Positions 1 to 64,000 of a DNA stretch of 64,000 nucleotides are shown one piece after another. The position numbers and the translations under genes are program-made. The first letter of the stretch is position 1, and each line of letters starts with the position of its first letter. This DNA is from Nesterenkonia muleiensis. Its GTDB lineage: Bacteria; Actinomycetota; Actinomycetes; Actinomycetales; Micrococcaceae. The stretch is taken from the NCBI RefSeq assembly GCF_003600155.1, contig NZ_QWLD01000016.1:124001-188000 (forward strand), given 5' to 3'. The notes below the pieces were generated by a model that saw nothing but the letters and a program-made list of their open reading frames with translations, did no database searches and was not told the origin of the DNA.

Positions 1-2
1 GG

Positions 3-866
3 AATGTGGCCACCGCCGGAGCGGTGCCGATGGCGGTCAGCGACTGTCTGAACTTCGGCTCCCCGGAGGACCCGGAGATCATGTGGCAGTTCGCCGAGGC
101 CATCCGTGGTCTGGCAGACGGCTGCCAGACCCTAGGGATCCCGGTCACCGGCGGGAATGTGAGTCTCTACAACCAGACCGCCGGCCGGGCCATCCATCCC
201 ACTCCGGTGGTCGGGGTGCTGGGCAGGTTCGACGACGTCGCCCGCCGCACTCCCTCCGGCTTCCAGCGGTGGGCCGACGGGCAGGCGATCTACCTGCTGG
301 GCACCACACGCGATGAACTGGACGGCTCAGAGTTCGCCCGGCTGCGCGGACACCTGGGGGGCCATCCGCCGCAGGTGGACCTGGCTGCGGAGAAGACCCT
401 GGGCGAGATCCTGATCAACGCCTCCCGGGACGGCATGATCGACGCCGCCCACGACCTCTCCGAGGGCGGGCTGGTTGCCGGGCTGGCGGAGATGAGCCTG
501 CGTTTCGGCGTCGGCTCCCGGATATCGGTGGATGCGCTGTGCGAGCGCGACGGCGTGGATGTCTTCACCGCCCTGTTCAGCGAGTCTCAGGCCCGTGCGC
601 TGGTGGCGCTGCCGCGTTCGGAGGAGCTGCGGTTCACCGATATGACCACCGCCCGGGGCTTCCCCGCCCTGCGGCTGGGGGTGGTGGATGCGGTCTCCGG
701 CGGCATCGAGGTGGCCGGAGACTTCGACGGCGGAAGCTTCGGCATCGGCCTGGACGAGCTCAAGGAAGCCTGGAGCGCAACGATCCCCGCCCGCTTCGGC
801 GCTGGTTCCGCCGGCGGGGAGACCCCGCTCGGCTCTCGGCCAGCTGACGCTGGCCATCACGCCTAA
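3..866 (+). CDS. purL: Phosphoribosylformylglycinamidine synthase, C-terminal part (5' truncated by window)
   Basis: This is the C-terminal 287 residues of the ATP-dependent amidotransferase subunit that converts FGAR to FGAM in purine synthesis. The frame is already open at the left edge (Asn codon at 3-5, then VATAGAVPMAVSDCLNFG), so the true start lies outside the window. The conserved core DCLNFGSPEDPE followed by PVTGGNVSLYNQT is typical of PurL, and the rest is the C-terminal AIRS-type domain with the HDLSEGGL segment near residue 150. The stop is TAA at 864-866. The last ~30 residues (Gly/Ser/Ala-rich) are a poorly conserved tail. The identification is secure; only the start is missing. 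Confidence 0.97.
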   Translation, partial: NVATAGAVPMAVSDCLNFGSPEDPEIMWQFAEAIRGLADGCQTLGIPVTGGNVSLYNQTAGRAIHPTPVVGVLGRFDDVARRTPSGFQRWADGQAIYLLGTTRDELDGSEFARLRGHLGGHPPQVDLAAEKTLGEILINASRDGMIDAAHDLSEGGLVAGLAEMSLRFGVGSRISVDALCERDGVDVFTALFSESQARALVALPRSEELRFTDMTTARGFPALRLGVVDAVSGGIEVAGDFDGGSFGIGLDELKEAWSATIPARFGAGSAGGETPLGSRPADAGHHA

Positions 867-902
867 AGACGCTGGTTCCGGTCTGAACCCCGGAGGCCGG
901 CA

Positions 903-965
903 CTTGTCGTAGGGCTTTCGGCTTTGCGTAGCTCTATAGCCCTACGACAAGTCGAAAGCCCTACG
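903..965. repeat. Nested inverted repeat downstream of purL
   Basis: Two overlapping perfect inverted repeats share a core. CTTGTCGTAGGGCT at 903-916 pairs with 938-951, and CGTAGGGCTTTCG at 908-920 pairs with 953-965. The left arm can therefore pair with either of two right arms, giving alternative hairpins of 14 and 13 bp. It lies 37 nt after the purL stop and could terminate purL, but there is no clear T-run after either hairpin. It may instead be the end of a small degenerate mobile element. Confidence 0.7.
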
Positions 966-997
966 AAAATTGAGGCTATTCCCCGTACCAGCCCTAG

Positions 998-1218
998 AAC
1001 GCCCGTATTCAACGCGTCCTCGAAGAAGACCTCCCACAGCTCGAATCGTTCGACTTCGACGCCGCTGTTGAAGCCGGGGAGTATCACCGGCTCGGTGTTG
1101 AAACCGTCATCGCCGACGTTCGCACCGCGTGTGGGGACTTGGCTGACTTCGCGACTCTGACGCCTGATGCCACCAGCCATCCATTGGCACCGTCTGACCT
1201 ACCAGGACGGCCGAGATC
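998..1218 (+). pseudogene. Remnant of an unrecognised coding gene
   Basis: An open frame without a start codon follows a stop at 995-997 and reads NARIQRVLEEDLPQLESF, then a DFDAAVEAGEY segment and a hydrophobic-patterned stretch ending in LADFATLTPDA. Codon use (third-position G/C, acidic and amphipathic composition) looks like real protein, unlike the other frames here. It has no start or ribosome site and runs into the 3' end of the convergent AraC-type gene, so it is best read as the tail of a lost gene. I do not recognise the family. The stretch from 867 to 1218 otherwise holds only the inverted repeat. Confidence 0.45.
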
Positions 1219-2067
1219 TCACCCTGCAGCCAACTGGTGCAGGGCTCGCCGGTAGGCACCCGGGCTGGTTCCTGCTGCAGTACGGAAGTCAGTGGTGAGA
1301 TGCGCCTGATCGGCATAACCGAGTTCTGCGGCAATCGCGGCGAGATCCTCTTCATCACGGAACGCGATGGCTTGGGCAGCCTGCTGCAGCCGCATACGGC
1401 GAGCCACCTGCTTCGGCCCGCTTCCCAATGTCGCGGCCAGCGCACGTTGGATCGTACGGTCGCTCACCCCGAAGCGCGCGGCCAGCGGCCGCCCCGTGCT
1501 GGCTGCGGGCCCCGACCGTAGTTCGTCGACGATCCGGTTGGCCAGCAGATGCGTGGGGCGCGGGGGCCTGAGCTGAAGCCGGGCTGCGATGAGCTCATCA
1601 GCGGCCTGGGCACGTTCAGCCGGTGATGTCCGATCGGCGATGCCGGTCATGAGGCGATAGAGCTCGCCGTCGAGATGCGGCGTCAGCGGCACTGTGGCGT
1701 CCCTGAGCGAGGCAGGGCCCAGGGCGCTGAGCACGGCTAGCCCTGCTGGCCTGAGGCGGATAGCGAAAACCTCACCTGTGCCGACGATCCGGCGATGCCA
1801 TGCCTGACGGTGCAGCCCGGTGACAACGAGTCCAGCTGGCACCTCTCCCTGTTCAACGGTGAGAGTAACGGCGGGAAAGTCGATGATCGCCTGCTCGATG
1901 GCTTCGCCCTCGCCCATATGCCATCGGACATACCAGTACTGGTCCACTACGTCCCGGACAGCAGGCGCTGGCTCGATCCAGTGCGCGTCATAGCGGTTCA
2001 GATTGTCCGGATGCAGCACGCCGGTCTGCTCGTCACCCCGGATTGGGCGCTCGGCCTGAGCCTCCAT
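1219..2067 (-). CDS. AraC-family transcriptional regulator
   Basis: 282 residues. The C-terminal ~100 residues form a double helix-turn-helix of the AraC/XylS type (LAARFGVSDRTIQRALAATL, then LAAIAAELGYADQAHLTTDF, FRTAAGTSPGAYRR). The N-terminal ~150 residues resemble the DUF6597-type sensor domain found in many actinobacterial AraC proteins rather than a cupin arm. It starts at ATG 2065-2067 and diverges from the DUF6157 gene across only ~65 nt, so the two probably share a control region; autoregulation or control of that neighbour is inference. No ligand can be assigned. Confidence 0.85.
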   Translation of the reverse strand: MEAQAERPIRGDEQTGVLHPDNLNRYDAHWIEPAPAVRDVVDQYWYVRWHMGEGEAIEQAIIDFPAVTLTVEQGEVPAGLVVTGLHRQAWHRRIVGTGEVFAIRLRPAGLAVLSALGPASLRDATVPLTPHLDGELYRLMTGIADRTSPAERAQAADELIAARLQLRPPRPTHLLANRIVDELRSGPAASTGRPLAARFGVSDRTIQRALAATLGSGPKQVARRMRLQQAAQAIAFRDEEDLAAIAAELGYADQAHLTTDFRTAAGTSPGAYRRALHQLAAG

Positions 2068-2132
2068 GATGAGCCCTCTGTTTGTCGGATTTCTTCAAGA
2101 GTAATAGGACAGAACCCTTGATCATGGTGTGC

Positions 2133-2540
2133 ATGACCACGACGAACTACCGCGAGACTTTCATTCAGGTTGCCGTCGACTGCCCGGTGGAGCAGGCGGA
2201 GGTGCCACCGGCTCGGGGGGCATCACAGACGGTGGCGCAGCAGCAGTACGAGTTGATCGGGAATGAACCCTACGCCCACACCTCCGACGATGTACTCTTC
2301 GCGGTCCACGCCGCACGCAAAGGACTCACCGAGAATCTCGATGCGGAGCGTGAAGCGCTTTTCGCCAAGCCCCAGGCCTGCCTGCGCTCCTCACCCCTGG
2401 CGAAGCGCTACGGCTGGGGCATCCATCACGACGCGCGGAGCCGCGTCGCGCTCATACCGCTGGGCAGTGACGACTACCGCCGGCTCAGCGAGGATGCTTC
2501 CATAGCCCAGCTGACCGCCTTACGCTCCAGGCGGGGGTGA
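2133..2540 (+). CDS. DUF6157 family protein
   Basis: A 135-residue cytosolic protein starting MTTTNYRETFIQVAVDC. It carries the family hallmarks TVAQQQYELIGNEPY and TSDDVLFAVHAARKG, and SPLAKRYGWGIHHD near the middle. The function of this family is not known. Two in-frame ATGs occur (2124 and 2133); I chose 2133 because family members begin with MxTTNYxxTFI, but the upstream one cannot be excluded. It is divergent from the AraC-type gene and followed by ~90 nt of non-coding DNA. Confidence 0.8.
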   Translation: MTTTNYRETFIQVAVDCPVEQAEVPPARGASQTVAQQQYELIGNEPYAHTSDDVLFAVHAARKGLTENLDAEREALFAKPQACLRSSPLAKRYGWGIHHDARSRVALIPLGSDDYRRLSEDASIAQLTALRSRRG

Positions 2541-2633
2541 GCAGGCGATGAGCAGCTGAGCTGAGCTGCACCTGGTGAGGCATTCGACCGGTCTTCACTT
2601 TCCCAATGCCACCGGGGTGGATACGCTCATCTC

Positions 2634-3185
2634 ATGACGTCCTACTGCGCATTGCTGCGGGGCATAGGCCCCGGCAACCCGAACATGCGCAATGACCGGC
2701 TGCGGGAGGTCTTCGAGCATCTCGGCTTCGCCGATGTCGCCTCAGTACTCTCCAGCGGCAATATCCTCTTCAGCACCGAAGACGGCACCGCCGCGCCTGA
2801 GCTGGAGGACCGCATCCAGTCCGCGCTGCATCATGAGCTGGGCATCGGCGGCGGGACGATCCTGCGCAGCCGGGCTGAGCTCGAGACGCTCGTTGCAAGA
2901 GAGCCCTTTGGCGGACTCGGGCACAGCAAGCAGACCTATCTGACGGTCACCTTCCTCAAAGAGCCCCTTGACCCTGCTCCTGCGCCGTTTCCGGTACCCG
3001 ATACAGACCAGGTGCGGATACAGGGCTACGACGCCGCGACTCGCGCTGTCCTGGCCGTCGTCGACACCACCGGCATCAAGACCCCGGACTACATGTCCTG
3101 GCTGGAACGTACCTTCAGCAACGGGATCACTACCAGGACCTGGAACACCGTCACCAAGATCCTGAAGAAACTCCCCGCCGGATAA
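2634..3185 (+). CDS. DUF1697 domain-containing protein
   Basis: 183 residues matching the DUF1697 family along their length: an N-terminal YCALLRGIGPGNPNMRNDRLRE segment (seen as RGINVGG-like in relatives), LSSGNILFS near residue 42, and a C-terminal NTVTKILKKL helix. Members are small soluble ferredoxin-fold proteins of unknown role. It is a single-gene unit with its own ATG at 2634. It ends 28 nt from the convergent cysteine-desulfurase-like gene. Confidence 0.9.
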   Translation: MTSYCALLRGIGPGNPNMRNDRLREVFEHLGFADVASVLSSGNILFSTEDGTAAPELEDRIQSALHHELGIGGGTILRSRAELETLVAREPFGGLGHSKQTYLTVTFLKEPLDPAPAPFPVPDTDQVRIQGYDAATRAVLAVVDTTGIKTPDYMSWLERTFSNGITTRTWNTVTKILKKLPAG

Positions 3186-3213
3186 GCGCAGGCGCCTCAG
3201 ACACCATCACCCG

Positions 3214-4431
3214 TCAGGAGCCGGCTTTCAGGTGATCCATCAGGGCAGCGAGGAACCTGTCGGCGTCGTCGTCGCTGGTGTAGGGAGCAATCCCGATGCG
3301 CAGTCCGGCCTCATCCTCCACGCCGAGCCGACCGAAGGTCTCATAGGCGTAAAAAGAGCCCGCTGGGGCATGGATACCCTGGGCATGCAGCGTTCGGGAG
3401 ACCTCCTTCGAGCTCCTGCCGGGGAAGGTGAGGAACAGCGTAGGTGTGCGCTGGGCCGCCCGCGAGTGCACCACCACCTGGTCCCCCAACTCCTCCTGAA
3501 TTGTGGTCAGAATCCGGTGTGCCAGCTGCTGCTCATGCTGACTAATCATCGCATGGGCGAGCCGCAGACTCTCGCGTCGGCTCCCGGATCCTGAGCCGGC
3601 TTCGGCAAGGAAATCTACTGCCGCGGTGGCACCGGCCATCAGCTCATACGGGAGGGTACCCAGCTCGAACCGTTCCGGAACCTGATTCGGAGAGGGCAGG
3701 AGCTTATCCGGGATGATGCTCTCCAGCAGGTCAGGGTCGGCCGCGAGCACCGCGCAGTGCGGCCCCAGAAACTTATACGGGGAGCAGACGAAGAAGTCCG
3801 CGCCCAGCGCAGAGATGTCGACCAGAGAATGTGCGGTGTAGTGCACCCCGTCCACGTAGACCAGTGCCCCTGCCCGGTGCGCCTGCTCCGCCAAGAACGC
3901 CACATCAACAATGGTGCCAATCAGGTTCGAGGCCGCAGTCACCGCCACCAGGCGTGTGCGCGCATTGATGAGGGTGTCCGCCTCAGAGAAGTCCAGCCCA
4001 CCGGTGGACGGGTCCAGGTCGATCCACCTGACCGTGGCCCCGGTCCGCTCGGCGGCCTGCACCCAGGGCCGCACATTGGCGTCGTGGTCCAGCCGGGTGA
4101 CCACCACCTCATCTCCAACACCCCAGGTTCTGGACAGGTGCCGGGAGAAGTCATAGGTGAGCTGGGTGGCGCTGCGGCCGTAGACCACTCCGCGGGGGTC
4201 GGCACCCAGCAGGTCGGCGTAGGCGCGGCGGAACTGCCCCACAGCATTCTCCGCGTTGAGCTCAGAGACTGACTGAAGACCCCTGTTGGACAGAGGCCCC
4301 GTCAGTGTGGCGGCCACGGCTTCGCCCACCGGCCGCGGGCTCTGGGTGCCTCCGGGTGCGTCCAGGAACACGACTCCGGACTCCAGGGAGGGGAAGCAGC
4401 CGCGGAAGCTCTCCAGGTCGAACACGCTCAT
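3214..4431 (-). CDS. Cysteine desulfurase-like PLP enzyme (class V aminotransferase)
   Basis: 405 residues of fold-type I PLP enzyme. Visible features are the DAPGGTQSP start, the PLP-binding aspartate/histidine in VYVDGVHYTAH (about 194-201) and the Schiff-base lysine in CSPYKFLGPH (Lys220). It matches the cysteine desulfurase-like subgroup rather than housekeeping IscS/SufS. No obvious active-site-loop cysteine of the RxGxxC type is visible near residue 345-365 (the region reads HAPAGSFYAYETFGRLG), so desulfurase activity is uncertain. It lies 12 nt after the flavodoxin gene on the same strand, so the two are probably co-transcribed. Confidence 0.85.
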   Translation of the reverse strand: MSVFDLESFRGCFPSLESGVVFLDAPGGTQSPRPVGEAVAATLTGPLSNRGLQSVSELNAENAVGQFRRAYADLLGADPRGVVYGRSATQLTYDFSRHLSRTWGVGDEVVVTRLDHDANVRPWVQAAERTGATVRWIDLDPSTGGLDFSEADTLINARTRLVAVTAASNLIGTIVDVAFLAEQAHRAGALVYVDGVHYTAHSLVDISALGADFFVCSPYKFLGPHCAVLAADPDLLESIIPDKLLPSPNQVPERFELGTLPYELMAGATAAVDFLAEAGSGSGSRRESLRLAHAMISQHEQQLAHRILTTIQEELGDQVVVHSRAAQRTPTLFLTFPGRSSKEVSRTLHAQGIHAPAGSFYAYETFGRLGVEDEAGLRIGIAPYTSDDDADRFLAALMDHLKAGS

Positions 4432-4443
4432 GGGCCGCGGCGC

Positions 4444-4920
4444 TCAGTTCACCCCGTAGGCCAGCAGCCCGTGTGCCCAGTCTTCGATGGCCGGCCAGTC
4501 GCGGAAGTCCGCGTCGCTGGGCGCCTTGGCGACTTTGAGCTGGAGCTTCTCGAAGAAGCTGAGCTTTTCGGCATCCATGGCACCGCGGAAGTAGACGAGG
4601 TCGCGGTGCGGGAACCGCCGCAGAGTCGCCACCAGCTTCTCATTCAGGCTCGGCCCGCCGCCCACGGCGAAGAGGAACAGCGGCTTTCCTGCGAGTTCCG
4701 TCCTATGCGCCTCCAAAAACAGTGTGGCCTCGCCCAGCAGCTTCTGCCGGTACACCGGGATGCCCATCACCACATTCGTGGTCTCATACAGCCACTGCCC
4801 GGCCTCCCCCACCTCTTTGACATGTGCCTTGACCCCACGGGCAGACAATGTCGAGGCGATGCGCTCGCCGATCTCAGCAGTGGAGCCATGCTTGCTCGCC
4901 ACAACGACCATGGTGGTCAT
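4444..4920 (-). CDS. Flavodoxin-domain protein (HemG-like)
   Basis: 158 residues with an N-terminal FMN phosphate-binding loop (VASKHGSTAEIGERIA), then GIPVYRQKLLGEATLFLEAH and LFLFAVGGGP, and a YFRGAMDAEKLSFFEKL segment shared with menaquinone-dependent protoporphyrinogen oxidase (HemG) and Flavodoxin_5 proteins. The FMN-binding fold is clear. The redox partner is not, and no heme genes are nearby. It is the first gene of a two-gene unit with the cysteine-desulfurase-like gene. The start used is ATG 4918-4920; an ATG three codons later is also possible. Confidence 0.85.
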   Translation of the reverse strand: MTTMVVVASKHGSTAEIGERIASTLSARGVKAHVKEVGEAGQWLYETTNVVMGIPVYRQKLLGEATLFLEAHRTELAGKPLFLFAVGGGPSLNEKLVATLRRFPHRDLVYFRGAMDAEKLSFFEKLQLKVAKAPSDADFRDWPAIEDWAHGLLAYGVN

Positions 4921-5125
4921 AGGTTCACGCGCCTTTCGCCTGGGTGCAGAGCTATGTCTACGAGCCTATCCAATTCTGACGCCGTTCGTGCTCATGGACT
5001 CCCGGCCGTCACGATGGTGTCTGCGGATACCTCCTGAGGATGATGTCCCCCGCAGGATGCCGCAGATAGAGTGCAGTGCGGAAATGGTTCATCAGGGCTC
5101 ACACACATTAGGGGGATCGGAACAC

Positions 5126-6034
5126 ATGCTGGAACTTCATGACATGTGCCGGTCGTTCTCCGGCAAGCAGGTGCTCCACGACGTCAGCTTCACCGCTGAC
5201 CGGGGCCAGCTGACCGGGTTCGTCGGCGGCAACGGTGCTGGCAAGACCACGACGATGCGGATCATCCTGGGCGTGCTCGCCGCCGACTCGGGCACCATTG
5301 TTCTGGACGGGTCGCCGCTGACCAGCACCTCCAGGTCACGCTTCGGGTATATGCCCGCCGAGCGCGGCCTGTACCCGAAGATGAAGATCGCCGAGCAGAT
5401 CACCTATCTGACCCGGCTGCACGGCTTCTCCAAGGATGAGGCCATCTCCCGCGCGGAAAGACTCCTGGAGAGCCTGGGGCTGGCCGACCGGATGAAGGAC
5501 CCCCTGGAGACCCTGTCCACCGGCAACCAGCAACGGGTGCAGATCGCCGCCGCACTAGTCCACGACCCGGATGTGCTGATCCTGGACGAGCCGTTCTCCG
5601 GTCTCGATCCCTTGGCGGTCGACCAGATCCTCGCAGTACTGACCGAACGCGCCGAGGCCGGCTCTGTGGTGCTGTTCAGCTCACATCAGCTCGATGTGGT
5701 GGAGCGGCTCTGCAACGATCTGGTGATCATCGGTGACGGCAGAATCCTAGACTCAGGAGACCGCGAGGACCTGCGGCGCCGCCACGGAACCCTGCGTTAC
5801 GAACTCACCTCAGAGACCGACCTGACCTGGGTCAGGAGCCGTCCGGGTGTGGAGGTCGATGAAGCGGCTCCAGCCAAAGTCCTCTTCCGGGCCGAACCTC
5901 CCGCGGCTCAATCATTGCTGGCCGAGGCCGTGCAGCGGGGCACCGTGCAGAGCTTCAGACCGGTGCTTCCGAATCTCAGTGAGATTTTCCGAGAGTTCAC
6001 CGCCGACAAGACCCAGCAGGAGAGTCCAGTATGA
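5126..6034 (+). CDS. ABC transporter ATP-binding protein (NatA-like)
   Basis: 302-residue nucleotide-binding protein: Walker A VGGNGAGKTTT (about 33-43), a degenerate signature LSTGNQQRVQ in place of LSGGQ, Walker B LILDEPFSGLDP and the switch region SSHQLDVVERL. The C-terminal ~80 residues form the extra domain of NatA/drug-export type ATPases. The start ATG at 5126 is preceded by GGGGGA about 9 nt upstream, so the longer open frame upstream is not used. It overlaps the permease gene by 4 nt (ATGA). The substrate is unknown; Na+ or small-molecule export is known for relatives. Confidence 0.92.
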   Translation: MLELHDMCRSFSGKQVLHDVSFTADRGQLTGFVGGNGAGKTTTMRIILGVLAADSGTIVLDGSPLTSTSRSRFGYMPAERGLYPKMKIAEQITYLTRLHGFSKDEAISRAERLLESLGLADRMKDPLETLSTGNQQRVQIAAALVHDPDVLILDEPFSGLDPLAVDQILAVLTERAEAGSVVLFSSHQLDVVERLCNDLVIIGDGRILDSGDREDLRRRHGTLRYELTSETDLTWVRSRPGVEVDEAAPAKVLFRAEPPAAQSLLAEAVQRGTVQSFRPVLPNLSEIFREFTADKTQQESPV

Positions 6035-7158
6035 GTGCTGCGAACCAGACGTCCGCCCCGACCAGCCCGCTGGGCACCGCTGCGGCCACACGGCTGGTCG
6101 CCGAACGCGAAGTCAGCACACAGGTGAAGTCCAAGTCCTTCATCATCTCGACTCTGGTCACCGTGGTGATCATCGTCGGCGGCATCATCGCTCTGGACTT
6201 CTTCACCGGCAACGACGATGATCAGTTCACCGCGGCCACAGTCGATGTCGTCACCGAGGGCCAAGCCCACCTGGAGACCGCTGGCTTTGATGTATCCGAC
6301 ACCTCTTCTATCCAGGAGGCAGAGGAGCTGCTGCGCGAGGGCGAAGTCGATGTGATCGTCACTGCAGATCCCGACTCCCCCTTGGGTCTGCAGCTGATCG
6401 GTTTGGACAGCATCCCCATGGAAGAGGCCCAGCTGCTCTCGGTGATGCCCACTATGGACGTCCTGGACGGCGATGCAGCAGACGAGGGGCTGCGCTACAT
6501 CGCCGCCATGGGCTTTGGCCTGGTGTTCATGATCGTGGCCATGGGCTCCGGCATGATGATTCTGCAGAACACCATTATGGAAAAGCAGAACAGGATCGTG
6601 GAGATTCTGCTGTCGGCCATCTCGGCACGGGCTCTGCTGGCAGGCAAAATCGTCGGCAATTCCATTGTCGCGCTCGGTCAGGCGGTGGTGATGGCGGCCT
6701 CGGCTGCACTGGGCCTGGCAGTCACCGGGCAGCTGGACTATTTGGAGATGCTGTCCTGGCCGATGCTGTGGTTCGTGGTGTTCTTCATCCCTGGCTTTGT
6801 TCTGGTGGCCTCTGTGTTCGCGGCCTCGGCCTCGCTGGTCTCACGCCAGGAGGACTCCGGAAGTGTGATGACTCCGGCGATGATGATGGTGATGCTGCCG
6901 TACTTCGTGGTGATCTTCATGCTCAACAACGACCTGGTGATCACCATCGCCTCCTATGTGCCCTTTAGCGCTCCGGTGGCGATGTCCCTGCGGCTCTTCG
7001 ACGGCGACGTCGCCTGGTTCGAGCCGGTGGTCTCCATGGGCATCCTGCTGCTGACCACCGCCCTGGTGATGGCTCTGGCGGCGAAGATCTACAGCCGCTC
7101 GCTGTTGCAGATGGGCCAACGCGTCAGACTCTCCGCAGCCCTGAAGTCCTCGGGCTGA
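6031..7158 (+). CDS. ABC-2 type permease (NatB-like)
   Basis: 375 residues. There is one membrane segment near 35-55, a large extracytoplasmic loop (about 56-165), then five further hydrophobic segments from ~170 to ~355 (for example GFGLVFMIVAMGSGMMILQN and WFVVFFIPGFVLVASVFAAS). The motif NTIMEKQNRIVEILLSAISARALLAGKI just after TM2 is characteristic of NatB/YhaP ABC-2 permeases. It starts inside the ATPase gene (ATGA overlap), so the two subunits are translationally coupled. About 87 nt separate it from the next promoter. Confidence 0.9.
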   Translation: MSAANQTSAPTSPLGTAAATRLVAEREVSTQVKSKSFIISTLVTVVIIVGGIIALDFFTGNDDDQFTAATVDVVTEGQAHLETAGFDVSDTSSIQEAEELLREGEVDVIVTADPDSPLGLQLIGLDSIPMEEAQLLSVMPTMDVLDGDAADEGLRYIAAMGFGLVFMIVAMGSGMMILQNTIMEKQNRIVEILLSAISARALLAGKIVGNSIVALGQAVVMAASAALGLAVTGQLDYLEMLSWPMLWFVVFFIPGFVLVASVFAASASLVSRQEDSGSVMTPAMMMVMLPYFVVIFMLNNDLVITIASYVPFSAPVAMSLRLFDGDVAWFEPVVSMGILLLTTALVMALAAKIYSRSLLQMGQRVRLSAALKSSG

Positions 7159-7184
7159 AACAGGGCACGTTCCAGCACTACTGC

Positions 7185-7245
7185 TTGACATCTCTGTTCG
7201 CCGAGTTTTACATTTAAGCAATCACCTAATTAAGGAGATTGTTTA
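7185..7245 (+). promoter_or_regulatory. Promoter and ArsR-type operator
   Basis: A TTGACA -35 box lies at 7185-7190 and TACATT at 7209-7214 (18-nt spacer). Just downstream is an imperfect palindrome, TAAGCAATC at 7215-7223 and GATTGTTTA at 7237-7245 (one mismatch), which contains the ribosome site AAGGAG (7232-7237) and abuts the ATG at 7246. A bound ArsR-type protein here would block both transcription and the ribosome site, which suggests autorepression (inference). Confidence 0.65.
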
Positions 7246-7611
7246 ATGAGGGCGGACGACCGACTGAGCCGAGTGTTCGCCGCGCTCGCAGATCAGACCC
7301 GGCGGGAGATCCTGGCACAGCTGTCCCAGGGCTCCGCCAGCGTCGGCGAGGTGGCCTCGAGGTTTGACATGAGCGCCCCTGCGGTCTCCCAGCATCTCAA
7401 GGTGCTCGAACGCGCCGGGCTCATCACCCGCACCGTGCAGGCACAGTGGCGGACACTGTCTATGCGAGCTGAACCTCTCGACGAGGCCTCAGCCTGGATG
7501 GAGGAGCAGCGCCGCACATGGAACCTGCACCTCGACGCCCTTGATGAGCACCTCGGAAGCATGAAAAAGGACATATCGAACCCACAAGACTCCAAGGAGA
7601 CAAAACCATGA
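7246..7611 (+). CDS. ArsR-family winged-helix regulator
   Basis: 121 residues. The winged helix covers residues 5-85: ALADQTRREILAQLSQG, VASRFDMSAPAVSQHLKVLE and the wing RAGLITRTVQAQWRTLSM. There is no cysteine-based metal site; it belongs to the ArsR subgroup that pairs with SRPBCC/AHSA1 proteins. Its last 4 nt overlap the next gene (ATGA). The palindrome over its own ribosome site suggests autorepression. The ligand is unknown. Confidence 0.9.
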   Translation: MRADDRLSRVFAALADQTRREILAQLSQGSASVGEVASRFDMSAPAVSQHLKVLERAGLITRTVQAQWRTLSMRAEPLDEASAWMEEQRRTWNLHLDALDEHLGSMKKDISNPQDSKETKP

Positions 7612-8063
7612 GCGCCTCAGATGCAACAACCCCGGAGTTCACGATCACCCGAGTCTTCGACGCCCCGCGTGGATTGGTGTGGCGGGCGTGGACTAAGGAG
7701 GCCGAACTCGCCCAGTGGCTGCGCCCCTTCGGCGTCACCACCGATTCGGTGTCCTTCGACGTGCGTGTCGGCGGCCACTACACCTACACCATGACCAACG
7801 ACGAGACCGGAGAGAAGTTCCCCACCGGCGGTGTCTTCCTCGAGGTGGAGCCTCTCAGCCGCTTGGTCTTCACCTGGGGAGAGCCTGGTGCCCCAGTCGA
7901 GGCCGCGCCGGTCATCACGCTGACCTTCACCGCACAGGGCGAACGCACTGAACTCGTATTCCATCTGCGCGGATACGACGGCGCACCGGGCGATGGCTTC
8001 GTCTACGACGGCTGGGATGAGGCGCTGACGAACTTCAGCCGGCACCTGGTGGTGAATCGCTGA
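7608..8063 (+). CDS. SRPBCC (AHSA1-like) family protein
   Basis: 151 residues of START/Bet v 1-like fold: ITRVFDAPRGLVWRAWTKEAELAQWLRP at the N-terminus, FDVRVGGHYTYTM, PLSRLVFTWGEP and the C-terminal helix DGWDEALTNFSRHLV. Members bind hydrophobic ligands and often sit next to an ArsR gene, as here (4-nt overlap). The specific ligand or reaction cannot be deduced. Confidence 0.9.
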   Translation: MSASDATTPEFTITRVFDAPRGLVWRAWTKEAELAQWLRPFGVTTDSVSFDVRVGGHYTYTMTNDETGEKFPTGGVFLEVEPLSRLVFTWGEPGAPVEAAPVITLTFTAQGERTELVFHLRGYDGAPGDGFVYDGWDEALTNFSRHLVVNR

Positions 8064-8115
8064 GCTGAGAGACCCAGCGCACGGTCTATCTGTTCTCAGA
8101 TGACAGAGCACAGAC

Positions 8116-8340
8116 TCAGCACAGGGCAAGAGCCTTGAGATTCTCGGCACCCTGCTGGGCCGCCAGATGCCGGAGAATCATATATGCACAGGGCCCTGCC
8201 AGCGCCAGGTAGATCAGAACGCGGAGCCCCAGGTTTCCCTGTGAGGCCCATACGTCGGCCAGAAAGGCCAGAGTGACTGCGCTGAGGAATGAGGTCCAGA
8301 AGGGTGGGAAGCGACGTGGCCGCTGGTCCTCATTCTCCAC
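8116..8340 (-). CDS. Small predicted membrane protein
   Basis: 74 residues beginning at a GTG (8338-8340) only 3 nt after the stop of the thioredoxin-NHL gene on the same strand. Two hydrophobic segments are visible (PPFWTSFLSAVTLAFLADVW and LRVLIYLALAGPCAYMILRH). The tail is QQGAENLKALALC. I do not recognise a family. Tight spacing and membrane character make it plausible as the last gene of this unit, but support is moderate because the ribosome site is weak. Confidence 0.5.
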   Translation of the reverse strand: MENEDQRPRRFPPFWTSFLSAVTLAFLADVWASQGNLGLRVLIYLALAGPCAYMILRHLAAQQGAENLKALALC

Positions 8341-8343
8341 CTG

Positions 8344-10308
8344 TTACTTCACCCCGCGCAGATCGAGGTTAAGCGCCGTGTCCCCACCCGGGTCGAGAAC
8401 CACCGGGATCCCCCAGTCCTGCTGGTAGAGGTGGCAGGCCGCGTGCATGGGGATGTCCTCACCGGGGGCACCGTCGCAGGCCGCTGCCCGTGCGGTGATG
8501 TGCAGAACCCCCTCAGAGATGTCAGGGTTCAGGGTCAGGGTCCGGTTCAGCCCCTCAGTGGTGCCTGCGCCGCCGGAGATGAGCTCCGGCGGGGTGGAGC
8601 TGACCTGCAGCTGGGTGGGGTCGCCCCAGCGGTCGTCCAGCTTCTGATCGGTGGGGGCGGAGAAGCTGACGCTGAGTCCGAACTCACCCGGGGCCACCGG
8701 GGTGCGCGGCCGCTGAGTCTGGGTCGCTCCCTCGTCGACGGTGAGGAACTCCTCAGGCACCGCGATGCGCACCAGCTGGTGGGCATTGGTCTCCACTACC
8801 AGCAGGGACTCGCCGCCGTCGATGTCACCGCCCAGCAGCACATCTGAGGGCTCCTTGAGCCCACGGGCCACGGTGGAGACCCCGGCCGGGACCAGGCTGC
8901 CGTCGGCAGCGGTGTGCTCGGCCCGGTACCGGCGGATGGCCCCGTTATAGGTATCGGCCACCAGCACGGAGCCGTCCGGCAGGGCGGTCACGCCCAGCGG
9001 GTGCTGCAGCCTGGCCTGCCCCGGGTCACCGTCGCGGAACCCGAAGTCGTAGAGCCCTTCGCCGATGACAGTCTCCACCGCCGGGGCCTCAGCACTCTGC
9101 GAGGTGCGCAGTACGCGCAGCGAGGAGGTCTCGGAGTCGGCGATCCAGATGTCACCAGCTGCGTCCTGGGCCAGCCCCGAGCTCTGGGCGTACCAGGCCT
9201 CACCGGGTGCCCCGTCGACCAGTCCTTCGATGCCGGTGCCGGAGTAGACCGCCAGCTCGCCGGTGGCCGGGTCGAAGCTGAAAATCTGATGGCTTCCGGC
9301 CATCGCGACCACGACCCCGCCCACCGTCTCCGACCAGAGCACATCCCAGGGTGAGGACAGCGAGACCTCCAGCGGGTCGGTGCCCAGACTACCTACCACC
9401 ACCGCACCTTCACGGGTGCGCTCGGCGTCCAGCAGGCGCTGCACCCCGTTGCCGGCCAGAGTCGTCACCTCGCCGGTGGTGATGTTGATGCCGCGCAGCC
9501 GGTGGTTGACGGTGTCGGCGACGACGATGTCATAGCCCACCTGCTCTGCCAGCTCTGCCGGCAGGAGAGTCAGCCCCTGAGGTTCGTTGAACTGTGCTGA
9601 TCCCGCGCCCCCATCGGCATAGCCCTTCTCGCCGGTACCCCAGGCCTGGAGCACTGTCTCCAGATCTGCGGCGAGCTGGACGATCCGGTGATGGCCGGTG
9701 TCGGCCACCAAGAAGGTGCCGACGGCCGCGTCGCTCCCCAGGGGACGGCTCACTGACACTGCCTTGCCGGGGAAGCGCAAGGTCCGGCTGACCGGCTCGG
9801 GGGCCACATAGGGACCGTCGCCCCGGTGCAGGGTGCCCTTGGCCCCGTGCTCGGCGACCAGCTCCTCCACCAGCGAGCTCAGCCCGGCCACATGCCCCTC
9901 TCCGGAGAGACTGGCGGCGATGTAACCCTCCGGGTCGATGACCACCAGAGTGGGCCAGGCCCGGGCGGAATAGGCCTGCCAGGTGATCAGCTCCGGGTCG
10001 TCGAGCACCGGATGCTCGATCTCGTAGCGTTCGACCGCAGCGGCGATCGCCTCCGGATCGGCCTCATGCTCGAACTTGGGTGAGTGGACCCCCACAGTGA
10101 CCAGCACATCGGCGTACTGCTCCTCCAGCGGGCGGAGCTCGTCGAGCACATGCAGGCAGTTGATGCAGCAGAAGGTCCAGAAGTCCAGGATGACGATCTT
10201 CCCGCGCAGCTGCTGCAGACTCAGCTGCTCGCCTCCGGTGTTGAGCCAATTGCGGCCCAGCAGCTCCGAGGCGCGCACTCGCGAGCTGCGCTGAATCGTC
10301 TCAGTCAT
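8344..10308 (-). CDS. Thioredoxin-like/NHL-repeat protein (NHLRC2-type)
   Basis: 654 residues. The N-terminal ~155 residues are a TlpA/thioredoxin-like fold with the active site FWTFCCINC (redox pair Cys48-x-x-Cys51), followed by NHL beta-propeller repeats from about 170 to 510 (for example TLLPAELAEQVGYDIVVADT and LPDGSVLVADTYNGAIRRY) and a C-terminal beta-rich domain of ~120 residues. The architecture matches the NHLRC2-like proteins common in actinobacteria. There is no signal peptide, so it acts in the cytosol; its partners are unknown. It is likely co-transcribed with the small membrane protein gene downstream. Confidence 0.93.
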   Translation of the reverse strand: MTETIQRSSRVRASELLGRNWLNTGGEQLSLQQLRGKIVILDFWTFCCINCLHVLDELRPLEEQYADVLVTVGVHSPKFEHEADPEAIAAAVERYEIEHPVLDDPELITWQAYSARAWPTLVVIDPEGYIAASLSGEGHVAGLSSLVEELVAEHGAKGTLHRGDGPYVAPEPVSRTLRFPGKAVSVSRPLGSDAAVGTFLVADTGHHRIVQLAADLETVLQAWGTGEKGYADGGAGSAQFNEPQGLTLLPAELAEQVGYDIVVADTVNHRLRGINITTGEVTTLAGNGVQRLLDAERTREGAVVVGSLGTDPLEVSLSSPWDVLWSETVGGVVVAMAGSHQIFSFDPATGELAVYSGTGIEGLVDGAPGEAWYAQSSGLAQDAAGDIWIADSETSSLRVLRTSQSAEAPAVETVIGEGLYDFGFRDGDPGQARLQHPLGVTALPDGSVLVADTYNGAIRRYRAEHTAADGSLVPAGVSTVARGLKEPSDVLLGGDIDGGESLLVVETNAHQLVRIAVPEEFLTVDEGATQTQRPRTPVAPGEFGLSVSFSAPTDQKLDDRWGDPTQLQVSSTPPELISGGAGTTEGLNRTLTLNPDISEGVLHITARAAACDGAPGEDIPMHAACHLYQQDWGIPVVLDPGGDTALNLDLRGVK

Positions 10309-10452
10309 CGATGGGCTCCTCCTGGCGGGCTGGCGGCGCGCTCTGGCGGCCGCGGACGTCGTCGTGATCTTCTTGCGTCAACCAGGCTCAGCCTAAATCT
10401 GTTCCGGGCCCGCCTGCTGTGTGTATGACCCCGTGTGACCTGCGCCTGAACC

Positions 10453-12582
10453 TCACCTGGGCGGCTTTCCCCGTTCGGCCATCTGCTCGAACATCTGATT
10501 GTAGGCCTCCAGCTCGGCGTCGCCGGTGCGGTCGGCCTCGCGGTCCAGCCGCTTCATCTCCCGCTTGTCATCTGTGGCCCATTGGATACAGACGATCACC
10601 CCCAGCAGCACTGCGGGAATCTCACCGAGCCCCCACATCAGCTCCCCGCCGGTGTGCTGGTCATCGATGGCCGGGAACCAGCCGTGACCCATATTGCCGA
10701 ACCAGTCGGGCTGGATCAGCTGCTCAGCCGACATCAGGGCCACCGCGAAGAACGCGTGGAAGACCATGGTGGCCAGCAGGATGATCACCCGCAGGAAATG
10801 CGGCGGGCGGTTCGGCAGCGGGTCACGGCCAATGAGCACCAGGGCAAAGATGTAGCCGGTGAGCAGGAAGTGCACCGTCATGAAGATATGTCCCAGGTGG
10901 TACTCCAGCGCCCAGCCGAAGACCGGTGTGTAGTAGAACAGCAGGATCGAGCCGGCGAAGTTCGCCGCGGCGACGATCGGGTGGGTGACGATCTTGGACC
11001 AGGTCGAATGCACCAGCCAGAGGATCCATTCGCGCGCTCCGCGGGTGCCGTCGCTCCGGACCGGCAGTGAGCGCATAGCCAGAGTCACCGGAGAGCCCAG
11101 AACCAAGAAGATGGGTGCGACCATGGTCAGGGTCATGTGCTGGATCATATGTCCGGAGAAGGTCACCATTCCGTAGACGGCGGGACCGCCGGAGGTAATC
11201 CAGAACAGCACCCCCAGCCCGAAGATCCAGGAGACGGCGCGCATGATCGGCCAGCTGATCCCGCGGCGGCGGACCTGAATCACCGCACGGAGGTACCACA
11301 GCCCCAGGAACAGGACCACAGCCACCCAGAGCCAGTCGAAGCGCCAGAGGGTGAAGAAGTGGGCCAGACCCGGCTCCGGCGGCAGGTCGTAACCGGTGAG
11401 CATCCGTGCGGCATTCGCATCAGACGAGTGATGTTCCGGTACCGGGGGCGGGGTGCGGCCCAGCACGGCGCTGATCCCGATCACCGTGGTCATGATGGCG
11501 ACCTCGACCAGGATCAGCTGCCAGAGCACCCGCGTGGTGGAGAGGGAGGATGAGGCGGTCATCCGCGGGATCAGCCAGCTGCGGTGAGCGAAGCCGATGG
11601 CTGCCAGAGTCAGGGTGCCTGCGGTTTTCGCCACCAGCATCAGACCGTAGTCTGTGCCGAACAGGTCACCGGGGCTGCCGATCCGCAGGTCCGCATTGAT
11701 CAGGCCGGAGGCCGCCACCGTGACCAGCGCCAGACCGGCCAGGACCGAGTAACGACGCAGCAGGGTGCCGAGAATCTCAGGTCCGCCCTGGTCCCGGGCT
11801 GTGAGCGTCCGGGCGGTGCGTGCGATCTCCGGGGACAGCAGGGCCAGTACGATGAGTCCTCCGACCCAGATCACTACGCCCAGCAGATGCAGGCCCAGCG
11901 AGTTCACCGCGGCCATGTGGTCATCTCCGGAGGCCGAATGGCCCACCATGGCCATGGGGACGATGGCACACAGCCCCAGGATCCCGATGAAACCTATTCC
12001 GGCCGGATGCCGGACTGCTGCCAGCAGGGTGGCGCAGACCGCGGCGATGAGGACCACCGCCAGCCACGCCTGCCCGGTGGGGATGTTCAGCGCATAGTCG
12101 AAGAAGCCCTCAGAGAAACTGGGGTCCGCCGAGACCGGAAGGCCGGCAAGTGAGGAGAACGTGAGCACCAGCACCGCGATCGCCGCCACCGTCCAGACCA
12201 CGGATGCTGCCATGGCGATCTGCAGGGTTCGGCAGTAGAGAGGATGCTCCTCGCCGGAACTGCGGTCCTGCCTGTTGCGGGGGCCGCTGCGGAAGGGCAC
12301 GGCCACCGCGGCCAGAATCGCCGCGCCGATGGCGGTGGCCATCGCGATGTGGTGGATATAACGGGCCGCGGGAAGCCCCCACCTGGTGAGCGCACCGGGA
12401 TCGGAGATGGCTCCTGACTGACCAACACCGGTCAGCACTCCGGCAATGATCAGGGCAAGAAGGCCCACCGTCAGCACCACGGCGGTGATCGGAAGCGGTG
12501 CGGCCCATGGGCCGCTGGCGGAGCCCCTGCTGCCGGTGCCGGTCTTCGCCGCGCTGGAGCTGTCAGTTCTGATCGTGGTCAT
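10453..12582 (-). CDS. CopD-CtaG fusion: copper resistance D / cytochrome c oxidase assembly membrane protein
   Basis: 709 residues, strongly hydrophobic. Residues ~30-370 are a CopD-like region (GVVIWVGGLIVLALLSPEIA, and ALVTVAASGLINADLRI). Residues ~400-670 are a caa3-type CtaG region (TSGGPAVYGMVTFSGHMIQHMTLTMVAPIFL, with histidines likely to bind copper, then FYYTPVFGWALEYHLGHIFMTVHFLLTGYIF and MGHGWFPAIDDQHTGGELMW). Such fusions are common in actinobacteria and are thought to move copper for oxidase assembly. I start at ATG 12580-12582 (MTTIRTDSS) because the longer frame would run through the upstream gene; the 20-nt overlap with that gene suggests coupling. Confidence 0.88.
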   Translation of the reverse strand: MTTIRTDSSSAAKTGTGSRGSASGPWAAPLPITAVVLTVGLLALIIAGVLTGVGQSGAISDPGALTRWGLPAARYIHHIAMATAIGAAILAAVAVPFRSGPRNRQDRSSGEEHPLYCRTLQIAMAASVVWTVAAIAVLVLTFSSLAGLPVSADPSFSEGFFDYALNIPTGQAWLAVVLIAAVCATLLAAVRHPAGIGFIGILGLCAIVPMAMVGHSASGDDHMAAVNSLGLHLLGVVIWVGGLIVLALLSPEIARTARTLTARDQGGPEILGTLLRRYSVLAGLALVTVAASGLINADLRIGSPGDLFGTDYGLMLVAKTAGTLTLAAIGFAHRSWLIPRMTASSSLSTTRVLWQLILVEVAIMTTVIGISAVLGRTPPPVPEHHSSDANAARMLTGYDLPPEPGLAHFFTLWRFDWLWVAVVLFLGLWYLRAVIQVRRRGISWPIMRAVSWIFGLGVLFWITSGGPAVYGMVTFSGHMIQHMTLTMVAPIFLVLGSPVTLAMRSLPVRSDGTRGAREWILWLVHSTWSKIVTHPIVAAANFAGSILLFYYTPVFGWALEYHLGHIFMTVHFLLTGYIFALVLIGRDPLPNRPPHFLRVIILLATMVFHAFFAVALMSAEQLIQPDWFGNMGHGWFPAIDDQHTGGELMWGLGEIPAVLLGVIVCIQWATDDKREMKRLDREADRTGDAELEAYNQMFEQMAERGKPPR

Positions 12583-12760
12583 CCTGCGGATCGTCGTCGC
12601 TGCGCCACTGCTCGGACTGTTTGAGCTTCTTCCACATGAGAACCAGCACCACTGCCACCACGGCAAAGGCACCGGCGGCGAAGACAAGGGGTGCCCAGCC
12701 CGGAGCATCGACCTGAAGGTCAGACGCTGCGAGCAGCTGCTGGATCAGGACCGAGGACAT
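12563..12760 (-). CDS. Small single-pass membrane protein
   Basis: 65 residues: a short periplasmic N-terminus, one membrane helix (WAPLVFAAGAFAVVAVVLVLMW), a KKLKQSEQW junction and an acidic Asp-rich tail (SDDDPQDDHDQN). Its 3' end overlaps the CopD-CtaG start by 20 nt, so the two are probably translated together, and a role beside that copper/oxidase assembly protein is the natural inference. I do not recognise a named family. The ribosome site is weak. Confidence 0.6.
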   Translation of the reverse strand: MSSVLIQQLLAASDLQVDAPGWAPLVFAAGAFAVVAVVLVLMWKKLKQSEQWRSDDDPQDDHDQN

Positions 12761-12791
12761 AAGAGAATTCTACAATGCGTCGAAATAGACG

Positions 12792-12826
12792 ACGGTCCCC
12801 GCCTCTTGTGAAGAGGCGGGGACCGT
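12792..12826 (-). terminator. Hairpin terminator after hup
   Basis: A perfect 16-bp stem (12792-12807 with 12811-12826) has a GTG loop and GGTCCCCGCCTC as its core. It lies 40 nt past the hup stop. The T-run (TTTT) follows it only on the plus strand; leftward it is followed by GTCGTCTATTTC, a weak U-tract. It probably still stops hup transcripts and shields the membrane-protein genes. Confidence 0.75.
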
Positions 12827-12866
12827 TTTCGTGGCCTGAAAGCGCATCGCGCTGCTCAGGCAGTGC

Positions 12867-13151
12867 TCACTTGCCCGAGGCAGCAGCCTTCAGCTTGGAG
12901 CCAGCGGACAGCTTCACGGAGTAGCCGGCCGGAATCTGGATGGTCTCACCGGTCTGCGGGTTGCGGCCGGTGCGGGCGGCACGCTCGGTGCGCTCCACAG
13001 AGAGCCAACCAGGAATGGAGACCTTCTCGCCCTTGGAAACCTGCTCGGTGAAGACCTCGAAGACGGAATCGAGCACGCCGTTGACGGCTGCCTGGGAATT
13101 GCCGGACTTCTCTGCGACTGCTGCGACGAGTTCGCTGCGGTTCAGTGCCAT
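12867..13151 (-). CDS. hup: DNA-binding protein HU
   Basis: 94-residue nucleoid protein. MALNRSELVAAVAEKSG begins the helical base, and the DNA-clasping beta arm carries RAARTGRNPQTGETIQIPAG with the conserved RNPQTGE and the Pro at the arm tip, followed by FKAG-like SVKLSAGSKLKAAASGK. It lacks the Lys/Ala-rich tail of mycobacterial HU (HupB). ATG 13149-13151 is preceded by a strong AGGAGGA site; the longer frame upstream is not used. A single-gene unit ending at the 12792 hairpin. Confidence 0.96.
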   Translation of the reverse strand: MALNRSELVAAVAEKSGNSQAAVNGVLDSVFEVFTEQVSKGEKVSIPGWLSVERTERAARTGRNPQTGETIQIPAGYSVKLSAGSKLKAAASGK

Positions 13152-13410
13152 GTGTTTGTCCTCCTGGACTGATTCATCTGTTGTCCCAGCGGGCCGAACT
13201 TCCGCATGATTCCGCGGATCAGCGGCCGTTCTGGGCTTCCAGTCTGGCAACTTACCACGCAGAAACGTCGAACTCCGTGCGAAACGTCAGTTTTGGGCGT
13301 GTTTCCAGGACTTTTCCCTCTGAGCGTACTGAAATACCGGGGCCGCAGAGCGTCCCAGCCACCATCCTGCCCGGCCTCGCCGTCTTGATCCCGCGCGGAC
13401 TTGCACCCTC

Positions 13411-13453
13411 AGATTGCCATTTTCCGGCCAGATCAGGCAGGTTCTGGCAATCT
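13411..13453. repeat. Inverted repeat in the hup-rpsN gap
   Basis: AGATTGCCA at 13411-13419 and TGGCAATCT at 13445-13453 are perfect 9-bp arms 25 nt apart, inside the 416-nt stretch between hup and the ribosomal genes (13152-13567). No gene is seen in that stretch; it should hold the hup promoter. The repeat is too widely spaced for an ordinary operator and its role is unknown. Confidence 0.4.
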
Positions 13454-13505
13454 CACTGTGCAGATGCAGCTCTTGTTGCTCGCACAGGCGAAAGGCTGCG
13501 CACAA

Positions 13506-13542
13506 AAAAGTGGGGCCTCCCAAGAAGGGAGCCCCCACTTTT
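13506..13542 (-). terminator. Terminator of the rpmB-rpmG-rpsN operon
   Basis: A 16-bp stem with one mismatch (13506-13521 with 13527-13542, loop AAGAA) follows the rpsN stop by about 26 nt on the minus strand. Read leftwards it ends in TTTTTT, a good intrinsic terminator; there are also four T on the plus strand, so it may work both ways. Confidence 0.85.
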
Positions 13543-13567
13543 AGCGAAGATCAGTGGACCAATCGGG

Positions 13568-13873
13568 TCACCAAGAGGACTTGGTGATTCCTGGCAGTTC
13601 GCCGCGGTGGGCCATATCGCGGAAGCGGATACGGGAGATACCGAACTTCTGGAAAGTCCCGCGCGGGCGGCCGTCGATCGAGTCGCGGTTGCGCACGCGC
13701 ACCGGGGAGGCGTCGCGGGGAAGCTTCTGCAGGCCCACCCGAGCAGCCTCGCGGTCCTCATCTGAGGCTCCTGCGTCGATGAGGGTCTTCTTCAGCTGGG
13801 CGCGCTTCTCGGCATAGCGATCAACGATGACCTTGCGCTGCTCGTTCTTTGCGATCTTGGACTTCTTAGCCAT
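13568..13873 (-). CDS. rpsN: 30S ribosomal protein S14 (long, zinc-free form)
   Basis: 101 residues: [40 protein letters not shown] and the C-terminal [24 protein letters not shown]. There is no CxxC pair and the length is that of the zinc-independent S14, not the ~61-residue zinc ribbon form. It begins 2 nt after the rpmG stop. In other actinobacteria this paralogue set replaces zinc-binding copies under zinc limitation; whether a zinc-type S14 exists elsewhere in this genome cannot be seen. Confidence 0.96.
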
Positions 13874-13875
13874 GA

Positions 13876-14043
13876 TCAGCGCTCCTCTCGGAAGTCGACG
13901 TGCTGACGGACGACCGGATCGTACTTCTTCAGCACGATGCGGTCAGGGTTGTTGCGGCGGTTCTTGCGGGTCACATAGGTGAAGCCCGTCCCGGCAGTCG
14001 ACTTCAGCTTGATGATGGGACGTACGTCCTTGTCCTTGGCCAC
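13876..14043 (-). CDS. rpmG: 50S ribosomal protein L33
   Basis: 55 residues, [18 protein letters not shown] then [23 protein letters not shown] and ending VDFREER. It has no cysteine, so it is the zinc-free form. The start is GTG at 14041-14043, sharing its first base with the rpmB stop (TAGTG), which implies translational coupling. It sits in the middle of the rpmB-rpmG-rpsN operon. Confidence 0.95.
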
Positions 14044-14279
14044 TAGAGCTTCTCACCTCGCTTCAGCAGATCAGCGACGACCGCGTCAATGCCGCGTACA
14101 TCGATAGTCTTGATGCCCTTGACGGACAGGTTCAGTGTCACTTTGCGGCCCAGGGAAGGAACCCAGTAGGTCTTCTTCTGGATGTTCGGGTCGAACCGGC
14201 GCTTGGTGCGGCGGTGCGAGTGCGAGATCTGGTGGCCGAACTGCGGCCCCACTCCCGTCACCTGGCAACGTGCTGCCAT
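14043..14279 (-). CDS. rpmB: 50S ribosomal protein L28
   Basis: 78 residues: [34 protein letters not shown], then a central [19 protein letters not shown] and a C-terminal [13 protein letters not shown]. Only a single cysteine is present, so no zinc-binding CxxC pairs. The start ATG 14277-14279 follows GAGGAG at 5-nt spacing. It is the first gene of the operon. No Zur-type palindrome (TGAAAATGATTTTCA-like) could be found in the ~100 nt upstream. Confidence 0.95.
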
Positions 14280-14783
14280 GATCACTCCTCTTGAGTTTCA
14301 GTACATAGATGCGGTTAAAGGCCCGCAGGCGCGGACCATTTCACTGACACCGGTACGAGGACGACCAGGCTGGGTGAGATCCAACCGAAGTTGCCTACGG
14401 ACACGCGGAGACCGCGTGGACGGTGCAAAGTTTTGGCGGCGCTTGAGCTGTTTTCCGGCGCCGAACCCATAAACAGGCACAGCACAGCCAAGCAGACGAA
14501 AGACAACTATAGCCGGAGCAACGACGATGACGCAAAGTCAGGATACTCCCCTCCATAGCTGATCCCACACACCTCAACCATGGTGTCAAGGTGCGCAGTG
14601 TCCAGCCTCAGAAGCTGAGTTTCGTCACGATCGGGCTGCTCAACAGGATCGGCGTCACGCATGGACGCACCCTGAGCACCGTGCTCATGCACCGTTCCCT
14701 GTGAGCCCAACCGGTGATTTCCAGGAGTCGGCGGGAGGCGTCATCGATAGTGCACTGCCAGGGAAAGAACAGCTCGCGGTGGC
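14280..14783. other. Non-coding stretch upstream of rpmB
   Basis: About 500 nt with no convincing gene on either strand: the open frames are short, overlap one another and have no ribosome sites or recognisable composition. The part nearest rpmB must contain that operon's promoter, but I could not fix -35/-10 boxes. The arsC gene ends at its far side. Confidence 0.5.
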
Positions 14784-15263
14784 TTACTGGCTGTAGGCCT
14801 CGGACAGAGAGCGCGGATCCACCGGCCCTGGGTTCTCCACCCCGAGTGAACGCGCCAATTCCTCGACCCTCCCCTTGATGTCATCGCGGATCCGCCGCAC
14901 GGCAGCCAGATCCTTTCCGGCGGGATCCTCCAGTGTCCAATCCTCATAGCGCTTGCCGGGATAGTAGGGACAGTCATCCCCGCAGCCCATGGTGATGACC
15001 GCGTCGGACTCCTGAAGCATGTCTGCTGAGAGCTCGTTGGTGCTGCGCCCGGTGATGTCGATGCCGAGCTCGGCCATGGCCTCGGCGGCAACGGGATTGA
15101 TCTGATCGGCCGGCTGGGTGCCGCCGGAGTAAACCTGGACGTGGTCGCCGCCGAGTTCGCGCAGGAACGCGGCGGCCATCTGCGAGCGCCCAGCGTTGTG
15201 CACGCAGACGAAGGTCACAGTGGGCAGGTGAGGCTGCTGTGCGGTGTCGGCTGGGGGGATCAT
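14784..15263 (-). CDS. arsC: Arsenate reductase (LMW-phosphatase type)
   Basis: 159 residues. The phosphatase-like loop is CVHNAGRSQMAAAF with catalytic Cys20 and Arg26. The GCGDDCPYYPGKRYEDWTLEDPAGK segment carries the second and further cysteines (residues ~95-100) and the general-acid Asp-Pro. This pattern matches arsenate reductases that act with thioredoxin or mycothiol. It overlaps the end of acr3 by 4 nt (ATGA), so arsenate is reduced and the arsenite exported by one operon. The C-terminal ~25 residues are a poorly conserved tail. Confidence 0.92.
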   Translation of the reverse strand: MIPPADTAQQPHLPTVTFVCVHNAGRSQMAAAFLRELGGDHVQVYSGGTQPADQINPVAAEAMAELGIDITGRSTNELSADMLQESDAVITMGCGDDCPYYPGKRYEDWTLEDPAGKDLAAVRRIRDDIKGRVEELARSLGVENPGPVDPRSLSEAYSQ

Positions 15264-16420
15264 GGCGTTCTCCTGAGGTAGGCGTCGGGGGTGGAACTCT
15301 TGGCGACAGGGCGGACAGATTGAGTCTGCGGCGGCACTGCGGTCTGGGGGAAGAAGCGGCGGGCCCAGAGGGCCACGTAGACTAGTCCCACCAAGACGGG
15401 GACTTCGATGAGCGGGCCGACCACTCCCGCCAGAGCCTGGCCGCTGGCAGCACCGAACGTGGCGATGGACACCGCGATGGCCAGCTCGAAGTTATTGCCC
15501 GCTGCGGTGAAGCTCAGCGTGGTGGAGCGTTCGTAGCCCAGCCGCAGCAGCCAGCCGATCAGCATGGAGGCACCGAAGGTCACCACGAAGTAGATCAGCA
15601 GAGGCACCGCGATCCGGGCGACGTCGAAGGGACTGCTCAGCACCTGCTGGCCCTGTAGCGCGAAGAGCAGCACGATGGTGAACAGCAGCCCGTAGAGCGC
15701 CCAAGGCCCGATCCTGGGAAGCAGTCTCGACTCGTAGGCAGCCCTGCCCATTCGGGCTTCGCCGACAGTGCGGGTGATCAAGCCGGCAGCCAGCGGGATA
15801 CCCAGGAACACCAGCACCGAGACCGTGATCGCCCAGACGGAGAACTCCGCGGAAGTGGTCTCCAGGCCGAGCCAGCCCGGCAGCAGCTGCAGGTAGAACC
15901 AGCCCAGCACCCCGAACATGAAGACTTGGAAGACGGAGTTGACCGCCACCAGCACCGCGGCGGCCTCCCGGTCCCCGCAGGCTAAGTCGTTCCAGATCAG
16001 CACCATGGCGATGCACCGGGCGAGCCCCACGATGATCAGTCCGGTGCGGTACTCCGGCAGATCCGGCAGGAAGAGCCAGGCCAGAGCAAACATGAACGCC
16101 GGGGCCAGCAGCCAGTTGATGACCAGGGAGGTGACCAGCAGCTTCTTGTCACTGACCACCTGTCCGGTCTCGTTGTAGCGGACCTTGGCCAACACCGGGT
16201 ACATCATGACCAGCAGTCCGATGGCGATCGGTACCGAGACCCCGGCAATCTCCACCGCGTGCAGCACCTGGCTCACGCCGGGGGCGACGACGGCGATCAA
16301 TAGTCCCAGCCCCATCGCGCCCAGGATCCAGACCGGCAGAAACCTGTCCAGCACGGAAAGTCGCTTCAGCACCACACCGGCATCCGATGGGGGCAAATCA
16401 GGGCGATGGGTCACGGGCAC
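15260..16420 (-). CDS. acr3: Acr3-family arsenite efflux permease
   Basis: 386 residues with about ten membrane helices. After LSVLDRFLPVWILGAMGLGL there is the Acr3 signature region, including MMYPVLAKVRYNETG and RCIAMVLIWNDLACGD, where the conserved cysteine of the fourth helix lies in GLARCIAMV. The N-terminal ~15 residues and C-terminal ~25 residues are soluble. The start is GTG at 16418-16420, with a possible alternative GTG two codons later. It is the first gene of the acr3-arsC operon and diverges from arsR over an operator region. Confidence 0.94.
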   Translation of the reverse strand: MPVTHRPDLPPSDAGVVLKRLSVLDRFLPVWILGAMGLGLLIAVVAPGVSQVLHAVEIAGVSVPIAIGLLVMMYPVLAKVRYNETGQVVSDKKLLVTSLVINWLLAPAFMFALAWLFLPDLPEYRTGLIIVGLARCIAMVLIWNDLACGDREAAAVLVAVNSVFQVFMFGVLGWFYLQLLPGWLGLETTSAEFSVWAITVSVLVFLGIPLAAGLITRTVGEARMGRAAYESRLLPRIGPWALYGLLFTIVLLFALQGQQVLSSPFDVARIAVPLLIYFVVTFGASMLIGWLLRLGYERSTTLSFTAAGNNFELAIAVSIATFGAASGQALAGVVGPLIEVPVLVGLVYVALWARRFFPQTAVPPQTQSVRPVAKSSTPDAYLRRTP

Positions 16421-16450
16421 CTCAGAGGTTGGTAGCGGACTGCCTTAAGC

Positions 16451-16503
16451 ATCGACAAACTTCGATATGCTGAGTATCGTCAAATATATCGATAGTTGTC
16501 AAT
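16451..16503. promoter_or_regulatory. Divergent arsenic operator region
   Basis: Between acr3 (start 16420) and arsR (start 16532) are two copies of the same motif: ATCGA-CAAACT-TCGAT at 16451-16466 (perfect arms) and ATCGA-TAGTTG-TCAAT at 16488-16503 (one mismatch), 37 nt apart centre to centre. One site lies close to each divergent gene. Repression of both operons by ArsR through these sites is the natural reading. Confidence 0.65.
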
Positions 16504-16531
16504 CTATTGAGCGTTCCACAGAAAGGCGCCC

Positions 16532-16930
16532 ATGACTGAGACGGCCACGCCCCCGACAACCTGCTGCTCGCCACCACCTGCACAGACCTCATTGGACGAC
16601 GACACCGCGGTGGAGCTGGCTACCCGGTTCAAGGCCCTCGGCGACCCGAACCGCCTGCTGCTGCTGGCCACCATCGCTGCCGGCGATACCTCCGAGGCAT
16701 GCGTCTGCGACCTCACCGAACCGCTGGGCCTGGGCCAGCCGACTGTCTCGCATCACCTGAAGATCTTGGTAGACGCGGGTTTCCTCACCAGGGAGAAGCG
16801 CGGCACCTGGTCCTACTACTCGGTGGTCCCGGGCACGCTCAAGAACTTGTGCCAGAGCCTCTGCGCCGAATCTGCCCTCGGCGGCATGATGGACTCCGGC
16901 GCCTCCGCACAGAAGGAGGCCTGCTGCTGA
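16532..16930 (+). CDS. arsR: Arsenic-responsive ArsR repressor
   Basis: 132 residues with a winged helix (TRFKALGDPNRLLLLATIAA, then TEPLGLGQPTVSHHLKILVDAGF and the wing LTREKRGTWSYYSVV). The arsenite-sensing cysteines are likely the CVCDL motif before the recognition helix; extra cysteines occur in TCCSPPP near the N-terminus and CC at the C-terminus. It overlaps the next gene by a TGATG junction. Its operators flank the divergent promoter. Confidence 0.95.
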   Translation: MTETATPPTTCCSPPPAQTSLDDDTAVELATRFKALGDPNRLLLLATIAAGDTSEACVCDLTEPLGLGQPTVSHHLKILVDAGFLTREKRGTWSYYSVVPGTLKNLCQSLCAESALGGMMDSGASAQKEACC

Positions 16931-17346
16931 TGACCGGAGTGCTCTTCGTGTGCGTGAAGAACCGGGGTAAGTCGCAGATGGCAGCCGGCCTGTTCGAGAG
17001 GGAGCTCGCAGAGGCGGGGAGGCCCGACGCCGTCCGGGTGAGTTCGGCGGGGACCCAGGCAGGCACCACCATCAACGCGCTCTCCGCCGAGGTGCTTGCC
17101 GAGCTAGGAGTGAATATCTCTGGCCGAAGGCCGACCCAGCTCACCGAGGAGGCGATGCGGGACGCCGGGCTCGTCGTCGTGCTGGGTGCGGAGGCGCAGG
17201 TGCCAGACGTTTATGGCGTGACCGTCGAACGCTGGGAGACCGACGAGCCCTCGCTGCGCGGCATTGACGGCCGCGAACGCATGGAGCTGGTCCGCGACGA
17301 TATCCACGCCCGGGTCAGGGAGCTCGCCGCCCGCATAGCCGGCTAA
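16930..17346 (+). CDS. Low-molecular-weight phosphatase family / arsenate-mycothiol transferase-like protein
   Basis: 138 residues of LMW-phosphatase fold. The loop reads CVKNRGKSQMAA: catalytic Cys8 is present but Lys14 stands where the Arg of the CX5R loop is expected, a change I associate with the actinobacterial ArsC1/C2-like subgroup rather than with damage. An Asp for the general acid lies in WETDEPS (Asp105). Starts at the ATG sharing bases with the arsR stop (TGATG). It is a second, different arsenate-reductase-type protein in the same island. Confidence 0.8.
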   Translation: MTGVLFVCVKNRGKSQMAAGLFERELAEAGRPDAVRVSSAGTQAGTTINALSAEVLAELGVNISGRRPTQLTEEAMRDAGLVVVLGAEAQVPDVYGVTVERWETDEPSLRGIDGRERMELVRDDIHARVRELAARIAG

Positions 17347-17439
17347 GCCGGGGGCAGAGGCGCAGGCAATTGGTCCCATGATCTTCCACCATCCCGCACC
17401 GGGTGAACAGGCACCCTGTGAAGGACCTGCTGGCGGGTT

Positions 17440-17967
17440 TCAGTCCTGGTGCGAGCGGGCGAAGGTGAGCTTCTCGCCGCGAGCCCCGTCCATCCAGATG
17501 GACTGACAGGCCTGGGCCAGCTCATCCAGTCCCTCCACGATGGTGGCGAAGACATTGCCTGGCACCCAGCCCTGATCACCGTTGATCAGCAGATTGTTCC
17601 GCCCGTAGAACACCGCCAGATCGATGATCGCTTTGGCGCCGGCCGGCTCGGGAGCCCGCACATCAGCTTCCTGCTCGTAGCCGTAGGCGGGATTGCCCAG
17701 ATCATCGGAGTCGAAGGAGAAGTAGCAGACGTCCCCGGGGATCGGAGTCACCGTGGTGTTCTCCTTGCCAGGTTCAACCGAGGCGAAGGCGGGCACCAGG
17801 TGATAGATCTCATTGCGCGCGTACTTGCCGTGATAGACCTGCCCAGACTGCGGCAGGGCCTCCCAGACGGCGGCGCAGGTGCGCGGGGCGGCGTCGTCGA
17901 GCAGTACGGCCAGGGCGGTGACCCCGCGCTTCTCCAGCGTGATGGTGAGGTACCGTGCCACTGACAC
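17440..17967 (-). CDS. DUF3830 family protein (cyclophilin-like fold)
   Basis: 175 residues: RYLTITLEKRGVTALAVLLDDAAPRTCAAVWEALP at the N-terminus and ARNEIYHLVP, then a GDVCYFSFDSDDLGNP stretch and FYGRNNLLINGDQGWVPGNVFATI. This matches the DUF3830 family, whose fold is cyclophilin-like and whose members are often found with amidases and racemase/isomerase genes. The role is unknown. The start is GTG, 8 nt after the amidase stop, so it is the last gene of the dehydrogenase-amidase-DUF3830 operon. Confidence 0.85.
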   Translation of the reverse strand: MSVARYLTITLEKRGVTALAVLLDDAAPRTCAAVWEALPQSGQVYHGKYARNEIYHLVPAFASVEPGKENTTVTPIPGDVCYFSFDSDDLGNPAYGYEQEADVRAPEPAGAKAIIDLAVFYGRNNLLINGDQGWVPGNVFATIVEGLDELAQACQSIWMDGARGEKLTFARSHQD

Positions 17968-17975
17968 CGCCGTTC

Positions 17976-19409
17976 TCAGCCCGCCGCCGAGGCGGCGTGG
18001 GGCGGCACGGGCCGGGCGAAGGCCTCTCCAGAGGCTTTTTCATAGGCACGGGCCGCGCGCAGCACCAGCTGGTCCTGAGTACGGGCACCTACGAACTGCA
18101 GTCCCACCGGCAGCCCGTCAGAGGCCACACCACAGGGCACTGAGGCCGCCGGCTGCTGGGTCATATTGAAGGGGTAGGTATAAGGGGTCCAGGAGGTCCA
18201 CAGGTCCGACTTCCACCCTAGAGGCGCCTGGCGGGTGCAGTCGAACGCCGTGATCGGCATGGTGGGGGTGACCAGCAGGTCGTACTTCTCATGGAAGGCG
18301 CCCATCAGCACCCCAAGGTCCATGCGCACCGCAGTGGCCTCCAGGAAATCCAGCGCTGTGGAGTCGGCATACTGCTCGATGCCGGCTCTGAGATCAGGGT
18401 CCACTTTGCTGAGCGCATCTGGGCCGTAGGCAGCCACCACTTTCGCTGCGCCGGTGAACCAGAGCACGTGGAAGGGCTCCACCGGGTCCTCGAACCCCGG
18501 GTCGACCTCCTCGATGACGGCACCGGCAGCCTCCAGGACCTTCACCGCCTCACGCACCAGGCGCTCCACCTCGGGGGCATTCTCGCCGAATCCGAGTGTC
18601 GGGGAGAACGCGATGCGCAGTCCCTCCACGCCATCCTCGAGCCCAGCACTGTACGAACCACTGGGCGTGGGCAGCGCATGCCAGTCCCGGGAGTCGAAGC
18701 CGGTGATGACGTCCATCAGCATCGCCGCGTCCTTCACCGTACGGGTCATCGGGCCTGCGTGAGCCAAAGTGCCGAAGGGGGAGGCCGGGAACATCGGCAC
18801 TGTGCCGAAGGTCGGCTTCAGCGCAAAGGTACCGGTGAAGGAAGCAGGGATGCGCACTGATCCGCCCGCATCAGTACCCACTGACCACGCCCCCATCCCG
18901 GCACCGACTGCCGCGGAAGAGCCTCCCGAGGATCCACCGGCGGTGGTGGCCGGGTTCCAGGGGTTGCTGGTCGGCCCGTAGCGGATGCTGTCGGTGGTGC
19001 CCTTCCAGGCGAATTCGGGGGTGGTGACCTTGCCCAGCAGCACTGCACCGGTCCCACGCAGCCGGGCTACACAGGGAGCGTCAGCGTCCCACGGCCCAGC
19101 GTCATCGATCAGGGTGGAACCGCGCAGAGTGGGCCACCCCTTGGTGATGAAGATATCCTTGATCGAGGTCGGGACACCATCGCCGATGCCCAGGGTCTCT
19201 CCTGATTTCCAGCGGGCGGCCGATTCCTCGGCTGAGGCGAGGGCTGACTCCCGGTCCACCAGCACAAAGGCGTTGAGGTCGCCGTCGCGCTCCTCGATCC
19301 GGTCCAGGGCCGCCTCGGCGGCATCCACGGGAGTGAACTCCCCGGCGGCGTAGCCCTCCACCAGCTCTGCAGCAGTCAGATCCGCGAGATCTGTCGGCGT
19401 GGTCTCCAT
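17976..19409 (-). CDS. Amidase-signature family amidase
   Basis: 477 residues. The amidase signature is complete: catalytic Lys84 in VPTSIKDIF, the cis-serine at 160/161 in AGGSSGGSSAAVGAGMGA, and the nucleophile Ser184 in GTDAGGSVRIPASF. A partner GatB/GatC is absent, so this is a free-standing hydrolase of an aliphatic or aromatic amide, ester or carbamoyl group, not the tRNA amidotransferase subunit. A strong GGGAGG precedes ATG 19407-19409. The neighbours suggest that it feeds an acid to the dehydrogenase and isomerase-like enzymes; the substrate is unknown. Confidence 0.92.
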   Translation of the reverse strand: METTPTDLADLTAAELVEGYAAGEFTPVDAAEAALDRIEERDGDLNAFVLVDRESALASAEESAARWKSGETLGIGDGVPTSIKDIFITKGWPTLRGSTLIDDAGPWDADAPCVARLRGTGAVLLGKVTTPEFAWKGTTDSIRYGPTSNPWNPATTAGGSSGGSSAAVGAGMGAWSVGTDAGGSVRIPASFTGTFALKPTFGTVPMFPASPFGTLAHAGPMTRTVKDAAMLMDVITGFDSRDWHALPTPSGSYSAGLEDGVEGLRIAFSPTLGFGENAPEVERLVREAVKVLEAAGAVIEEVDPGFEDPVEPFHVLWFTGAAKVVAAYGPDALSKVDPDLRAGIEQYADSTALDFLEATAVRMDLGVLMGAFHEKYDLLVTPTMPITAFDCTRQAPLGWKSDLWTSWTPYTYPFNMTQQPAASVPCGVASDGLPVGLQFVGARTQDQLVLRAARAYEKASGEAFARPVPPHAASAAG

Positions 19410-19504
19410 GGGTCAGTTCCTCCCTCACTCCGTATTGCGTGGACGTATCTTTATGGTGTTGATCGGCTGTCAGAGCCTCAGTCAGAACTATAGGGCCACG
19501 CCCA

Positions 19505-20500
19505 TCATGTGGAGGGCCGGGGCACATATCCCTTGGACTTGTCCACCACGTTGACCAGGCCCTCTCCGTCCAGCCAGCGCTCAGCGTTGCTGAGGAACAG
19601 CTCCGCCAGGGTATCCCGCCAGCCGTGCACATCGCCGGACATATGGGCTGCGATCATCACATTGTCCAGACCCCAGAGCGCAGACTCAGCCGGCAGCGGC
19701 TCCTGGGCGAACACGTCCAGGGAGGCGAACCCCAACGGCCCCTCCCGCAGGGCCTCGACCAGCGCCTGCTCATCCACTGAGGCGCCGCGGCCAATGTTGA
19801 TCAGATGCGCCCCGGGCTTCACCGCGGCAAGGGTGACCGGACCGATCAGCCCGGTGGTGGCAGCAGTCAGGGGGGCGGCGTTGACGATGATGTCGAACTC
19901 CCCCACGTGCTCCTGCAGGGTTTCGGAGAGCACGACGACGCCGAAGTCCTGGTCCTCGTCCCGCGCGGTGCGGCCTGCCCCGGTCACCTCGATGCCCACT
20001 GCCCTGAGCAGCCGGGCGATCTCCCGGCCGATGGCTCCGGTGCCGATCACCAGGGCCTTAGCCCCTTGAACTCGCTTGGTCTCACGGTGGTACCAGGTGG
20101 CGGCGGCCTTGTGGCGGTAATTGCCGGCGAAGTCTTTGGCCTCGGCCAGCACAGCCCCCAGCACCCATTCGGCGATGGGCCGGTCGAAGACTCCCTGCGC
20201 ATTGGTCACCACGACCTCTGAATCACGCAGGTCATCAAAGATCAGGGTGTCTACCCCTGCGGCCGCGACATGGATCCACTTCAGCCGGTCGGCCGCCGGC
20301 CATGCCTTCTGCAGCGCCCCGGAGAAGAAGTCCCAGAGGAACAGGGCGTCGGAGCCGGCAATGTCCTCAGCAAGGTGCTCGGCGTCGGTATAGCGGATGT
20401 CAGAGCGGTCAGCGATCCTGTCGAGCCCGGGAGGGGTCCGGTGCGGCGAGTCCGGGTCGGAGGGACGAAGCACCGTGATGACCGGACGAGACTCTGACAT
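19505..20500 (-). CDS. D-2-hydroxyacid dehydrogenase
   Basis: 331 residues with an NAD(P)-binding domain in the middle (GTGAIGREIARLLRAVG) and the catalytic Arg (NIGRGASVDEQAL), Glu (VFAQEPLPAES) and His (IAAHMSGD) of the family. The N-terminal portion is a short substrate-binding lobe. Reversible reduction of a 2-oxoacid is expected. It is first in a leftward operon with the amidase and DUF3830 genes, and its start is 80 nt from the divergent isomerase gene with a GntR-type palindrome between them. Confidence 0.9.
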   Translation of the reverse strand: MSESRPVITVLRPSDPDSPHRTPPGLDRIADRSDIRYTDAEHLAEDIAGSDALFLWDFFSGALQKAWPAADRLKWIHVAAAGVDTLIFDDLRDSEVVVTNAQGVFDRPIAEWVLGAVLAEAKDFAGNYRHKAAATWYHRETKRVQGAKALVIGTGAIGREIARLLRAVGIEVTGAGRTARDEDQDFGVVVLSETLQEHVGEFDIIVNAAPLTAATTGLIGPVTLAAVKPGAHLINIGRGASVDEQALVEALREGPLGFASLDVFAQEPLPAESALWGLDNVMIAAHMSGDVHGWRDTLAELFLSNAERWLDGEGLVNVVDKSKGYVPRPST

Positions 20501-20528
20501 GGGTGCTACATTAGGAACTCAATCTGCA

Positions 20529-20542
20529 GATTGTCAACAATC
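20529..20542. promoter_or_regulatory. GntR-type operator 1
   Basis: GATTGTCAACAATC is a perfect inverted repeat (GATTGT/ACAATC, 2-nt centre) and is flanked by CTGCAG on both sides. It sits in the divergent region between the hydroxyacid dehydrogenase and the first isomerase gene. The TTGTNNACAA core is that of FCD-type GntR regulators, and an identical copy lies before the gntR gene itself. Confidence 0.7.
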
Positions 20543-20580
20543 CTGCAGCACATGTTCCCGCCACACGTGAGGGGTCCACT

Positions 20581-21513
20581 GTGACGCACTTCCACAGCAC
20601 ACATCCCGGCGGCACAGACACTCCGCTGGCAGTGCCAGTGGGCACCGTTGTGCCCTACGACATGGCCCTGGACCGGGAACTTCGGCAGTTCTCGCGGGAC
20701 CGCTACGGGTTCGAGCAGTTGGACCTGCTGTTCACCCGCACTCCGTTCGAACCGCTGGCGGTGACCGTCGAACAGGCGCGGGAGATCTCCCGGCCCGAGC
20801 TGATCACCGCTGCAGTGCGTGCGGTCTCCGCCGCAGCCCCGGCCGGCTATATCTACGGCTGCACCTCAGGCAGCTTCGTGCGCGGACTGGCCGGCGAGCG
20901 CCGGTTGACCGAGGCGATCTCCGAAGCAGGCAGGGAAGCGGCTTCGGCCGCCGCGTTCGCCGTGGACACCGCCGGCGCCTATGAGTCGCCCTCCCCCGCG
21001 CCCGATCCCTCCCAGCCGCCGGCCGCCCTCACCACCTCCGGGGCGCTGTTGGAGGCTGTCCACGCCCTAGGAGCGCGAAGTGTCGCTGCGGCCACCCCTT
21101 ACGACCAGGCGGTCGGTGCTCTCTTCGGACGGTTCTTCGCCGAGGCCGAGGTGGAACTGGTGCACACTGCGAATCTGGGGCTCAGCGGCAGGATCTGGAC
21201 TGTCCCCTGGGAGGACACCTACGAGTTAGTCCGCCGCGCCGACTCCCCTGACGCCGATGCGGTGCTGATCTCCTGCACCAACCTTCCCACCTACGAGGTG
21301 CTTGATCAGCTGGAGCAGGACCTCGGCAAACCGGTCATCTCGGCCAATCAGGCCACGGTATGGGCTGCGCTGCGGCAGGCCGGCCGGGAGTACTTCGGCC
21401 CTGGCGCAGCGCTGCGCCGAGCATGCCTGGGTGAGAACGCCCGCGGAGCCGGTCCGGACACGGCCTGTGCGGCCGCCCGGTCATTCGACTCCCAAGGAGC
21501 AGCACACCCATGA
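20581..21513 (+). CDS. Maleate isomerase / Asp-Glu racemase-like protein, two-cysteine form
   Basis: 310 residues of the maleate cis-trans isomerase/arylmalonate decarboxylase family. Both catalytic cysteines are present, Cys94 in IYGCTSGSF and Cys232 in LISCTNLPTY, as in maleate isomerase and Asp/Glu racemases. An insertion of about 18 residues rich in Pro/Ser (134-150) precedes the TSGALLEAV turn, which is unusual. The start is GTG 20581. It overlaps the next gene (its homologue) by 4 nt. With the amidase and dehydrogenase nearby it probably handles a dicarboxylate derived from an amide. Confidence 0.85.
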   Translation: MTHFHSTHPGGTDTPLAVPVGTVVPYDMALDRELRQFSRDRYGFEQLDLLFTRTPFEPLAVTVEQAREISRPELITAAVRAVSAAAPAGYIYGCTSGSFVRGLAGERRLTEAISEAGREAASAAAFAVDTAGAYESPSPAPDPSQPPAALTTSGALLEAVHALGARSVAAATPYDQAVGALFGRFFAEAEVELVHTANLGLSGRIWTVPWEDTYELVRRADSPDADAVLISCTNLPTYEVLDQLEQDLGKPVISANQATVWAALRQAGREYFGPGAALRRACLGENARGAGPDTACAAARSFDSQGAAHP

Positions 21514-22280
21514 ACAACCCCGTCACCGTCGGCATCCTCTACCCCGGCCATGCCGCCGAGGATGACTATCCTGCCTTCGAAGCCGTCCTGGAGGCCCACC
21601 GCGCCCCACCCGCTGTCCACCTGCCGGTCAGCATCACCACTATCGGGGTGGATGAGCACACCCCTGAGGCGCTCCTGGAGACCGGCTCCGCTGCCCGGCT
21701 CGCCGAGGGCGCCGGCCGACTCCTGCAAGAACAGCCGGTCGACTCGATGATGTGGGCCTGCACCTCCGGGAGCTTCGTCTACGGGTGGGAAGGTGCTCAT
21801 CAGCAGGCCCAACAGTTGTCAGAGGCATCGGGCCTTCCGGCCTCCTCGACGTCACTGGCCTTCGCGCGCGCCCTGGAGGCTCTCGGCGTCTCCACCGTGG
21901 CGGTGGCGGCGTCGTACCCGGAGGAGCTGGCCTCCTATTTCCGTAAGTTCCTGCGGGCAGGCCGGATCGAGGTGGTAGCCTTTGCCGCCCATGGGGTCTT
22001 CACCGCCCACGCCGTGGGCCGGATGGGAGGCAAGGAGATCATGACCATGGTCCAGGCGGTGGACGTGCCGGAGGCCGAGGCAGTGCTGGTGCCGGACACT
22101 GCCATGCACTCCCTGCTGTGGATCGAATCGCTCGAACAGGCGTTGGGCAAGCCGGTGCTGACCGCCAACCAAGTCACCATCTGGGAGGGCATGCGGACCG
22201 CCGGGGTCGCCCAGCCGCAGCTTCCCAGACTGGGCTCGCTGTTCAGCGCCGAGGGCGCCGCCGAAGAAGACACCGCCTAA
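21510..22280 (+). CDS. Maleate isomerase-like homologue lacking the second catalytic cysteine
   Basis: 256 residues, same family as the gene before it. Cys84 (MMWACTSGSFVYGWEG) is kept, but the second catalytic position reads VLVPDTAMHS, with Asp196 where the partner has Cys. Loss of the second cysteine rules out a normal two-base isomerase/racemase mechanism, so a decarboxylase-like, single-cysteine or non-catalytic subunit role is possible. The 4-nt overlap (ATGA) with the two-cysteine copy suggests they are produced in a fixed ratio and may form a heteromer. Confidence 0.82.
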   Translation: MNNPVTVGILYPGHAAEDDYPAFEAVLEAHRAPPAVHLPVSITTIGVDEHTPEALLETGSAARLAEGAGRLLQEQPVDSMMWACTSGSFVYGWEGAHQQAQQLSEASGLPASSTSLAFARALEALGVSTVAVAASYPEELASYFRKFLRAGRIEVVAFAAHGVFTAHAVGRMGGKEIMTMVQAVDVPEAEAVLVPDTAMHSLLWIESLEQALGKPVLTANQVTIWEGMRTAGVAQPQLPRLGSLFSAEGAAEEDTA

Positions 22281-22285
22281 AATTT

Positions 22286-22299
22286 GATTGTCAACAATC
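22286..22299 (+). promoter_or_regulatory. GntR-type operator 2
   Basis: A second exact GATTGTCAACAATC, located 5 nt after the isomerase stop and 17 nt before the gntR ATG. It is identical to the operator between the two divergent units, indicating autoregulation and co-control by the encoded GntR protein. Confidence 0.7.
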
Positions 22300-22316
22300 C
22301 CTGAATCGGAGCGTCC

Positions 22317-23003
22317 ATGTCCAGTCCCCAGCCGTTCACACGGGTCAACCGCGAATCCACCGCCGGTCTGATCACCCGTCAGCTCCGTGAGGCGATCATG
22401 TACGGCAGGCTGGCTCCCGGGGCCCAGCTCTCCGAGGCTGCCCTGGCGGCCCAGTTCGGGGTGAGCCGGGGGCCGCTGCGTGAGGCCACCCAGCGTCTGG
22501 TCCAGGAAGGGCTGGTCCACGCTGAACCCAACCGGGGACTGTTCGTCAAGGAGCTCAACGACCACGAGATCAAGGATCTCTACGCTGCACGGATCGCCAT
22601 TGAGACTGCCGCCGGACGCAGCATCATCCGTGAGCAGCGGCAAGAGGCCGTGACCGCACTGCGGGCCGCCTACGAGGCCATGCAGACCGCGGCGGAGAAA
22701 GGCGACCTGGAGGAGCTCTCCGATGCGGACCTGCATTTCCACGAGGTGCTGGTCGCCAGCGCCGGCAGCCCGCGGCTGCACCGGATGCACCAGACCCTGA
22801 TGGTGGAGACCCGGATGTGCCTGACCGCGCTCCAAGGCACATACCGCGACCCGGAGGATCAGGTGGCCGAGCACCGCCGGATCGCCGAGGCCATCGCCTC
22901 CGCGGATGCAGAAGGCATGGTCGAGGCGGTGGAGTCGCATATGCAGGAGGCGCTGGACAGGCTGAGCCACAGCCAGGGTGCTGCGCCGAAGGCCAAGGTA
23001 TAG
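22317..23003 (+). CDS. GntR-family (FCD domain) regulator
   Basis: 228 residues. The winged helix covers 15-75 (LITRQLREAIMYGRLAPGAQ, SEAALAAQFGVSRGPLREATQRLVQEGLV). The FCD domain follows (EIKDLYAARIAIETAAGRSI, LHFHEVLVASAGSPRLHRM, HRRIAEAIASADAEGMVEAVESHMQEAL) with the metal/ligand histidines. Operators with the matching TTGTNNACAA core lie ahead of the gene and between the divergent catabolic units. It likely represses them until a carboxylate inducer binds (inference). Confidence 0.93.
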   Translation: MSSPQPFTRVNRESTAGLITRQLREAIMYGRLAPGAQLSEAALAAQFGVSRGPLREATQRLVQEGLVHAEPNRGLFVKELNDHEIKDLYAARIAIETAAGRSIIREQRQEAVTALRAAYEAMQTAAEKGDLEELSDADLHFHEVLVASAGSPRLHRMHQTLMVETRMCLTALQGTYRDPEDQVAEHRRIAEAIASADAEGMVEAVESHMQEALDRLSHSQGAAPKAKV

Positions 23004-23005
23004 GG

Positions 23006-24196
23006 GTGACCGGCGTGCCATCCCAGGCCACGCGCCCGCACTTCGGGGATGGGCCGTGGGACAGACTGCTCGATGAGCTGGCCCATGACGACTCCATTCT
23101 GGAGCAGACCGTGCGGAGGATCCGCGCGACCGTTCCTGGATACGACGATGTTCCCACCGAGGCACTCCAGGCCTCAGTGCGCAGAAACCTCGCGCTGAGC
23201 ATCCGCACGATTCGCACCGGCGCCCAACCCCGTCCTGAGGATGTCGACGAAGCCGATTCCTTGGCCGCGGAGCGGCACGCCCAGGGTGTGCCGATCGGCA
23301 GTATGCTCGCTGGGTTCCGGATCTGCATGTCCGGAATCCTGGACAAGCTGGTGCACCGTGCACCGTTGGCCGGGATTCCCACCGATCAGGTGCTGGACTC
23401 CTCGATCCTCTTATGGTCCTTGGGTGATGCCTTCTCCTCACGCGCAGGAGTGGTGTACCAGGAGCGGGAAGTCTCACGGATGCTGGCAGACTCCTCCCGC
23501 CGGACCGAATGGATCGGCAATGTGGTGGCCACCCAGATGGATCCGGCAGAACTGCTGCGCGGGGCGGCTCTCTACAACGTGCCCACCACAGAGCCGGTGT
23601 GCGCCGTCGTCGTCAACTCCACCGCCGAGCAGAGCCGGCAGCGGCTGCACCGATGGGCGGACTCGACCGGGACGGAGCTGCTGACCGCCGTGCGCGCCGG
23701 CTCTCTGGTCGGGATCATGCTGGGCACTCCTGTGCCTTCTGTCCAACCCAAGGGCATCACCGTGGGCATCGGTCATCTGGTGACCCTGGAGTCACTGCCC
23801 AAGTCGTTCGAAGCGGCCTCGCTGGCGCTCAAGGGTGCTGAATGCACAGGGCAGACCGGCGCGGTGGACGTGGAGCGGCTCTCCTGGCGCCTGGCCGTTC
23901 ATACCACTCCGGAAGTCACCTCCATGCTCTGCGAGCAGTATCTGCAGCCATTGGAGGACCAAGGAGCCTTCGGGGAGAACATGCTCGAAGCAGTGCAGGC
24001 CTACCTGCGCCATCGGATGAACATCCCGGCAGCGGCCCAGAGCATCCCGGTGCACGTCAACACGCTGCGCTACCGCCTGGAGCGGTTCAGAGCGTTGGTC
24101 GGTGCTGATCTCGGTGACGTCGACACCTTGGTGGAACTGTCGTGGGCCCTGGCTGCACGCGCTGGAACTGGGAACAACCACCCTCCCCATTCGTAG
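23006..24196 (+). CDS. PucR/CdaR-type transcriptional regulator
   Basis: About 396 residues from GTG 23006; GTG 23015 is an alternative with a slightly better AGGGG site. It has an N-terminal sensory region (residues ~1-160), a central GGDEF-like/CdaR linker, and the C-terminal PucR helix-turn-helix: YLRHRMNIPAAAQSIPVHVNTLRYRLERFRALVG. It begins 2 nt after the gntR stop. It reads into the GntP permease gene and the 3-hydroxybutyrate module, so it is a good candidate activator of those genes (inference). Confidence 0.85.
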   Translation: MTGVPSQATRPHFGDGPWDRLLDELAHDDSILEQTVRRIRATVPGYDDVPTEALQASVRRNLALSIRTIRTGAQPRPEDVDEADSLAAERHAQGVPIGSMLAGFRICMSGILDKLVHRAPLAGIPTDQVLDSSILLWSLGDAFSSRAGVVYQEREVSRMLADSSRRTEWIGNVVATQMDPAELLRGAALYNVPTTEPVCAVVVNSTAEQSRQRLHRWADSTGTELLTAVRAGSLVGIMLGTPVPSVQPKGITVGIGHLVTLESLPKSFEAASLALKGAECTGQTGAVDVERLSWRLAVHTTPEVTSMLCEQYLQPLEDQGAFGENMLEAVQAYLRHRMNIPAAAQSIPVHVNTLRYRLERFRALVGADLGDVDTLVELSWALAARAGTGNNHPPHS

Positions 24197-24370
24197 CCAG
24201 CTACAAAATTCTGCACTGACCATTGAACGCACAGATGTAGCGCCGCACGCCTCATTGGCAGCATGCTGAACGTTAATGAGATCCCGATCACACTGTCGAC
24301 GCTGATCGGTTCCGCAACCGCATTCTGTTCTGCTGGCGTCCTGACGCCCACTACCCTCCGAGGAGAACCC

Positions 24371-25786
24371 ATGACCGTGGCCATTATCGGCATCATTGCC
24401 TCATTGGTGCTGCTGATCACCCTGGCCTATCGAGGGGTTCCTGTGATCATCGCCGCCCCGATAGCATCCGTCGTTGCTGTGGTGTTCTCAGGAGCGCCCA
24501 TTCTCGCCTCCTACACCGAAATCTTCATGCCCGCGATGGCTGACTTCGTCGGCAGCTGGTTCCCGGTGTTCCTCACCGGCGCGATCTTCGGTGTGCTGAT
24601 GACCATCACCGGCTACGCGGAGAGCATCGCCCGCACAGTCACCCAGCTGGTCGGCGCCCGGAGCGCCATCGCTGCCACCGTGGTCACCTCGGCTCTGATG
24701 ACCTACGGCGGCATCAGCTTGTTCGTGGTCGCCTTTGTGATGTACCCCCTGGCACGGGAGCTGTTCCGCGTGGCCGATATCCCACGCCGGCTCATTCCCG
24801 CCACCATCGCGCTGGGCATCTTCACCTTCACCATGACAGCCCTTCCCGGCAGTCCCCAGGTGCAGAACATCATCCCCGGCCAGTTCTTCGACACCGGGTC
24901 CTTCGCAGCCCCAGGCATCGGCCTGCTCGGGGGTCTGATGATCTTCGGACTCGGGATGACCTGGCTGGAGTACCGGCGGCATGCCCTGATGAAGAAGGAG
25001 GAGCGCTTTGACAGCCCGCAGAGCCGGCAGATCATCGGCGGCCCCTCTGACGACGGCGCAGCCGGCGAGGTCAAGACCCTGGCACCGCCTCACCAGCTGG
25101 TCCCGTTCCTGCCGCTTCTGACCGTCTTCGCAGTCAACTTTGCCTGCACCCTGGTGATCTTCCCCCGGCTGGACTGGAGCTACCTGCAGGAAGACCAGTT
25201 CGGCGGAATCGTGATGGACTCACGGGCCGGGCTGTGGGCGGTGCTGCTGGGCATCGTCTCTGCGATTCTGCTGATCCTCGCCCTGAACTTCCGGAACCTG
25301 AACGAACTGCGCATCGGCTTCACCGACGGCGTGAAACGCTCCATGCTGCCGATCTTCAGCACCGCCTCCGAGGTCGGCTACGGCGCGGTGGTCGCCTCGG
25401 TCGCAGCATTCGCGGTAGTGCGTGACTCAGTGTTCAACATGGGCCTCAACGCCCTGTGGACCTCGGTGATGACCGTCTCCATCACCGCTGGCCTGACCGG
25501 GTCCTCATCAGGAGGCATGACCATCGCCCTCAACGCCTTGGGTGAGGACCTCCGGGAACTGGCGGTCAATGATGGAGTCAGCCTGGAAGCCATGCACAGG
25601 CTCACCGCGATGGCCGCCGGCGGACTCGACACCCTCCCCCACTCAGGTGCCGTGGTCACCCTGCTGATCGTCTGCGGACTCACCCACCGGCAGGCCTATA
25701 AGGACCTGGGCATCGTGACCATCGGGGCCCCGGTGCTGACTGTGCTGATCCTGGGCGGGCTGGTCACCGCCGTCGGAAGCTTCTGA
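24371..25786 (+). CDS. GntP-family permease
   Basis: 471 residues, 12-14 hydrophobic helices. MTVAIIGIIASLVLLITLAYRGVPVIIAAPIASVV begins the family pattern, with GGISLFVVAFVMYPLARELFRVADIPRRLIPATIALGIFTFTMTALPGSPQVQN in the middle. The family imports gluconate and related carboxylates. ATG 24371 follows GAGGAGAACCC, so the longer frame upstream is unused. Its place just before the hydroxybutyrate dehydrogenase and CoA-transferase genes suggests a short-chain hydroxy acid as substrate. Confidence 0.9.
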   Translation: MTVAIIGIIASLVLLITLAYRGVPVIIAAPIASVVAVVFSGAPILASYTEIFMPAMADFVGSWFPVFLTGAIFGVLMTITGYAESIARTVTQLVGARSAIAATVVTSALMTYGGISLFVVAFVMYPLARELFRVADIPRRLIPATIALGIFTFTMTALPGSPQVQNIIPGQFFDTGSFAAPGIGLLGGLMIFGLGMTWLEYRRHALMKKEERFDSPQSRQIIGGPSDDGAAGEVKTLAPPHQLVPFLPLLTVFAVNFACTLVIFPRLDWSYLQEDQFGGIVMDSRAGLWAVLLGIVSAILLILALNFRNLNELRIGFTDGVKRSMLPIFSTASEVGYGAVVASVAAFAVVRDSVFNMGLNALWTSVMTVSITAGLTGSSSGGMTIALNALGEDLRELAVNDGVSLEAMHRLTAMAAGGLDTLPHSGAVVTLLIVCGLTHRQAYKDLGIVTIGAPVLTVLILGGLVTAVGSF

Positions 25787-25840
25787 TCCAGGATTCAGCA
25801 GCCCTGCGCCGGATCACCCCACACCACTCAAGGAGAAACG

Positions 25841-26617
25841 ATGACCTCGAACCCCACCTCTATCTTTTCCGCACACACGCTGCAAGGCCGCCGCGCTCTG
25901 GTCACCGGCGGAGCCTCCGGCATCGGAGCCGCCTGCGTCAGGGCTTTCGCCGAAGCCGGTGCCACGGTGACCGTCGCCGACCTGGACGGCGAGGCAGCAC
26001 GCCGGGTGGCCGCAGAAACCGGAGGTGAGGCCTGGGCGGTTGACCTCGCGGACACCACCGCCCTGGACGAGCTCAGCCTGGACATCGACATTCTGGTCCA
26101 CAACGCCGGAATTCAACGGGTCTCCGCCATCGAAGAGTTCGATCCCGAAGCCTGGCGGCTGATCCACCGGCTGATGGTCGAGTCCCCGTTCCTGCTGACC
26201 CGGGCGGCGCTTCCAGGGATGTACCAGCGGGGATTCGGCCGGATCATCAACCTCTCATCGGTCCACGGACTGCGTGCCAGCGCCTTCAAATCAGCCTATG
26301 TGGCGGCCAAGCATGCTCTGGAAGGGCTCTCCAAGGTCACCGCATTGGAGGGCGCACAGCACGGAGTGACCTCCAACTGCATCAACCCCGCCTATGTCCG
26401 CACTCCCTTGGTGGAGAAGCAGATCGCCGACCAGGCCCGGATCCACGGCATCGCGGAAAGTGAGGTGGTGGAGAAGATCATGCTCACCGAGGCTGCTGTG
26501 AAACGGATGGTCGAACCCGAAGAGGTCGCTTCACTGGCGCTCTGGCTCGCCTCAGACGCCGCCGGTATGGTGACCGGAGCCTCCTACACCATGGACGGCG
26601 GCTGGAGCGCAAGCTGA
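25841..26617 (+). CDS. D-3-hydroxybutyrate dehydrogenase (SDR)
   Basis: 258 residues of classical short-chain dehydrogenase: TGGASGIGAA cofactor loop (about 22-31), a long catalytic region with NLSSVHGL and YVAAKHALEG (Tyr/Lys pair in YxxxK) and the typical C-terminal VTGASYTMDGGWSA. The overall sequence resembles 3-hydroxybutyrate dehydrogenases (HNAGIQ, IEEFDPEAWR, KIMLTEAAVKRMVEPEEVA). It oxidises (R)-3-hydroxybutyrate to acetoacetate with NAD. Ribosome site AAGGAG precedes ATG. It lies between the permease and CoA-transferase genes, a logical order. Confidence 0.92.
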   Translation: MTSNPTSIFSAHTLQGRRALVTGGASGIGAACVRAFAEAGATVTVADLDGEAARRVAAETGGEAWAVDLADTTALDELSLDIDILVHNAGIQRVSAIEEFDPEAWRLIHRLMVESPFLLTRAALPGMYQRGFGRIINLSSVHGLRASAFKSAYVAAKHALEGLSKVTALEGAQHGVTSNCINPAYVRTPLVEKQIADQARIHGIAESEVVEKIMLTEAAVKRMVEPEEVASLALWLASDAAGMVTGASYTMDGGWSAS

Positions 26618-26666
26618 ATCAGACCCCCACACCACCTCAGATCGAACGCATTCACAGGAGGATACG

Positions 26667-27458
26667 TTGAGTTTCGATAAGACCATGGCAAGCGCAGCCG
26701 AGGCGGTTGCCGACATACACCACGGAGCCTCGCTGGCAGTCGGCGGGTTCGGCCTCAGCGGAAACCCGATCCAGCTGATCGAAGCCCTGTTGGAACAGGG
26801 CGCCTCAGACCTCTCCGTCGTCTCCAACAACTGCGGGGTCGACGGCTGGGGGCTGGGTGTGCTGCTCGCCGCCGAGCGGATCACGAAGATGACCTCCTCC
26901 TATGTGGGGGAGAACCGCGAATTCGCCCGCCAGTACCTTGAAGGAGAGCTGGAGCTGGAACTGGTCCCACAGGGCACACTGGCGGAGAAGATGCACGCCG
27001 GCGGGGCGGGAATACCGGGTTTCTACACCCGCACCGGAGTCGGCACCCAGGTCGCCGATGGCGGAATACCAGTCAGGTACGACGCCGCAGGCAACGTGGT
27101 CGAGGAGTCCGCACCGAAGGAGGTACGCCGCTTCCGCACCCATGAGGGAGAGGAGCTGGAGTACGTCCTGGAAGAGTCCATCGTCACCGACTACTCTCTG
27201 GTGCACGCCCTGCGCGGGGACCGCCACGGCAACCTGGTGTTCAACAAGTCCGCCAGGCAGTTCTCCCCGGCTGCGGCGATGTCAGGACGGGTCTGCATCG
27301 CCCAGGTGGAGGAACTGGTGGAACCGGGACAGATCGATCCCGACCAGGTGCATCTTCCTGGGGTGTTCGTCCACCGCATCGTCGAAGTGGGCTCCGAGAT
27401 CGACAAACCGATTGAACGGCGCACGGTGACCACCACCGAGTCCGCAGAGCAGGCCTGA
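26667..27458 (+). CDS. scoA: 3-oxoacid CoA-transferase subunit A
   Basis: 263 residues of the family I CoA-transferase alpha subunit: [67 protein letters not shown] and the [22 protein letters not shown]-like core. It begins at TTG 26667 with a strong AGGAGG 5-8 nt upstream. It pairs with scoB 21 nt downstream to move CoA between succinyl- or acyl-CoA and acetoacetate, activating the product of the dehydrogenase. Confidence 0.93.
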
Positions 27459-27478
27459 GCCGCAGAAGGAGGAACACC

Positions 27479-28135
27479 ATGGAGACGACAACTTCCCAAG
27501 GCTGGACCAGGGACCAGATGGCCGCACGCGCAGCCCAGGAGCTGGTGGACGGATCCTACGTCAACCTAGGCATCGGCATGCCCACCCTGATCCCCAATCA
27601 CATTCCGGCAGGACGCACCGTGGTGCTGCAGTCAGAGAACGGAATACTCGGCGTGGGGCCCTATCCCACAGAGAACAACGTCGATCCCGACCTGATCAAT
27701 GCCGGCAAAGAGACGGTCACCGTCAACCCCGGTGCCGCGTTCTTCGACTCAGCGCTGAGCTTCGGCATGATCCGCGGCGGCAAGATCGACATCGCGGTAC
27801 TGGGCGGGATGCAGGTGGCGGCCAACGGAGACCTCGCCAACTGGATGGTCCCGGGCAAGATGGTCAAAGGGATGGGCGGGGCGATGGACTTGGTGCACGG
27901 TGCCAAGAAGGTCATCGTGCTGATGGACCATCTCGCCAAAGACGGTTCGGCCAAGATCCTTCCCCGATGCACGCTGCCGCTGACCGGCCGGGCAGTGGTG
28001 GACCAGATCATCACCGACCTGGCCGTCATCGAGGTCACCGGCTCCCCGGAGGAGCCCAGGCTGCGCCTGGTGGAGACCGCCCCCGGTATCAGTGAGGCTC
28101 AGGTGCGGCAGTCCACCGGGGTTGAGCTGGTCTGA
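27479..28135 (+). CDS. scoB: 3-oxoacid CoA-transferase subunit B
   Basis: 218 residues. The conserved catalytic glutamate is Glu53 in [49 protein letters not shown] is the family core. ATG 27479 follows AAGGAGGA. With scoA it forms the SCOT-type enzyme. Just after the stop is a hairpin region (28150-28186) that can serve as the operon terminator, followed by the palindromes of the next TetR gene. Confidence 0.93.
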
Positions 28136-28182
28136 ACCGGCAGCCAGGGCGGGTGCCCCTCCGCAGCGGGAGGGCACCTGCC

Positions 28183-28276
28183 CGCTGAACGCGACATCGC
28201 CGGCGTTCAGCGGTGTTGAGGTCTGAACAGTCGTTCAGCTAACGTCGTGATCCAGAGGCTGAATGCCTGTTCAGCC
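28183..28276. promoter_or_regulatory. Triple palindrome array ahead of the TetR-exporter operon
   Basis: Three inverted repeats share CTGAA/TTCAG half-sites. (1) CGCTGAACGC at 28183-28192 with GCGTTCAGCG at 28203-28212, spacer 10. (2) CTGAAC-AGTC-GTTCAG at 28223-28238. (3) GGCTGAA-TGCCTG-TTCAGCC at 28257-28276. Centres lie about 33 and 36 nt apart, roughly three helical turns. They lie just before the tetR gene (start ~28301) and fit TetR autorepression with cooperative binding. Confidence 0.7.
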
Positions 28277-28300
28277 ACAGATCTGCGGTCTCGGGGTGAG

Positions 28301-29017
28301 GTGACAACGTTGGTTTATCACTACGGCGGTGCCCGAGGCGCCTCAGCTGCGAAACGCGAGGCCAAGCAGCGCATCATCGATGCCGCCATCGAGCTCTACG
28401 CAGAACACGGCCTCGGCGCGGTCACCCTCAAGCAGATCGCAGCACTGGCCGAGGTCTCCGCCCCGCTGGTGATCCACCACTTCGGTTCCACGTCAGGGCT
28501 GCGCACCGCCTGTGACCAGGAGGCTGCCCGCCGGATATACGCATACAAGACCATGGCGGTGGCCATGGGAGAGCAGTTCACGTTCGAAGCGATGCTGCGG
28601 CAGTCCGCCGCTCATCGTCCGCTCCTGCGCTACCTGACCCAGGCCCTGATGGCCGGAGGCGAGGAGGTCGATGCGCTCATGGATCAGCTTGTAGACGATG
28701 CGGTGGCCTATACCACCGATGCAGTGGAGCAGGGCCTGGTCAGACCCAGTCCGAACGAGCGGCACCGGGCGGCCATGCTCCTGCTCCAAGGGCTCGGGGC
28801 GATGATGCTGCACCGCCAGATGAAGCGGCTGATCGGCACCAGCCCCATGGACGACCCGCCAGAGGAGTGGGGGCCATACATCCTCACCGTCTTCGACATC
28901 TACGCCCACGGTGTCTTCACACCTGGCGCCTATGACCATGCGCTGAGCCAGATCACCGCCCCGTCCGAAGCGCCCTCTGCACCACCACAGACCTCACAGA
29001 GAGGACCTGACTCATGA
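28301..29017 (+). CDS. TetR-family transcriptional regulator
   Basis: 238 residues from GTG 28301; TTG 28310, preceded by GAGGTG, is an alternative. The N-terminal helix-turn-helix reads KQRIIDAAIELYAEHGLGAVTLKQIAALAEVSAPLVIHHFGS. The C-terminal ligand-binding part is all-helical. It overlaps the ABC ATPase gene by 4 nt (ATGA) and is flanked by three matching palindromes. It likely represses the exporter until a toxic ligand binds (inference). Confidence 0.93.
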   Translation: MTTLVYHYGGARGASAAKREAKQRIIDAAIELYAEHGLGAVTLKQIAALAEVSAPLVIHHFGSTSGLRTACDQEAARRIYAYKTMAVAMGEQFTFEAMLRQSAAHRPLLRYLTQALMAGGEEVDALMDQLVDDAVAYTTDAVEQGLVRPSPNERHRAAMLLLQGLGAMMLHRQMKRLIGTSPMDDPPEEWGPYILTVFDIYAHGVFTPGAYDHALSQITAPSEAPSAPPQTSQRGPDS

Positions 29018-30012
29018 GCGAATCGCCACCGGTCATCCGCACCCAAGACCTGGTCAAGGAGTTCGGCCCGGTCCGTGCGCTGGACCATCTGAGTCTGAGC
29101 ATCGCCCCAGGTGAGGTACACGGCTATCTGGGCCCCAACGGGGCCGGGAAGTCGGTCACCATGCGCATACTGCTGGGACTGCTGCGCCCGGACTCCGGCA
29201 GCGTGGAAGTCTTCGGCCGTGACCCATGGCGCGACGCGGTCTCCTTGCACGAGCGCCTGGCCTATGTGCCCGGCGACGTCGAGCTCTGGCCCAATCTCAC
29301 CGGCGGCGAGGTCATCGATCTCTTCCTGCGGCTGCGCGGGCCCTATGACAAGGTCCGCCGCGATGAGCTGGTCGAGCGCTTCGGCTTGGACCCGCGGAAG
29401 AAGACCCGCACCTACTCCAAGGGCAACCGGCAGAAGGTCGCGCTGATCGCCGCACTGGCGGCCGACGTGGATCTGCTGCTGCTCGATGAGCCGACCGCAG
29501 GGCTCGACCCCCTGATGGAAGCGGTCTTTCAGGAGGTCGTCAAGGAGCTGAAGGACCAGGGCCGCTCAGTGCTGCTCTCCAGCCATATCCTGGCCCAGGT
29601 GGAGGCGCTCTCCGACCGGATCTCCATCATCCGCGCCGGTCATATTGTAGAGTCCGGCACGCTCTCCGAGCTGCGGCATATGACCCGGACCACCATCGAG
29701 GTGGAGACCGACCGCTCCGCTGAGTCCGTCGCAGGGCTCAGCTTTGTGCACGATGTCCACACCGAGGCCGAGCGCACGGTGTTCGAAGTGGACGGCGACC
29801 ATGTGGGGGAGGTCATGAGCCTGCTCGCCGATCTGGGCATCCGCTCCATCGTGGCCCACCCGCCGACTCTCGAGCAGCTGCTGATGCGGCACTACGGCGA
29901 TGACCTCTCCCAGCGCGGGGTCAGCAGCGGCACAGGAGCCGCGACGTCAGGGACCCGTGCAGACGCGGATGCGTCTGTGCGGGCCACGACGCGGACGAAG
30001 AAGGTGTCGTAG
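29014..30012 (+). CDS. ABC transporter ATP-binding protein (drug-export type)
   Basis: 332 residues: Walker A GPNGAGKSVTMR, a degenerate signature YSKGNRQKVALIAAL, Walker B LLLLDEPTAGLDPL and SSHILAQVEAL. A C-terminal domain of ~100 residues (from about 225) is typical of the actinobacterial multidrug group. The start overlaps the tetR stop by 4 nt. The last ~30 residues are a low-complexity Gly/Ala/Thr tail. It works with the permease gene directly after it. Confidence 0.92.
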   Translation: MSESPPVIRTQDLVKEFGPVRALDHLSLSIAPGEVHGYLGPNGAGKSVTMRILLGLLRPDSGSVEVFGRDPWRDAVSLHERLAYVPGDVELWPNLTGGEVIDLFLRLRGPYDKVRRDELVERFGLDPRKKTRTYSKGNRQKVALIAALAADVDLLLLDEPTAGLDPLMEAVFQEVVKELKDQGRSVLLSSHILAQVEALSDRISIIRAGHIVESGTLSELRHMTRTTIEVETDRSAESVAGLSFVHDVHTEAERTVFEVDGDHVGEVMSLLADLGIRSIVAHPPTLEQLLMRHYGDDLSQRGVSSGTGAATSGTRADADASVRATTRTKKVS

Positions 30013-31674
30013 ATGTCTGCTCCCGCGCTCTCCTCTGAAGCCCGGCGCGCGCCCAGCACAGCCTCTGAGCAGGCCACATTCGCCGGCACCGGCACGCTAC
30101 TGGGGTTCATGCTGCGTCGCGACCGGATCCGCACCACTGCCTGGGTGCTGGGCATCACCCTGGCGGGCTTCTACTTCGCCCATGCAGTCAGCGTGGTCGC
30201 CGAGACTGAGGAGGATCTGGTCAGCCTGGCCTCGCTCTACGCCGACCCGGTAGGCCGGATGATGGTGGGGCCCGGGTTCGGTATGGATGCCCCCACCTAT
30301 GAGCGCTTCTACGCCAGCGGCTACGCGTTGTTCATCTACGTTCTCATCGCCCTGTTCAGCATCTTCACCGTGGTCCGGCACTCTCGCGCCGAGGAGCAGG
30401 CCGGACGGGCCGAGCTGGTCCGGGCCAATGTCGTGGGGCGCCACGCCACTCTTACCGCAGCCCTGATCCTCACCCTCACGGCCAATGCGCTTGCTGCCGG
30501 CCTGGTCCTGGTGGCTGGGGTGAGCGCTGACTACGACGCCGCCGGCTCGACTCTGGTCGCGGCCTCTGGGCTGGCAGTGGGTCTCTTCTTCGCCGGGGCC
30601 ACAGCGGTCACCGCCCAGCTCAGTGAGTCCTCGCGGGGTGCCTCCGCTTTGGCCGGCGGCCTGTTGGCGGTGGCCTATCTGGTGCGCATGGGAGGGGACG
30701 CGGCCGAGGTCGGCGGTTCGGGGCTGTCCTGGGCCTCACCACTGGGCTGGTCCCAGCAGACTGCACCCTTCGTGCTTGACCGCTGGTGGCCGCTGCTGCT
30801 GCTGATCGGCAGCGGAGCGGTGTTCATCGCGGCCGGCTACTGGCTCTCCACCAAGCGCGACATTGACGCCTCGCTGCTGCCCGGCAGGCTGGGCCGGGCT
30901 GAAGCCAAGCCGTCCTTGGGCACCCCGGCGGGCATGGCGTTCAGAACACTGAAGGGCGGGCTGCGCGGCTGGGGCATCGCCCTTCTGCTGGCCGGGCTGA
31001 TGTTCGGCAGCTACGCGCAGACGATCCTCGACGCCGCTGACAGCCTGCCCCCGGAGATCTCCCAGATATTCGCCGGGGAAGATATGATGCTCGGCTACCT
31101 GGCGTATATGGCGGTGTTCATGGCCGTCTTCATCGCCGCCGCGGGCGTCAGCGGGCTCGGTCAGTTGCGCGGTGAGGAGACAAAGGGGCGTGCTGAGTAC
31201 GGCATGTCCGCTCCGGTGAGCCGGCTCCGCTGGCTGGGATCGCATCTGCTGGTCCTGGTGGTCAGTCTGCTGCTGATTCTCTGCCTGGTGGGCCTGGGCA
31301 TGGGCGTGGGGGCTGCGGCCACCTTGGAGCAGGACGGCGGTCAGTACTTCGGTCAGCTCTTCCTGGCCGGAGCGCTCCAGGCCCCGGCGGTGCTCGCGGT
31401 GATCGGCATCGTGACTGCCCTGTTCGGCTGGCTGCCGCGCGCCGCCACCGCCGTGGGCTGGGTGATCATCGGATTCGGCGGGGTGATGACGGCTTTCGGA
31501 GGGCTTTTGGACATCCCAGATGCCCTTGCCGAGCTCAATGTCTTCGGCCACCTGGCCGAGTACCCCGTGCAGGACATTGAATGGACACCCATTCTCTGGC
31601 TGAGCCTGATCTGCATGGCCGGCATCGTCCTCGGACTGATCGGCTTCCACCGCCGGGAGATCAACCGCGTCTGA
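30013..31674 (+). CDS. ABC exporter permease (polyketide-antibiotic exporter-like)
   Basis: 553 residues, about 12 hydrophobic segments in two halves (first half ~35-290, second ~315-545). The starts TGTLLGFMLRRDRIRTTAWVLGI and later FRTLKGGLRGWGIALLLAGLMFG are typical of the large exporter permease family seen with TetR and this ATPase. It starts right at the ATPase stop. The substrate is unknown. The TetR-ATPase-permease arrangement suggests an inducible efflux pump. Confidence 0.88.
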   Translation: MSAPALSSEARRAPSTASEQATFAGTGTLLGFMLRRDRIRTTAWVLGITLAGFYFAHAVSVVAETEEDLVSLASLYADPVGRMMVGPGFGMDAPTYERFYASGYALFIYVLIALFSIFTVVRHSRAEEQAGRAELVRANVVGRHATLTAALILTLTANALAAGLVLVAGVSADYDAAGSTLVAASGLAVGLFFAGATAVTAQLSESSRGASALAGGLLAVAYLVRMGGDAAEVGGSGLSWASPLGWSQQTAPFVLDRWWPLLLLIGSGAVFIAAGYWLSTKRDIDASLLPGRLGRAEAKPSLGTPAGMAFRTLKGGLRGWGIALLLAGLMFGSYAQTILDAADSLPPEISQIFAGEDMMLGYLAYMAVFMAVFIAAAGVSGLGQLRGEETKGRAEYGMSAPVSRLRWLGSHLLVLVVSLLLILCLVGLGMGVGAAATLEQDGGQYFGQLFLAGALQAPAVLAVIGIVTALFGWLPRAATAVGWVIIGFGGVMTAFGGLLDIPDALAELNVFGHLAEYPVQDIEWTPILWLSLICMAGIVLGLIGFHRREINRV

Positions 31675-31704
31675 GCCGGCTCCGCAGCCGCTGCAGCGTG
31701 TGCT

Positions 31705-32325
31705 TCAGCTGGACTCCGCGCCTTCTCGGATGGCTTCAAGGGTGGCCTCCATCATCGGGTCCATGGTCTGCTCCACAAAGGACTCCACCGCGGAGCGCAG
31801 CAGGCCGGTGGTGGGCATCAGCGAGTAGGTCCAGCTGAGCCGGGTGCCATCCCCTTCGGGAAGATACCTAAACTCAGCCACTCCGTGATCTACAGCCACC
31901 CGCTGGGTGGGTCGGGTGAAGCCCCAGATCATGTACTGGAACCGCTCTGGGCTGTCTACCAGCATCTCCTCAGCCAGGTAGTGACCGTCTTCGAACTCCA
32001 CGCGACGTCGGAACCCTGCGCGCTCACCAATCTGTTCACTCCCCATCAGGGGCTGCGTGCCAACCACGGCGGGAGTTCCGTCCTCGAATTCGACCAAGTC
32101 CTCCAGGTTGAGCGAAGGATCATTGGCCCAGGTGTAGACCGTCTCCGGCGCTGTGTCGATGAACACCAAATGCGTGGTGGAGACATACCCTTCCTGCTGC
32201 AATGCGGGCCGCTCGCCCGGATAGCTGAGCGGGCTCAGTGGGGGCGTGAGGAACCACCACGCTCCTGCGCCGAGGGAAAGCGCTAAGGCGGAACCGATGA
32301 TGAGTACTGTACGACGACGCGGCAT
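31705..32325 (-). CDS. SRPBCC family protein with N-terminal membrane anchor
   Basis: 206 residues. There is one N-terminal hydrophobic stretch (RTVLIIGSALALSLGAGAWWF). The remainder is START/SRPBCC-like (VSTTHLVFIDTAPETVYTWANDPSLN, a GTRLSWTYSLMPTTGLLRSAVESFVEQTM helix). ATG 32323-32325 has GGAGGA 5 nt upstream; an upstream in-frame start lacks that support. It is divergent from the tetR gene with two identical-type operators between, so the TetR protein is likely to control it. Confidence 0.82.
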   Translation of the reverse strand: MPRRRTVLIIGSALALSLGAGAWWFLTPPLSPLSYPGERPALQQEGYVSTTHLVFIDTAPETVYTWANDPSLNLEDLVEFEDGTPAVVGTQPLMGSEQIGERAGFRRRVEFEDGHYLAEEMLVDSPERFQYMIWGFTRPTQRVAVDHGVAEFRYLPEGDGTRLSWTYSLMPTTGLLRSAVESFVEQTMDPMMEATLEAIREGAESS

Positions 32326-32352
32326 GTAATCCTCCAGAATCAGCAATGCATT

Positions 32353-32395
32353 GTTGACACTGTCAACCTAAAGCTGTTTGGTTGACGTTGTCAAC
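32353..32395. promoter_or_regulatory. Paired TetR-type operators
   Basis: Two perfect 15-bp palindromes with GTTGAC/GTCAAC arms: GTTGACACTGTCAAC at 32353-32367 and GTTGACGTTGTCAAC at 32381-32395, 28 nt centre to centre, filling the divergent region between the SRPBCC gene and tetR. A regulator binding here could repress both genes at once. Confidence 0.72.
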
Positions 32396-32431
32396 TGCAT
32401 CGAGCAGCGCTCCGTTGGATAGGATCACAGA

Positions 32432-32992
32432 ATGCCGAGTACTCGCGAAGCTCTCGTCACCGCCGCAACGGAACTGATCGACGCCGGGGGCGCGGAAGCC
32501 GTCACCCTGCGGGAGGTCGGACGGCGCGCAGGGGTCTCGCACAACGCTCCGTATAAGCACTTCCAGCACAAAGAGGCGCTGCTGGCGGCTGTGGCTGCTG
32601 AGGAACTGGGCGTCTATTCAGGCCTGCTCACCCTCGCCTCCGGTGCCGCACCGGCCCTCGATGAAGCGCTGCAGCACTATGTGGAACGCGCACTAGCCTA
32701 TCCGGAACGCTTCCGCCTGGTCTACCGGAGGTGGAACACCGAGTCCGAGGAGCTTGCCCAGGCGGCCGCACTGGCCACGAGAGTCCTCGACGCTCTCATC
32801 GCACCGGCCCAGCAGGTGGGGCTGCTGCCAGCCGGGCCTGTGGAGCGCCAGGCCGATCTGCTGCGTGCGGTCACCCATGGCGCCATCGAGCTCACGCTCA
32901 CCGGGCATCTGGGCAAACGGGGCGAGGCCCGCACCCCCGACCAGCTCGTCTCCGACTTCCTGGATATCCTTCGCGCCAACTCAGGCGCCTAG
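32432..32992 (+). CDS. TetR-family transcriptional regulator
   Basis: 186 residues. The helix-turn-helix covers ~10-55: LVTAATELIDAGGAEAVTLREVGRRAGVSHNAPYKHFQHKEALLAAV. The C-terminal WHG-like half is helical (DEALQHYVERALAYPERFRLVYRRWN). It is a single gene divergent from the SRPBCC gene; the ATG at 32432 is used. Its probable operators are the two GTTGAC palindromes upstream. The ligand is unknown. Confidence 0.92.
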   Translation: MPSTREALVTAATELIDAGGAEAVTLREVGRRAGVSHNAPYKHFQHKEALLAAVAAEELGVYSGLLTLASGAAPALDEALQHYVERALAYPERFRLVYRRWNTESEELAQAAALATRVLDALIAPAQQVGLLPAGPVERQADLLRAVTHGAIELTLTGHLGKRGEARTPDQLVSDFLDILRANSGA

Positions 32993-33045
32993 AAACCGCA
33001 GCTGCCCTGGAGCAGCATCCCGAGGAGACAGAACTCATCCCTCCC

Positions 33046-33726
33046 TCAGTCGGCGCGGGGCGCCCGGATGCCTCGAATGAGCAGATAGCCGATGGTCCAG
33101 AACTCGCCGATCGTGGCGGGGATAGTCAGCATATCGAGCAGCGGTGCGGGAAGCCCTGGAGCGGCAGCGGAAAGCAGGGCGTTGAGCACATAGCCGATGC
33201 CGCCCGCCATCAGTATCCAGCCGAGCACCGGCGGCATTCGCCGGGTGGAGACCATGAACCATCCCATGGGCATCAGCCATAGGCCGAAGAATACTGAACC
33301 GACGGCCCAGAACGCATCGGCAGCACTGAAACCGAGCGCGACGGCCGCCGCAGCGTCGTTGCCCGGAGCCAGCCCGGGGTCAGCCGCCACCTGCGAGGCC
33401 AAAATCAGGAATGCAGCGCTGCCGAGAATCGTGACCGCATTGGTCATGCCAAAAGCCGCCACGGCATAGGCTGCAACAGGCCGTTCAGCACGGAACAGTG
33501 CGTAGAGGCCGAGGGCGGCGGCGGCCTGTGCAATGACGATCAGCAGCTCGAAGGCGATTCCGAGATGTCCGAGCCAGGCCTGCTCCACGAGGTTGATAGA
33601 GGTTGCCGCAGGATCTTCCTCGCTGTGCAGCCGAGGACGAATGACCAGGAAGCCCACCACTCCGAACAAGGCGAGAGCGAGATATGCGGTTCCTGTCCAC
33701 CGCGCAATGCGAACATCCGGAGACAT
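33046..33726 (-). CDS. DUF4386 family membrane protein
   Basis: 226 residues, six predicted hydrophobic segments; TGTAYLALALFGVVGFLVI begins the protein, with FELLIVIAQAAAALGLYALF and NAVTILGSAAFLILASQVA following, and a DAFWAVGSVFFGLWLMPMGWFM segment typical of DUF4386. The family function is unknown. ATG 33724-33726 has a strong AGGAGG. It diverges from the membrane protein/Xre pair; an AT-rich palindrome just upstream is likely a control site. Confidence 0.85.
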   Translation of the reverse strand: MSPDVRIARWTGTAYLALALFGVVGFLVIRPRLHSEEDPAATSINLVEQAWLGHLGIAFELLIVIAQAAAALGLYALFRAERPVAAYAVAAFGMTNAVTILGSAAFLILASQVAADPGLAPGNDAAAAVALGFSAADAFWAVGSVFFGLWLMPMGWFMVSTRRMPPVLGWILMAGGIGYVLNALLSAAAPGLPAPLLDMLTIPATIGEFWTIGYLLIRGIRAPRAD

Positions 33727-33740
33727 GAGTCCTCCTGAGG

Positions 33741-33802
33741 TGTAAAATATTTTTCACATTCAAAGTAGACTCAGTCCAGCGATATGTCAATAATTTTTTA
33801 CA
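33741..33802. promoter_or_regulatory. Two related AT-rich palindromes in a divergent promoter
   Basis: TGTAAAATATTTTTCACA at 33741-33758 and TGTCAATAATTTTTTACA at 33785-33802 are imperfect palindromes that match each other at 12 of 18 positions. They lie between the DUF4386 gene and the membrane protein/Xre pair. The first is 14 nt from the DUF4386 ATG and overlaps its promoter. The regulator is probably a nearby one such as the Xre protein, but this is inference. Confidence 0.5.
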
Positions 33803-33828
33803 GCAAGACTGTGAAGTGAGGCAACGTG

Positions 33829-34263
33829 ATGGGGTACGCAGAACGCAACACATGGGCCCAGGTGATCACCAGCATCATCGCAGCGGCTGTCTATGCCGCC
33901 GTTCTGGTTCGGCGGCTGCGCATCCAGGCGACGCACGAGGTTCAGTGGGTGCAACCGATGCTGTGGACCATCGGTGCCACCATCGTGGCCGCCATCCTGC
34001 TGAGCATCGGCATTGGTATCGTCGCAGGGATGATCAACTCGGACACCGAGCACCGAGCCGATCTGCGCGACCTAGAGATCGACCGGTTCGGCAACCGCAT
34101 CGGGCAGGCGTTTCTCCTTGCCGGAAGCCTCGGCGCCCTGATCCTTGCCATGGTCCGTGCTGACTGGTTCTGGATCGGCAATACCCTCTTCGCCGGGCTC
34201 TTCCTCTTTGCCGTGGTCGGCGGGATCGCGCGCCTTATCGCCTATCGACGAGGTTTCCAGTAG
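33829..34263 (+). CDS. Four-helix membrane protein of unknown function
   Basis: 144 residues (start ATG 33829 after GTGAGG; GTG 33826 is in frame too). Four hydrophobic segments: VITSIIAAAVYAAVLV, MLWTIGATIVAAILLSIGIG, AFLLAGSLGALILAMV and NTLFAGLFLFAVVGGIARLI, with a charged RADLRDLEIDRFGNRIG loop between the second and third. I recognise no family with certainty; similar membrane proteins are commonly encoded next to a short Xre regulator, as here (TAGTG junction). The pair is likely one operon. Confidence 0.75.
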   Translation: MGYAERNTWAQVITSIIAAAVYAAVLVRRLRIQATHEVQWVQPMLWTIGATIVAAILLSIGIGIVAGMINSDTEHRADLRDLEIDRFGNRIGQAFLLAGSLGALILAMVRADWFWIGNTLFAGLFLFAVVGGIARLIAYRRGFQ

Positions 34264-34478
34264 TGACCAAACCCACCCGTGTCACCAACTCCATCCGAGA
34301 GTTCCGCACCTCAGCAGGTCTGACCCAGATCGAACTCGCCGCACGCATCGGGGTCACCCGTCAGACGCTGATCGCCATCGAGAAGGGTAAGTACTCCCCA
34401 TCCCTGGAGATGGCATTCCAGATCTCACGCGTCCTGGACACACCGCTGGATCACCTGTTCCACTACCCCGATGAATGA
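34263..34478 (+). CDS. Short Xre-family helix-turn-helix regulator
   Basis: 71 residues from GTG 34263, which shares bases with the upstream stop (TAGTG). Nearly the whole protein is the Xre/Cro helix-turn-helix: IREFRTSAGLTQIELAARIGVTRQTLIAIEKGKYSPSLEMAFQISRVL. It has no sensor domain, so it resembles YozG-type partners of four-helix membrane proteins. It may act with the upstream gene product; the target sites are not proven. Confidence 0.9.
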   Translation: MTKPTRVTNSIREFRTSAGLTQIELAARIGVTRQTLIAIEKGKYSPSLEMAFQISRVLDTPLDHLFHYPDE

Positions 34479-34482
34479 GCCA

Positions 34483-35169
34483 TCAGCACAAGACGACCGG
34501 ATCGCCGGAAGAGATGCTCCCCGGGGCGACGACACCAGCGTAAACTGCGGCGCACAGCTCCCTGTGCTCGCCGAGTAGCTTCAGCAATGCGCCCTCCGCC
34601 TCAGCACCGTCCTGGTTGATATCGATCATGCGGCAGCGCGGAATCCGGCGTTCGACCTCCAGGCGGACCTCCCCCACTGCCAGTTCGCAGCCGGCCCAGG
34701 TCTCCTCCACGAAGGGCTCTTCAGTGGCCAACACCAGGTTCACCCTCAGGCGCCTGGGGTCGGCATTGACGCCCCACCGCTCAACCATCCAGTCCAGTGT
34801 CGCGCTGCCGATGAGGGAGACCGCTCCTCCGTCATAGTGCGGGACTGCGGATTCCGCCCTCACCGTCACCGGAACGCCGAAGACTCCCGAGAGCTCGTCG
34901 TTCAGCTCGGGCTCGCCCACGGCCCAGGTGCACCCAGCACCGGTGATCTGCACTGAGGTCCCATACGTGGAGGCACTGTAACCGAAGACGGCGTCATGGC
35001 GGCGAAACCTGGTGCCGTTCTTTCCCGAGGCGAGTTTCCCGTCCTGGTCAGTCACCGCGTACCAGCGGTCGCCAGCCAACCCACGCGGGTCCACCTCTAC
35101 AGTGCTCAGCGACTCCCCGCCCATGGATTTCACCGGGTACCGCCGGATCGACCTGATGCTCAGCTCCAT
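34483..35169 (-). CDS. MOSC domain-containing protein
   Basis: 228 residues. The N-terminal beta-barrel (SIRSIRRYPVKSMGGESLSTVEV) precedes the MOSC core with the conserved cysteine near the end of the domain (ERRIPRCRMIDINQD). Such proteins bind molybdenum cofactor or reduce N-hydroxylated compounds (mARC/YiiM/YcbX group). No partner genes are nearby. It ends 4 nt past the convergent Xre gene. Confidence 0.9.
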   Translation of the reverse strand: MELSIRSIRRYPVKSMGGESLSTVEVDPRGLAGDRWYAVTDQDGKLASGKNGTRFRRHDAVFGYSASTYGTSVQITGAGCTWAVGEPELNDELSGVFGVPVTVRAESAVPHYDGGAVSLIGSATLDWMVERWGVNADPRRLRVNLVLATEEPFVEETWAGCELAVGEVRLEVERRIPRCRMIDINQDGAEAEGALLKLLGEHRELCAAVYAGVVAPGSISSGDPVVLC

Positions 35170-35194
35170 AGTGTCACTTTATCCGGCGGGCAGC

Positions 35195-35752
35195 TCAGAA
35201 GTTTAGATGCGGGGCGGGCTTGCGGGAGGCCGGCAGGGCGAAGTCGCGGCGCCATGCCTTGAGATCCTCACTGACCTCGAAATTCTCCGGCGCCGGGTGG
35301 CCGCTTTCGGCAGCCATCTCCAGGATCTCCTCGATGGTGGCCGGACCGTTTGTGCCGATCAGCCGTCCGGCCACGTGGGCCCGGACGTAGATTTCGCCGT
35401 CAACCACCACACGGTGCTCGATGTAGAAGCACCGCTCGTCCACCCCGATCAGCTTGGTGTAGATCTGGAACTTGGTCCAGAAGTTCACCGATTTGCGGAA
35501 GGTGATCTGCTCAGCCTGCACCACCGGGTGCCAGCCGCGCTTCTTGGCGCCCTCCCAGAGCCCGGAACGGGCCATCATGTCATAGCGGCCCAGGTCGAAG
35601 AGGCTGAAGTACTGCCCATTGTTGATGTGCATCAGGATGTCCACATCGGTGGGCAAGGCCCGCAGGGTGATCTCGGCGGCCTCCCAGGGGGAGATGCGGG
35701 GGCGTCGTCGTGCCTTGAGCAGAATCAGCAGGGTGCGGAAGATCACGTGCAT
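35195..35752 (-). CDS. Hotdog-fold acyl-CoA thioesterase-like protein
   Basis: 185 residues, THEM6/4HBT-like: ITLRALPTDVDILMHINNGQYFSLFDLGRYDMMARSGLW contains the hotdog-fold hydrophobic helix and the DxxxHxNNxxY-type pattern, followed by VVQAEQITFRKSVNFWTKFQIYTKLIGVD and CFYIEHRVVVDGEIYVRAHVAGRL. The substrate is unknown. ATG 35750-35752. It lies between MOSC and an exporter gene on the same strand with small gaps (25 and 34 nt). Confidence 0.85.
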   Translation of the reverse strand: MHVIFRTLLILLKARRRPRISPWEAAEITLRALPTDVDILMHINNGQYFSLFDLGRYDMMARSGLWEGAKKRGWHPVVQAEQITFRKSVNFWTKFQIYTKLIGVDERCFYIEHRVVVDGEIYVRAHVAGRLIGTNGPATIEEILEMAAESGHPAPENFEVSEDLKAWRRDFALPASRKPAPHLNF

Positions 35753-35786
35753 AGGACCAGGTTACTACTACTCGGTAGCTTGGGAT

Positions 35787-37634
35787 TCACACCCGGGCCT
35801 CGATCTTCAGCGCAGCCACCAGATCCCGGTAGAACTCGGTGCTCCGCAGCAGCTCTTGGTGGGTTCCACGGCCGATGATGCGGCCGGAGTCCATCACCAG
35901 GATCTGGTCCGCCTCGATCACCGTGGAGAGCCGGTGGGCAATGGTCACCACCGCAGACTCCTGCGAGATCTCCGCAATCGCCTGCTGCACCGCGGACTCG
36001 GTGATGCCGTCCACCTGGGCGGTCGCCTCGTCCAGCAGCAGGATCCGCGGCCGAGCCAGCAGGGCGCGGGCCAGGGCAATACGCTGACGCTGACCTCCGG
36101 AGACATTGGTCTCGGTCAGCGGGGTGTCCAGACCCTCAGGCAGCTCGGAGATCTTCTCCGCCAGCCGGAGCCGCTGAAGCACCTCCTGCACCTCGGACTC
36201 AGTGGCCTCCGGGCGGGAGAACAGCAGGTTCTGCCGGATGCTCCCCGGCACCACGGGGGTCTCCTGCTCCACATAGGCGAAGGCTGCCCGCACCTGCGCG
36301 TGGTCGAGCTGCCCGTAGGGCACTCCGGCCAGCCGAATCTCTCCGGACTCAGGCTCCAGGAAACGCATCATGAGCGAAAGCATGGTGGTCTTGCCGGCCC
36401 CAGATGAGCCCACCAGCGCAAGGTGGCCGCGATGCGGGACACCGAGACTGACCTGCTCCACCGCGGACGTCGCGTCCTCTGAGTAACGAGCGGTGACGGC
36501 GTCGAACTCGATCAACGGCAGCTCCCCTGCGGTGCTGGCGTAGTCGATGCTGCTCTGCGTGGCTCCAATGGATCCGACGTCGCTCAGCTTGGCCTCGGCG
36601 GCCTGCAGGTCAGCGCCGTCGCGCCGCTCGGCAAGGATCCTGACATCGGCATCCCGGGACTCAACCTCCATCGTCTCAATCTGGGCGATCCGGCCAGCAG
36701 CAGCCATTCCGGACTGCAGTGTGGTCAGGTTCTGGGTCAGCTCGGACACCGGCCCCATCAGCCCCCAGACGTAGAGCAGGAAGGCAATCAGCGCGGAAAC
36801 CGTGAGCTCACCGATCGAGACCCGGTAGGCGCCGAAGATCAGCACCATGATCACAGCACCTTCGACCCCCGTCCAGGCAGTGGTCCAGGCACCAGCCTGG
36901 ATGCGCACCGACTTCAGGCTGAAGCGACGGGACTCGGAGACATGGTGCATCAGTGCGTCGAAACGCCGAGGTTCCGCTGAGGAGGATTTCACCGTCTTGA
37001 TGGCACGCACGGTTCCTTCCAGCTCAGACCCCAGATCACTGAGAGCCGCCTGCGCTTTCTCCTCGACCTTGGAGATCTGCGGCATAAGCACCACGAAGGC
37101 GAGGAACACCACCGCCACCGCAGTCAGGGTGGCCCCCAGCAGAACAAGGTCCAGCCGGGCCATCAGCACCAGCGAGCCAATGATCATGATGGTGCCGTTG
37201 ATCAGCCCGATGATCGAGTTCGACGCCGCCTGGTTGAGCAGTACGGTGTCTGAGGTGACCCGGGTGACCAGTTCACCGGGACCGCGGGAGAGCAGGGCGA
37301 AGACCCGCGCCCCGAGGTAGCGCAGGATCATCCGCTTCCGGGCGTCGAAAACGATATCCTCAGCCAGTCTTCCCAGCAGGATCCATTGGAACCAGCCGAC
37401 GACCGCACCCAGAACCAGCAGACCGAGGAGCACCAGGACTGGATCACGCATGGAGCCTCCCAGGGCCAGGGTGTCGAGGATCCATTTGGTCACCATCGGG
37501 CTGGCCAGACCCATGGCCGAAACTGCCAGTGAGAGCACAAGCCCGAGCATCAGGACGTGGAGATAGGGACGCGCGAAGGACCACAGGATGCTCAGGCGTT
37601 GAGAGGTGGATGAGACGCTTATTGGATCGCTCAT
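35787..37634 (-). CDS. ABC exporter, fused permease and ATPase
   Basis: 615 residues. The N-terminal ~320 residues form the six-helix membrane domain (PYLHVLMLGLVLSLAVSAMGLASPMVTKWIL, then RLAEDIVFDARKRMILRYLG). The ATPase domain carries Walker A VGSSGAGKTTML, signature NVSGGQRQRIALARALLA and Walker B RILLLDEATAQVD. A half-transporter that likely dimerises to export a drug or lipid. The start is ATG 37632-37634, with a GTG two codons upstream as an alternative. It is divergent from a tetR gene with a palindrome close to its start. Confidence 0.93.
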   Translation of the reverse strand: MSDPISVSSTSQRLSILWSFARPYLHVLMLGLVLSLAVSAMGLASPMVTKWILDTLALGGSMRDPVLVLLGLLVLGAVVGWFQWILLGRLAEDIVFDARKRMILRYLGARVFALLSRGPGELVTRVTSDTVLLNQAASNSIIGLINGTIMIIGSLVLMARLDLVLLGATLTAVAVVFLAFVVLMPQISKVEEKAQAALSDLGSELEGTVRAIKTVKSSSAEPRRFDALMHHVSESRRFSLKSVRIQAGAWTTAWTGVEGAVIMVLIFGAYRVSIGELTVSALIAFLLYVWGLMGPVSELTQNLTTLQSGMAAAGRIAQIETMEVESRDADVRILAERRDGADLQAAEAKLSDVGSIGATQSSIDYASTAGELPLIEFDAVTARYSEDATSAVEQVSLGVPHRGHLALVGSSGAGKTTMLSLMMRFLEPESGEIRLAGVPYGQLDHAQVRAAFAYVEQETPVVPGSIRQNLLFSRPEATESEVQEVLQRLRLAEKISELPEGLDTPLTETNVSGGQRQRIALARALLARPRILLLDEATAQVDGITESAVQQAIAEISQESAVVTIAHRLSTVIEADQILVMDSGRIIGRGTHQELLRSTEFYRDLVAALKIEARV

Positions 37635-37643
37635 GGTCACTAT

Positions 37644-37714
37644 TGAGACATATTTGTCTCATTATTGTCAACCAATAAGTCACTGTGCGCCTGAAAAGTC
37701 TTGTACTCTGTACA
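37644..37714. promoter_or_regulatory. Operators between the ABC exporter and tetR
   Basis: TGAGACA-TATT-TGTCTCA at 37644-37661 is a perfect inverted repeat starting 10 nt from the exporter ATG. A second palindrome TGTAC-TCT-GTACA (37702-37714) sits nearer the tetR gene and has a TTGTAC that could be part of a -35 box. The first is the better operator candidate for the divergent TetR. Confidence 0.6.
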
Positions 37715-37773
37715 CGTCAGGTGAGCCGGAGCTCGGCTCAGCGCGCCGCGACGAGAAGGGGAGCGAGCAAACA

Positions 37774-38349
37774 ATGCCGGAGACCACACCTGCCGCCGAG
37801 CGCACTCGTCGAGCGATCCTGGAAGCGGGGATCGAGGTGCTTGCCTCCAACCCTGGGGCACCCCTGGCGGAGGTGGCCGCCGCAGCAGGGGTCTCGCGCA
37901 GCACCTTCCACCGGTACTTCTCCGACCGCAGCGCCCTGAAGAAGGCGGCCAATGAGCTGGCCGTCGAAGACTGGGCGGCTGCCGTGCAGCGCGCGAGACT
38001 CGGCGAGGGCACCGGCCTTGAGGCCTACCGCCGGCTCTGCGCGGAGCTCATGGACCACCTGCCCGCCCTGGTCTGGTGGATGAGCATCGCCGGCTCAGAG
38101 GATGCCCCCGCGGAGTATCAGGACGAGGATGAGACCGACCAGCAGATTGCGGCGATGCTGCGACGCGGCCACCAGGACGGCAGCATCGACCCAGAGCTGA
38201 GCGTGGAGTGGATCAGCAACTCGGTCTGGGCCATGCTCTACGCCGTCTACTTCATACCCGCCGAGGCGAAGATGAGCCGCTTCGACGCCCGCCAGCAGGC
38301 CCTACGCACACTGATCAAGGCCGCCGCAGCCGACCCCTCAACCGCCTGA
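37774..38349 (+). CDS. TetR-family transcriptional regulator
   Basis: 191 residues from ATG 37774, which follows AAGGGGAG; the frame extends upstream but without a better start. Helix-turn-helix: RRAILEAGIEVLASNPGAPLAEVAAAAGVSRSTFHRYFSDRSALKKA. The C-terminal half is helical with a short Trp-containing LVWWMSIAGSED segment. Most likely the repressor of the divergent ABC exporter. The ligand is unknown. Confidence 0.9.
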   Translation: MPETTPAAERTRRAILEAGIEVLASNPGAPLAEVAAAAGVSRSTFHRYFSDRSALKKAANELAVEDWAAAVQRARLGEGTGLEAYRRLCAELMDHLPALVWWMSIAGSEDAPAEYQDEDETDQQIAAMLRRGHQDGSIDPELSVEWISNSVWAMLYAVYFIPAEAKMSRFDARQQALRTLIKAAAADPSTA

Positions 38350-38427
38350 TTCCCGGGCACACTCCCTGACACGCAGAGCCCGCATGCTTCCGCTTAACGG
38401 AAAGCTAGTGACGATTCGGTAACTTTT

Positions 38428-38457
38428 TGTGACCTGACTCACATGTGGTGCTATGTT
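38428..38457 (+). promoter_or_regulatory. CRP/GlxR-type site and promoter of the liv operon
   Basis: TGTGA-CCTGAC-TCACA (38428-38443) has both perfect CRP-family half-sites and the 6-nt spacer found in the actinobacterial GlxR consensus. A -10-like TATGTT lies at 38452-38457, so the site overlaps the -35 region. cAMP-dependent repression or activation by a CRP/GlxR protein is likely. Confidence 0.65.
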
Positions 38458-38492
38458 TTACCCTCAACAGTCCGAAATGTGAGGGAGGACAC

Positions 38493-38543
38493 ATGCAAAG
38501 CTGTGTGCTGAGTGCCAGCCTCTGCCGGGAGCCCACGTGCTGA
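38493..38543 (+). CDS. Short leader reading frame (16 codons) overlapping livF
   Basis: ATG at 38493 is preceded by GGGAGGA, the best ribosome site in the region, and encodes MQSCVLSASLCREPTC (three Cys) ending at TGA 38541-38543. It overlaps the livF GTG (38537) by 7 nt in another frame, so ribosomes finishing here could restart on livF (translational coupling). Its codon choice is not diagnostic, and no terminator fits inside it, so attenuation by cysteine supply is only a speculation. Confidence 0.45.
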   Translation: MQSCVLSASLCREPTC

Positions 38544-39319
38544 GGGTCAGCAATGTCGAAGTCGTCTACAACGACGTCATCCAGGTGCTGCGCGGGGTGA
38601 GCCTCACTGCCGAACAGGGACGCATCACCGCCCTGCTCGGCGCCAACGGTGCCGGAAAGACCACGTTGCTGCGAGCGCTCTCAGGCCTGCTGGACATTCA
38701 TGACGGAAAGGTCACCAAAGGCGAGATTCGGCTGGGCGAGCAGGCCATCCACACCTGGAACGCGCCGAAGATCGTCTCCGCGGGACTGGGACAGGTGCTG
38801 GAGGGCCGCAGAGTCTTCGCCGAGTTCACCGTCGAGGAGAACCTGCGGATCGGCGGGCACACCCGCCGTGGAGGACTCAGCGAATCCATCGACGAGATCT
38901 ACGAGCTCTTCCCTGTGCTGGCTGAGCGGCGCCGTCGCACCGCCGGCTACCTCTCCGGCGGTGAGCAGCAGATGCTGGCCATGGGACGGGCTCTGGTGGC
39001 GCATCCGGAGGTGATTCTGCTCGATGAGCCCAGCCTGGGACTGGCCCCACGAATGGTCCAACAGGTCAAGGACCTGGTGGTGCGGGTCAACCAGGAGCGC
39101 GGCACCACCGTGCTGCTGGTGGAGCAGAACGCCATGATGGCCCTGTCAATCGCCAGCCACGGCTATGTCATGGAGCAGGGCAAGATCGTGATGGACGACG
39201 AGGCCCAGAACCTCCTGAACAATGAGGACATCCGGGACTTCTACCTGGGCCGGGGCGAGCTGTCCACCTCCTACCGCAATCTCAAGCATTACAAGCGCAG
39301 GAAGAGGTGGCTTTCGTGA
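38537..39319 (+). CDS. livF: LivF-type branched-chain/hydrophobic amino acid ABC ATPase
   Basis: 260 residues: Walker A GANGAGKTTLLRALSG, signature YLSGGEQQMLAMGRAL, Walker B VILLDEPSLGLAPRMV and the LivF switch VLLVEQNAMMALSIASHGYVMEQG. The start is GTG 38537; the ribosome site belongs to the overlapping leader frame. It is first in the operon livF-livG-acyl-CoA synthetase-livH-livM-livK, an order in which both ATPases precede the permeases. Confidence 0.92.
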   Translation: MLRVSNVEVVYNDVIQVLRGVSLTAEQGRITALLGANGAGKTTLLRALSGLLDIHDGKVTKGEIRLGEQAIHTWNAPKIVSAGLGQVLEGRRVFAEFTVEENLRIGGHTRRGGLSESIDEIYELFPVLAERRRRTAGYLSGGEQQMLAMGRALVAHPEVILLDEPSLGLAPRMVQQVKDLVVRVNQERGTTVLLVEQNAMMALSIASHGYVMEQGKIVMDDEAQNLLNNEDIRDFYLGRGELSTSYRNLKHYKRRKRWLS

Positions 39320-40125
39320 CAGCACAGGAGATCTGCGCAGTCGAGAATGTCGAGCTGAGCTTCGGCAGGGTCAAGGCCCTCAACGGAGTCAGCCTCAGCA
39401 TCCGCGAGGCAGAGCTGTTCGCCGTCATCGGCCCCAACGGCGCGGGAAAGACCTCCATCTTCAACGTGCTCTCCGGGGTCTACCGGCCGCAGAAGGGATC
39501 GGTCACCTTCGGCGCGGAGTCCATCCTGGGCACCAAACCCCACCGAATAGCGCGCCGAGGCATGGCCCGCACCTTCCAGAACATCGAGCTGTTCGAGAAC
39601 CTGACAGTGGTGGACAACCTGATGCTGGGCAGGCACCATCACCTGAACTACCAGTGGTTTGAATCCATCATCTGGTGGGGACGCACCCGCAGCAGCGAGC
39701 TGGCCAACCGGCGCAGGGTCGAGGAGATCATCGATTTCCTGGAGATCGAGGGGTACCGGGACCTGCCGGTGGGCATGCTGCCCTACGGCATCCAGAAACG
39801 AATCGAGCTGGGGCGGGCGCTGGCCATGGAGCCGAAGCTGCTGCTGCTGGACGAGCCGGTGGCCGGCATGAACGCAGAGGAGACCGAGGACATGGCCCGG
39901 TTCATCCTGGAGATCAGGTCGGAGCTGAAGATCCCGATGATTCTGGTCGAGCACGATATGGGCCTGGTCATGGACTTAGCAGACCGGGTGATGGCCATGG
40001 ACTTCGGCACCCCGCTGGTCACCGGAACCCCGGAGGAGGTCCAGAACCACCCGGATGTGATTCGCGCCTACCTGGGCCCAGTCAGTGAAAAGACCATCAC
40101 CGATGTCACCGACGAGGCGCCGTAA
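39316..40125 (+). CDS. livG: LivG-type branched-chain/hydrophobic amino acid ABC ATPase
   Basis: 269 residues from GTG 39316, four nt before the livF stop (GTGA) and preceded by AAGAGG; the GTG at 39307 is the alternative. Walker A GPNGAGKTSIFN, the LivG-specific RMGMARTFQN-type loop (RRGMARTFQNIELFENLTV), signature LPYGIQKRIELGRAL and Walker B KLLLLDEPVAGMN. It pairs with LivF to power the transporter. The C-terminal TGTPEEVQNHPDVIRAYLG is typical. Confidence 0.92.
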   Translation: MTAQEICAVENVELSFGRVKALNGVSLSIREAELFAVIGPNGAGKTSIFNVLSGVYRPQKGSVTFGAESILGTKPHRIARRGMARTFQNIELFENLTVVDNLMLGRHHHLNYQWFESIIWWGRTRSSELANRRRVEEIIDFLEIEGYRDLPVGMLPYGIQKRIELGRALAMEPKLLLLDEPVAGMNAEETEDMARFILEIRSELKIPMILVEHDMGLVMDLADRVMAMDFGTPLVTGTPEEVQNHPDVIRAYLGPVSEKTITDVTDEAP

Positions 40126-40134
40126 GGAGGACCG

Positions 40135-41991
40135 ATGAGCACTGCTGAGACACTGGCCCTGCGCATCCGCGAACACGCCCGGAGAACCCCTGAGGCTGTG
40201 GCCATGCGAGACAAGAACTTTGGGCTCTGGGAGCAGGTGACCTGGCGGGAGTACTGGGACACCTCGGTCCAGGTCGGCCATGCCCTGCTCTCGCTGGGCA
40301 TCGGCGTCGGCGACCGGGTGGCCATTCACAGTGAGAACCGCCGCGAATGGCTCTTCAGCGACATCGGCACCGTAGCCGTCCGCGCCGCCACGGTAGGGGT
40401 CTATCCCACCAACCCGGCCCATGAGGTGCTGCACCTGCTGCGTGATTCCGGCTCCAGCGTGCTGATCGCTGAGGACCAGGAACAGGTGGACAAGGCCTTC
40501 GAGATCCTCGAGGAGCTTCCCCGGCTGCGGCATATCGTCTACATCGAACCGCGCGGCATCGCCGGGCACTACACCGATGAACGCCTGATGAGCTGGCCGG
40601 AGTTCCTGGCCCGCGGCGCCGAGCACGCCCGAGCACATCCTGATGCTGTGACCGATCTGGCCGAGGCTGCTAAGCCCGGCGATCTGGCCACTTTGATCTA
40701 CACCTCAGGCACCACTGGGCCGCCCAAGGGCGCGATGCTGACCATCGACAATATCGAGTTCGCCATCGAGCGGGTCAGCCAGGAGGGCGCCTTCTTCGAC
40801 CCTCCGGCCACCAGCAAGGATCTGCTGGTCTCCTACCTCCCGCTGTGCCATGTGGCCGAGCGCTGCTTCACCACCTGGCTCAACGCCGGAGTCGGCACTC
40901 AGGTGAACTTTGCTGAGTCCATCGAGACGGTCACCACCGCGCTCCGGGAGGTCCAGCCCACGGTGGTCTTCGGTGTGCCACGGATCTGGGAGAAGATCGT
41001 CGCCGGCATCCATATCCGGATGAGCGGAGCCAGCTGGTTCAAGCGAAGGGTCTTCGCCGGGTTCATGAGACTTGCCGATTGGATCGGCGACTGCCTGGTG
41101 AAGAACAGAGGCCGTCACACTGTCGCCACCCGGCTGGTGTACCTGGTCTGCTGGGTGGTCTGCTTCCGGGCGCTGCGTGAGCGGCTGGGTCTGCGGCACA
41201 CCCGGTACGCCGCCTCAGGTGCAGCTCCCATCGCCCCTGAGGTGCTGAAGTTCTTCATGGGCATCGGGGTGCAGATGCATGAGGTCTACGGCATGACCGA
41301 GAATTCCGCGATGGGAACGGCGAACCTTCCCGGCAGAGTCCTGCTGGGCACCGTCGGCGAACCTCACCCTGGTGTGGAGATCACCGTCGATGAGGGCACC
41401 GGAGAGATTCTGACCCGCCATCGCGGCAATTTCGTCGGTTACTGGAAGCGCCCGGACGCCACGGCCGAGACTCTCGACGCCGAAGGGTGGCTGCACACCG
41501 GAGATGTCGGCGAGTGGGCCCGGGGCACGCACCTGAAGATCACTGACCGGATCAAGGACATCATCATCACAGCAGGTGGGAAGAACGTCTCGCCCTCGGA
41601 GCTGGAGAACAGCCTGAAGGCCTCCCCCTATGTCAAGGAGGCCGTCGTCATCGGGGACGGCCGTAAGTTCCTCACCGCCCTGATCGGCATCGAATTGGAC
41701 ACCGTCGGCGAGTGGGCCCAGCGCAGGCGCCTGGCATTCACCACCTACCGGGACCTCTCCGCCAAGCCTGAGGTCCAGGAGCTCATCCAGGAGGTCGTCG
41801 ATGAGACCAATGAGAAGTTCGCACAGGTGGAGACCATCAAGAGGTTCAGCCTGATGCCCAAGGAACTGGACCACGACGAGGGCGAGCTGACCGCCACCCA
41901 GAAGGTGAAGCGGACAGCGATCACCGAACAGTTCGCCTCCACGATCGCCCAGATGTACGGCGAACGAACCCCGGAAACGGCGGCATCATGA
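40135..41991 (+). CDS. Long-chain acyl-CoA synthetase (FadD15-like AMP-binding protein)
   Basis: 618 residues. The adenylate-forming P-loop is YTSGTTGPPKGAM (189-201). Other family motifs visible are YLPLCHVAER, the AMP-binding YGMTENSAMGT and the hinge TDRIKDIIITAGGKNVSPSELEN. It is of the long FadD15/ACSL length with the extra helix region. AAGGAGG precedes ATG 40135 and its end overlaps livH by 4 nt. Placing it between the transporter subunits suggests that the imported acid is converted to its CoA ester on entry. Confidence 0.92.
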   Translation: MSTAETLALRIREHARRTPEAVAMRDKNFGLWEQVTWREYWDTSVQVGHALLSLGIGVGDRVAIHSENRREWLFSDIGTVAVRAATVGVYPTNPAHEVLHLLRDSGSSVLIAEDQEQVDKAFEILEELPRLRHIVYIEPRGIAGHYTDERLMSWPEFLARGAEHARAHPDAVTDLAEAAKPGDLATLIYTSGTTGPPKGAMLTIDNIEFAIERVSQEGAFFDPPATSKDLLVSYLPLCHVAERCFTTWLNAGVGTQVNFAESIETVTTALREVQPTVVFGVPRIWEKIVAGIHIRMSGASWFKRRVFAGFMRLADWIGDCLVKNRGRHTVATRLVYLVCWVVCFRALRERLGLRHTRYAASGAAPIAPEVLKFFMGIGVQMHEVYGMTENSAMGTANLPGRVLLGTVGEPHPGVEITVDEGTGEILTRHRGNFVGYWKRPDATAETLDAEGWLHTGDVGEWARGTHLKITDRIKDIIITAGGKNVSPSELENSLKASPYVKEAVVIGDGRKFLTALIGIELDTVGEWAQRRRLAFTTYRDLSAKPEVQELIQEVVDETNEKFAQVETIKRFSLMPKELDHDEGELTATQKVKRTAITEQFASTIAQMYGERTPETAAS

Positions 41992-42884
41992 CCACTTTCG
42001 CTCAAGCGATACTCTCCGGCACCGCACAGGGGGCCATCTACGCGCTGCTGGCTCTGGGCTTCGTCATCATCTACAAGGCCACCCATGTCATCAGCTTCGC
42101 CCAGCCGGCACTGATGGTCTGCGGCGGGCTGTTCAGCTACCACTTCTCGGCGGTGCTGGGCTGGCCGTTCTGGCCCTCCCTGTTCATCGCGATCCTGCTG
42201 GGCGCGGCCCTGGGGATGGTGATCGAACGGCTGGCGCTGCGCCCGATGGTGGGCAAGCCGGTGTTCACCCTGGCGATCATCACCATCGGTGTCGATGTGG
42301 TGCTGCGGGTGCTGGCCAACCGTTACATCGGCGCCGACTCGCGCGCACTGCGCTATCCCGGCGGTGGCGAGCGCTATGAGCTTCTGGGGCTGGCCCTGAG
42401 CCACCGGCAGGTCACCATCATCGCGGTCACGGTCATCACCGTGGTCTCACTGGCGCTGTTCTTCCGCTATGCCAAGGCGGGCCTGGCGGTGCGGGCCACC
42501 GCACTGGACCAGGAGACCGCACTGGCTCAGGGCGTCCGGGTGGGCGCGATGTTCGCCCTGGCCTGGGCGATCGCTGGCGGGCTGGCCGCCATTGCCGGCA
42601 CCTTCATCGCCACCGGCTCCGGAGGCATCGAGCAGGACACGTGGATCATTGCGCTCAAGGCGCTGCCGGCGATCATCATCGGCGGGCTGGACAGTCTCCA
42701 GGGCGCGGTGATCGGCGGACTGCTGGTGGGCATCGTGGAGCAGGTCACCGCGGTCTATCAGGCCGCCTATCTTCCGTTCCTGGGCGCGAACTTCTCTCTG
42801 GTGGCTCCCTACGCGCTGATGCTGCTGGTGCTGCTGATCAGACCCTATGGCCTCTTCGGCACGAAGGAGGTGGAGCGGGTATGA
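41988..42884 (+). CDS. livH: LivH-type permease
   Basis: 298 residues, eight or nine hydrophobic segments; QAILSGTAQGAIYALLALGFVIIYKATHVISFAQ is the typical start and LAAIAGTFIATGSGG plus ALPAIIIGGLDSLQGAVIGGLLVGIVEQ mark the LivH/LivM family. It overlaps the acyl-CoA synthetase (ATGA) and the next gene (ATGA), so translation is coupled along the operon. It forms the membrane channel with the LivM-type gene. Confidence 0.92.
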   Translation: MTTFAQAILSGTAQGAIYALLALGFVIIYKATHVISFAQPALMVCGGLFSYHFSAVLGWPFWPSLFIAILLGAALGMVIERLALRPMVGKPVFTLAIITIGVDVVLRVLANRYIGADSRALRYPGGGERYELLGLALSHRQVTIIAVTVITVVSLALFFRYAKAGLAVRATALDQETALAQGVRVGAMFALAWAIAGGLAAIAGTFIATGSGGIEQDTWIIALKALPAIIIGGLDSLQGAVIGGLLVGIVEQVTAVYQAAYLPFLGANFSLVAPYALMLLVLLIRPYGLFGTKEVERV

Positions 42885-44044
42885 CCACCACCCCCGTCCC
42901 CGGCTCCGCGCCGCACGGACCACGGCCGCCCCGGGGCCGGCCGCTGCTGCGTACTTCATACGCCCAGCACATGGGTCTGCTGAACACCCCGGGCAAACGC
43001 TGGTCCACCCTGGTCCTGGTCATCGTCGGGTTCTGCGCCCCGCTGCTGTTCACCGACGACCTGCTGCAGGTGTTGACCCTGGGCCTGTTCGCCGCCATCG
43101 GCGCCATCGGTCTGAACCTGGTGACCGGATACGCTGGGCAGGTCTCGTTGGGGCATGCCTTCTTCATCGGCCTGGGAGCCTACACAGCAGCTGTGGTAGG
43201 CGGCGACACCGATGGCCGCCTGCTCGGCCTGGGCATGCCGATGTACATCTGGCTTCCCGCCGCGGGCCTGGTGACTGCTGCCGCCGGGCTGCTGATCGGC
43301 CCGCTGGCGGTTCGGCTGCGCGGACTCTACCTGGCGATCGTCACCCTCGGTGTAGTGTTCCTGGGGCTGCATATCTTCCGTGAGGCGAGCAACCTCACCG
43401 GCGGGCCCGGCGTCGGCCGACGGGCGCCTGATGTGGAGCTCTTCGGCATCAACGCCTCGGTCTCCGGAGGACTTCCGGGGCTCGACTGGACCCGTGACCA
43501 GCAGCTGTTCGTCGTCGCCCTGATCTTTCTGATCATCTTCGCCGTGGCGGCCCGAAATATTGCCCGCTCCGGTGTCGGCCGGGCTTTCGCAGCCATCCGT
43601 GACCGGGATGTGGCCGCCGCGGTGATCGGCGTGGACCTCGCCGGGTATAAGCTGCTGGCCTTCGCGCTGTCCTCGTTCTACGCAGGCATCTGCGGGGCGT
43701 TGTACTACACCGTGGTCAGGGTCATCGAGCCGACTTCCTTCGACCTGCTGCTGAGTGTGCAGTTCCTGGCCATGGTGCTCATCGGCGGGGTGTCCACGAT
43801 CTCCGGGTCCATCATGGGCGCGCTGTTCATCACCGCCCTGGGCCGGATGGCCATCGAAATCGCCCACTATGTTCCGTTCGTCAGCACCTCGGTGACAGGC
43901 GGCGGACTGCTCAACGTCTTCCAGCTCGAAGGGATCCTCTATGGGCTGTTGATCATCGGCTTCCTGATCGCTGAGCCACGAGGGCTCTACGGGATCTGGA
44001 TACGGGTCCGAAACTATTGGAAGGGCTGGCCCTTCTCCTATTAG
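42881..44044 (+). CDS. livM: LivM-type permease
   Basis: 387 residues. An N-terminal extension of ~40 residues with Pro/Arg-rich character precedes the first helix; the family patterns LGLFAAIGAIGLNLVTGYAGQVSLGHAFFIGLGAYTAAVV and VGRAFAAIRDRDVAAAVIGVDLAGYKLLAFALSSFYAGICGALYY are clear. The start ATG 42881 overlaps the livH stop. The C-terminus ends GIWIRVRNYWKGWPFSY. Confidence 0.92.
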   Translation: MTTTPVPGSAPHGPRPPRGRPLLRTSYAQHMGLLNTPGKRWSTLVLVIVGFCAPLLFTDDLLQVLTLGLFAAIGAIGLNLVTGYAGQVSLGHAFFIGLGAYTAAVVGGDTDGRLLGLGMPMYIWLPAAGLVTAAAGLLIGPLAVRLRGLYLAIVTLGVVFLGLHIFREASNLTGGPGVGRRAPDVELFGINASVSGGLPGLDWTRDQQLFVVALIFLIIFAVAARNIARSGVGRAFAAIRDRDVAAAVIGVDLAGYKLLAFALSSFYAGICGALYYTVVRVIEPTSFDLLLSVQFLAMVLIGGVSTISGSIMGALFITALGRMAIEIAHYVPFVSTSVTGGGLLNVFQLEGILYGLLIIGFLIAEPRGLYGIWIRVRNYWKGWPFSY

Positions 44045-44076
44045 AAGCTCGCACGAGAACAGAGGAAAGGCAAGGA

Positions 44077-45369
44077 ATGACCATGAGACACCGAGGAATG
44101 CTTCCCCGCACAATGGCTGGTGCTGCGATCGCTGCCCTGGTTCTGACCGGCTGCCGCGGAGGTGGGGGCGACGACGCCGAGGGCTCGGGTCCCGGCGTCA
44201 GCTCCGACCCCTGTCCGGAGGCGGTCAACGAGGACAACGGCTGCATCACCTTAGGGATCATCTCTGATCTCTCGGACACCTTCTCCGCCGTGGCGGTACC
44301 GCTGACCGAGGCACAGGAGGCCTTCTGGGACCGAGTCAATGAGAATGGTGGTGTGGGCGGCTATGACGTCCAACTCGTCATCTCAGACGCTGAGTACGAT
44401 CCCCAGCTGACCAGCCAGCGCTACCAGGAGATGCGCACCGATATCCTGGCCCTGGGCCAGGCTCTGGGCTCCTCCCAGGTGATGGCGATTTTGGAGGATA
44501 TGCGCGACGACAATGTCATCGCAGCTCCGGCATCCTGGAACTCAGCCTGGAACTTCGAACCGCTGATCGTCCAGTCCGGCGCCAACTACTGCTTCGAGGC
44601 GATGAACGGCGTGGACTGGGCAATGGAGAACCGCGGGGAGATCGAGTCCGTGCTGGCCATCGGCTACCCGACCGACTTCGGCGAGGATGCCGCAGTCGGC
44701 GCGGCTGCCGCTGCTGAGGCCAATGGGCTGGACTACGCCCAGATCACCACTCCGCCGGGCCAGGACAATCAGGCCGAAGCGGTCTCCCGGGTGGTCCAGG
44801 AGGATCCGGACCTCCTGGTCATCACCGCCGGTCCTACTGAGACCGCCACGATCGTCGCTGGTGCCGCCTCCGAAGGCTGGGAGGGAACCGCAGTGGGTTC
44901 CAGCCCCACCTGGAATCCGGGTCTGCTGCAGTCTGAGGCGGCCGGCGCGCTGGAGGCCATGTATTTCCAAGCCTCGGCCTGGGGCAACTGGTCCTCTGAC
45001 ACTCCGGGCCATGAGGCAATGCGTGAGGCGCTGGGGGATGTCTCCCCCAGCGACGGGTATGTGGCCGGCTGGGTCTGGAGCTATCCCATGCTTGCCGCGC
45101 TGGAGCACGCCGCAGAGCTCGACGGCGGCATCACCCGCGAGAACCTGGTCGCCGCCGCCGAGAATCTGGAGGAGGTGGACTATGAGGACATGCTCCCGGC
45201 AGAGGCAGGCACCAAGGTCGGCGATCCGAACGAGACTGCCTACCGGGCCAGCGTGATCAACTCCGTGGACGCGGAGTCACCGGGTGGGACGGTCATGGAA
45301 CAGGATCTGACCGTCGGCCCCACCGCTGAAGGCTATAGCCTCGACGCACCCTGCGCCGCACTGGACTGA
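44077..45369 (+). CDS. livK: LivK-type substrate-binding lipoprotein
   Basis: 430 residues from ATG 44077 (AAGGAATG ribosome site); the longer frame is unused. A lipobox LVLTGC gives lipidation at Cys26, then a Gly/Asp-rich linker. The periplasmic-binding-protein domain starts ITLGIISDLSDTFSAVAVPLTEAQEAF and includes DDNVIAAPASWNSAWNFEP and YVAGWVWSYPMLAALEHAAE. The aromatic/small-residue pattern does not point to a ligand, though the acyl-CoA synthetase in the operon hints at a carboxylic acid. A terminator follows at 45394. Confidence 0.9.
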   Translation: MTMRHRGMLPRTMAGAAIAALVLTGCRGGGGDDAEGSGPGVSSDPCPEAVNEDNGCITLGIISDLSDTFSAVAVPLTEAQEAFWDRVNENGGVGGYDVQLVISDAEYDPQLTSQRYQEMRTDILALGQALGSSQVMAILEDMRDDNVIAAPASWNSAWNFEPLIVQSGANYCFEAMNGVDWAMENRGEIESVLAIGYPTDFGEDAAVGAAAAAEANGLDYAQITTPPGQDNQAEAVSRVVQEDPDLLVITAGPTETATIVAGAASEGWEGTAVGSSPTWNPGLLQSEAAGALEAMYFQASAWGNWSSDTPGHEAMREALGDVSPSDGYVAGWVWSYPMLAALEHAAELDGGITRENLVAAAENLEEVDYEDMLPAEAGTKVGDPNETAYRASVINSVDAESPGGTVMEQDLTVGPTAEGYSLDAPCAALD

Positions 45370-45393
45370 GCGTCTGCACCGTCTGGGTCACAG

Positions 45394-45432
45394 CAGTGGG
45401 GCGGAGCCCGGTGACCGGGTTCCGCCCCACTG
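45394..45432. terminator. Bidirectional terminator between livK and the DrrB-like gene
   Basis: An 18-bp stem (45394-45411 with 45415-45432, one G-T pair, loop TGA) with CAGTGGGGCGG at its base lies midway between the convergent livK and ABC permease genes. No T-run, but the stem is among the strongest in the window. Confidence 0.75.
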
Positions 45433-45453
45433 TGGTGCCGTGCTCTCCGATGC

Positions 45454-46317
45454 TCAGCGGCTGAGGTTCCTGAACTGCCGCACCGCCAGGGGCACGAAGA
45501 TGAGCATGATCACCGCCGGCCAGATGAATGCCGCCGTCAGGGCGTGGCCGTCGATCCAGTAGCCCGGCTCCAGGTACTCCATGCCCTGGGTCTGGAACAG
45601 CTCACGGATTGCGGTCGCGGTCGAGGAGACCGGGTTCCAGGCCGCGATGGCACCGAGCCACCCGGGCATCATCTCCGGCGGGGTGAACACCGAGGAGATG
45701 AAACCCAGCGGGAACGCCACGGCGAACAGCATGCCTGCTGTCTCCGTGTTCTTGATGCACAGACCCAAGAAGATTCCCACGAAGATCAGCGCCAGCCGCA
45801 GCCAGAGCAGCAGGACGAAGGCCAGCAGGGTCGCTCCCAGGCTTCCACCGGAGCGCCAGCCGATGAGCAGCGCGACGCCGGCGATGATGACCAGGTCAAG
45901 GGCGGCGCGGATGACATCAGAGAGTGCTCGCCCGGTCACCGGAGCGGAGCCGGACATCGGCATCGACCGGAAGCGGTCCATGAAGCCCTTCTCTTTGTTG
46001 TGGGTGATGGCGTAGGCGGTGTCCATGAAACCCAGAGCCATGGTCATGGCGAACATTCCGGGCATCGCGAAGTCCACATAGCCCTCACCAGCACCCTGAC
46101 CCGCAACGTCCATGGCGGAGCCGAAGACGTAGACGAACATCAGCACCATGACCACGGGGAAACCGATCTGCCAGGCGAAGGTCGAGGGCTGTCGCAGCAG
46201 GTGGGTGAACTCCTGCAGCACAATGGTCCAGCAGTCACGGAACCCCCACAGCAGCCGTGAACCGGGGCTCTCCGCGGTCACCGCGTCAGCGGAATGGGGT
46301 GTCATCGTCGTCGTCAT
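45454..46317 (-). CDS. ABC-2 type permease (DrrB-like)
   Basis: 287 residues with six hydrophobic helices. QEFTHLLRQPSTFAWQIGFPVVMVLMFVYVFG and the FMDRFRSMPMSGSAPVTGRALSDVIRAALDLVIIAGVALLIGW region with the conserved motif are typical of daunorubicin-exporter permeases. The start overlaps the ATPase stop by 4 nt. The last helix is near FIWPAVIMLIFVPLAV. The exporter substrate is unknown. Confidence 0.92.
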   Translation of the reverse strand: MTTTMTPHSADAVTAESPGSRLLWGFRDCWTIVLQEFTHLLRQPSTFAWQIGFPVVMVLMFVYVFGSAMDVAGQGAGEGYVDFAMPGMFAMTMALGFMDTAYAITHNKEKGFMDRFRSMPMSGSAPVTGRALSDVIRAALDLVIIAGVALLIGWRSGGSLGATLLAFVLLLWLRLALIFVGIFLGLCIKNTETAGMLFAVAFPLGFISSVFTPPEMMPGWLGAIAAWNPVSSTATAIRELFQTQGMEYLEPGYWIDGHALTAAFIWPAVIMLIFVPLAVRQFRNLSR

Positions 46318-47282
46318 CTGGTCTCCTTCGGCGTAGGCTCTGCGGCGGCAGAGGTGAGGTGCAGAAATGCTTCGTCGAGGGTGGGACGGCGCAGGCCGAT
46401 GTCGGCCACCTCGATGTCTTGGGCTCTGATCTCGGCGGCCACGGCGGTCAGGGCGAGCACTCCGTCGGGCACCGGAACGCTCAGCCGGGCCTCGGTCTCC
46501 TCGAGGACCGGCTCTGCGCCGAGGGTGCGGGCCACCAGTTCTTCGAGCCTCTTCAGCTCGGCCGGGTCACTGACCACGACTTCCAGACGCTCGTCCCCGA
46601 TCCGCCTCTTGAGCCCTGCCGGGGTGTCCTCGATGAAGTTCCGCCCATGGTCGATGACGCTGATCCGGTCGCAGAGCTTATCGGCCTCATCCAGATAGTG
46701 GGTGGTCAGCAGGACCGTGGTGCCCTGGGCGGCCAGGTTCCGGACCGCCTCCCAGACCTCCCGGCGCCCGGCCGGGTCCAGGCCGGTAGTGGGTTCGTCC
46801 AGGAACAGCACCTGAGGTGCCAGGATCATCGAGGCGGCCAGGTCCAGCCGGCGGCGCATACCGCCGGAGAACTTCTTGGGCGAGCGTCCGGCGGCCTCAC
46901 TCAGGCCGAAGACCTCCAGCAGCTCATCGGCCCGCCGCTGCGCATCGGCTTTGCTCAGCCGGAAGAGCCTGCCGAACATGGTGAGGTTCTGCCGGGCGGT
47001 CATCAGGTCGTCCACGGCAGTCTGCTGGCCGGTCAGGCCGATCCGGCGGCGGACCTCTCGGGGCTGGGCACCGACGTCGAAGCCGGCCACACGGGCCTCA
47101 CCACCGTCGGCATCAGTCAATGTGGTGAGGATGCGCACAGCGGTGGTCTTGCCGGCACCGTTGGGGCCGAGGAGCCCGTGCACGGCCCCGCGAGGAACCA
47201 TCAGGTCAACCCCGTCCAGAGCGAGTTTGTTCTTATAGCGCTTGACCAGGCCGTGGGCCTGGACCGCTGGTTGAGTTGTCAT
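46314..47282 (-). CDS. Daunorubicin-resistance type ABC ATPase (DrrA-like)
   Basis: 322 residues: Walker A GPNGAGKTTAVRILTTLT, signature FSGGMRRRLDLAASMIL, Walker B VLFLDEPTTGLDPAGR and TTHYLDEADKLCDRI. The C-terminal DrrA extension includes DIEVADIGLRRPTLDEAFLHLT. AAGGAG precedes ATG 47280-47282. It is the first gene of the drrAB-like pair and is divergent from a tetR gene with palindromic half-sites between. Confidence 0.93.
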   Translation of the reverse strand: MTTQPAVQAHGLVKRYKNKLALDGVDLMVPRGAVHGLLGPNGAGKTTAVRILTTLTDADGGEARVAGFDVGAQPREVRRRIGLTGQQTAVDDLMTARQNLTMFGRLFRLSKADAQRRADELLEVFGLSEAAGRSPKKFSGGMRRRLDLAASMILAPQVLFLDEPTTGLDPAGRREVWEAVRNLAAQGTTVLLTTHYLDEADKLCDRISVIDHGRNFIEDTPAGLKRRIGDERLEVVVSDPAELKRLEELVARTLGAEPVLEETEARLSVPVPDGVLALTAVAAEIRAQDIEVADIGLRRPTLDEAFLHLTSAAAEPTPKETR

Positions 47283-47310
47283 CCAGGAGTCTCCTTTTCA
47301 GGTGAGTACG

Positions 47311-47349
47311 CTGTACGCCGTACGGTGCACGCAAAACAATAACGTACAG
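47311..47349. promoter_or_regulatory. TetR operator candidate between tetR and the DrrAB-like genes
   Basis: CTGTACG-C-CGTACGG at 47311-47325 is an imperfect palindrome (one mismatch), and a further half-site CGTACAG lies at 47343-47349. The three half-sites are spaced across the divergent promoter. Repression of both directions by the TetR protein is likely. Confidence 0.55.
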
Positions 47350-47388
47350 TGTCCGCAATAGGCAAGTGCATACATTCCAGGAGTCCCG

Positions 47389-48156
47389 ATGAGTGATCAG
47401 AACCCGCTGGCCAAGAGCCTTCAACTGCTGTGGGAAGGACTGCCGGATCCCGAGAAGGGCCCCAAGCCGAAGCTGCGCCTGGAACAGATCGTCGCCGCCG
47501 GGATCGAATTGGCCGACAGCGAGGGCCTGGAGGCGTTGTCGATGCGCAGACTTGCACAGAACCTGGGCGTCGGCACCATGTCACTGTACCGCTACGTGCC
47601 CTCAAAGACAGAGCTGCTGAACCTGATGCTGGACGCTGTGGTCGGCCCCTCCCCCAGCCGCTTTTCTGCGACTGACCGAGGGTGGCGGGAGTTTCTCACG
47701 ACTACCGCCCACGAGGGGCGCCGACTCTACTTGGAACACCCCTGGACGCTGCAGGCGAATTGGACCCGGCCGGTGCTGGGCCCTAACAGCGTGGCCGATA
47801 TGGAGCTGTTCATGTCGGGACTGCTGGATCTTCCACTCAAGGATCGAGAGAAGATGAGCCTGGCCACCGCCTTGGACTCCTATGTGCTGGGCGCCGTCCG
47901 GCAGGAGCTGCTGTGGCTGAATGCCGCCGCAGAGAGCGGCATGACCGACGAAGAGTTCTGGACACATCAGCTGCCCACCCTTGAGAGGGCCATGGCCTCA
48001 GGAAAGTTCCCGGCGATGGCGGCTCTGGGCGACGACACGTTCGACTCCAGCTGGGATGAGACATTCGACCTTGGCCTCCAGCTCTTCCTCGACGGCTTGG
48101 AGAGCAAGATCCAACGCCGGAAAGGTACTGCTAACCGCCCCGATCAAGCTCGCTGA
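47389..48156 (+). CDS. TetR-family regulator
   Basis: 255 residues. The helix-turn-helix is at 25-70 (LRLEQIVAAGIELADSEGLEALSMRRLAQNLGVGTMSLYRYVPSKTELLNLM). The long helical C-terminal domain, with AAESGMTDEEFW and MALATALDSYVLG-like segments, is of the TetR_C group that binds large drugs. ATG 47389. The gene runs 26 nt into the convergent DUF4031-HD gene. It likely represses the divergent exporter. Confidence 0.92.
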   Translation: MSDQNPLAKSLQLLWEGLPDPEKGPKPKLRLEQIVAAGIELADSEGLEALSMRRLAQNLGVGTMSLYRYVPSKTELLNLMLDAVVGPSPSRFSATDRGWREFLTTTAHEGRRLYLEHPWTLQANWTRPVLGPNSVADMELFMSGLLDLPLKDREKMSLATALDSYVLGAVRQELLWLNAAAESGMTDEEFWTHQLPTLERAMASGKFPAMAALGDDTFDSSWDETFDLGLQLFLDGLESKIQRRKGTANRPDQAR

Positions 48157-49057
48157 GCTCATGCTCCAGGTTCTGCCGGGCCCGGGCTTCCCACAGACGA
48201 TAACCAGTCCCTGTGCGAAACAGTCTCGGGGTCTCCAGCAGACGGCGAAGCACCTGGGCGCGGCCGATGCGGAACTGTTCATCAGTCACACGGGCGTAGT
48301 CTGCACGGACCTGAGCGACGTATCGCTGATAAGCCGCAGGTTCCCGGCCCAGGACTTCCAAATCAGCGTCGACCAGGACTGCTCCGGCCACGTCGTTCTC
48401 CTCCGGCGCGTGCGAGGCTGTCAGCCTGACTAGCCGGGCAGCTTCGGTCACCACAGCATCGGGCAGCAGAACATCCAGCTGCCGCTCAGCCAGCTGGGCC
48501 GAGAGCTCCTCGTCCTGTCCAGCTGCGCCGTGGTAGACGGCGTCGTGGAACCAACCAGCCAGCAGAGTCGCCGACCTCAACCCGCTGGGCAGCTCCCCAG
48601 CACGTTCGAGCGCCCCGGAGACTCGCAGCACCGACGACAAGTGGGGCAGTGCGTGATAGTGCCGGTGCGGCTCACTCCAACTCTCCAGCAGGTCCTCCCC
48701 CACCGCGTGCCAGGCGCGGTGGGCAGCGTCGAGCCCATGATCACCCTCACGCAGTCGCATCCAGCGCCGCAGCAGCCCGGTGTGCAGCTTCTCCGGGCGC
48801 TCACGGGTCTTCACTCGAAGCCCGGAGGCTGCCAGAACTCGGGCAAGCTCGTGACCGCTGACCGGCACCGCGCCACCTCGGACCAGCGCCGCGTACCGGT
48901 GCGCCGGCACATCGTAATGATCCCGATCGAAGGCTCGCTGGCTGATCTCCGCTGCAGCGGCAAAGTCGTGCAATTCCGTCAGCGATGCGTCAGAGACCAG
49001 ATGGGAGAACACAGTCCCGTGCGCCGGCCAGACCGGTGGATCGATGTAGAGCGTCAT
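48131..49057 (-). CDS. DUF4031-HD domain fusion protein
   Basis: 308 residues. Residues 1-85 are a DUF4031 domain (MTLYIDPPVWPAHGTVFSHLVSDASLTELHDFAAAAEI, then RDHYDVPAHRYAALVRGGAVPVSGHELARVL). Residues ~110-300 are an HD-type metal-dependent phosphohydrolase-like domain: RHYHALPHLSSVL, WFHDAVYHGA and VLVDADLEVLG give the H...HD...D residues. The HD substrate is unknown; the DUF4031 module's function is undefined. Starts ATG 49055-49057. Confidence 0.88.
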   Translation of the reverse strand: MTLYIDPPVWPAHGTVFSHLVSDASLTELHDFAAAAEISQRAFDRDHYDVPAHRYAALVRGGAVPVSGHELARVLAASGLRVKTRERPEKLHTGLLRRWMRLREGDHGLDAAHRAWHAVGEDLLESWSEPHRHYHALPHLSSVLRVSGALERAGELPSGLRSATLLAGWFHDAVYHGAAGQDEELSAQLAERQLDVLLPDAVVTEAARLVRLTASHAPEENDVAGAVLVDADLEVLGREPAAYQRYVAQVRADYARVTDEQFRIGRAQVLRRLLETPRLFRTGTGYRLWEARARQNLEHELSELDRGG

Positions 49058-49063
49058 ACCACG

Positions 49064-49585
49064 CTAGTCAGCATCAGCCTCAGTGCCGCCGGAGCGCCGG
49101 GCGCCCAGCTCCTCGTCCAGCCGCAGCAGGCCCGGTCCGTCGTCGTTGATCAGGGTGACTTTGCCGATCAGCTCCGAGACCATCGCCTCCTCCTCCAGCT
49201 GCTCGTCGATGAACCAGTTCAGCAACGGAAGGGCGTCGATGTCTCCCTCCTGCTGCGCGAGCCTGTAGAGGCTGCGGATGGCCTCGGAGACCTTCTCCTC
49301 ATGCGCCAGCGATGCCTCGAAGGCCTCCAGCACGGAGCCGGCCGTCGCTGAGACCGCAGCGATGGATCCCACCCGGGGATGCGCATCACGGTCAGTCATA
49401 TGATCGATGAACTTATTGGCGTGCACCACCTCTTCATCGGCCTGCGCGCGGAACCAGTGGGCCAAGCCGGGAAGGTCCAGCATGTCCATCTCAATGCCCA
49501 GCTGCCGGTAGACCAGCGAGGCCTCCAGCTCCAGGGTGACCTGCGCGTTGAACGCCTCTTCCAGTTTTCCGGTGAGCTTTGCCAT
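49064..49585 (-). CDS. ftn: Ferritin (non-heme)
   Basis: 173 residues from ATG 49583-49585 with AGGAG 9 nt upstream; the longer frame is unused. The four-helix bundle has the ferroxidase-site pattern: ELEASLVYRQLGIEMDM, AHWFRAQADEEVVHANKFIDHM and LLNWFIDEQLEEEAMVSELIGKV, with the Glu/His ligands visible. Stores and detoxifies iron. A C-terminal tail of ~20 residues (RLDEELGARRSGGTEADAD) is poorly conserved. It ends 7 nt before the DUF4031-HD gene on the same strand. Confidence 0.95.
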   Translation of the reverse strand: MAKLTGKLEEAFNAQVTLELEASLVYRQLGIEMDMLDLPGLAHWFRAQADEEVVHANKFIDHMTDRDAHPRVGSIAAVSATAGSVLEAFEASLAHEEKVSEAIRSLYRLAQQEGDIDALPLLNWFIDEQLEEEAMVSELIGKVTLINDDGPGLLRLDEELGARRSGGTEADAD

Positions 49586-49689
49586 GGGGACACACTCCTG
49601 AGGTGTAGCGGTGGACGGACTCTGCAATCTCAGTGCCCACTGTAGCCGTCCGCGCATGTCCTGACTACGGGAGATTCGGGCAAGGTCTA

Positions 49690-50523
49690 TCACCACATCT
49701 GCGCAATGAGATCAGCGAACAAGGCTTCTGGATCGACGTCCAGGCCACGTCGGTTGAACCAGGTGGTGACGTTCACAACATCCCGGTGCAGAAAGTCCAG
49801 GCTCAGCGGATTCGCCGCCACATCAATCACCTGAGGCAGATCGATGACGACGATTCTGCCACCGTCATCGAGCAGATTGTACGGCGATAGGTCGCCGTGG
49901 ACATACCCCATGTGAGCGAAGGACTCCAGGATGCGCACCACCTGGTCGTAGGCTCCAGCAAGTTCTGCGCCTCTTCGTTTGCTCTGGACAAGCCTGGGGG
50001 CGGCAACCCGGTCCTGGCCGATGTACTCCATCAGGATCTCGGTGCCATTGACCTGCACCGGATAGGGGACGGCCATACCAGCCTTCCATGCCTGGACGAG
50101 GGCATCGAATTCAGTGAGGGCCCACTGCCCTGCTGCCACACGGCGACCAAAGGATGACTTGCGCTTCATGGCGCGAGCCTCGCGGGAATCTCGGACCGAG
50201 CGTCCCTCGGTGTACACAGAGGACCGGTGGAAATCACTGTGATCGGAGCCCAGATAACGCTTAGCGGCCAGAAGACAGCCCGCAGTGCCGGGAACCGCAC
50301 GTTCGATGAGGTGGACCTCGGCTTCTTTTCCAGTTTTCACCACACCCAGTTCGGTATCAAAAGCACCACTTGCGGTGATCAGCCATTCAGGATGGGGAAG
50401 AGGTCCGCGCTGGGTGGGGATGACCTCGGTCCAGGTAGACCACCGTTGGTCAGAACCAGGTTGCCGTGGGACTGCATCAGAATCAGGGTCAAAAGAATGT
50501 GTGCCTGTACGCACAGAAGACAT
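49690..50523 (-). CDS. RIO-like serine/threonine kinase
   Basis: 277 residues. The kinase elements are visible: glycine-poor P-loop VVKTGKEAEVHL, Lys88 in LLAAKRYLG, the catalytic loop YVHGDLSPYNLL (Asp211, Asn216) and metal-binding Asp228 in VVIDLPQVID. These are the marks of RIO1-type kinases. ATG 50521-50523 follows TGGAG; a GTG three codons upstream is possible. Bacterial RIO kinases are of unclear role. A short upstream reading frame (50560-50622) lies just before it. Confidence 0.92.
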   Translation of the reverse strand: MSSVRTGTHSFDPDSDAVPRQPGSDQRWSTWTEVIPTQRGPLPHPEWLITASGAFDTELGVVKTGKEAEVHLIERAVPGTAGCLLAAKRYLGSDHSDFHRSSVYTEGRSVRDSREARAMKRKSSFGRRVAAGQWALTEFDALVQAWKAGMAVPYPVQVNGTEILMEYIGQDRVAAPRLVQSKRRGAELAGAYDQVVRILESFAHMGYVHGDLSPYNLLDDGGRIVVIDLPQVIDVAANPLSLDFLHRDVVNVTTWFNRRGLDVDPEALFADLIAQMW

Positions 50524-50559
50524 TGGAGACACTCCAGGATCGAAGGAGGTCGCCGAACG

Positions 50560-50622
50560 TCAGAGAGCGGAAGCGACCTCGTTGACAAGTGAAGGATGCG
50601 GAGGCAGGACAAAGACAGTCAT
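50560..50622 (-). CDS. Short reading frame upstream of the RIO kinase gene
   Basis: A 20-codon frame MTVFVLPPHPSLVNEVASAL starts at ATG 50620-50622 after GGAGGAG, an excellent ribosome site. It ends 36 nt before the kinase start. No homologue is recognised. It may be a leader peptide that controls translation of the kinase, or a chance frame. Confidence 0.3.
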   Translation of the reverse strand: MTVFVLPPHPSLVNEVASAL

Positions 50623-50791
50623 GATGCTCCTCCTTCCTCGCCGATCCGAAACACATCGAGTGCACCGAGCTGCTTCTACCGTAGCAGAGCCGGCGGCTGC
50701 CCTCCCGCCGGAGCTTTTTCGGAACACTTCCGGAGGCGGCAGGCTCCACGATCAGTGGTGACAGCTTCACCGACTGAAAGGAACGGTCATC

Positions 50792-51427
50792 ATGTCCGCC
50801 AAGACTCCCACCCTGGCTGTGATCATCGGCAGCATCCGCCCGGACCGGTTCGGTCCCACCGTGGCCGGATGGTTCGCCGCAGAAGCCGAGGCTCACGGGT
50901 CCTTCACTGTGGACCTCGTTGACCTGGCCGACTATGAGCTTCCCGTCGAGCTGGCCGGCAATGACCACCATGCGGCACTTCCCGCAGACGTCGCGGCGCT
51001 GGGCAGAAGGCTGGCCGAAGCCGATGCCTTCGTGCTGATCACACCGGTGTACAACCGCAGCTTCCCGGCCTCGCTGAAGACCGCGATCGACTGGTTTTAC
51101 AGCGAATGGGTGCTCCGTCCGGTGTCCTTCATCTCCTACGGCGGGGTAACCGGAGGACTCACCGCCGTCGAGCAGCTCCGCGGTATCTTCCCGGAGTTCC
51201 CCGCGATCACCACCAAGAGCTTCATCTCCCTGCCGAATTTCTGGACGGTCTTCGATCACGACGGCAGACCTGTTGACTCCGCTGGGCTGCGCACCACGGC
51301 CACCACCGTGCTGGACGAGCTGGCGTGGTGGGCCCCGATGCTGCGCGAGGCCCGCGCCACACGCCCCTACCCAGGGCTCGACATCGAACCCACCTTCACC
51401 GAGAAGGATCGAGAGGTCCCAGCATGA
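50792..51427 (+). CDS. NAD(P)H-dependent FMN reductase
   Basis: 211 residues of flavodoxin-like fold: VIIGSIRPDRFGPTVAGWF is the FMN-phosphate loop, followed by DLADYELPVELAGN, VLITPVYNRSFPASLKTAIDWF (the NAD(P)H/flavin quinone motif of the family) and FISYGGVTGG. ATG 50792 follows GAAAGGA. It overlaps the MFS transporter by 4 nt (ATGA), so reduction of a drug or quinone and its export may be linked. Confidence 0.92.
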   Translation: MSAKTPTLAVIIGSIRPDRFGPTVAGWFAAEAEAHGSFTVDLVDLADYELPVELAGNDHHAALPADVAALGRRLAEADAFVLITPVYNRSFPASLKTAIDWFYSEWVLRPVSFISYGGVTGGLTAVEQLRGIFPEFPAITTKSFISLPNFWTVFDHDGRPVDSAGLRTTATTVLDELAWWAPMLREARATRPYPGLDIEPTFTEKDREVPA

Positions 51428-52989
51428 GTGCCCCGGATACCCAGCCGAACCCCACTGTGGGAGGCAACCACGACGCCGCGGCCCCAGCACCCAAGGCCAG
51501 CACTCGGCAATGGCTGGGGCTGGCCATCCTGGTCATCCCGCTGTTCATGCTCTCCACCGACATCACCGTGCTGTATCTGGCGATGCCCGCCATCGCAGCA
51601 GATCTGACGCCGGCGGGCTCCCAGCCTCTGTGGATCCTGCATATTGGTGAGTTTCTCAGTGCAGCCACGATGATCACCTTCGGCCTGCTAGCTCAACGCA
51701 TCGGTGCGCGCCGGTTGCTGCTCTGTGCGGTGGCCGCCTACGGCGTGGCCTCGCTGATTGCCGCGTATGCCGTTAATCCGGAGATGCTGATCGGTGGACG
51801 CGCCCTGCTGGGTGTAGCTGCAGCGGCTTTCACTCCGGCAGGAATGATCCTCGTCCGGCGGACCTTCCGAAATCCCAAGCAGTACAACGTAGCCTTCGCC
51901 GCCTACATGGCTGCCTTCGCCGGCGGGATGGCAGCCGGGCCCCCACTGGGTGGGCTGATTCTGGAGCACTTCTGGTGGGGCGCTGTCTTCCTGATCAACG
52001 TTCCCGTTGCAGCGATATTGCTGATCGGCGGCCCCTTGCTGCTGGAACGCAACCATTCAGACCGAGGCGTGCGCATCGACGCGCCCTCAGTGGCGCTGTC
52101 CATGGCTGCTGTGCTCACCTTGGTCTACGGTCTGCAGGAGATCGCCACGGGGAACCTGAGCGCTCTGTCGCTGTTATCTGCCGCCATCGGAATCGGGCTG
52201 CTGCTGATGTTCCTGCGACGCCAGCGAACCACGTCTGCTCCTTTGCTGGACCTTGCCCTGTTCCGGAACAAGACACTTCGGCTGATGCTCATCCTGATCT
52301 TCATCGGTGCCTTCGGCATGGCAACAGCCGATATGCTGCTTCCCCAGTTCCTGCAGATCGTCCGCGGACTGAGCCCGTTGCAGACAGGGCTGGTGCTGCT
52401 AGGACCGGCCATCGGCGGGACGGCAGGCACTATGCTCACTCCGCTGTTCGCCCGCGCCCGGCGGAAAGGCCTGGCACTGGCCGGAGCCATGGCGACCACT
52501 GGCGCTGGCGGAGCTGTCATCATCCTGACGCTGCCCGGGGCCAACCTGGTCCGCCTCATCATCGCACTGACAGTCATCTCTGTGGTCAGTGCGCCCTTTA
52601 TGACGCTGGCCTCCCAGTTGCTGATCAGTGCGGCACCGGAGGAGAAGACCGGATCGGCTACCGCGGTGCAGGATGTGACCGCGAGTCTGGGCATGGCCTC
52701 CTCGCTGGCCTTTCTCGGCGGCGGGGTGCTGACCCTCTACCGGCGCATGCTCTCCGACCGTGCCGATGCTCAGCTGCCGGAAGAAGCCTTGGATGCCGCC
52801 GGGGAGAGCTTCGGCGCCTCTGCAGCAGTGGCGGAAGGACTCGGCGGCGCGCAGGGGTCACAGCTGATGGAAGCAGCCGATGCGGCCTTCACCATTGCCA
52901 CGCAGACCGGCTACGGGGCCTTCGCAGGCATCAGCCTTGCGATAGCAGTGGTGTTGGTTCTGGTGCGCCGGCAGGTCAGGTTCGGGTGA
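51424..52989 (+). CDS. MFS multidrug transporter (DHA2, 14-helix)
   Basis: 521 residues. After a 30-residue soluble start (MSAPDTQPNPTVGGNHD) there are about 14 hydrophobic helices, with STDITVLYLAMPAIAADL in helix 1 and LLAQRIGARRLLLCAVA for motif A, and motif C AFAGGMAAGPPLGGLI in the middle. This pattern is of the QacA/EmrB-type DHA2 exporters. The gene starts inside the reductase stop (ATGA) and its end overlaps the convergent SARP-like regulator by 14 nt. Confidence 0.92.
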   Translation: MSAPDTQPNPTVGGNHDAAAPAPKASTRQWLGLAILVIPLFMLSTDITVLYLAMPAIAADLTPAGSQPLWILHIGEFLSAATMITFGLLAQRIGARRLLLCAVAAYGVASLIAAYAVNPEMLIGGRALLGVAAAAFTPAGMILVRRTFRNPKQYNVAFAAYMAAFAGGMAAGPPLGGLILEHFWWGAVFLINVPVAAILLIGGPLLLERNHSDRGVRIDAPSVALSMAAVLTLVYGLQEIATGNLSALSLLSAAIGIGLLLMFLRRQRTTSAPLLDLALFRNKTLRLMLILIFIGAFGMATADMLLPQFLQIVRGLSPLQTGLVLLGPAIGGTAGTMLTPLFARARRKGLALAGAMATTGAGGAVIILTLPGANLVRLIIALTVISVVSAPFMTLASQLLISAAPEEKTGSATAVQDVTASLGMASSLAFLGGGVLTLYRRMLSDRADAQLPEEALDAAGESFGASAAVAEGLGGAQGSQLMEAADAAFTIATQTGYGAFAGISLAIAVVLVLVRRQVRFG

Positions 52990-55900
52990 GCTGCAGGTCT
53001 TCGGGCAGAGCTTCTTCGCCCAGGGCCCGGCTGAGCGTCCGGTGGGCGACATCGCGGTCCTGGGCAGACAGCCCCGCAAGGATTCTCTCGGCCCGCGCCT
53101 GGTCTCCCTGACGCTGCGCCAGGACCGCCTCCACCGCATCGGAGTGCACCAGACAGAAGTCATTGGCGGTACGGCGGGCGAGCTCTCCGGCGCGGTGCAG
53201 ATGACGTTCGGCTGCCCCGAGGTCGTCACCGCGCAGGCTGTTGAGGGCCCGCATGATCTCCCAGTAGGCGAGCTCCCCGTTGAGCCCGAGGTCCTCCGCC
53301 AGCTGCACGGCCTCCTCGGTCACCGCCCGGGCGCGTGTGGTCACACCGTCGGTCTCAGCCACCAGGTACTGGACTCCGAGCACCTGAGTCATCCCGTAGG
53401 CGTCACCGTGCTCACGAAGGATCGTCTCGGCGTCGTATCCAGCTGGGAGCCCTCGGGGCCGGATCCCCCAGTGGTCCAGCAGGAACCAGTCGCGCTGGGT
53501 GGAGGCAAAGGCCGCGCCGGGGAGGTCGCCTGCGGCGATCAGGTGCTCGATGGCCTCATCGGCCAGATGCTCACCGAGTTCCCGGTGAGACTCCAGGGTC
53601 AGCAGCCCTGTGGCGGCGAACCACTGGACCTGCATTCTGGCCAGCCTTCCGGCATCGTCATCGGTAAAGGTGTCCAAGGCGGCGAGCACCTGCTCTGCCC
53701 GGGCCTGCGGGTGCAGCTCCTGCACTGTCCGGGCGAGCACCAGCACCTGGGCATGGAGATTCTGATCCTCAGGATTCTGGTCCGAGTACGGGCATGCGGC
53801 CACTGCTGAAAGCTCCTCAGCCAGTGAGTCGAAACGGGCAGTCATCCACCGGAACCAAAACGTGGAAAGGGCCAGGGACGCAGCGTTTCTCCCGTCCTGG
53901 CGGCGCAGCGCCTCGGCCAGCGCATAGGAGATATGACTGCGTTCGGCGTCCATCCAGTCCACCCAGCCCTTGGCGTGCCGGCTGAAGAGATACTGCTCAG
54001 CGCATTCGACCATGTCCCGGAAATAGCCCAGGTGCCGGGCGGCGACCACTGGCGGCTCCCCTGCCTCGGCGAGCTTTTCGGCCGCATAGGAGTGCACGGT
54101 CTCCAGCATCCGATAACGCAGCCCCCTGCTGGTCCTCACCGTGCTGATCAGGCTCCGGTCCACCAAGCGGGACAGCGCCGGCAGCACACTGCTGCGGGGC
54201 AGCGAGGACTCATATGGAGGCAGATCAGTACAGTGCTCCCGAGGTTCGGACTCCTCCTGCCGGGTGCTGGGCGACCCTGCGCAGATCTCCTCGATCACCT
54301 CAAGCCTCCAGCTGACCGGATGCACTGCCAGCCTCCGCAGCAGAATCCGTTCCTGGTGGCCCAACAGAGACCAGCTCCAGTCCAGCATCCCCCGCAGGGT
54401 CTGCTGCCGCCGCGGGGCTGCCCGGTCCGGCCGGGCGAGCAGGTCCAGCCGGTCGGTGATCCGCTCCAGCAGCTCCGGGACGGACAGCACACTGGTGCGC
54501 GCCGCAGCCAGCTCCAGGGCCAAGGGGAGGCCGTCCAAGCGGCGGCACAGCTCAGTCGCAGCATCGATGGTGCTCTGGTCAGCCTCCAACCCGGGGTGTA
54601 CCGCCCGGGCGCGGGTGAGGAAGAACTCCACCGCCGGGCTCGGCTGTTCCAGCTCGTTTGCCGAATGCAGATACTCGCCGTTGACCGGCAGCTGAGGGAC
54701 CGTATAGCGCTGTTCCTCGGGCAGGGCCAGCGGCTCACGACTGGTGGCCAGCACCCGCACCGATTCAGCGCTGGACAGCAGCCGCCCGGTGAAGGGCGTC
54801 ACACCGTCAAGCACATGCTCACAGTTGTCCAGCACCAGCAGCGCACCTCGGCTCTGCAGGGAGGCAGCGATGCGCTCGGTCAGATCCGCGTTCTCATCAC
54901 GCGGGGTGGGCAGGCCCAGCACTGCTGCGACTGCCCTGGCGACTCGCCGCTGGCATCCGGCAGCGTCCTCCGCATCTTGTGCACTGAGTTCGGTGAGATC
55001 GACGAACCAGGCCTCGGCGGCGTCGTCGTGAGCTGCCTGCTCCGCCGCTTTGACCGCCAGCCGCGTCTTGCCTATCCCTCCGATGCCCATCAATGTCACC
55101 AGGCGGTGGGCACCCATCAGCCGACGGATCTCACCGAGCTCCTCAGCGCGCCCCAAAAAGTCAGAGGCATAGGCGGGCAGCCGGCGGCGCTGCAGCCCAG
55201 CCTGCTGAGCAGGGCTCTGGTCCTGGCTGGAGGACGCGGCGGAAGGCGCCGGGTCTAGGGCCGGATCCTGCCTGAGGATCTGCAGGTAGAGCTGCTGCAA
55301 CTGGTGACTGGGATCAGTGCCCAGCTCCTCGGCCAGATGGTGGCGCAACCGGTCATAGACGGCAAGAGCCTCCGGCTGACGGCGGGTCCGGTAGTGGGCC
55401 AGCATCAACGGGGCCGCCAGCGCCTCCCTGGTGGGATGCGCTGCCAGATGCTCAGCGGCGCACGCCACGGCCCGCTCGGGTGCGCCCATGGCTGTCAACG
55501 CCTCAGCGGTTCGCTCGACCGCCTGCAGCCGGATCTCCTGCAGTCCGCCGACCTCGGCGGAGAGCCACAGCTCATCGGCGAACTCCGCATAGGGGGTGCC
55601 GCGCCAGAGCTTCAGGGCGTCCTGCAGCATGGCAGCCCGTTCCTGGTCGGTGGGCAGCTCAGAGGCACTGCGGATCGTGTCCCGGAACTCCGCGGCGTCT
55701 AGCGTCTTGGACGTGACCGGCAGGCTGTACCCGCCGGGCGAGCGGACCAGCATCTCCCGCGCACCCGGGGAGGCCGCGTCCAGTAATGCCCGCAGCTGGG
55801 AGAGCTTGGCCTGCAGCACACGCACTGGATGATCCGGCAGCGACTCTCCCCAGGCCTGGTCCACCAGCTTCTCCGCAGCAACCGCCTGCCCACCCGCAGC

Positions 55901-56002
55901 GGCCAACGCAGCCAGCAGAGCACGCACTTTTCGCTCCGGCACCTCGACGGTGTTCCCGTCGTCATCCCGGAGCCGGAGCGGGCCCAGCACTTCGATTCTC
56001 AT
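52976..56002 (-). CDS. AfsR/SARP-type regulator with NB-ARC and TPR domains
   Basis: 1008 residues. Residues 1-95 are an OmpR-like winged helix (VPERKVRALLAALAAAGGQAV, RSPGGYSLPV), 95-250 a bacterial transcriptional-activator (BTAD) domain, ~280-560 an NB-ARC ATPase with Walker A GIGGIGKT (306-313) and LVLDNCEHV, and ~700-1000 helical TPR-like repeats. These are hallmarks of the AfsR/DnrI-type activators. No secondary-metabolite cluster is visible nearby. It ends within the convergent MFS gene and starts 53 nt from the aldo/keto reductase gene. Confidence 0.92.
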   Translation of the reverse strand: MRIEVLGPLRLRDDDGNTVEVPERKVRALLAALAAAGGQAVAAEKLVDQAWGESLPDHPVRVLQAKLSQLRALLDAASPGAREMLVRSPGGYSLPVTSKTLDAAEFRDTIRSASELPTDQERAAMLQDALKLWRGTPYAEFADELWLSAEVGGLQEIRLQAVERTAEALTAMGAPERAVACAAEHLAAHPTREALAAPLMLAHYRTRRQPEALAVYDRLRHHLAEELGTDPSHQLQQLYLQILRQDPALDPAPSAASSSQDQSPAQQAGLQRRRLPAYASDFLGRAEELGEIRRLMGAHRLVTLMGIGGIGKTRLAVKAAEQAAHDDAAEAWFVDLTELSAQDAEDAAGCQRRVARAVAAVLGLPTPRDENADLTERIAASLQSRGALLVLDNCEHVLDGVTPFTGRLLSSAESVRVLATSREPLALPEEQRYTVPQLPVNGEYLHSANELEQPSPAVEFFLTRARAVHPGLEADQSTIDAATELCRRLDGLPLALELAAARTSVLSVPELLERITDRLDLLARPDRAAPRRQQTLRGMLDWSWSLLGHQERILLRRLAVHPVSWRLEVIEEICAGSPSTRQEESEPREHCTDLPPYESSLPRSSVLPALSRLVDRSLISTVRTSRGLRYRMLETVHSYAAEKLAEAGEPPVVAARHLGYFRDMVECAEQYLFSRHAKGWVDWMDAERSHISYALAEALRRQDGRNAASLALSTFWFRWMTARFDSLAEELSAVAACPYSDQNPEDQNLHAQVLVLARTVQELHPQARAEQVLAALDTFTDDDAGRLARMQVQWFAATGLLTLESHRELGEHLADEAIEHLIAAGDLPGAAFASTQRDWFLLDHWGIRPRGLPAGYDAETILREHGDAYGMTQVLGVQYLVAETDGVTTRARAVTEEAVQLAEDLGLNGELAYWEIMRALNSLRGDDLGAAERHLHRAGELARRTANDFCLVHSDAVEAVLAQRQGDQARAERILAGLSAQDRDVAHRTLSRALGEEALPEDLQLTRT

Positions 56003-56055
56003 GGTGCGATTCTATGGTGCTGGTCACCCTCGGCACCTGCCGATAGGGTTGAGTC

Positions 56056-57060
56056 ATGGAGTTTAGATACCTTGGCAACAGTGGGCTGAAGATCTCGTCG
56101 GTCACCTACGGCAACTGGCTCACCCACGGCTCTCAGATTGAGAACGACACCGCCACCGCCTGCGTGCACGCCGCCCTCGAGGCCGGCATCACCACTTTCG
56201 ACACCGCCGATGTCTATGCCAACACGGTGGCCGAGCAGGTGCTCGGCGATGCTCTGCGCGGCCAGCGTCGGGAGTCGCTGGAGATCTTCACCAAGGTCTA
56301 CTTCCCCACAGGCCCGAAGGGCCATAACGACACCGGACTCTCACGCAAGCACATCATGGAGTCCATCAACGGTTCTCTGACCCGGCTGGGCACCGACTAC
56401 GTCGATCTCTACCAGGCCCACCGCTACGACTTTGAGACTCCTCTGGAGGAGACCATGCAGGCCTTCGCCGATGTGGTCCGCGCCGGCAAGGCGCTCTACA
56501 TCGGTGTCTCCGAGTGGACTGCCGATCAGCTGCGTGCCGGTCACGCCCTGGCGCGGCAGCTGGGCATCCAGCTGATCTCCAACCAGCCGCAGTACAACAT
56601 GCTCTGGCGGGTTATCGAGCCCGAGGTCATCCCAGCCTCCGAGGAGCTGGGCATCAGCCAGATCGTCTGGTCGCCCATCGCCCAAGGGGTGCTGACCGGC
56701 AAGTACCTTCCCGGGGCGCCCTTCCCCGAAGGCTCACGCGCCACTGACACCGACGGTGGGGCCAGGTTCATCGAGAAGTACCTGTCTGAGGATATTCTCG
56801 ACGCCGTGCAGAAGCTCAAGCCCATAGCTGACGGCCACGGACTGACCCTGGCCCAGCTGGCCGTCGCCTGGGTACTGCAGAACCCCAATGTGGCCTCCGC
56901 GCTGGTCGGCGCTTCCCGCCCGGAGCAGATCGCCTCCAATGTGGCTGCTTCCGGTGTCACCCTGGACTCCTCCACCATGGAGGCCATCGACGCAGTGCTC
57001 GGTCATCTGTCCCAGGATGACCCCGCCCTGACCACGTCTCCGGAGCAGCGGCTGACGTAG
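56056..57060 (+). CDS. Aldo/keto reductase
   Basis: 334 residues, potassium-channel-beta-like subgroup: FRYLGNSGLKISSVTYGNW, TFDTADVYANTVAEQVLG (Asp and Tyr of the tetrad in DTADVY), VDLYQAHRYDFETPLEETM and NQPQYNMLWRVIEPEV. The NADPH-binding GASRPEQIASNV lies near the C-terminus. It is a monocistronic gene, divergent from the SARP-like gene; the cofactor is probably NADPH. The substrate is unknown. Confidence 0.93.
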   Translation: MEFRYLGNSGLKISSVTYGNWLTHGSQIENDTATACVHAALEAGITTFDTADVYANTVAEQVLGDALRGQRRESLEIFTKVYFPTGPKGHNDTGLSRKHIMESINGSLTRLGTDYVDLYQAHRYDFETPLEETMQAFADVVRAGKALYIGVSEWTADQLRAGHALARQLGIQLISNQPQYNMLWRVIEPEVIPASEELGISQIVWSPIAQGVLTGKYLPGAPFPEGSRATDTDGGARFIEKYLSEDILDAVQKLKPIADGHGLTLAQLAVAWVLQNPNVASALVGASRPEQIASNVAASGVTLDSSTMEAIDAVLGHLSQDDPALTTSPEQRLT

Positions 57061-57125
57061 TACCCCACCTCATCCCGCACCTGGCTTGAGCCGATGATTT
57101 GCAGCCGTGCCATAGACTTGGATGC

Positions 57126-58310
57126 GTGGTGTCTGCAACGGCGGGGGGAGCCGTCCTGTCTCCTGTGCGCATTTTCGCGGTCCTGGCCCTGACGGCTGGA
57201 CTGCTTCTCAGTGCTGCCGGTCCCGCCTCCTCCACCACTGCCCCCGGCGGGACAGCACCGCCGGAGACAAGAGCACCGGAGGTTGAGGACGACGGCGCGG
57301 AGCCCACTGACGCGACCTCTCCGGCGCAGTACAGTGCCACCCTCTCGCCCAGCCCCACGGAACCGGGAGACGATGAAGACACCACCGAGACCGCCGATGT
57401 GTCCCCCTCGCCGACTGAGCCTTCTCCGACACCGACAGATCCCTCTCCGGTCCCCACCGAGACACCCACCCCGGCGGAAACTCCCACCCCGGGGGAGACC
57501 GATTCTCCAGACACAGAGCCCCCGACTCCGGCTCCGACCCCGACTCCCACGCCGACCGAGGCGGTCAGCTGCACCAACCTCACCCTGAACCCGGGAGAGA
57601 CCCGCACAATCACCTGCAGCACGGTCCCTGCCGGCCTGCCGATCTACCTGGGCTCCGAGTCCTCAAGCATCGGCGGGAGCATCCAGCTGGACGGCAACGA
57701 GCTGACCTACACCGCACCCAGTGAGCTGCACGGCACAGTGCCGGACTCCTTCACCGTCGGGGTGGAGGACACAGAGGCCAGAACACAGGTGACGTTCACC
57801 GTGCTCGGCAGCAATGGCCCGGTCCCTTCTCCCACTCCCACCACCACGGCGCCAACACCCACCCAGACGGCCGAACCGACGGCTTCTCCCACTTCCACCA
57901 CCACGGCCCCAACGCCCACTCAGACGGCCGAACCGACGGCTTCTCCCACTCAGCAGAGCCCTGAACCTGGGCCCACCTCGGTCCAGACCACCATCTCCGC
58001 GCCGCCCCCAGGGATTCCCTCACCACCTGCCGATGAGAGCCCCGAAGGCTCGGTGTTCCTGCCGGTTCCAGGAATGCCGGAGCTTCCTGAGCTGGCAATT
58101 CCCGGGTTCCGCACACAGCCCGGCTCCGAGCCGGGACCGAATCCGCACGCCTCGTCGAATCCCAACCAGAGCGCTGGTTCTGATCAGCCGGACAATGACG
58201 GCGCCCTGGCGGAGACCGGCGCTGCGGCTGCCTCTGCCGCGGCCGCCCTGGCACTGCTGACTCTCGCCCTGGGAGCCGGTTCCGTGCTGGTCTCCCGCCG
58301 GATCAGGTAG
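57126..58310 (+). CDS. Pro/Thr-rich surface protein with LAETG sorting signal
   Basis: 394 residues from GTG 57126 (GTG 57129 and 57165 are alternatives). There is an N-terminal signal peptide (FAVLALTAGLLLSAAGPASS), a long Pro/Thr/Glu-rich stalk, a small folded region ~150-230 with two Cys (SCTNLTLN, TITCSTV) that looks like an Ig-like beta domain, then a second Pro/Thr-rich stretch with two tandem 19-residue repeats. The C-terminus is LAETG (361-365), a hydrophobic helix and SRRIR, that is a class E-sortase-type (LAXTG) wall-anchoring signal. Expected on the cell surface. It ends 8 nt into the convergent response-regulator gene. Confidence 0.85.
   Translation: MVSATAGGAVLSPVRIFAVLALTAGLLLSAAGPASSTTAPGGTAPPETRAPEVEDDGAEPTDATSPAQYSATLSPSPTEPGDDEDTTETADVSPSPTEPSPTPTDPSPVPTETPTPAETPTPGETDSPDTEPPTPAPTPTPTPTEAVSCTNLTLNPGETRTITCSTVPAGLPIYLGSESSSIGGSIQLDGNELTYTAPSELHGTVPDSFTVGVEDTEARTQVTFTVLGSNGPVPSPTPTTTAPTPTQTAEPTASPTSTTTAPTPTQTAEPTASPTQQSPEPGPTSVQTTISAPPPGIPSPPADESPEGSVFLPVPGMPELPELAIPGFRTQPGSEPGPNPHASSNPNQSAGSDQPDNDGALAETGAAAASAAAALALLTLALGAGSVLVSRRIR
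57838..57951 (+). repeat. 57-bp tandem repeat in the surface-protein stalk
   Basis: Two copies (57838-57894 and 57895-57951) differ at only a few positions and encode 19-residue units TTTAPTPTQTAEPTASPTS-like. Copy number could vary by slippage. It sits inside the Pro/Thr-rich stalk and would lengthen the spacer by one unit per copy. Confidence 0.8.
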
Positions 58311-59031
58311 CGTCCCGGGCCGGTCGCAGCACATAGCCGGCCCCGCGCACCGTGTGGATCATCCGCGGCATCCCCGCCTCGATCTTCTTGCGCACATAGC
58401 TGATGTAGAGCTCGACGATATTGGCCTGTCCGGCGAAGTCGTACTCCCACACCTCATGAAGGATCTGCGACTTCGGCAGCACCGTGCGTGCATGCCGCAT
58501 CAGCAGCCGGAGCAGACGAAACTCTGTGTCTGAGAGATCTATATCCACGCCAGCACGAGTCACTGTCCGGGTGGTGGTGTCCAGTTCCAGATCCCCGACG
58601 ATCAGCCGCTCGCCGTCGCGCTGCTCCGGAAGCCGGCCGGTGATGAAATGCAGCCGGCGCACAGACTCCTCGACGACGATGCCACCGACCATGTGGTCAT
58701 CAATCGGACGGCACAGCTGCAAGATGTCCTCCTGGGGGGCATCCGCGTCGAACCAGGCAAGTACGGCAGTTTCTTCCCGGCCGGAACGCAGATCGTCCAC
58801 CGCATCCTGCAGAGAGGGGACTCTCCGGGCCAGCCTGGCATCGATCACCAGCAGGTGGGGGGCCTCCTCTGGACCCAGCTGAGCGGCCTCCTCCGCGCTG
58901 GCGGCCTGCAGGACTTTGACGTCCATGCTGCGCAGCCGCTGGGTGAGTTCGTTCCTGGCCGGGGAGGGACCGCCCAGAATCAGCACCGGCGAGCTGATGC
59001 GCAGCACAGGAGAGCCTCGTGTGGTCTCCAT
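58303..59031 (-). CDS. OmpR-family response regulator with atypical receiver
   Basis: 242 residues. The C-terminal winged helix is normal (SDTEFRLLRLLMRHARTVLPKSQILHEVWEYDF, VELYISYVRKKIEAG, IHTVRGAGYVLRP). The N-terminal receiver-like domain is degenerate: the acidic pair is replaced by Gly20-Gly21, the candidate phospho-Asp is Asp64, and the conserved Lys after strand 5 is replaced (DDHMVGGIVV). It probably works without ordinary phosphorylation. No histidine kinase gene is next to it. AGGAGG precedes ATG 59029-59031. Confidence 0.9.
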   Translation of the reverse strand: METTRGSPVLRISSPVLILGGPSPARNELTQRLRSMDVKVLQAASAEEAAQLGPEEAPHLLVIDARLARRVPSLQDAVDDLRSGREETAVLAWFDADAPQEDILQLCRPIDDHMVGGIVVEESVRRLHFITGRLPEQRDGERLIVGDLELDTTTRTVTRAGVDIDLSDTEFRLLRLLMRHARTVLPKSQILHEVWEYDFAGQANIVELYISYVRKKIEAGMPRMIHTVRGAGYVLRPARDAT

Positions 59032-59137
59032 TCGTCCTCCTGCAGCGGCTCAGGCGCCATCTGCGCCCTTTTGAAGCACAGCTTGTTCACAGAGTCTATA
59101 CAGAAAAAAGGCGTTGCCGCGCAGGAGCCGGCACGGC

Positions 59138-60241
59138 TCACCCCAGGTGCAGCAGTTTTCCGGGAACGGGGGTGAAGTAATGGGCCACCAGATCCTTGTC
59201 CACCGCCTCCAGCGATGCCGGACGCCACTGAGGGCTTCGGTCCTTGTCGATGAGCTGTGCGCGAATGCCCTCCCGGAAGTCGTGGGATCTCAGCGCATGA
59301 ACGGCGATGGTGTACTCCTGGCTCAGCGCACCCTGCAGGGTGAGCTCCCGGGCCCGCTGGATGGCGTGGAAGGCCACACTGGCCATGGTCGGAGACTTGC
59401 TGCGCAGAGTCTCAGCGGCTGCGGCTGCCTCCGGAGCATCCTTGCCGCGCTCTTCCAGCTCCGCGACGACGTCGCTGAGATCGGCGTGGGAGTATGCCTG
59501 ATCAATCCACTCGGCCGCGGCAAACTCAGAGTCCGGGGCCTGTGCGGTGAAGCGGGGCAGCGCCTCATCCACCGGCTCAGCCGCCAGCGCCTGGGTCAGG
59601 TGCTCGAGCGAGGCTGAGGGAACATAGACATCAGCCAGTCCCAGGTAGAGGGCATCAGCGCCCGAAAGGTGAGTGCCAGTGATACCCGCATGGACGCCGC
59701 TGTAGCCGGGAGCACGCGAGAGCAGGTAGGTGCCGCCCACATCCGGGGAGAACCCGATAGTGGTCTCCGGCATGCCGATCCGGCTGCGCTCGGTGACGAT
59801 GCGGTGGGATCCGTGGGCGGAGACCCCCACCCCTCCTCCGAGCACCACACCGTCCATGAACGCGATGTAGGGCTTGGGGTACTCAGCAATGCACAGGTTC
59901 ATCCCGTACTCGATGGCGAAGAAGCTCTCGGCGCGGAAGTCCGCCTGGTAACCGGGGGTGCCTTCGGGCAGCAGCCCTCCCCCGTCACGCTCCTGCAGCT
60001 CCACCATCTCATGATGGATACTGGCCACATCTCCTCCTGCGCAGAGGCCGCGCTCCCCCGCACCGCGAATGAGGACCTGCGCCACGGCGGCGTCGTCGGC
60101 CCAGTCCTCCAGCTGCACTCGAATCGACTCACACATCAGTTCGGTCAGCGAATTCAGCGCCTTCGGCCGGTTCAGCGTGATCAGACCAAGATGGCCTCTG
60201 ACCTCGAATGCGACGTCTCCGGTGTAGGTCTCCCTACCCAT
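59138..60241 (-). CDS. 3-hydroxyisobutyryl-CoA hydrolase (enoyl-CoA hydratase family)
   Basis: 367 residues, crotonase superfamily with the HIBCH length. N-terminal VRGHLGLITLNRPKALNSL, oxyanion-hole region RGLCAGGDVASIHHEM, GMPETTIGFSPDVGGTYLLSR with the catalytic Glu/Asp, and the C-terminal long helices (FREGIRAQLIDKDRSPQWRPASLEAV). Acts in valine catabolism, hydrolysing 3-hydroxyisobutyryl-CoA. AGGAGG precedes ATG 60239-60241. It lies beside a CitE-like gene on the same strand. Confidence 0.92.
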   Translation of the reverse strand: MGRETYTGDVAFEVRGHLGLITLNRPKALNSLTELMCESIRVQLEDWADDAAVAQVLIRGAGERGLCAGGDVASIHHEMVELQERDGGGLLPEGTPGYQADFRAESFFAIEYGMNLCIAEYPKPYIAFMDGVVLGGGVGVSAHGSHRIVTERSRIGMPETTIGFSPDVGGTYLLSRAPGYSGVHAGITGTHLSGADALYLGLADVYVPSASLEHLTQALAAEPVDEALPRFTAQAPDSEFAAAEWIDQAYSHADLSDVVAELEERGKDAPEAAAAAETLRSKSPTMASVAFHAIQRARELTLQGALSQEYTIAVHALRSHDFREGIRAQLIDKDRSPQWRPASLEAVDKDLVAHYFTPVPGKLLHLG

Positions 60242-60267
60242 CGGAACCTCCTTGTTCTCGGGTGAGC

Positions 60268-60388
60268 TGGACGATCAAGCATTCCACAGCCCCGTTCCCG
60301 GCGCACCCTCGACTGCCATGGGCAATCAGGGAACCCCGCGCCGCTCCCTTGTCATACAGGCTGTGGACGATCAAGCATTCCACAGCCC
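60268..60388. repeat. 25-bp direct repeat flanking a short spacer
   Basis: An identical 25-bp sequence occurs at 60268-60292 and 60364-60388, 96 nt apart. The right copy contains the last codons and stop of the CitE-like gene (encoding SYGLWNA-stop), so the left copy is a duplicate of that gene's 3' end lying in the intergenic region. It is probably the mark of a local duplication. Confidence 0.9.
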
Positions 60389-61216
60389 GTACGAGTCGGC
60401 CAAGGAGGCGATCTTCTGCGCTCGGGCCAGGCGTGGCAGGTAGGAGCCGTCGCCGATGGAGGCCCCCCGTTCGTGGGCTTCGATCAGCTCACGGGCCCAC
60501 GACACCTCGTCATCCGAGGGGCTGAGCCCCTCGTTGACCAACTCCACCTGGGCACGGTTGAGGGAGAGCTTGCCGGTCATGCCCAGAGAGGCGGTCACAC
60601 GGCAGGCTTCGGCGATGGCTCCGGGCTCCGCATTGGCCTCGGTGGGCCCGTCTATGGCCCCGGGGAGCCCGCCCACGCGGGAGGCGACCACCAGCCGCGA
60701 GCGCGCATAGGCCAGTGCCATCGGCTCCGCTGAGACGCCGACGTCCTTGCGGAAATCATTGGTGCCGAAAGCCAGTCGGAAAGTTCCGGGCGCGGAGGCG
60801 ATCTGAGTAGCGTTCTCCACCCCGAGCGCGGACTCCACCAGGGCAATCACCGGAGTGCCCGCTCGCAGGCGCATTGCCGTATAGGTCACCTGATCCGGTC
60901 GTTCGGTCTCTGCGAGCATCACACCGCGCAAACCGTCAGCCTGTGCCAAGGCGGTGACATCGTCCTCCCAGTGCGGACTCGTGGTGGGGCTGATACGCAC
61001 CCAAGCGGTCATTCCACCATTGAGCGCGTTCATCACAGACTCCCGGGCAGAAGCCTTCTGGCTGTCTGGGACCGACGCCTCAAGATCGAAGATCACAGAG
61101 TCGGCCTCACTGGCAAGACCAGGGGCGAAATCCACTTCATTGGCAGCATTGATCAGCAGCCAAGAACGGGAGAGTTTGGCCGGCAATGCAGCGGCCCGGC
61201 GGTTCCGAATAGGCAT
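60371..61216 (-). CDS. HpcH/HpaI aldolase, CitE-like CoA-ester lyase
   Basis: 281 residues, CitE/malyl-CoA lyase-like: SWLLINAANEVDFAPGLASEADSVIFDLEASVPDSQKASARESV carries the Asp/Glu metal site, LVESALGVENATQIASAPGTFRLAFGTNDFRKDVGV the substrate and Mg2+ site (Glu, Asp), and CRVTASLGMTGKLSLN the C-terminal signature. It cleaves or forms a carbon-carbon bond in a dicarboxylyl- or hydroxyacyl-CoA. Its partner could be the HIBYL-CoA hydrolase gene downstream (129 nt). Confidence 0.88.
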   Translation of the reverse strand: MPIRNRRAAALPAKLSRSWLLINAANEVDFAPGLASEADSVIFDLEASVPDSQKASARESVMNALNGGMTAWVRISPTTSPHWEDDVTALAQADGLRGVMLAETERPDQVTYTAMRLRAGTPVIALVESALGVENATQIASAPGTFRLAFGTNDFRKDVGVSAEPMALAYARSRLVVASRVGGLPGAIDGPTEANAEPGAIAEACRVTASLGMTGKLSLNRAQVELVNEGLSPSDDEVSWARELIEAHERGASIGDGSYLPRLARAQKIASLADSYGLWNA

Positions 61217-61571
61217 AGGCTCAGCCTACCCGAGTCATGCCTTGACACTGGTCCGGAGAGGAACCACTATAGAGGCGTAGGGGTCGTTACAGATTTGAAG
61301 GATCATTTCTTGGACGATCCCCGGAGCAGGCTTTTGGCCTGTTCCGCACATCTCCATATGGGTCGGCATCAGGGCTTCCGTTCCCCCTGTTGCCTTCAAA
61401 TATGAAGGAGAAGCGCTTGTCGCCGGGTGCGAATCATCCCACCCCTCCGTGCAGCATCTCGGCGAGCTTCTCAATCGCTGGTGGGGGGCCGCCCCGTTCA
61501 CGGCCTCCCACCAGCACTCCCCAGGGTGTTCCGATTAGTGGACTCCCGGTGACGACTCGTATCCTGGAGCA
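61217..61571. other. Non-coding stretch with a strong hairpin
   Basis: No convincing gene is seen in this 355-nt interval; the short open frames have no ribosome site or family match. Near its right end is a hairpin: GCTGGTGGG (61477-61485) with CCCACCAGC (61507-61515) and an inner GGCCG/CGGCC. It has no T-run after it. It may protect or terminate transcripts or be part of the lipoprotein gene's leader. Confidence 0.5.
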
Positions 61572-62249
61572 ATGACTTCCGGTTCCTTCCTGCGTGCTGC
61601 GGTGTCCGTATCTGCTGCAGTCGTCCTGGTCGGCATCTCTGCCTGCGGCGCAGACGCGCCCGAGGAGGCCGACGCCACCGACGACGTCGAGGAGCAGGCC
61701 CCAGATGTCCCGGAGAATCCGATGCTGGAGCCGGAGTACGACGATGACGAGACCGTCGCTCTGCCCATCGGTATGGTCAGCCCGGCCGGCTACGACTGGG
61801 AGATCTACGACTCCGCGGACGGGATCAGCCCGGATCAGCCACATGGACAGCAGGTGGCGCGAACGGAGGCGTTCGGCTGCCAGGACTACATCTCGCTGGT
61901 CCAGACCGTCCCGGTGGTCACTGACAATCCCGGCGAAGCAGCCTTGGAATATCTGATCTCCCTGGAGCGCACCCAACACGGGAACCCGGCATTTCTGAAT
62001 CCGCTGGCATCTTCCAGCCTTCAGGTCACCGGGGTCGACCATGAGGGCGAGAGTGTGACCGTCAACCTCACCGGTGCTGCTGCCAGCACCAGCGTCTGCC
62101 AGTCCTGGCAGATGCTCAAACAGATCGAGACCACCGCGCGGGCTGCCACCGGTGCTCAGACCGCGGAGATCCTTCTGGATGGATCCCCCTTGGCCGCCCA
62201 GCTGGGGCTGGAGGATTCCGGTCAGTTGAGCATCCACAGCCTCGACTGA
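61572..62249 (+). CDS. Lipoprotein, GerMN-like domain
   Basis: 225 residues. The signal peptide ends in the lipobox VGISAC (Cys25), followed by an acidic linker (PEEADATDDVEEQAPDVPENP). The remainder includes SSLQVTGVDHEGESVTVNLTGAAASTSVCQSWQMLKQIETTARAATGAQTAEILLDG, which resembles the GerMN/sporulation-type fold found in actinobacterial lipoproteins (LpqB-like). The match is weak and the function unknown. ATG 61572 follows GGAGC. Confidence 0.75.
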   Translation: MTSGSFLRAAVSVSAAVVLVGISACGADAPEEADATDDVEEQAPDVPENPMLEPEYDDDETVALPIGMVSPAGYDWEIYDSADGISPDQPHGQQVARTEAFGCQDYISLVQTVPVVTDNPGEAALEYLISLERTQHGNPAFLNPLASSSLQVTGVDHEGESVTVNLTGAAASTSVCQSWQMLKQIETTARAATGAQTAEILLDGSPLAAQLGLEDSGQLSIHSLD

Positions 62250-62272
62250 GACGGTCCGCCGGCGAGACCACC

Positions 62273-63673
62273 TCAGCCGAGGAGCAGTCCGGGCTGCTCC
62301 AGCACTGATGCGATATCAGAGACAAAAGCTCCCGCCAGGTCCCCGTCGATGAGCCGGTGATCGAAGGAACCGCCGATGGTCATGACTTCCCTCGGCACGA
62401 TCTGCCCCTTCACCACCCAGGGCTTGGTGCGCACTGCCCCCAGCATCACAATCGAGGCCTGCCCCGGGGGCAGGATCGGTGTGCCGTAGTCCAAGCCCAG
62501 CGAACCGATATTGGTGATCGAGACTGTTCCGCCCTGCATCTCAGCGGGGGTGGTTCTTCCTTCCCTGGCGTCGGTGGTCAACGCGGTGATGGCCGCGGCG
62601 AGTCCCTTGGTGGTGTAGGTATGGGCTTCATGGATCACCGGGACCACCAGTCCACGGGGGGTGGCGGCTGCGATCCCGAGGTTGACGTAGTTGCACAGGG
62701 TGTAGTGGGTGTCGTGCCAGGTGGCGTTGACCTGCGGATTACGGCGCGCAGCCCAGATGATCGCCTTGGCGGCGAACAGCATCGGGGAGACCGCCAGACC
62801 CTGGTAGGACGGATCATCGCGCAGCACCGACCGCAGTTCCATGGTGGCGGTGACATCGACCTCTTTGAAGACCGAGACATGCGGCACGGTGGAAGCCGAG
62901 GCCGCCACGTTCAGCGCAGTTGCCTTGCGCACCCCACGAACATCGACCTTTTCCTCGCGGGGGCCGTCGTAGAGCAGCCCGAGACTGGGTGGCGGGGTCT
63001 CTCCCGCAGACTCGCGGGAGACGCTCTTCTGCTGGGCCTGTCGCTCGACATCGTCCCGGGTGATCTGCCCGTTTCTGCCTGAGCCGACCAGCTCCCAGAC
63101 AGCCACGCCCAGCCGCTTGGCCAGCGCCCGCACCGGTGGGGACGCCTTCTGCACGATATCGGCGAAATCCCCACCGGCGCCCCGCCGGGGAGCCTCACCC
63201 ATCTCAAGTCCCGTGAGATCAACCAGGTCCAGTGCTGCAGGGCGGGTCCGGCGCCGGGCCTTGGGAGCATCAGCCTTGGGCCCTGATCCGACCAGGGCCT
63301 GCTGCTGGTCCTCTGTGGTTGCCTGATCCGGGGAACCTTCCTGCCGGGTTTCCCCGCCGCTGGAGTTCTCGTCAGGTGTGATGGCCGCCGGCGCTGAAGC
63401 CGGCCGAGAAGCTGGCGGTGTCTCTCCACCCCCGGGTTCGGCGCTGATGCGGATCAGCGGTTGGCCGACCTCGAGGGTCTCGCCCTCACCGGCCACCAGC
63501 TCTTCGACAGTCCCGGCGAAGGGCACCGGCAGCTCCACCAGGGACTTGGCAGTCTCTATCTCACAGATCACATCGTTGACCTCGACGGTGTCTCCCACCG
63601 CCACTCGCCACGACACGATATCGGCCTCGGTCAGGCCTTCGCCGACGTCGGGAAGATTGAAGGTCTGGGTCAT
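62273..63673 (-). CDS. Dihydrolipoamide acyltransferase (E2) of a 2-oxoacid dehydrogenase
   Basis: 466 residues. One lipoyl domain (lipoyl Lys43 in CEIETAKSLVEL), a long Pro/Glu/Ser linker, a peripheral-subunit-binding domain (about 175-210, PVRALAKRLGVAVWELVGSGRNGQITRDDVE) and the catalytic domain with the active-site GGSFDHRLIDGDLAG (His439, Asp443). It fits the branched-chain or pyruvate complex E2. It starts 2 nt after the E1-beta stop, so the two are one operon. Confidence 0.93.
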   Translation of the reverse strand: MTQTFNLPDVGEGLTEADIVSWRVAVGDTVEVNDVICEIETAKSLVELPVPFAGTVEELVAGEGETLEVGQPLIRISAEPGGGETPPASRPASAPAAITPDENSSGGETRQEGSPDQATTEDQQQALVGSGPKADAPKARRRTRPAALDLVDLTGLEMGEAPRRGAGGDFADIVQKASPPVRALAKRLGVAVWELVGSGRNGQITRDDVERQAQQKSVSRESAGETPPPSLGLLYDGPREEKVDVRGVRKATALNVAASASTVPHVSVFKEVDVTATMELRSVLRDDPSYQGLAVSPMLFAAKAIIWAARRNPQVNATWHDTHYTLCNYVNLGIAAATPRGLVVPVIHEAHTYTTKGLAAAITALTTDAREGRTTPAEMQGGTVSITNIGSLGLDYGTPILPPGQASIVMLGAVRTKPWVVKGQIVPREVMTIGGSFDHRLIDGDLAGAFVSDIASVLEQPGLLLG

Positions 63674-63675
63674 AG

Positions 63676-64000
63676 TCAGCGGCCTCCTGCGGTGGCGTAG
63701 GCGAAACTGCGCTCCAGGGCTTCGAGCATCCGATCGATATTCGGCAGATAGCGGTGCTCCTGCCCGGAGGGCGGATAGGGCATGTGAAAGCCACCGACCC
63801 GCAGCACAGGGGCGGCCAGCCGGTGGTAGGCCCGCTCCGAGACCCGGGCGGCGATCTCGGCCCCGAAACCCCCGAACGTCGGTGCCTCATGGGCAACCAC
63901 TAGCCGTTGAGTCTTGGCGGCCGAACGGGCGATCGTCTCATCATCCAGGGGGCTGATCGAACGCACATCCACCACCTCCACGCTGCGCCCCTGATCGGCA
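63676..64000 (-). CDS. 2-oxoacid dehydrogenase E1 beta subunit, C-terminal part (truncated at window edge)
   Basis: The C-terminal ~107 residues of the TPP-dependent E1 beta subunit: ADQGRSVEVVDVRSISPLDDETI, AKTQRLVVAHEAPTFGGFGAEIAARV and RVGGFHMPYPPSGQEHRYLPNIDRMLEAL. The SISPLDDETI and HEAPTFGGFG motifs are typical of the transketolase C-terminal domain of branched-chain E1 beta. The gene runs out of the window to the right. The E1-alpha gene is expected just beyond. Confidence 0.92.
   Translation of the reverse strand, partial: ADQGRSVEVVDVRSISPLDDETIARSAAKTQRLVVAHEAPTFGGFGAEIAARVSERAYHRLAAPVLRVGGFHMPYPPSGQEHRYLPNIDRMLEALERSFAYATAGGR

Follow-up and report, generated by a model that had tools for sequence, protein, structure and literature searches.

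A gene module with DUF3830 and two maleate-isomerase-like proteins in Nesterenkonia muleiensis, and its possible role as the core of an ectoine-type degradation regulon

The window analysed here, meaning the whole stretch of 64,000 nt from Nesterenkonia muleiensis, contains six adjacent genes at positions 17440–23003 that combine a DUF3830 protein, an amidase, a dehydrogenase, two maleate-isomerase-like proteins and a regulator. The question raised by this locus is which compound such a set might degrade, and by which steps.

Gene content and conservation of the module

Three genes on the minus strand diverge from three on the plus strand. The former encode a DUF3830 protein with a cyclophilin-like fold (17440–17967; PF12903, 222.6 bits against a cut-off of 26), an amidase-signature hydrolase (17976–19409; PF01425, 314 bits; NCBIfam PRK06169, 701 bits against a cut-off of 506) and a D-2-hydroxyacid dehydrogenase (19505–20500; PF02826, 2-Hacid_dh_C, 150 bits), with 8 bases separating the amidase and DUF3830 genes. 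The latter comprise ISOA, which is similar to maleate isomerase and EutA (20581–21513; PF17645, Amdase, 79 bits), its paralogue ISOB (21510–22280; PF17645, 76 bits), whose gene overlaps that of ISOA by 4 bases, and a GntR-FCD regulator (22317–23003; GntR 73 bits, FCD 91 bits). The open reading frames placed at 17440–22280 by an earlier note on this DNA are correctly positioned, and their families are matched by profile searches; the GntR-FCD gene that it included is indeed present, but lies just past the end of that interval.

The DUF3830 protein has a solved relative in 3KOP from Arthrobacter (271 bits). Apart from 3KOP, the solved structures most similar in fold to its structure model are the Pictet-Spenglerases McbB and KslB (Z 17.4 and 17.2, respectively), followed by cyclophilins at approximately 14. 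The model is weak (pLDDT 73), McbB and KslB are larger proteins with an identity of about 20 %, and a like fold alone shows no function; we regard DUF3830 as a candidate ring-opening or C–N bond enzyme. With regard to the amidase, residues K83, S159 and S183, which we take to be the Ser-Ser-Lys catalytic residues of the amidase signature family, are unchanged in all 17 aligned rows, taken from the window plus 16 of the 38 loci listed, and the protein is a candidate deacylase.

ISOA and ISOB have in common with the maleate isomerases, arylmalonate decarboxylases and EutA of the Asp/Glu racemase superfamily both the fold and the first Cys; for ISOB, this fold is seen in a predicted model with a pLDDT of 92. 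Scores against the EutA model TIGR02990 (88.7 bits for ISOA, 99.3 bits for ISOB) are far below the 318-bit cut-off, and both proteins are also far below the cut-off for arylmalonate decarboxylase. The two catalytic Cys of the maleate isomerase type are kept in ISOA: an alignment of 32 rows, drawn from the window plus 31 of the 34 loci listed, shows no variation at C94 or C232. ISOB differs in harbouring an Asp at the position of the second catalytic Cys of its relatives, and all 39 rows aligned, covering the window plus the 38 loci listed, carry both C84 and D196. Because the second catalytic Cys is replaced by an invariant Asp, ISOB is, as judged from its sequence, probably not a standard isomerase.

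Amongst 297 genomes of the order, DUF3830 occurs in 22 and ISOB in 21, with 21 genomes common to both, and one class III aminotransferase family is present in every one of these 21. A search with ISOB alone retrieved 67 loci of at least 18 kb, which include close relatives and are not independent; the amidase family is found in 63 of these, ISOA in 60, DUF3830 in 56, the dehydrogenase in 54 and the GntR gene in 52, whilst all five families co-occur in 32. Thus the neighbourhood search proposed in the earlier note finds the amidase, DUF3830 and the maleate-isomerase-like pair recurring together across many actinobacteria, and its view of these genes as an uncommon module for catabolism, with a pair of proteins resembling maleate isomerase, holds; the set is also coherent. 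The gene set is more than a chance assembly. Genes beyond the GntR gene were rejected as module parts, with the PucR regulator, permease and CoA transferase being found in 0 of the 67 loci and the 3-hydroxybutyrate dehydrogenase in 1.

A palindrome common to both regulatory gaps

Each of the two regulatory gaps in the window contains the palindrome ATTGTYRACAAT, with exact matches in the divergent gap (ATTGTCAACAAT, 20530–20541) and before the GntR gene (ATTGTCAACAAT, 22287–22298). With up to one mismatch allowed, there are 3 matches in the window against 0.07 expected. The 3.68 Mb window genome holds the palindrome in six places, and the reversed control in none. Two of these copies flag genes unlinked to the module, one an aldehyde dehydrogenase/aminotransferase pair and the other a YdiJ-like dehydrogenase. 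All three of these families adjoin the module in relatives, and the remote proteins are 69–70 % (the pair) and 68 % (the YdiJ-like protein) identical to their module-linked counterparts. The regulon of the window genome therefore presumably also takes in the aminotransferase/aldehyde dehydrogenase pair and the YdiJ-like D-2-hydroxyacid dehydrogenase. Two of the six genomic copies have no obvious fit, one being at the start of a class I aminotransferase gene and the other inside an unrelated gene.

Beyond the window, the palindrome is present in 6 of 6 Nesterenkonia-group loci, and 180 sites (reversed control 0) occur amongst the 100 related loci listed. These loci comprise 20 plus the best 80 of at least 580; several are close relatives, so that they are not independent, and L026/L106 and L027/L055 appear to be the same contigs. 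Within this set, 161 of the 180 sites lie no more than 330 bases upstream of a module-family gene, including 63 of 81 copies of the D-2-hydroxyacid dehydrogenase gene. The palindrome is carried by 77 of the 79 listed related loci with the GntR gene, and by none of the 14 listed Streptomyces loci in which an IclR-type gene replaces it. All 9 listed loci that possess both the GntR gene and ehuB, which encodes part of an ectoine importer, also have it ahead of ehuB. It is, however, found as well in 45 of the 276 genomes of the order outside the 21 that combine DUF3830 and ISOB. The GntR-FCD protein is presumed, on these sequence patterns, to act on the two putative operators and, because one operator joins the parts of the module, its genes are likely to be under one common regulator.

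Ectoine-linked genes and the likely substrate

Ectoine is a salt-protecting molecule (osmolyte), many actinobacteria produce ectoines, and the window genome itself encodes an ectoine synthase. Comparison with the eut/doe and ehu clusters of Sinorhizobium meliloti and Ruegeria pomeroyi reveals that related loci hold EhuABCD-like importers, 46–58 % identical to those of S. meliloti. EhuB adjoining the module exceeds the NCBIfam cut-off in loci L106, L123, L100 and L177, and the positions compared, which we take to be the ectoine ligand residues, are kept in 24 of 24 module-adjacent EhuB proteins. DoeA-like hydrolases, about 45 % identical to that of S. meliloti, occur in 27 of the 100 related loci listed; one of these proteins can be aligned from end to end with the ectoine hydrolase of known structure. 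EutA-like proteins are also found in related loci, as are an operator-linked class III aminotransferase and a succinate-semialdehyde-type dehydrogenase, which are 31 and 49 % (partial length) identical to their S. meliloti counterparts, respectively.

The gene families, their conservation and co-occurrence, and the common operator motif are thus observed features of the module. The genes linked to it in relatives, for an importer, a class III aminotransferase and proteins resembling ectoine hydrolase and semialdehyde dehydrogenase, suggest an ectoine-type diamino substrate. Our preferred reading, to which we assign a probability of about one half, is that these six genes form the core of a regulon for breaking down ectoine, 5-hydroxyectoine or a closely similar cyclic amidine or N-acyl diamine, probably with enzymes that differ from those of the known ectoine pathway. 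Several observations weigh against it. The window genome has neither a DoeA-like protein nor an EhuB above cut-off, and a DoeA-like protein above 380 bits is present in only 5 of the 22 DUF3830 genomes; none of the 297 genomes of the order has DoeA at the curated cut-off, and the best DoeA-like score is 431 bits (locus L105) against 613. DoeB, EutB and EutC are absent or nearly so from the related loci listed, the aminotransferase has an identity of only 31 % to that of S. meliloti, and the palindrome also turns up outside the 21 genomes and at two ill-fitting places in the window genome.

The distribution of DoeA also lends itself to another explanation, which we consider possible but well short of probable. 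Here, the core would degrade a different substrate having the importer and end steps in common with ectoine, for instance a 2,4-diamino or 4-amino-hydroxy acid in N-acyl, carbamoyl or lactam form, and ectoine itself would be handled only via the DoeA-like set of the regulon. In keeping with this, the core occurs in the window genome and in genome G071, neither of which has a DoeA-like protein at any score, unlike the eut/doe ectoine clusters. Genome G113 possesses a DoeA-like set and the dehydrogenase but neither DUF3830 nor ISOB, and the core is therefore not needed in every genome with DoeA, which also weighs against the preferred reading. The aminotransferase, aldehyde dehydrogenase and dehydrogenase families are, moreover, common to core and DoeA-like sets. 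Against this explanation, the Streptomyces core adjoins an EhuB (245 bits, cut-off 190.9) in which the presumed ligand residues are likewise kept, and none of the neighbouring genes listed there is DoeA-like.

The route favoured in the earlier note, in which a small dicarboxylic acid amide undergoes hydrolysis, isomerisation or decarboxylation and then reduction, seems improbable: it accords with what the families are called (an amidase, a 2-hydroxyacid dehydrogenase and the fold of maleate isomerase and arylmalonate decarboxylase) and with MFS carriers beside some loci, whose family includes tricarballylate and other organic-acid symporters (best match ProP, below cut-off), but a linked aminotransferase, a semialdehyde-type dehydrogenase and an Ehu importer are ill-fitting for a simple dicarboxylic amide, ISOB is without the second Cys, and the linked genes, ectoine-hydrolase-like ones included, indicate an ectoine-type diamino compound.

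Within the window genome, no EhuB reaches the cut-off: the best match, a distant EhuB-like protein encoded 28 kb away from the module, scores 156 bits against 190.9 and has Ser at one of the ligand positions, and it was rejected as an ectoine importer. In Nesterenkonia loci, an ABC ATPase close to the module was at first grouped with EhuA; it is probably generic, with the window copy 40 % identical to the EhuA-containing group.

A possible route and its relation to known clusters

Should the substrate be of the ectoine type, the ring would be opened by DUF3830 where DoeA is missing and the acyl group removed by the amidase, such that these two enzymes may stand in for the ring-opening and deacetylation steps. 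The resulting diamino acid would then have its terminal amine converted to a carboxylate by the aminotransferase and aldehyde dehydrogenase, yielding aspartate or its 3-hydroxy form. On a hydroxylated or stereoisomeric branch, the role of EutA, EutB and EutC would fall to ISOA and ISOB together with both D-2-hydroxyacid dehydrogenases. Taken in full, an actinobacterial DoeA-independent pathway for ectoine and 5-hydroxyectoine, in which the cyclic amidine is opened by DUF3830, a small enzyme whose fold resembles that of Pictet-Spenglerases, deacylation is carried out by an amidase-signature enzyme, and a conserved cofactor-free Cys/Cys and Cys/Asp pair with D-2-hydroxyacid dehydrogenases replaces the EutABC steps, is a rather doubtful proposal that we advance tentatively. 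If true, it would provide the first function for DUF3830 and a new catalytic pair (Cys/Asp) for the Asp/Glu racemase superfamily.

Relative to the eut/doe clusters, the module additionally contains DUF3830, the amidase, the D-2-hydroxyacid dehydrogenase and a second EutA-like protein, and it has a putative GntR-FCD operator where those clusters have EnuR. Conversely, amongst the 100 related loci listed, DoeB is found in none (E ≤ 1e-5), and EutB and EutC each occur in a single locus. According to PMC8739950, precisely which reactions EutABC catalyse is not known. Putative ectoine clusters in Gram-positive bacteria, including Actinomycetota, are proposed on the basis of EutD in PMC13188858; in the sections consulted, ectoine recycling in actinobacteria is proposed from homology only and is called provisional by its authors, and the Bacillales cluster described, with PucR and EutBCD, is unlike the module. 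In those sections no mention of DUF3830 was found, and 'amidase' occurs 0 times in the main text. More widely, the published literature searched yielded no mention of DUF3830 and, as the earlier note had supposed, no pathway with this exact gene set. The proposed regulon offers a possible role for DUF3830, and brings together a defined gene set, a regulator, its putative operator and a substrate that can be tested.

DUF3830 proteins themselves are not uniform: that of genome G084 is of another kind and was treated separately. The window DUF3830 as a query matched one plasmid record, and a divergent DUF3830 matched nine.

Gene content and distribution of the module

Open reading frame and family searches placed every gene that an earlier note had described at its coordinates and in its family. 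The genes for DUF3830 (17440–17967), an amidase (17976–19409) and a D-2-hydroxyacid dehydrogenase (19505–20500) are on the reverse strand, and those for ISOA (20581–21513), ISOB (21510–22280) and a GntR-FCD regulator (22317–23003) are on the forward strand, with both ISO proteins belonging to the arylmalonate decarboxylase/EutA/maleate isomerase group. Adjoining the module at 14784–17346 are two low-molecular-weight-phosphatase-like (ArsC-type) frames, the second recognised by eye, an SBF-family (ACR3-type) carrier and an ArsR regulator, likely an arsenic set. The other flank (22817–28135) encodes a PucR-type regulator, a permease without a Pfam match, a 3-hydroxybutyrate dehydrogenase and CoA-transferase subunits A and B; this looks like a separate set for 3-hydroxybutyrate/ketone-body use, and its place next to the module is not conserved among relatives.

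The genome and locus sets include close relatives and are non-independent samples. Among 297 genomes from the order, 22 encode DUF3830 and 21 encode ISOB (alignment query, E ≤ 1e-45), the latter being the DUF3830 genomes minus G084. A class III aminotransferase family, chosen from module neighbours in relatives and searched at E ≤ 1e-145, occurs in 23: the 21 ISOB genomes and two others, G113 and G251. The DUF3830 of G084 (locus L178, 3675–4088) is divergent and lies within an allantoin-type cluster encoding allantoinase AllB (535 bits), an aspartate-carbamoyltransferase-like protein and an amino acid kinase and, further on, a TIM-barrel isomerase, a 3-hydroxyisobutyrate-dehydrogenase-like protein and a TPP enzyme.

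A scan of named genomes for ISOB returned at least 580 relatives, of which the best 80, every title actinobacterial, were taken forward; the nearest among the matches listed are from Nesterenkonia and Garicola (62–76 % identity). Of the loci from these best 80, 67 span at least 18 kb, and in them the set described in the earlier note recurs, with all five module families in 32 (amidase in 63, ISOA in 60, DUF3830 in 56, dehydrogenase in 54 and the GntR gene in 52).

A palindrome shared by the module and its partners

The palindrome GATTGTCAACAATC, presumed to be the site of the GntR-FCD protein, lies in the dehydrogenase–ISOA gap in the window and in all six Nesterenkonia-group loci. It is also found between remote aldehyde dehydrogenase and aminotransferase genes in the window genome and, as GATTGTTGACAATC, in the corresponding place in another genome of the order, G071. 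The form ATTGTYRACAAT occurs at six places in the window genome (reversed control, 0). Two of these are in the window, at 20530 and 22287, and a third is at the remote aldehyde dehydrogenase/aminotransferase pair, whose members share 69 and 70 % identity with the linked families. Two more are found where a YdiJ-like gene (68 % identity to its linked family) and a class I aminotransferase gene begin, and the last is within an unrelated gene.

Across 100 related loci (1.93 Mb) there are 180 palindrome sites, compared with none for the reversed control, and 161 of them are no more than 330 bases upstream of a gene of a module family. By this measure a site precedes 63 of 81 dehydrogenase copies, 36 of 44 aminotransferases, 57 of 89 ISOA, 39 of 97 ISOB, 23 of 56 aldehyde dehydrogenases and 11 of 26 EhuB; sites are rare upstream of DoeA (2/27), the MFS carrier (3/32) and the YdiJ-like gene (2/29). 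The palindrome is present in 77 of 79 loci holding the GntR gene, and in none of 14 Streptomyces loci where an IclR-type gene (IclR_C domain) replaces it; of the 7 loci that lack both regulators, 6 have it. A site precedes EhuB in all nine loci with both EhuB and the GntR gene (two of these, L026 and L106, are apparently the same contig); of the 17 EhuB loci lacking the GntR gene, 2 show such a site. Amongst the 297 genomes, it occurs in 21 of 21 with the module versus 45 of the 276 others; for 15 module genomes, among the matches listed, all listed sites are at the module in 13. That the module and its partners form one shared regulon is therefore well supported. Five genomes of one genus (G145, G173, G243, G254 and G028, genus g19) have no module and carry two palindromes approximately 790 bases apart, perhaps a different FCD regulon.

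Linked genes and the substrate

The most frequent additional families in the 100 loci are an aldehyde dehydrogenase (52 loci), whose top NCBIfam match, succinate-semialdehyde dehydrogenase, is below cut-off, and the class III aminotransferase (49). These are followed by ABC importer parts (33, 23 and 20), the MFS carrier (31), a MocR-like aminotransferase (26), an M20 deacylase (25), an M24 hydrolase (21) and the YdiJ-like dehydrogenase (20). The importer of L106 comprises EhuA, EhuB and EhuC, all above their NCBIfam cut-offs, and EhuB of the Streptomyces locus L123 and of the loci L100 and L177 scores 245, 258 and 268 bits, respectively (cut-off 190.9), with Sinorhizobium EhuB at 228 bits on the same profile. 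All 24 module-adjacent EhuB proteins have the Glu, three aromatics and Arg at positions which we take to be ectoine-binding in S. meliloti EhuB, and because these residues are kept, the regulon in relatives very likely imports ectoine-type compounds. The substrate class put forward in the earlier note, an amide of a small dicarboxylic acid, is unlikely.

The M24 protein of L105 has ectoine hydrolase DoeA as its top match (431 bits versus a cut-off of 613). The DoeA-like protein aligns over its full length with solved DoeA and keeps Glu at position 255, presumably functional in DoeA. Searches with S. meliloti proteins from its ectoine cluster (L205) found DoeA-like proteins in 27 of the 100 loci, EutB and EutC in one each and DoeB in none. 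At L205 4697–6474, no gene is listed in the expected place of an aldehyde dehydrogenase; two overlapping reading frames are present, one matching that family over partial length.

In G113 a DoeA-like set occurs together with genes for the D-2-hydroxyacid dehydrogenase, the aminotransferase and the aldehyde dehydrogenase; DUF3830 and ISOB are absent genome-wide, and the amidase and ISOA from the 20 kb fetched. A DoeA-like protein above 380 bits is found in only 5 of the 22 DUF3830 genomes. Therefore two front ends, the DoeA-like set and the core, seem to converge on common later steps; ectoine may be the substrate of both, or one of them may instead use hydroxyectoine or another analogue. The window genome encodes ectoine synthase; a genome search found no DoeA-like protein in it, a profile search found no EhuB above cut-off, and its distant EhuB-like protein has Ser at one of the positions taken as ectoine-binding. 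Assignment to ectoine is probable for the relatives but less certain in the case of the window genome.

In the excerpts cited, Actinomycetota ectoine clusters are proposed from EutD homology and called provisional by their authors (PMC13188858), use of 5-hydroxyectoine requires EutABC, with precise activities stated as unknown (PMC8739950), and some known ectoine clusters include a gene for a hydroxyacid dehydrogenase whose role is undefined (PMC5924519).

Candidate enzyme steps

The single enzyme steps assigned are guesses. Catalytic residues of the amidase are kept in 17 of 17 rows (the window and 16 of 38 listed loci), and the ISOA alignment, built from the window and 31 of 34 listed loci, shows the two Cys in every one of its 32 rows. 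In ISOB the first Cys is retained, but Asp takes the place of the second in 39 of 39 rows; alignment of ISOB with arylmalonate decarboxylase sets this Asp on Cys188. Cys/Asp is an unusual pair for the superfamily, because its racemases have two Cys, the second at the position of decarboxylase Gly74, and the decarboxylase has Cys188 as sole proton donor (PMC4996985). A Nitratireductor plasmid protein (L051, 8770–9540) has the same pair in a different setting, where its neighbours are an alcohol dehydrogenase gene and sugar-type genes.

The term DUF3830 was absent from the literature searched. The closest fold to its model (pLDDT 73) is 3KOP, followed by the Pictet-Spenglerases McbB and KslB (Z ~17), with cyclophilins behind these (Z ~14). 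As Pictet-Spenglerases make rings by way of imines, it is conceivable from the fold that DUF3830 would open the ring of a cyclic amidine. Elsewhere its neighbours are class V aminotransferases, FAD oxidoreductases and M24 hydrolases, and they do not fix a function for it. On a Deinococcus plasmid (L049, 3077–9402) it is found with three M24 peptidase-like genes as well as a class V aminotransferase gene and an FAD oxidoreductase gene; this arrangement recurs in a second Deinococcus.
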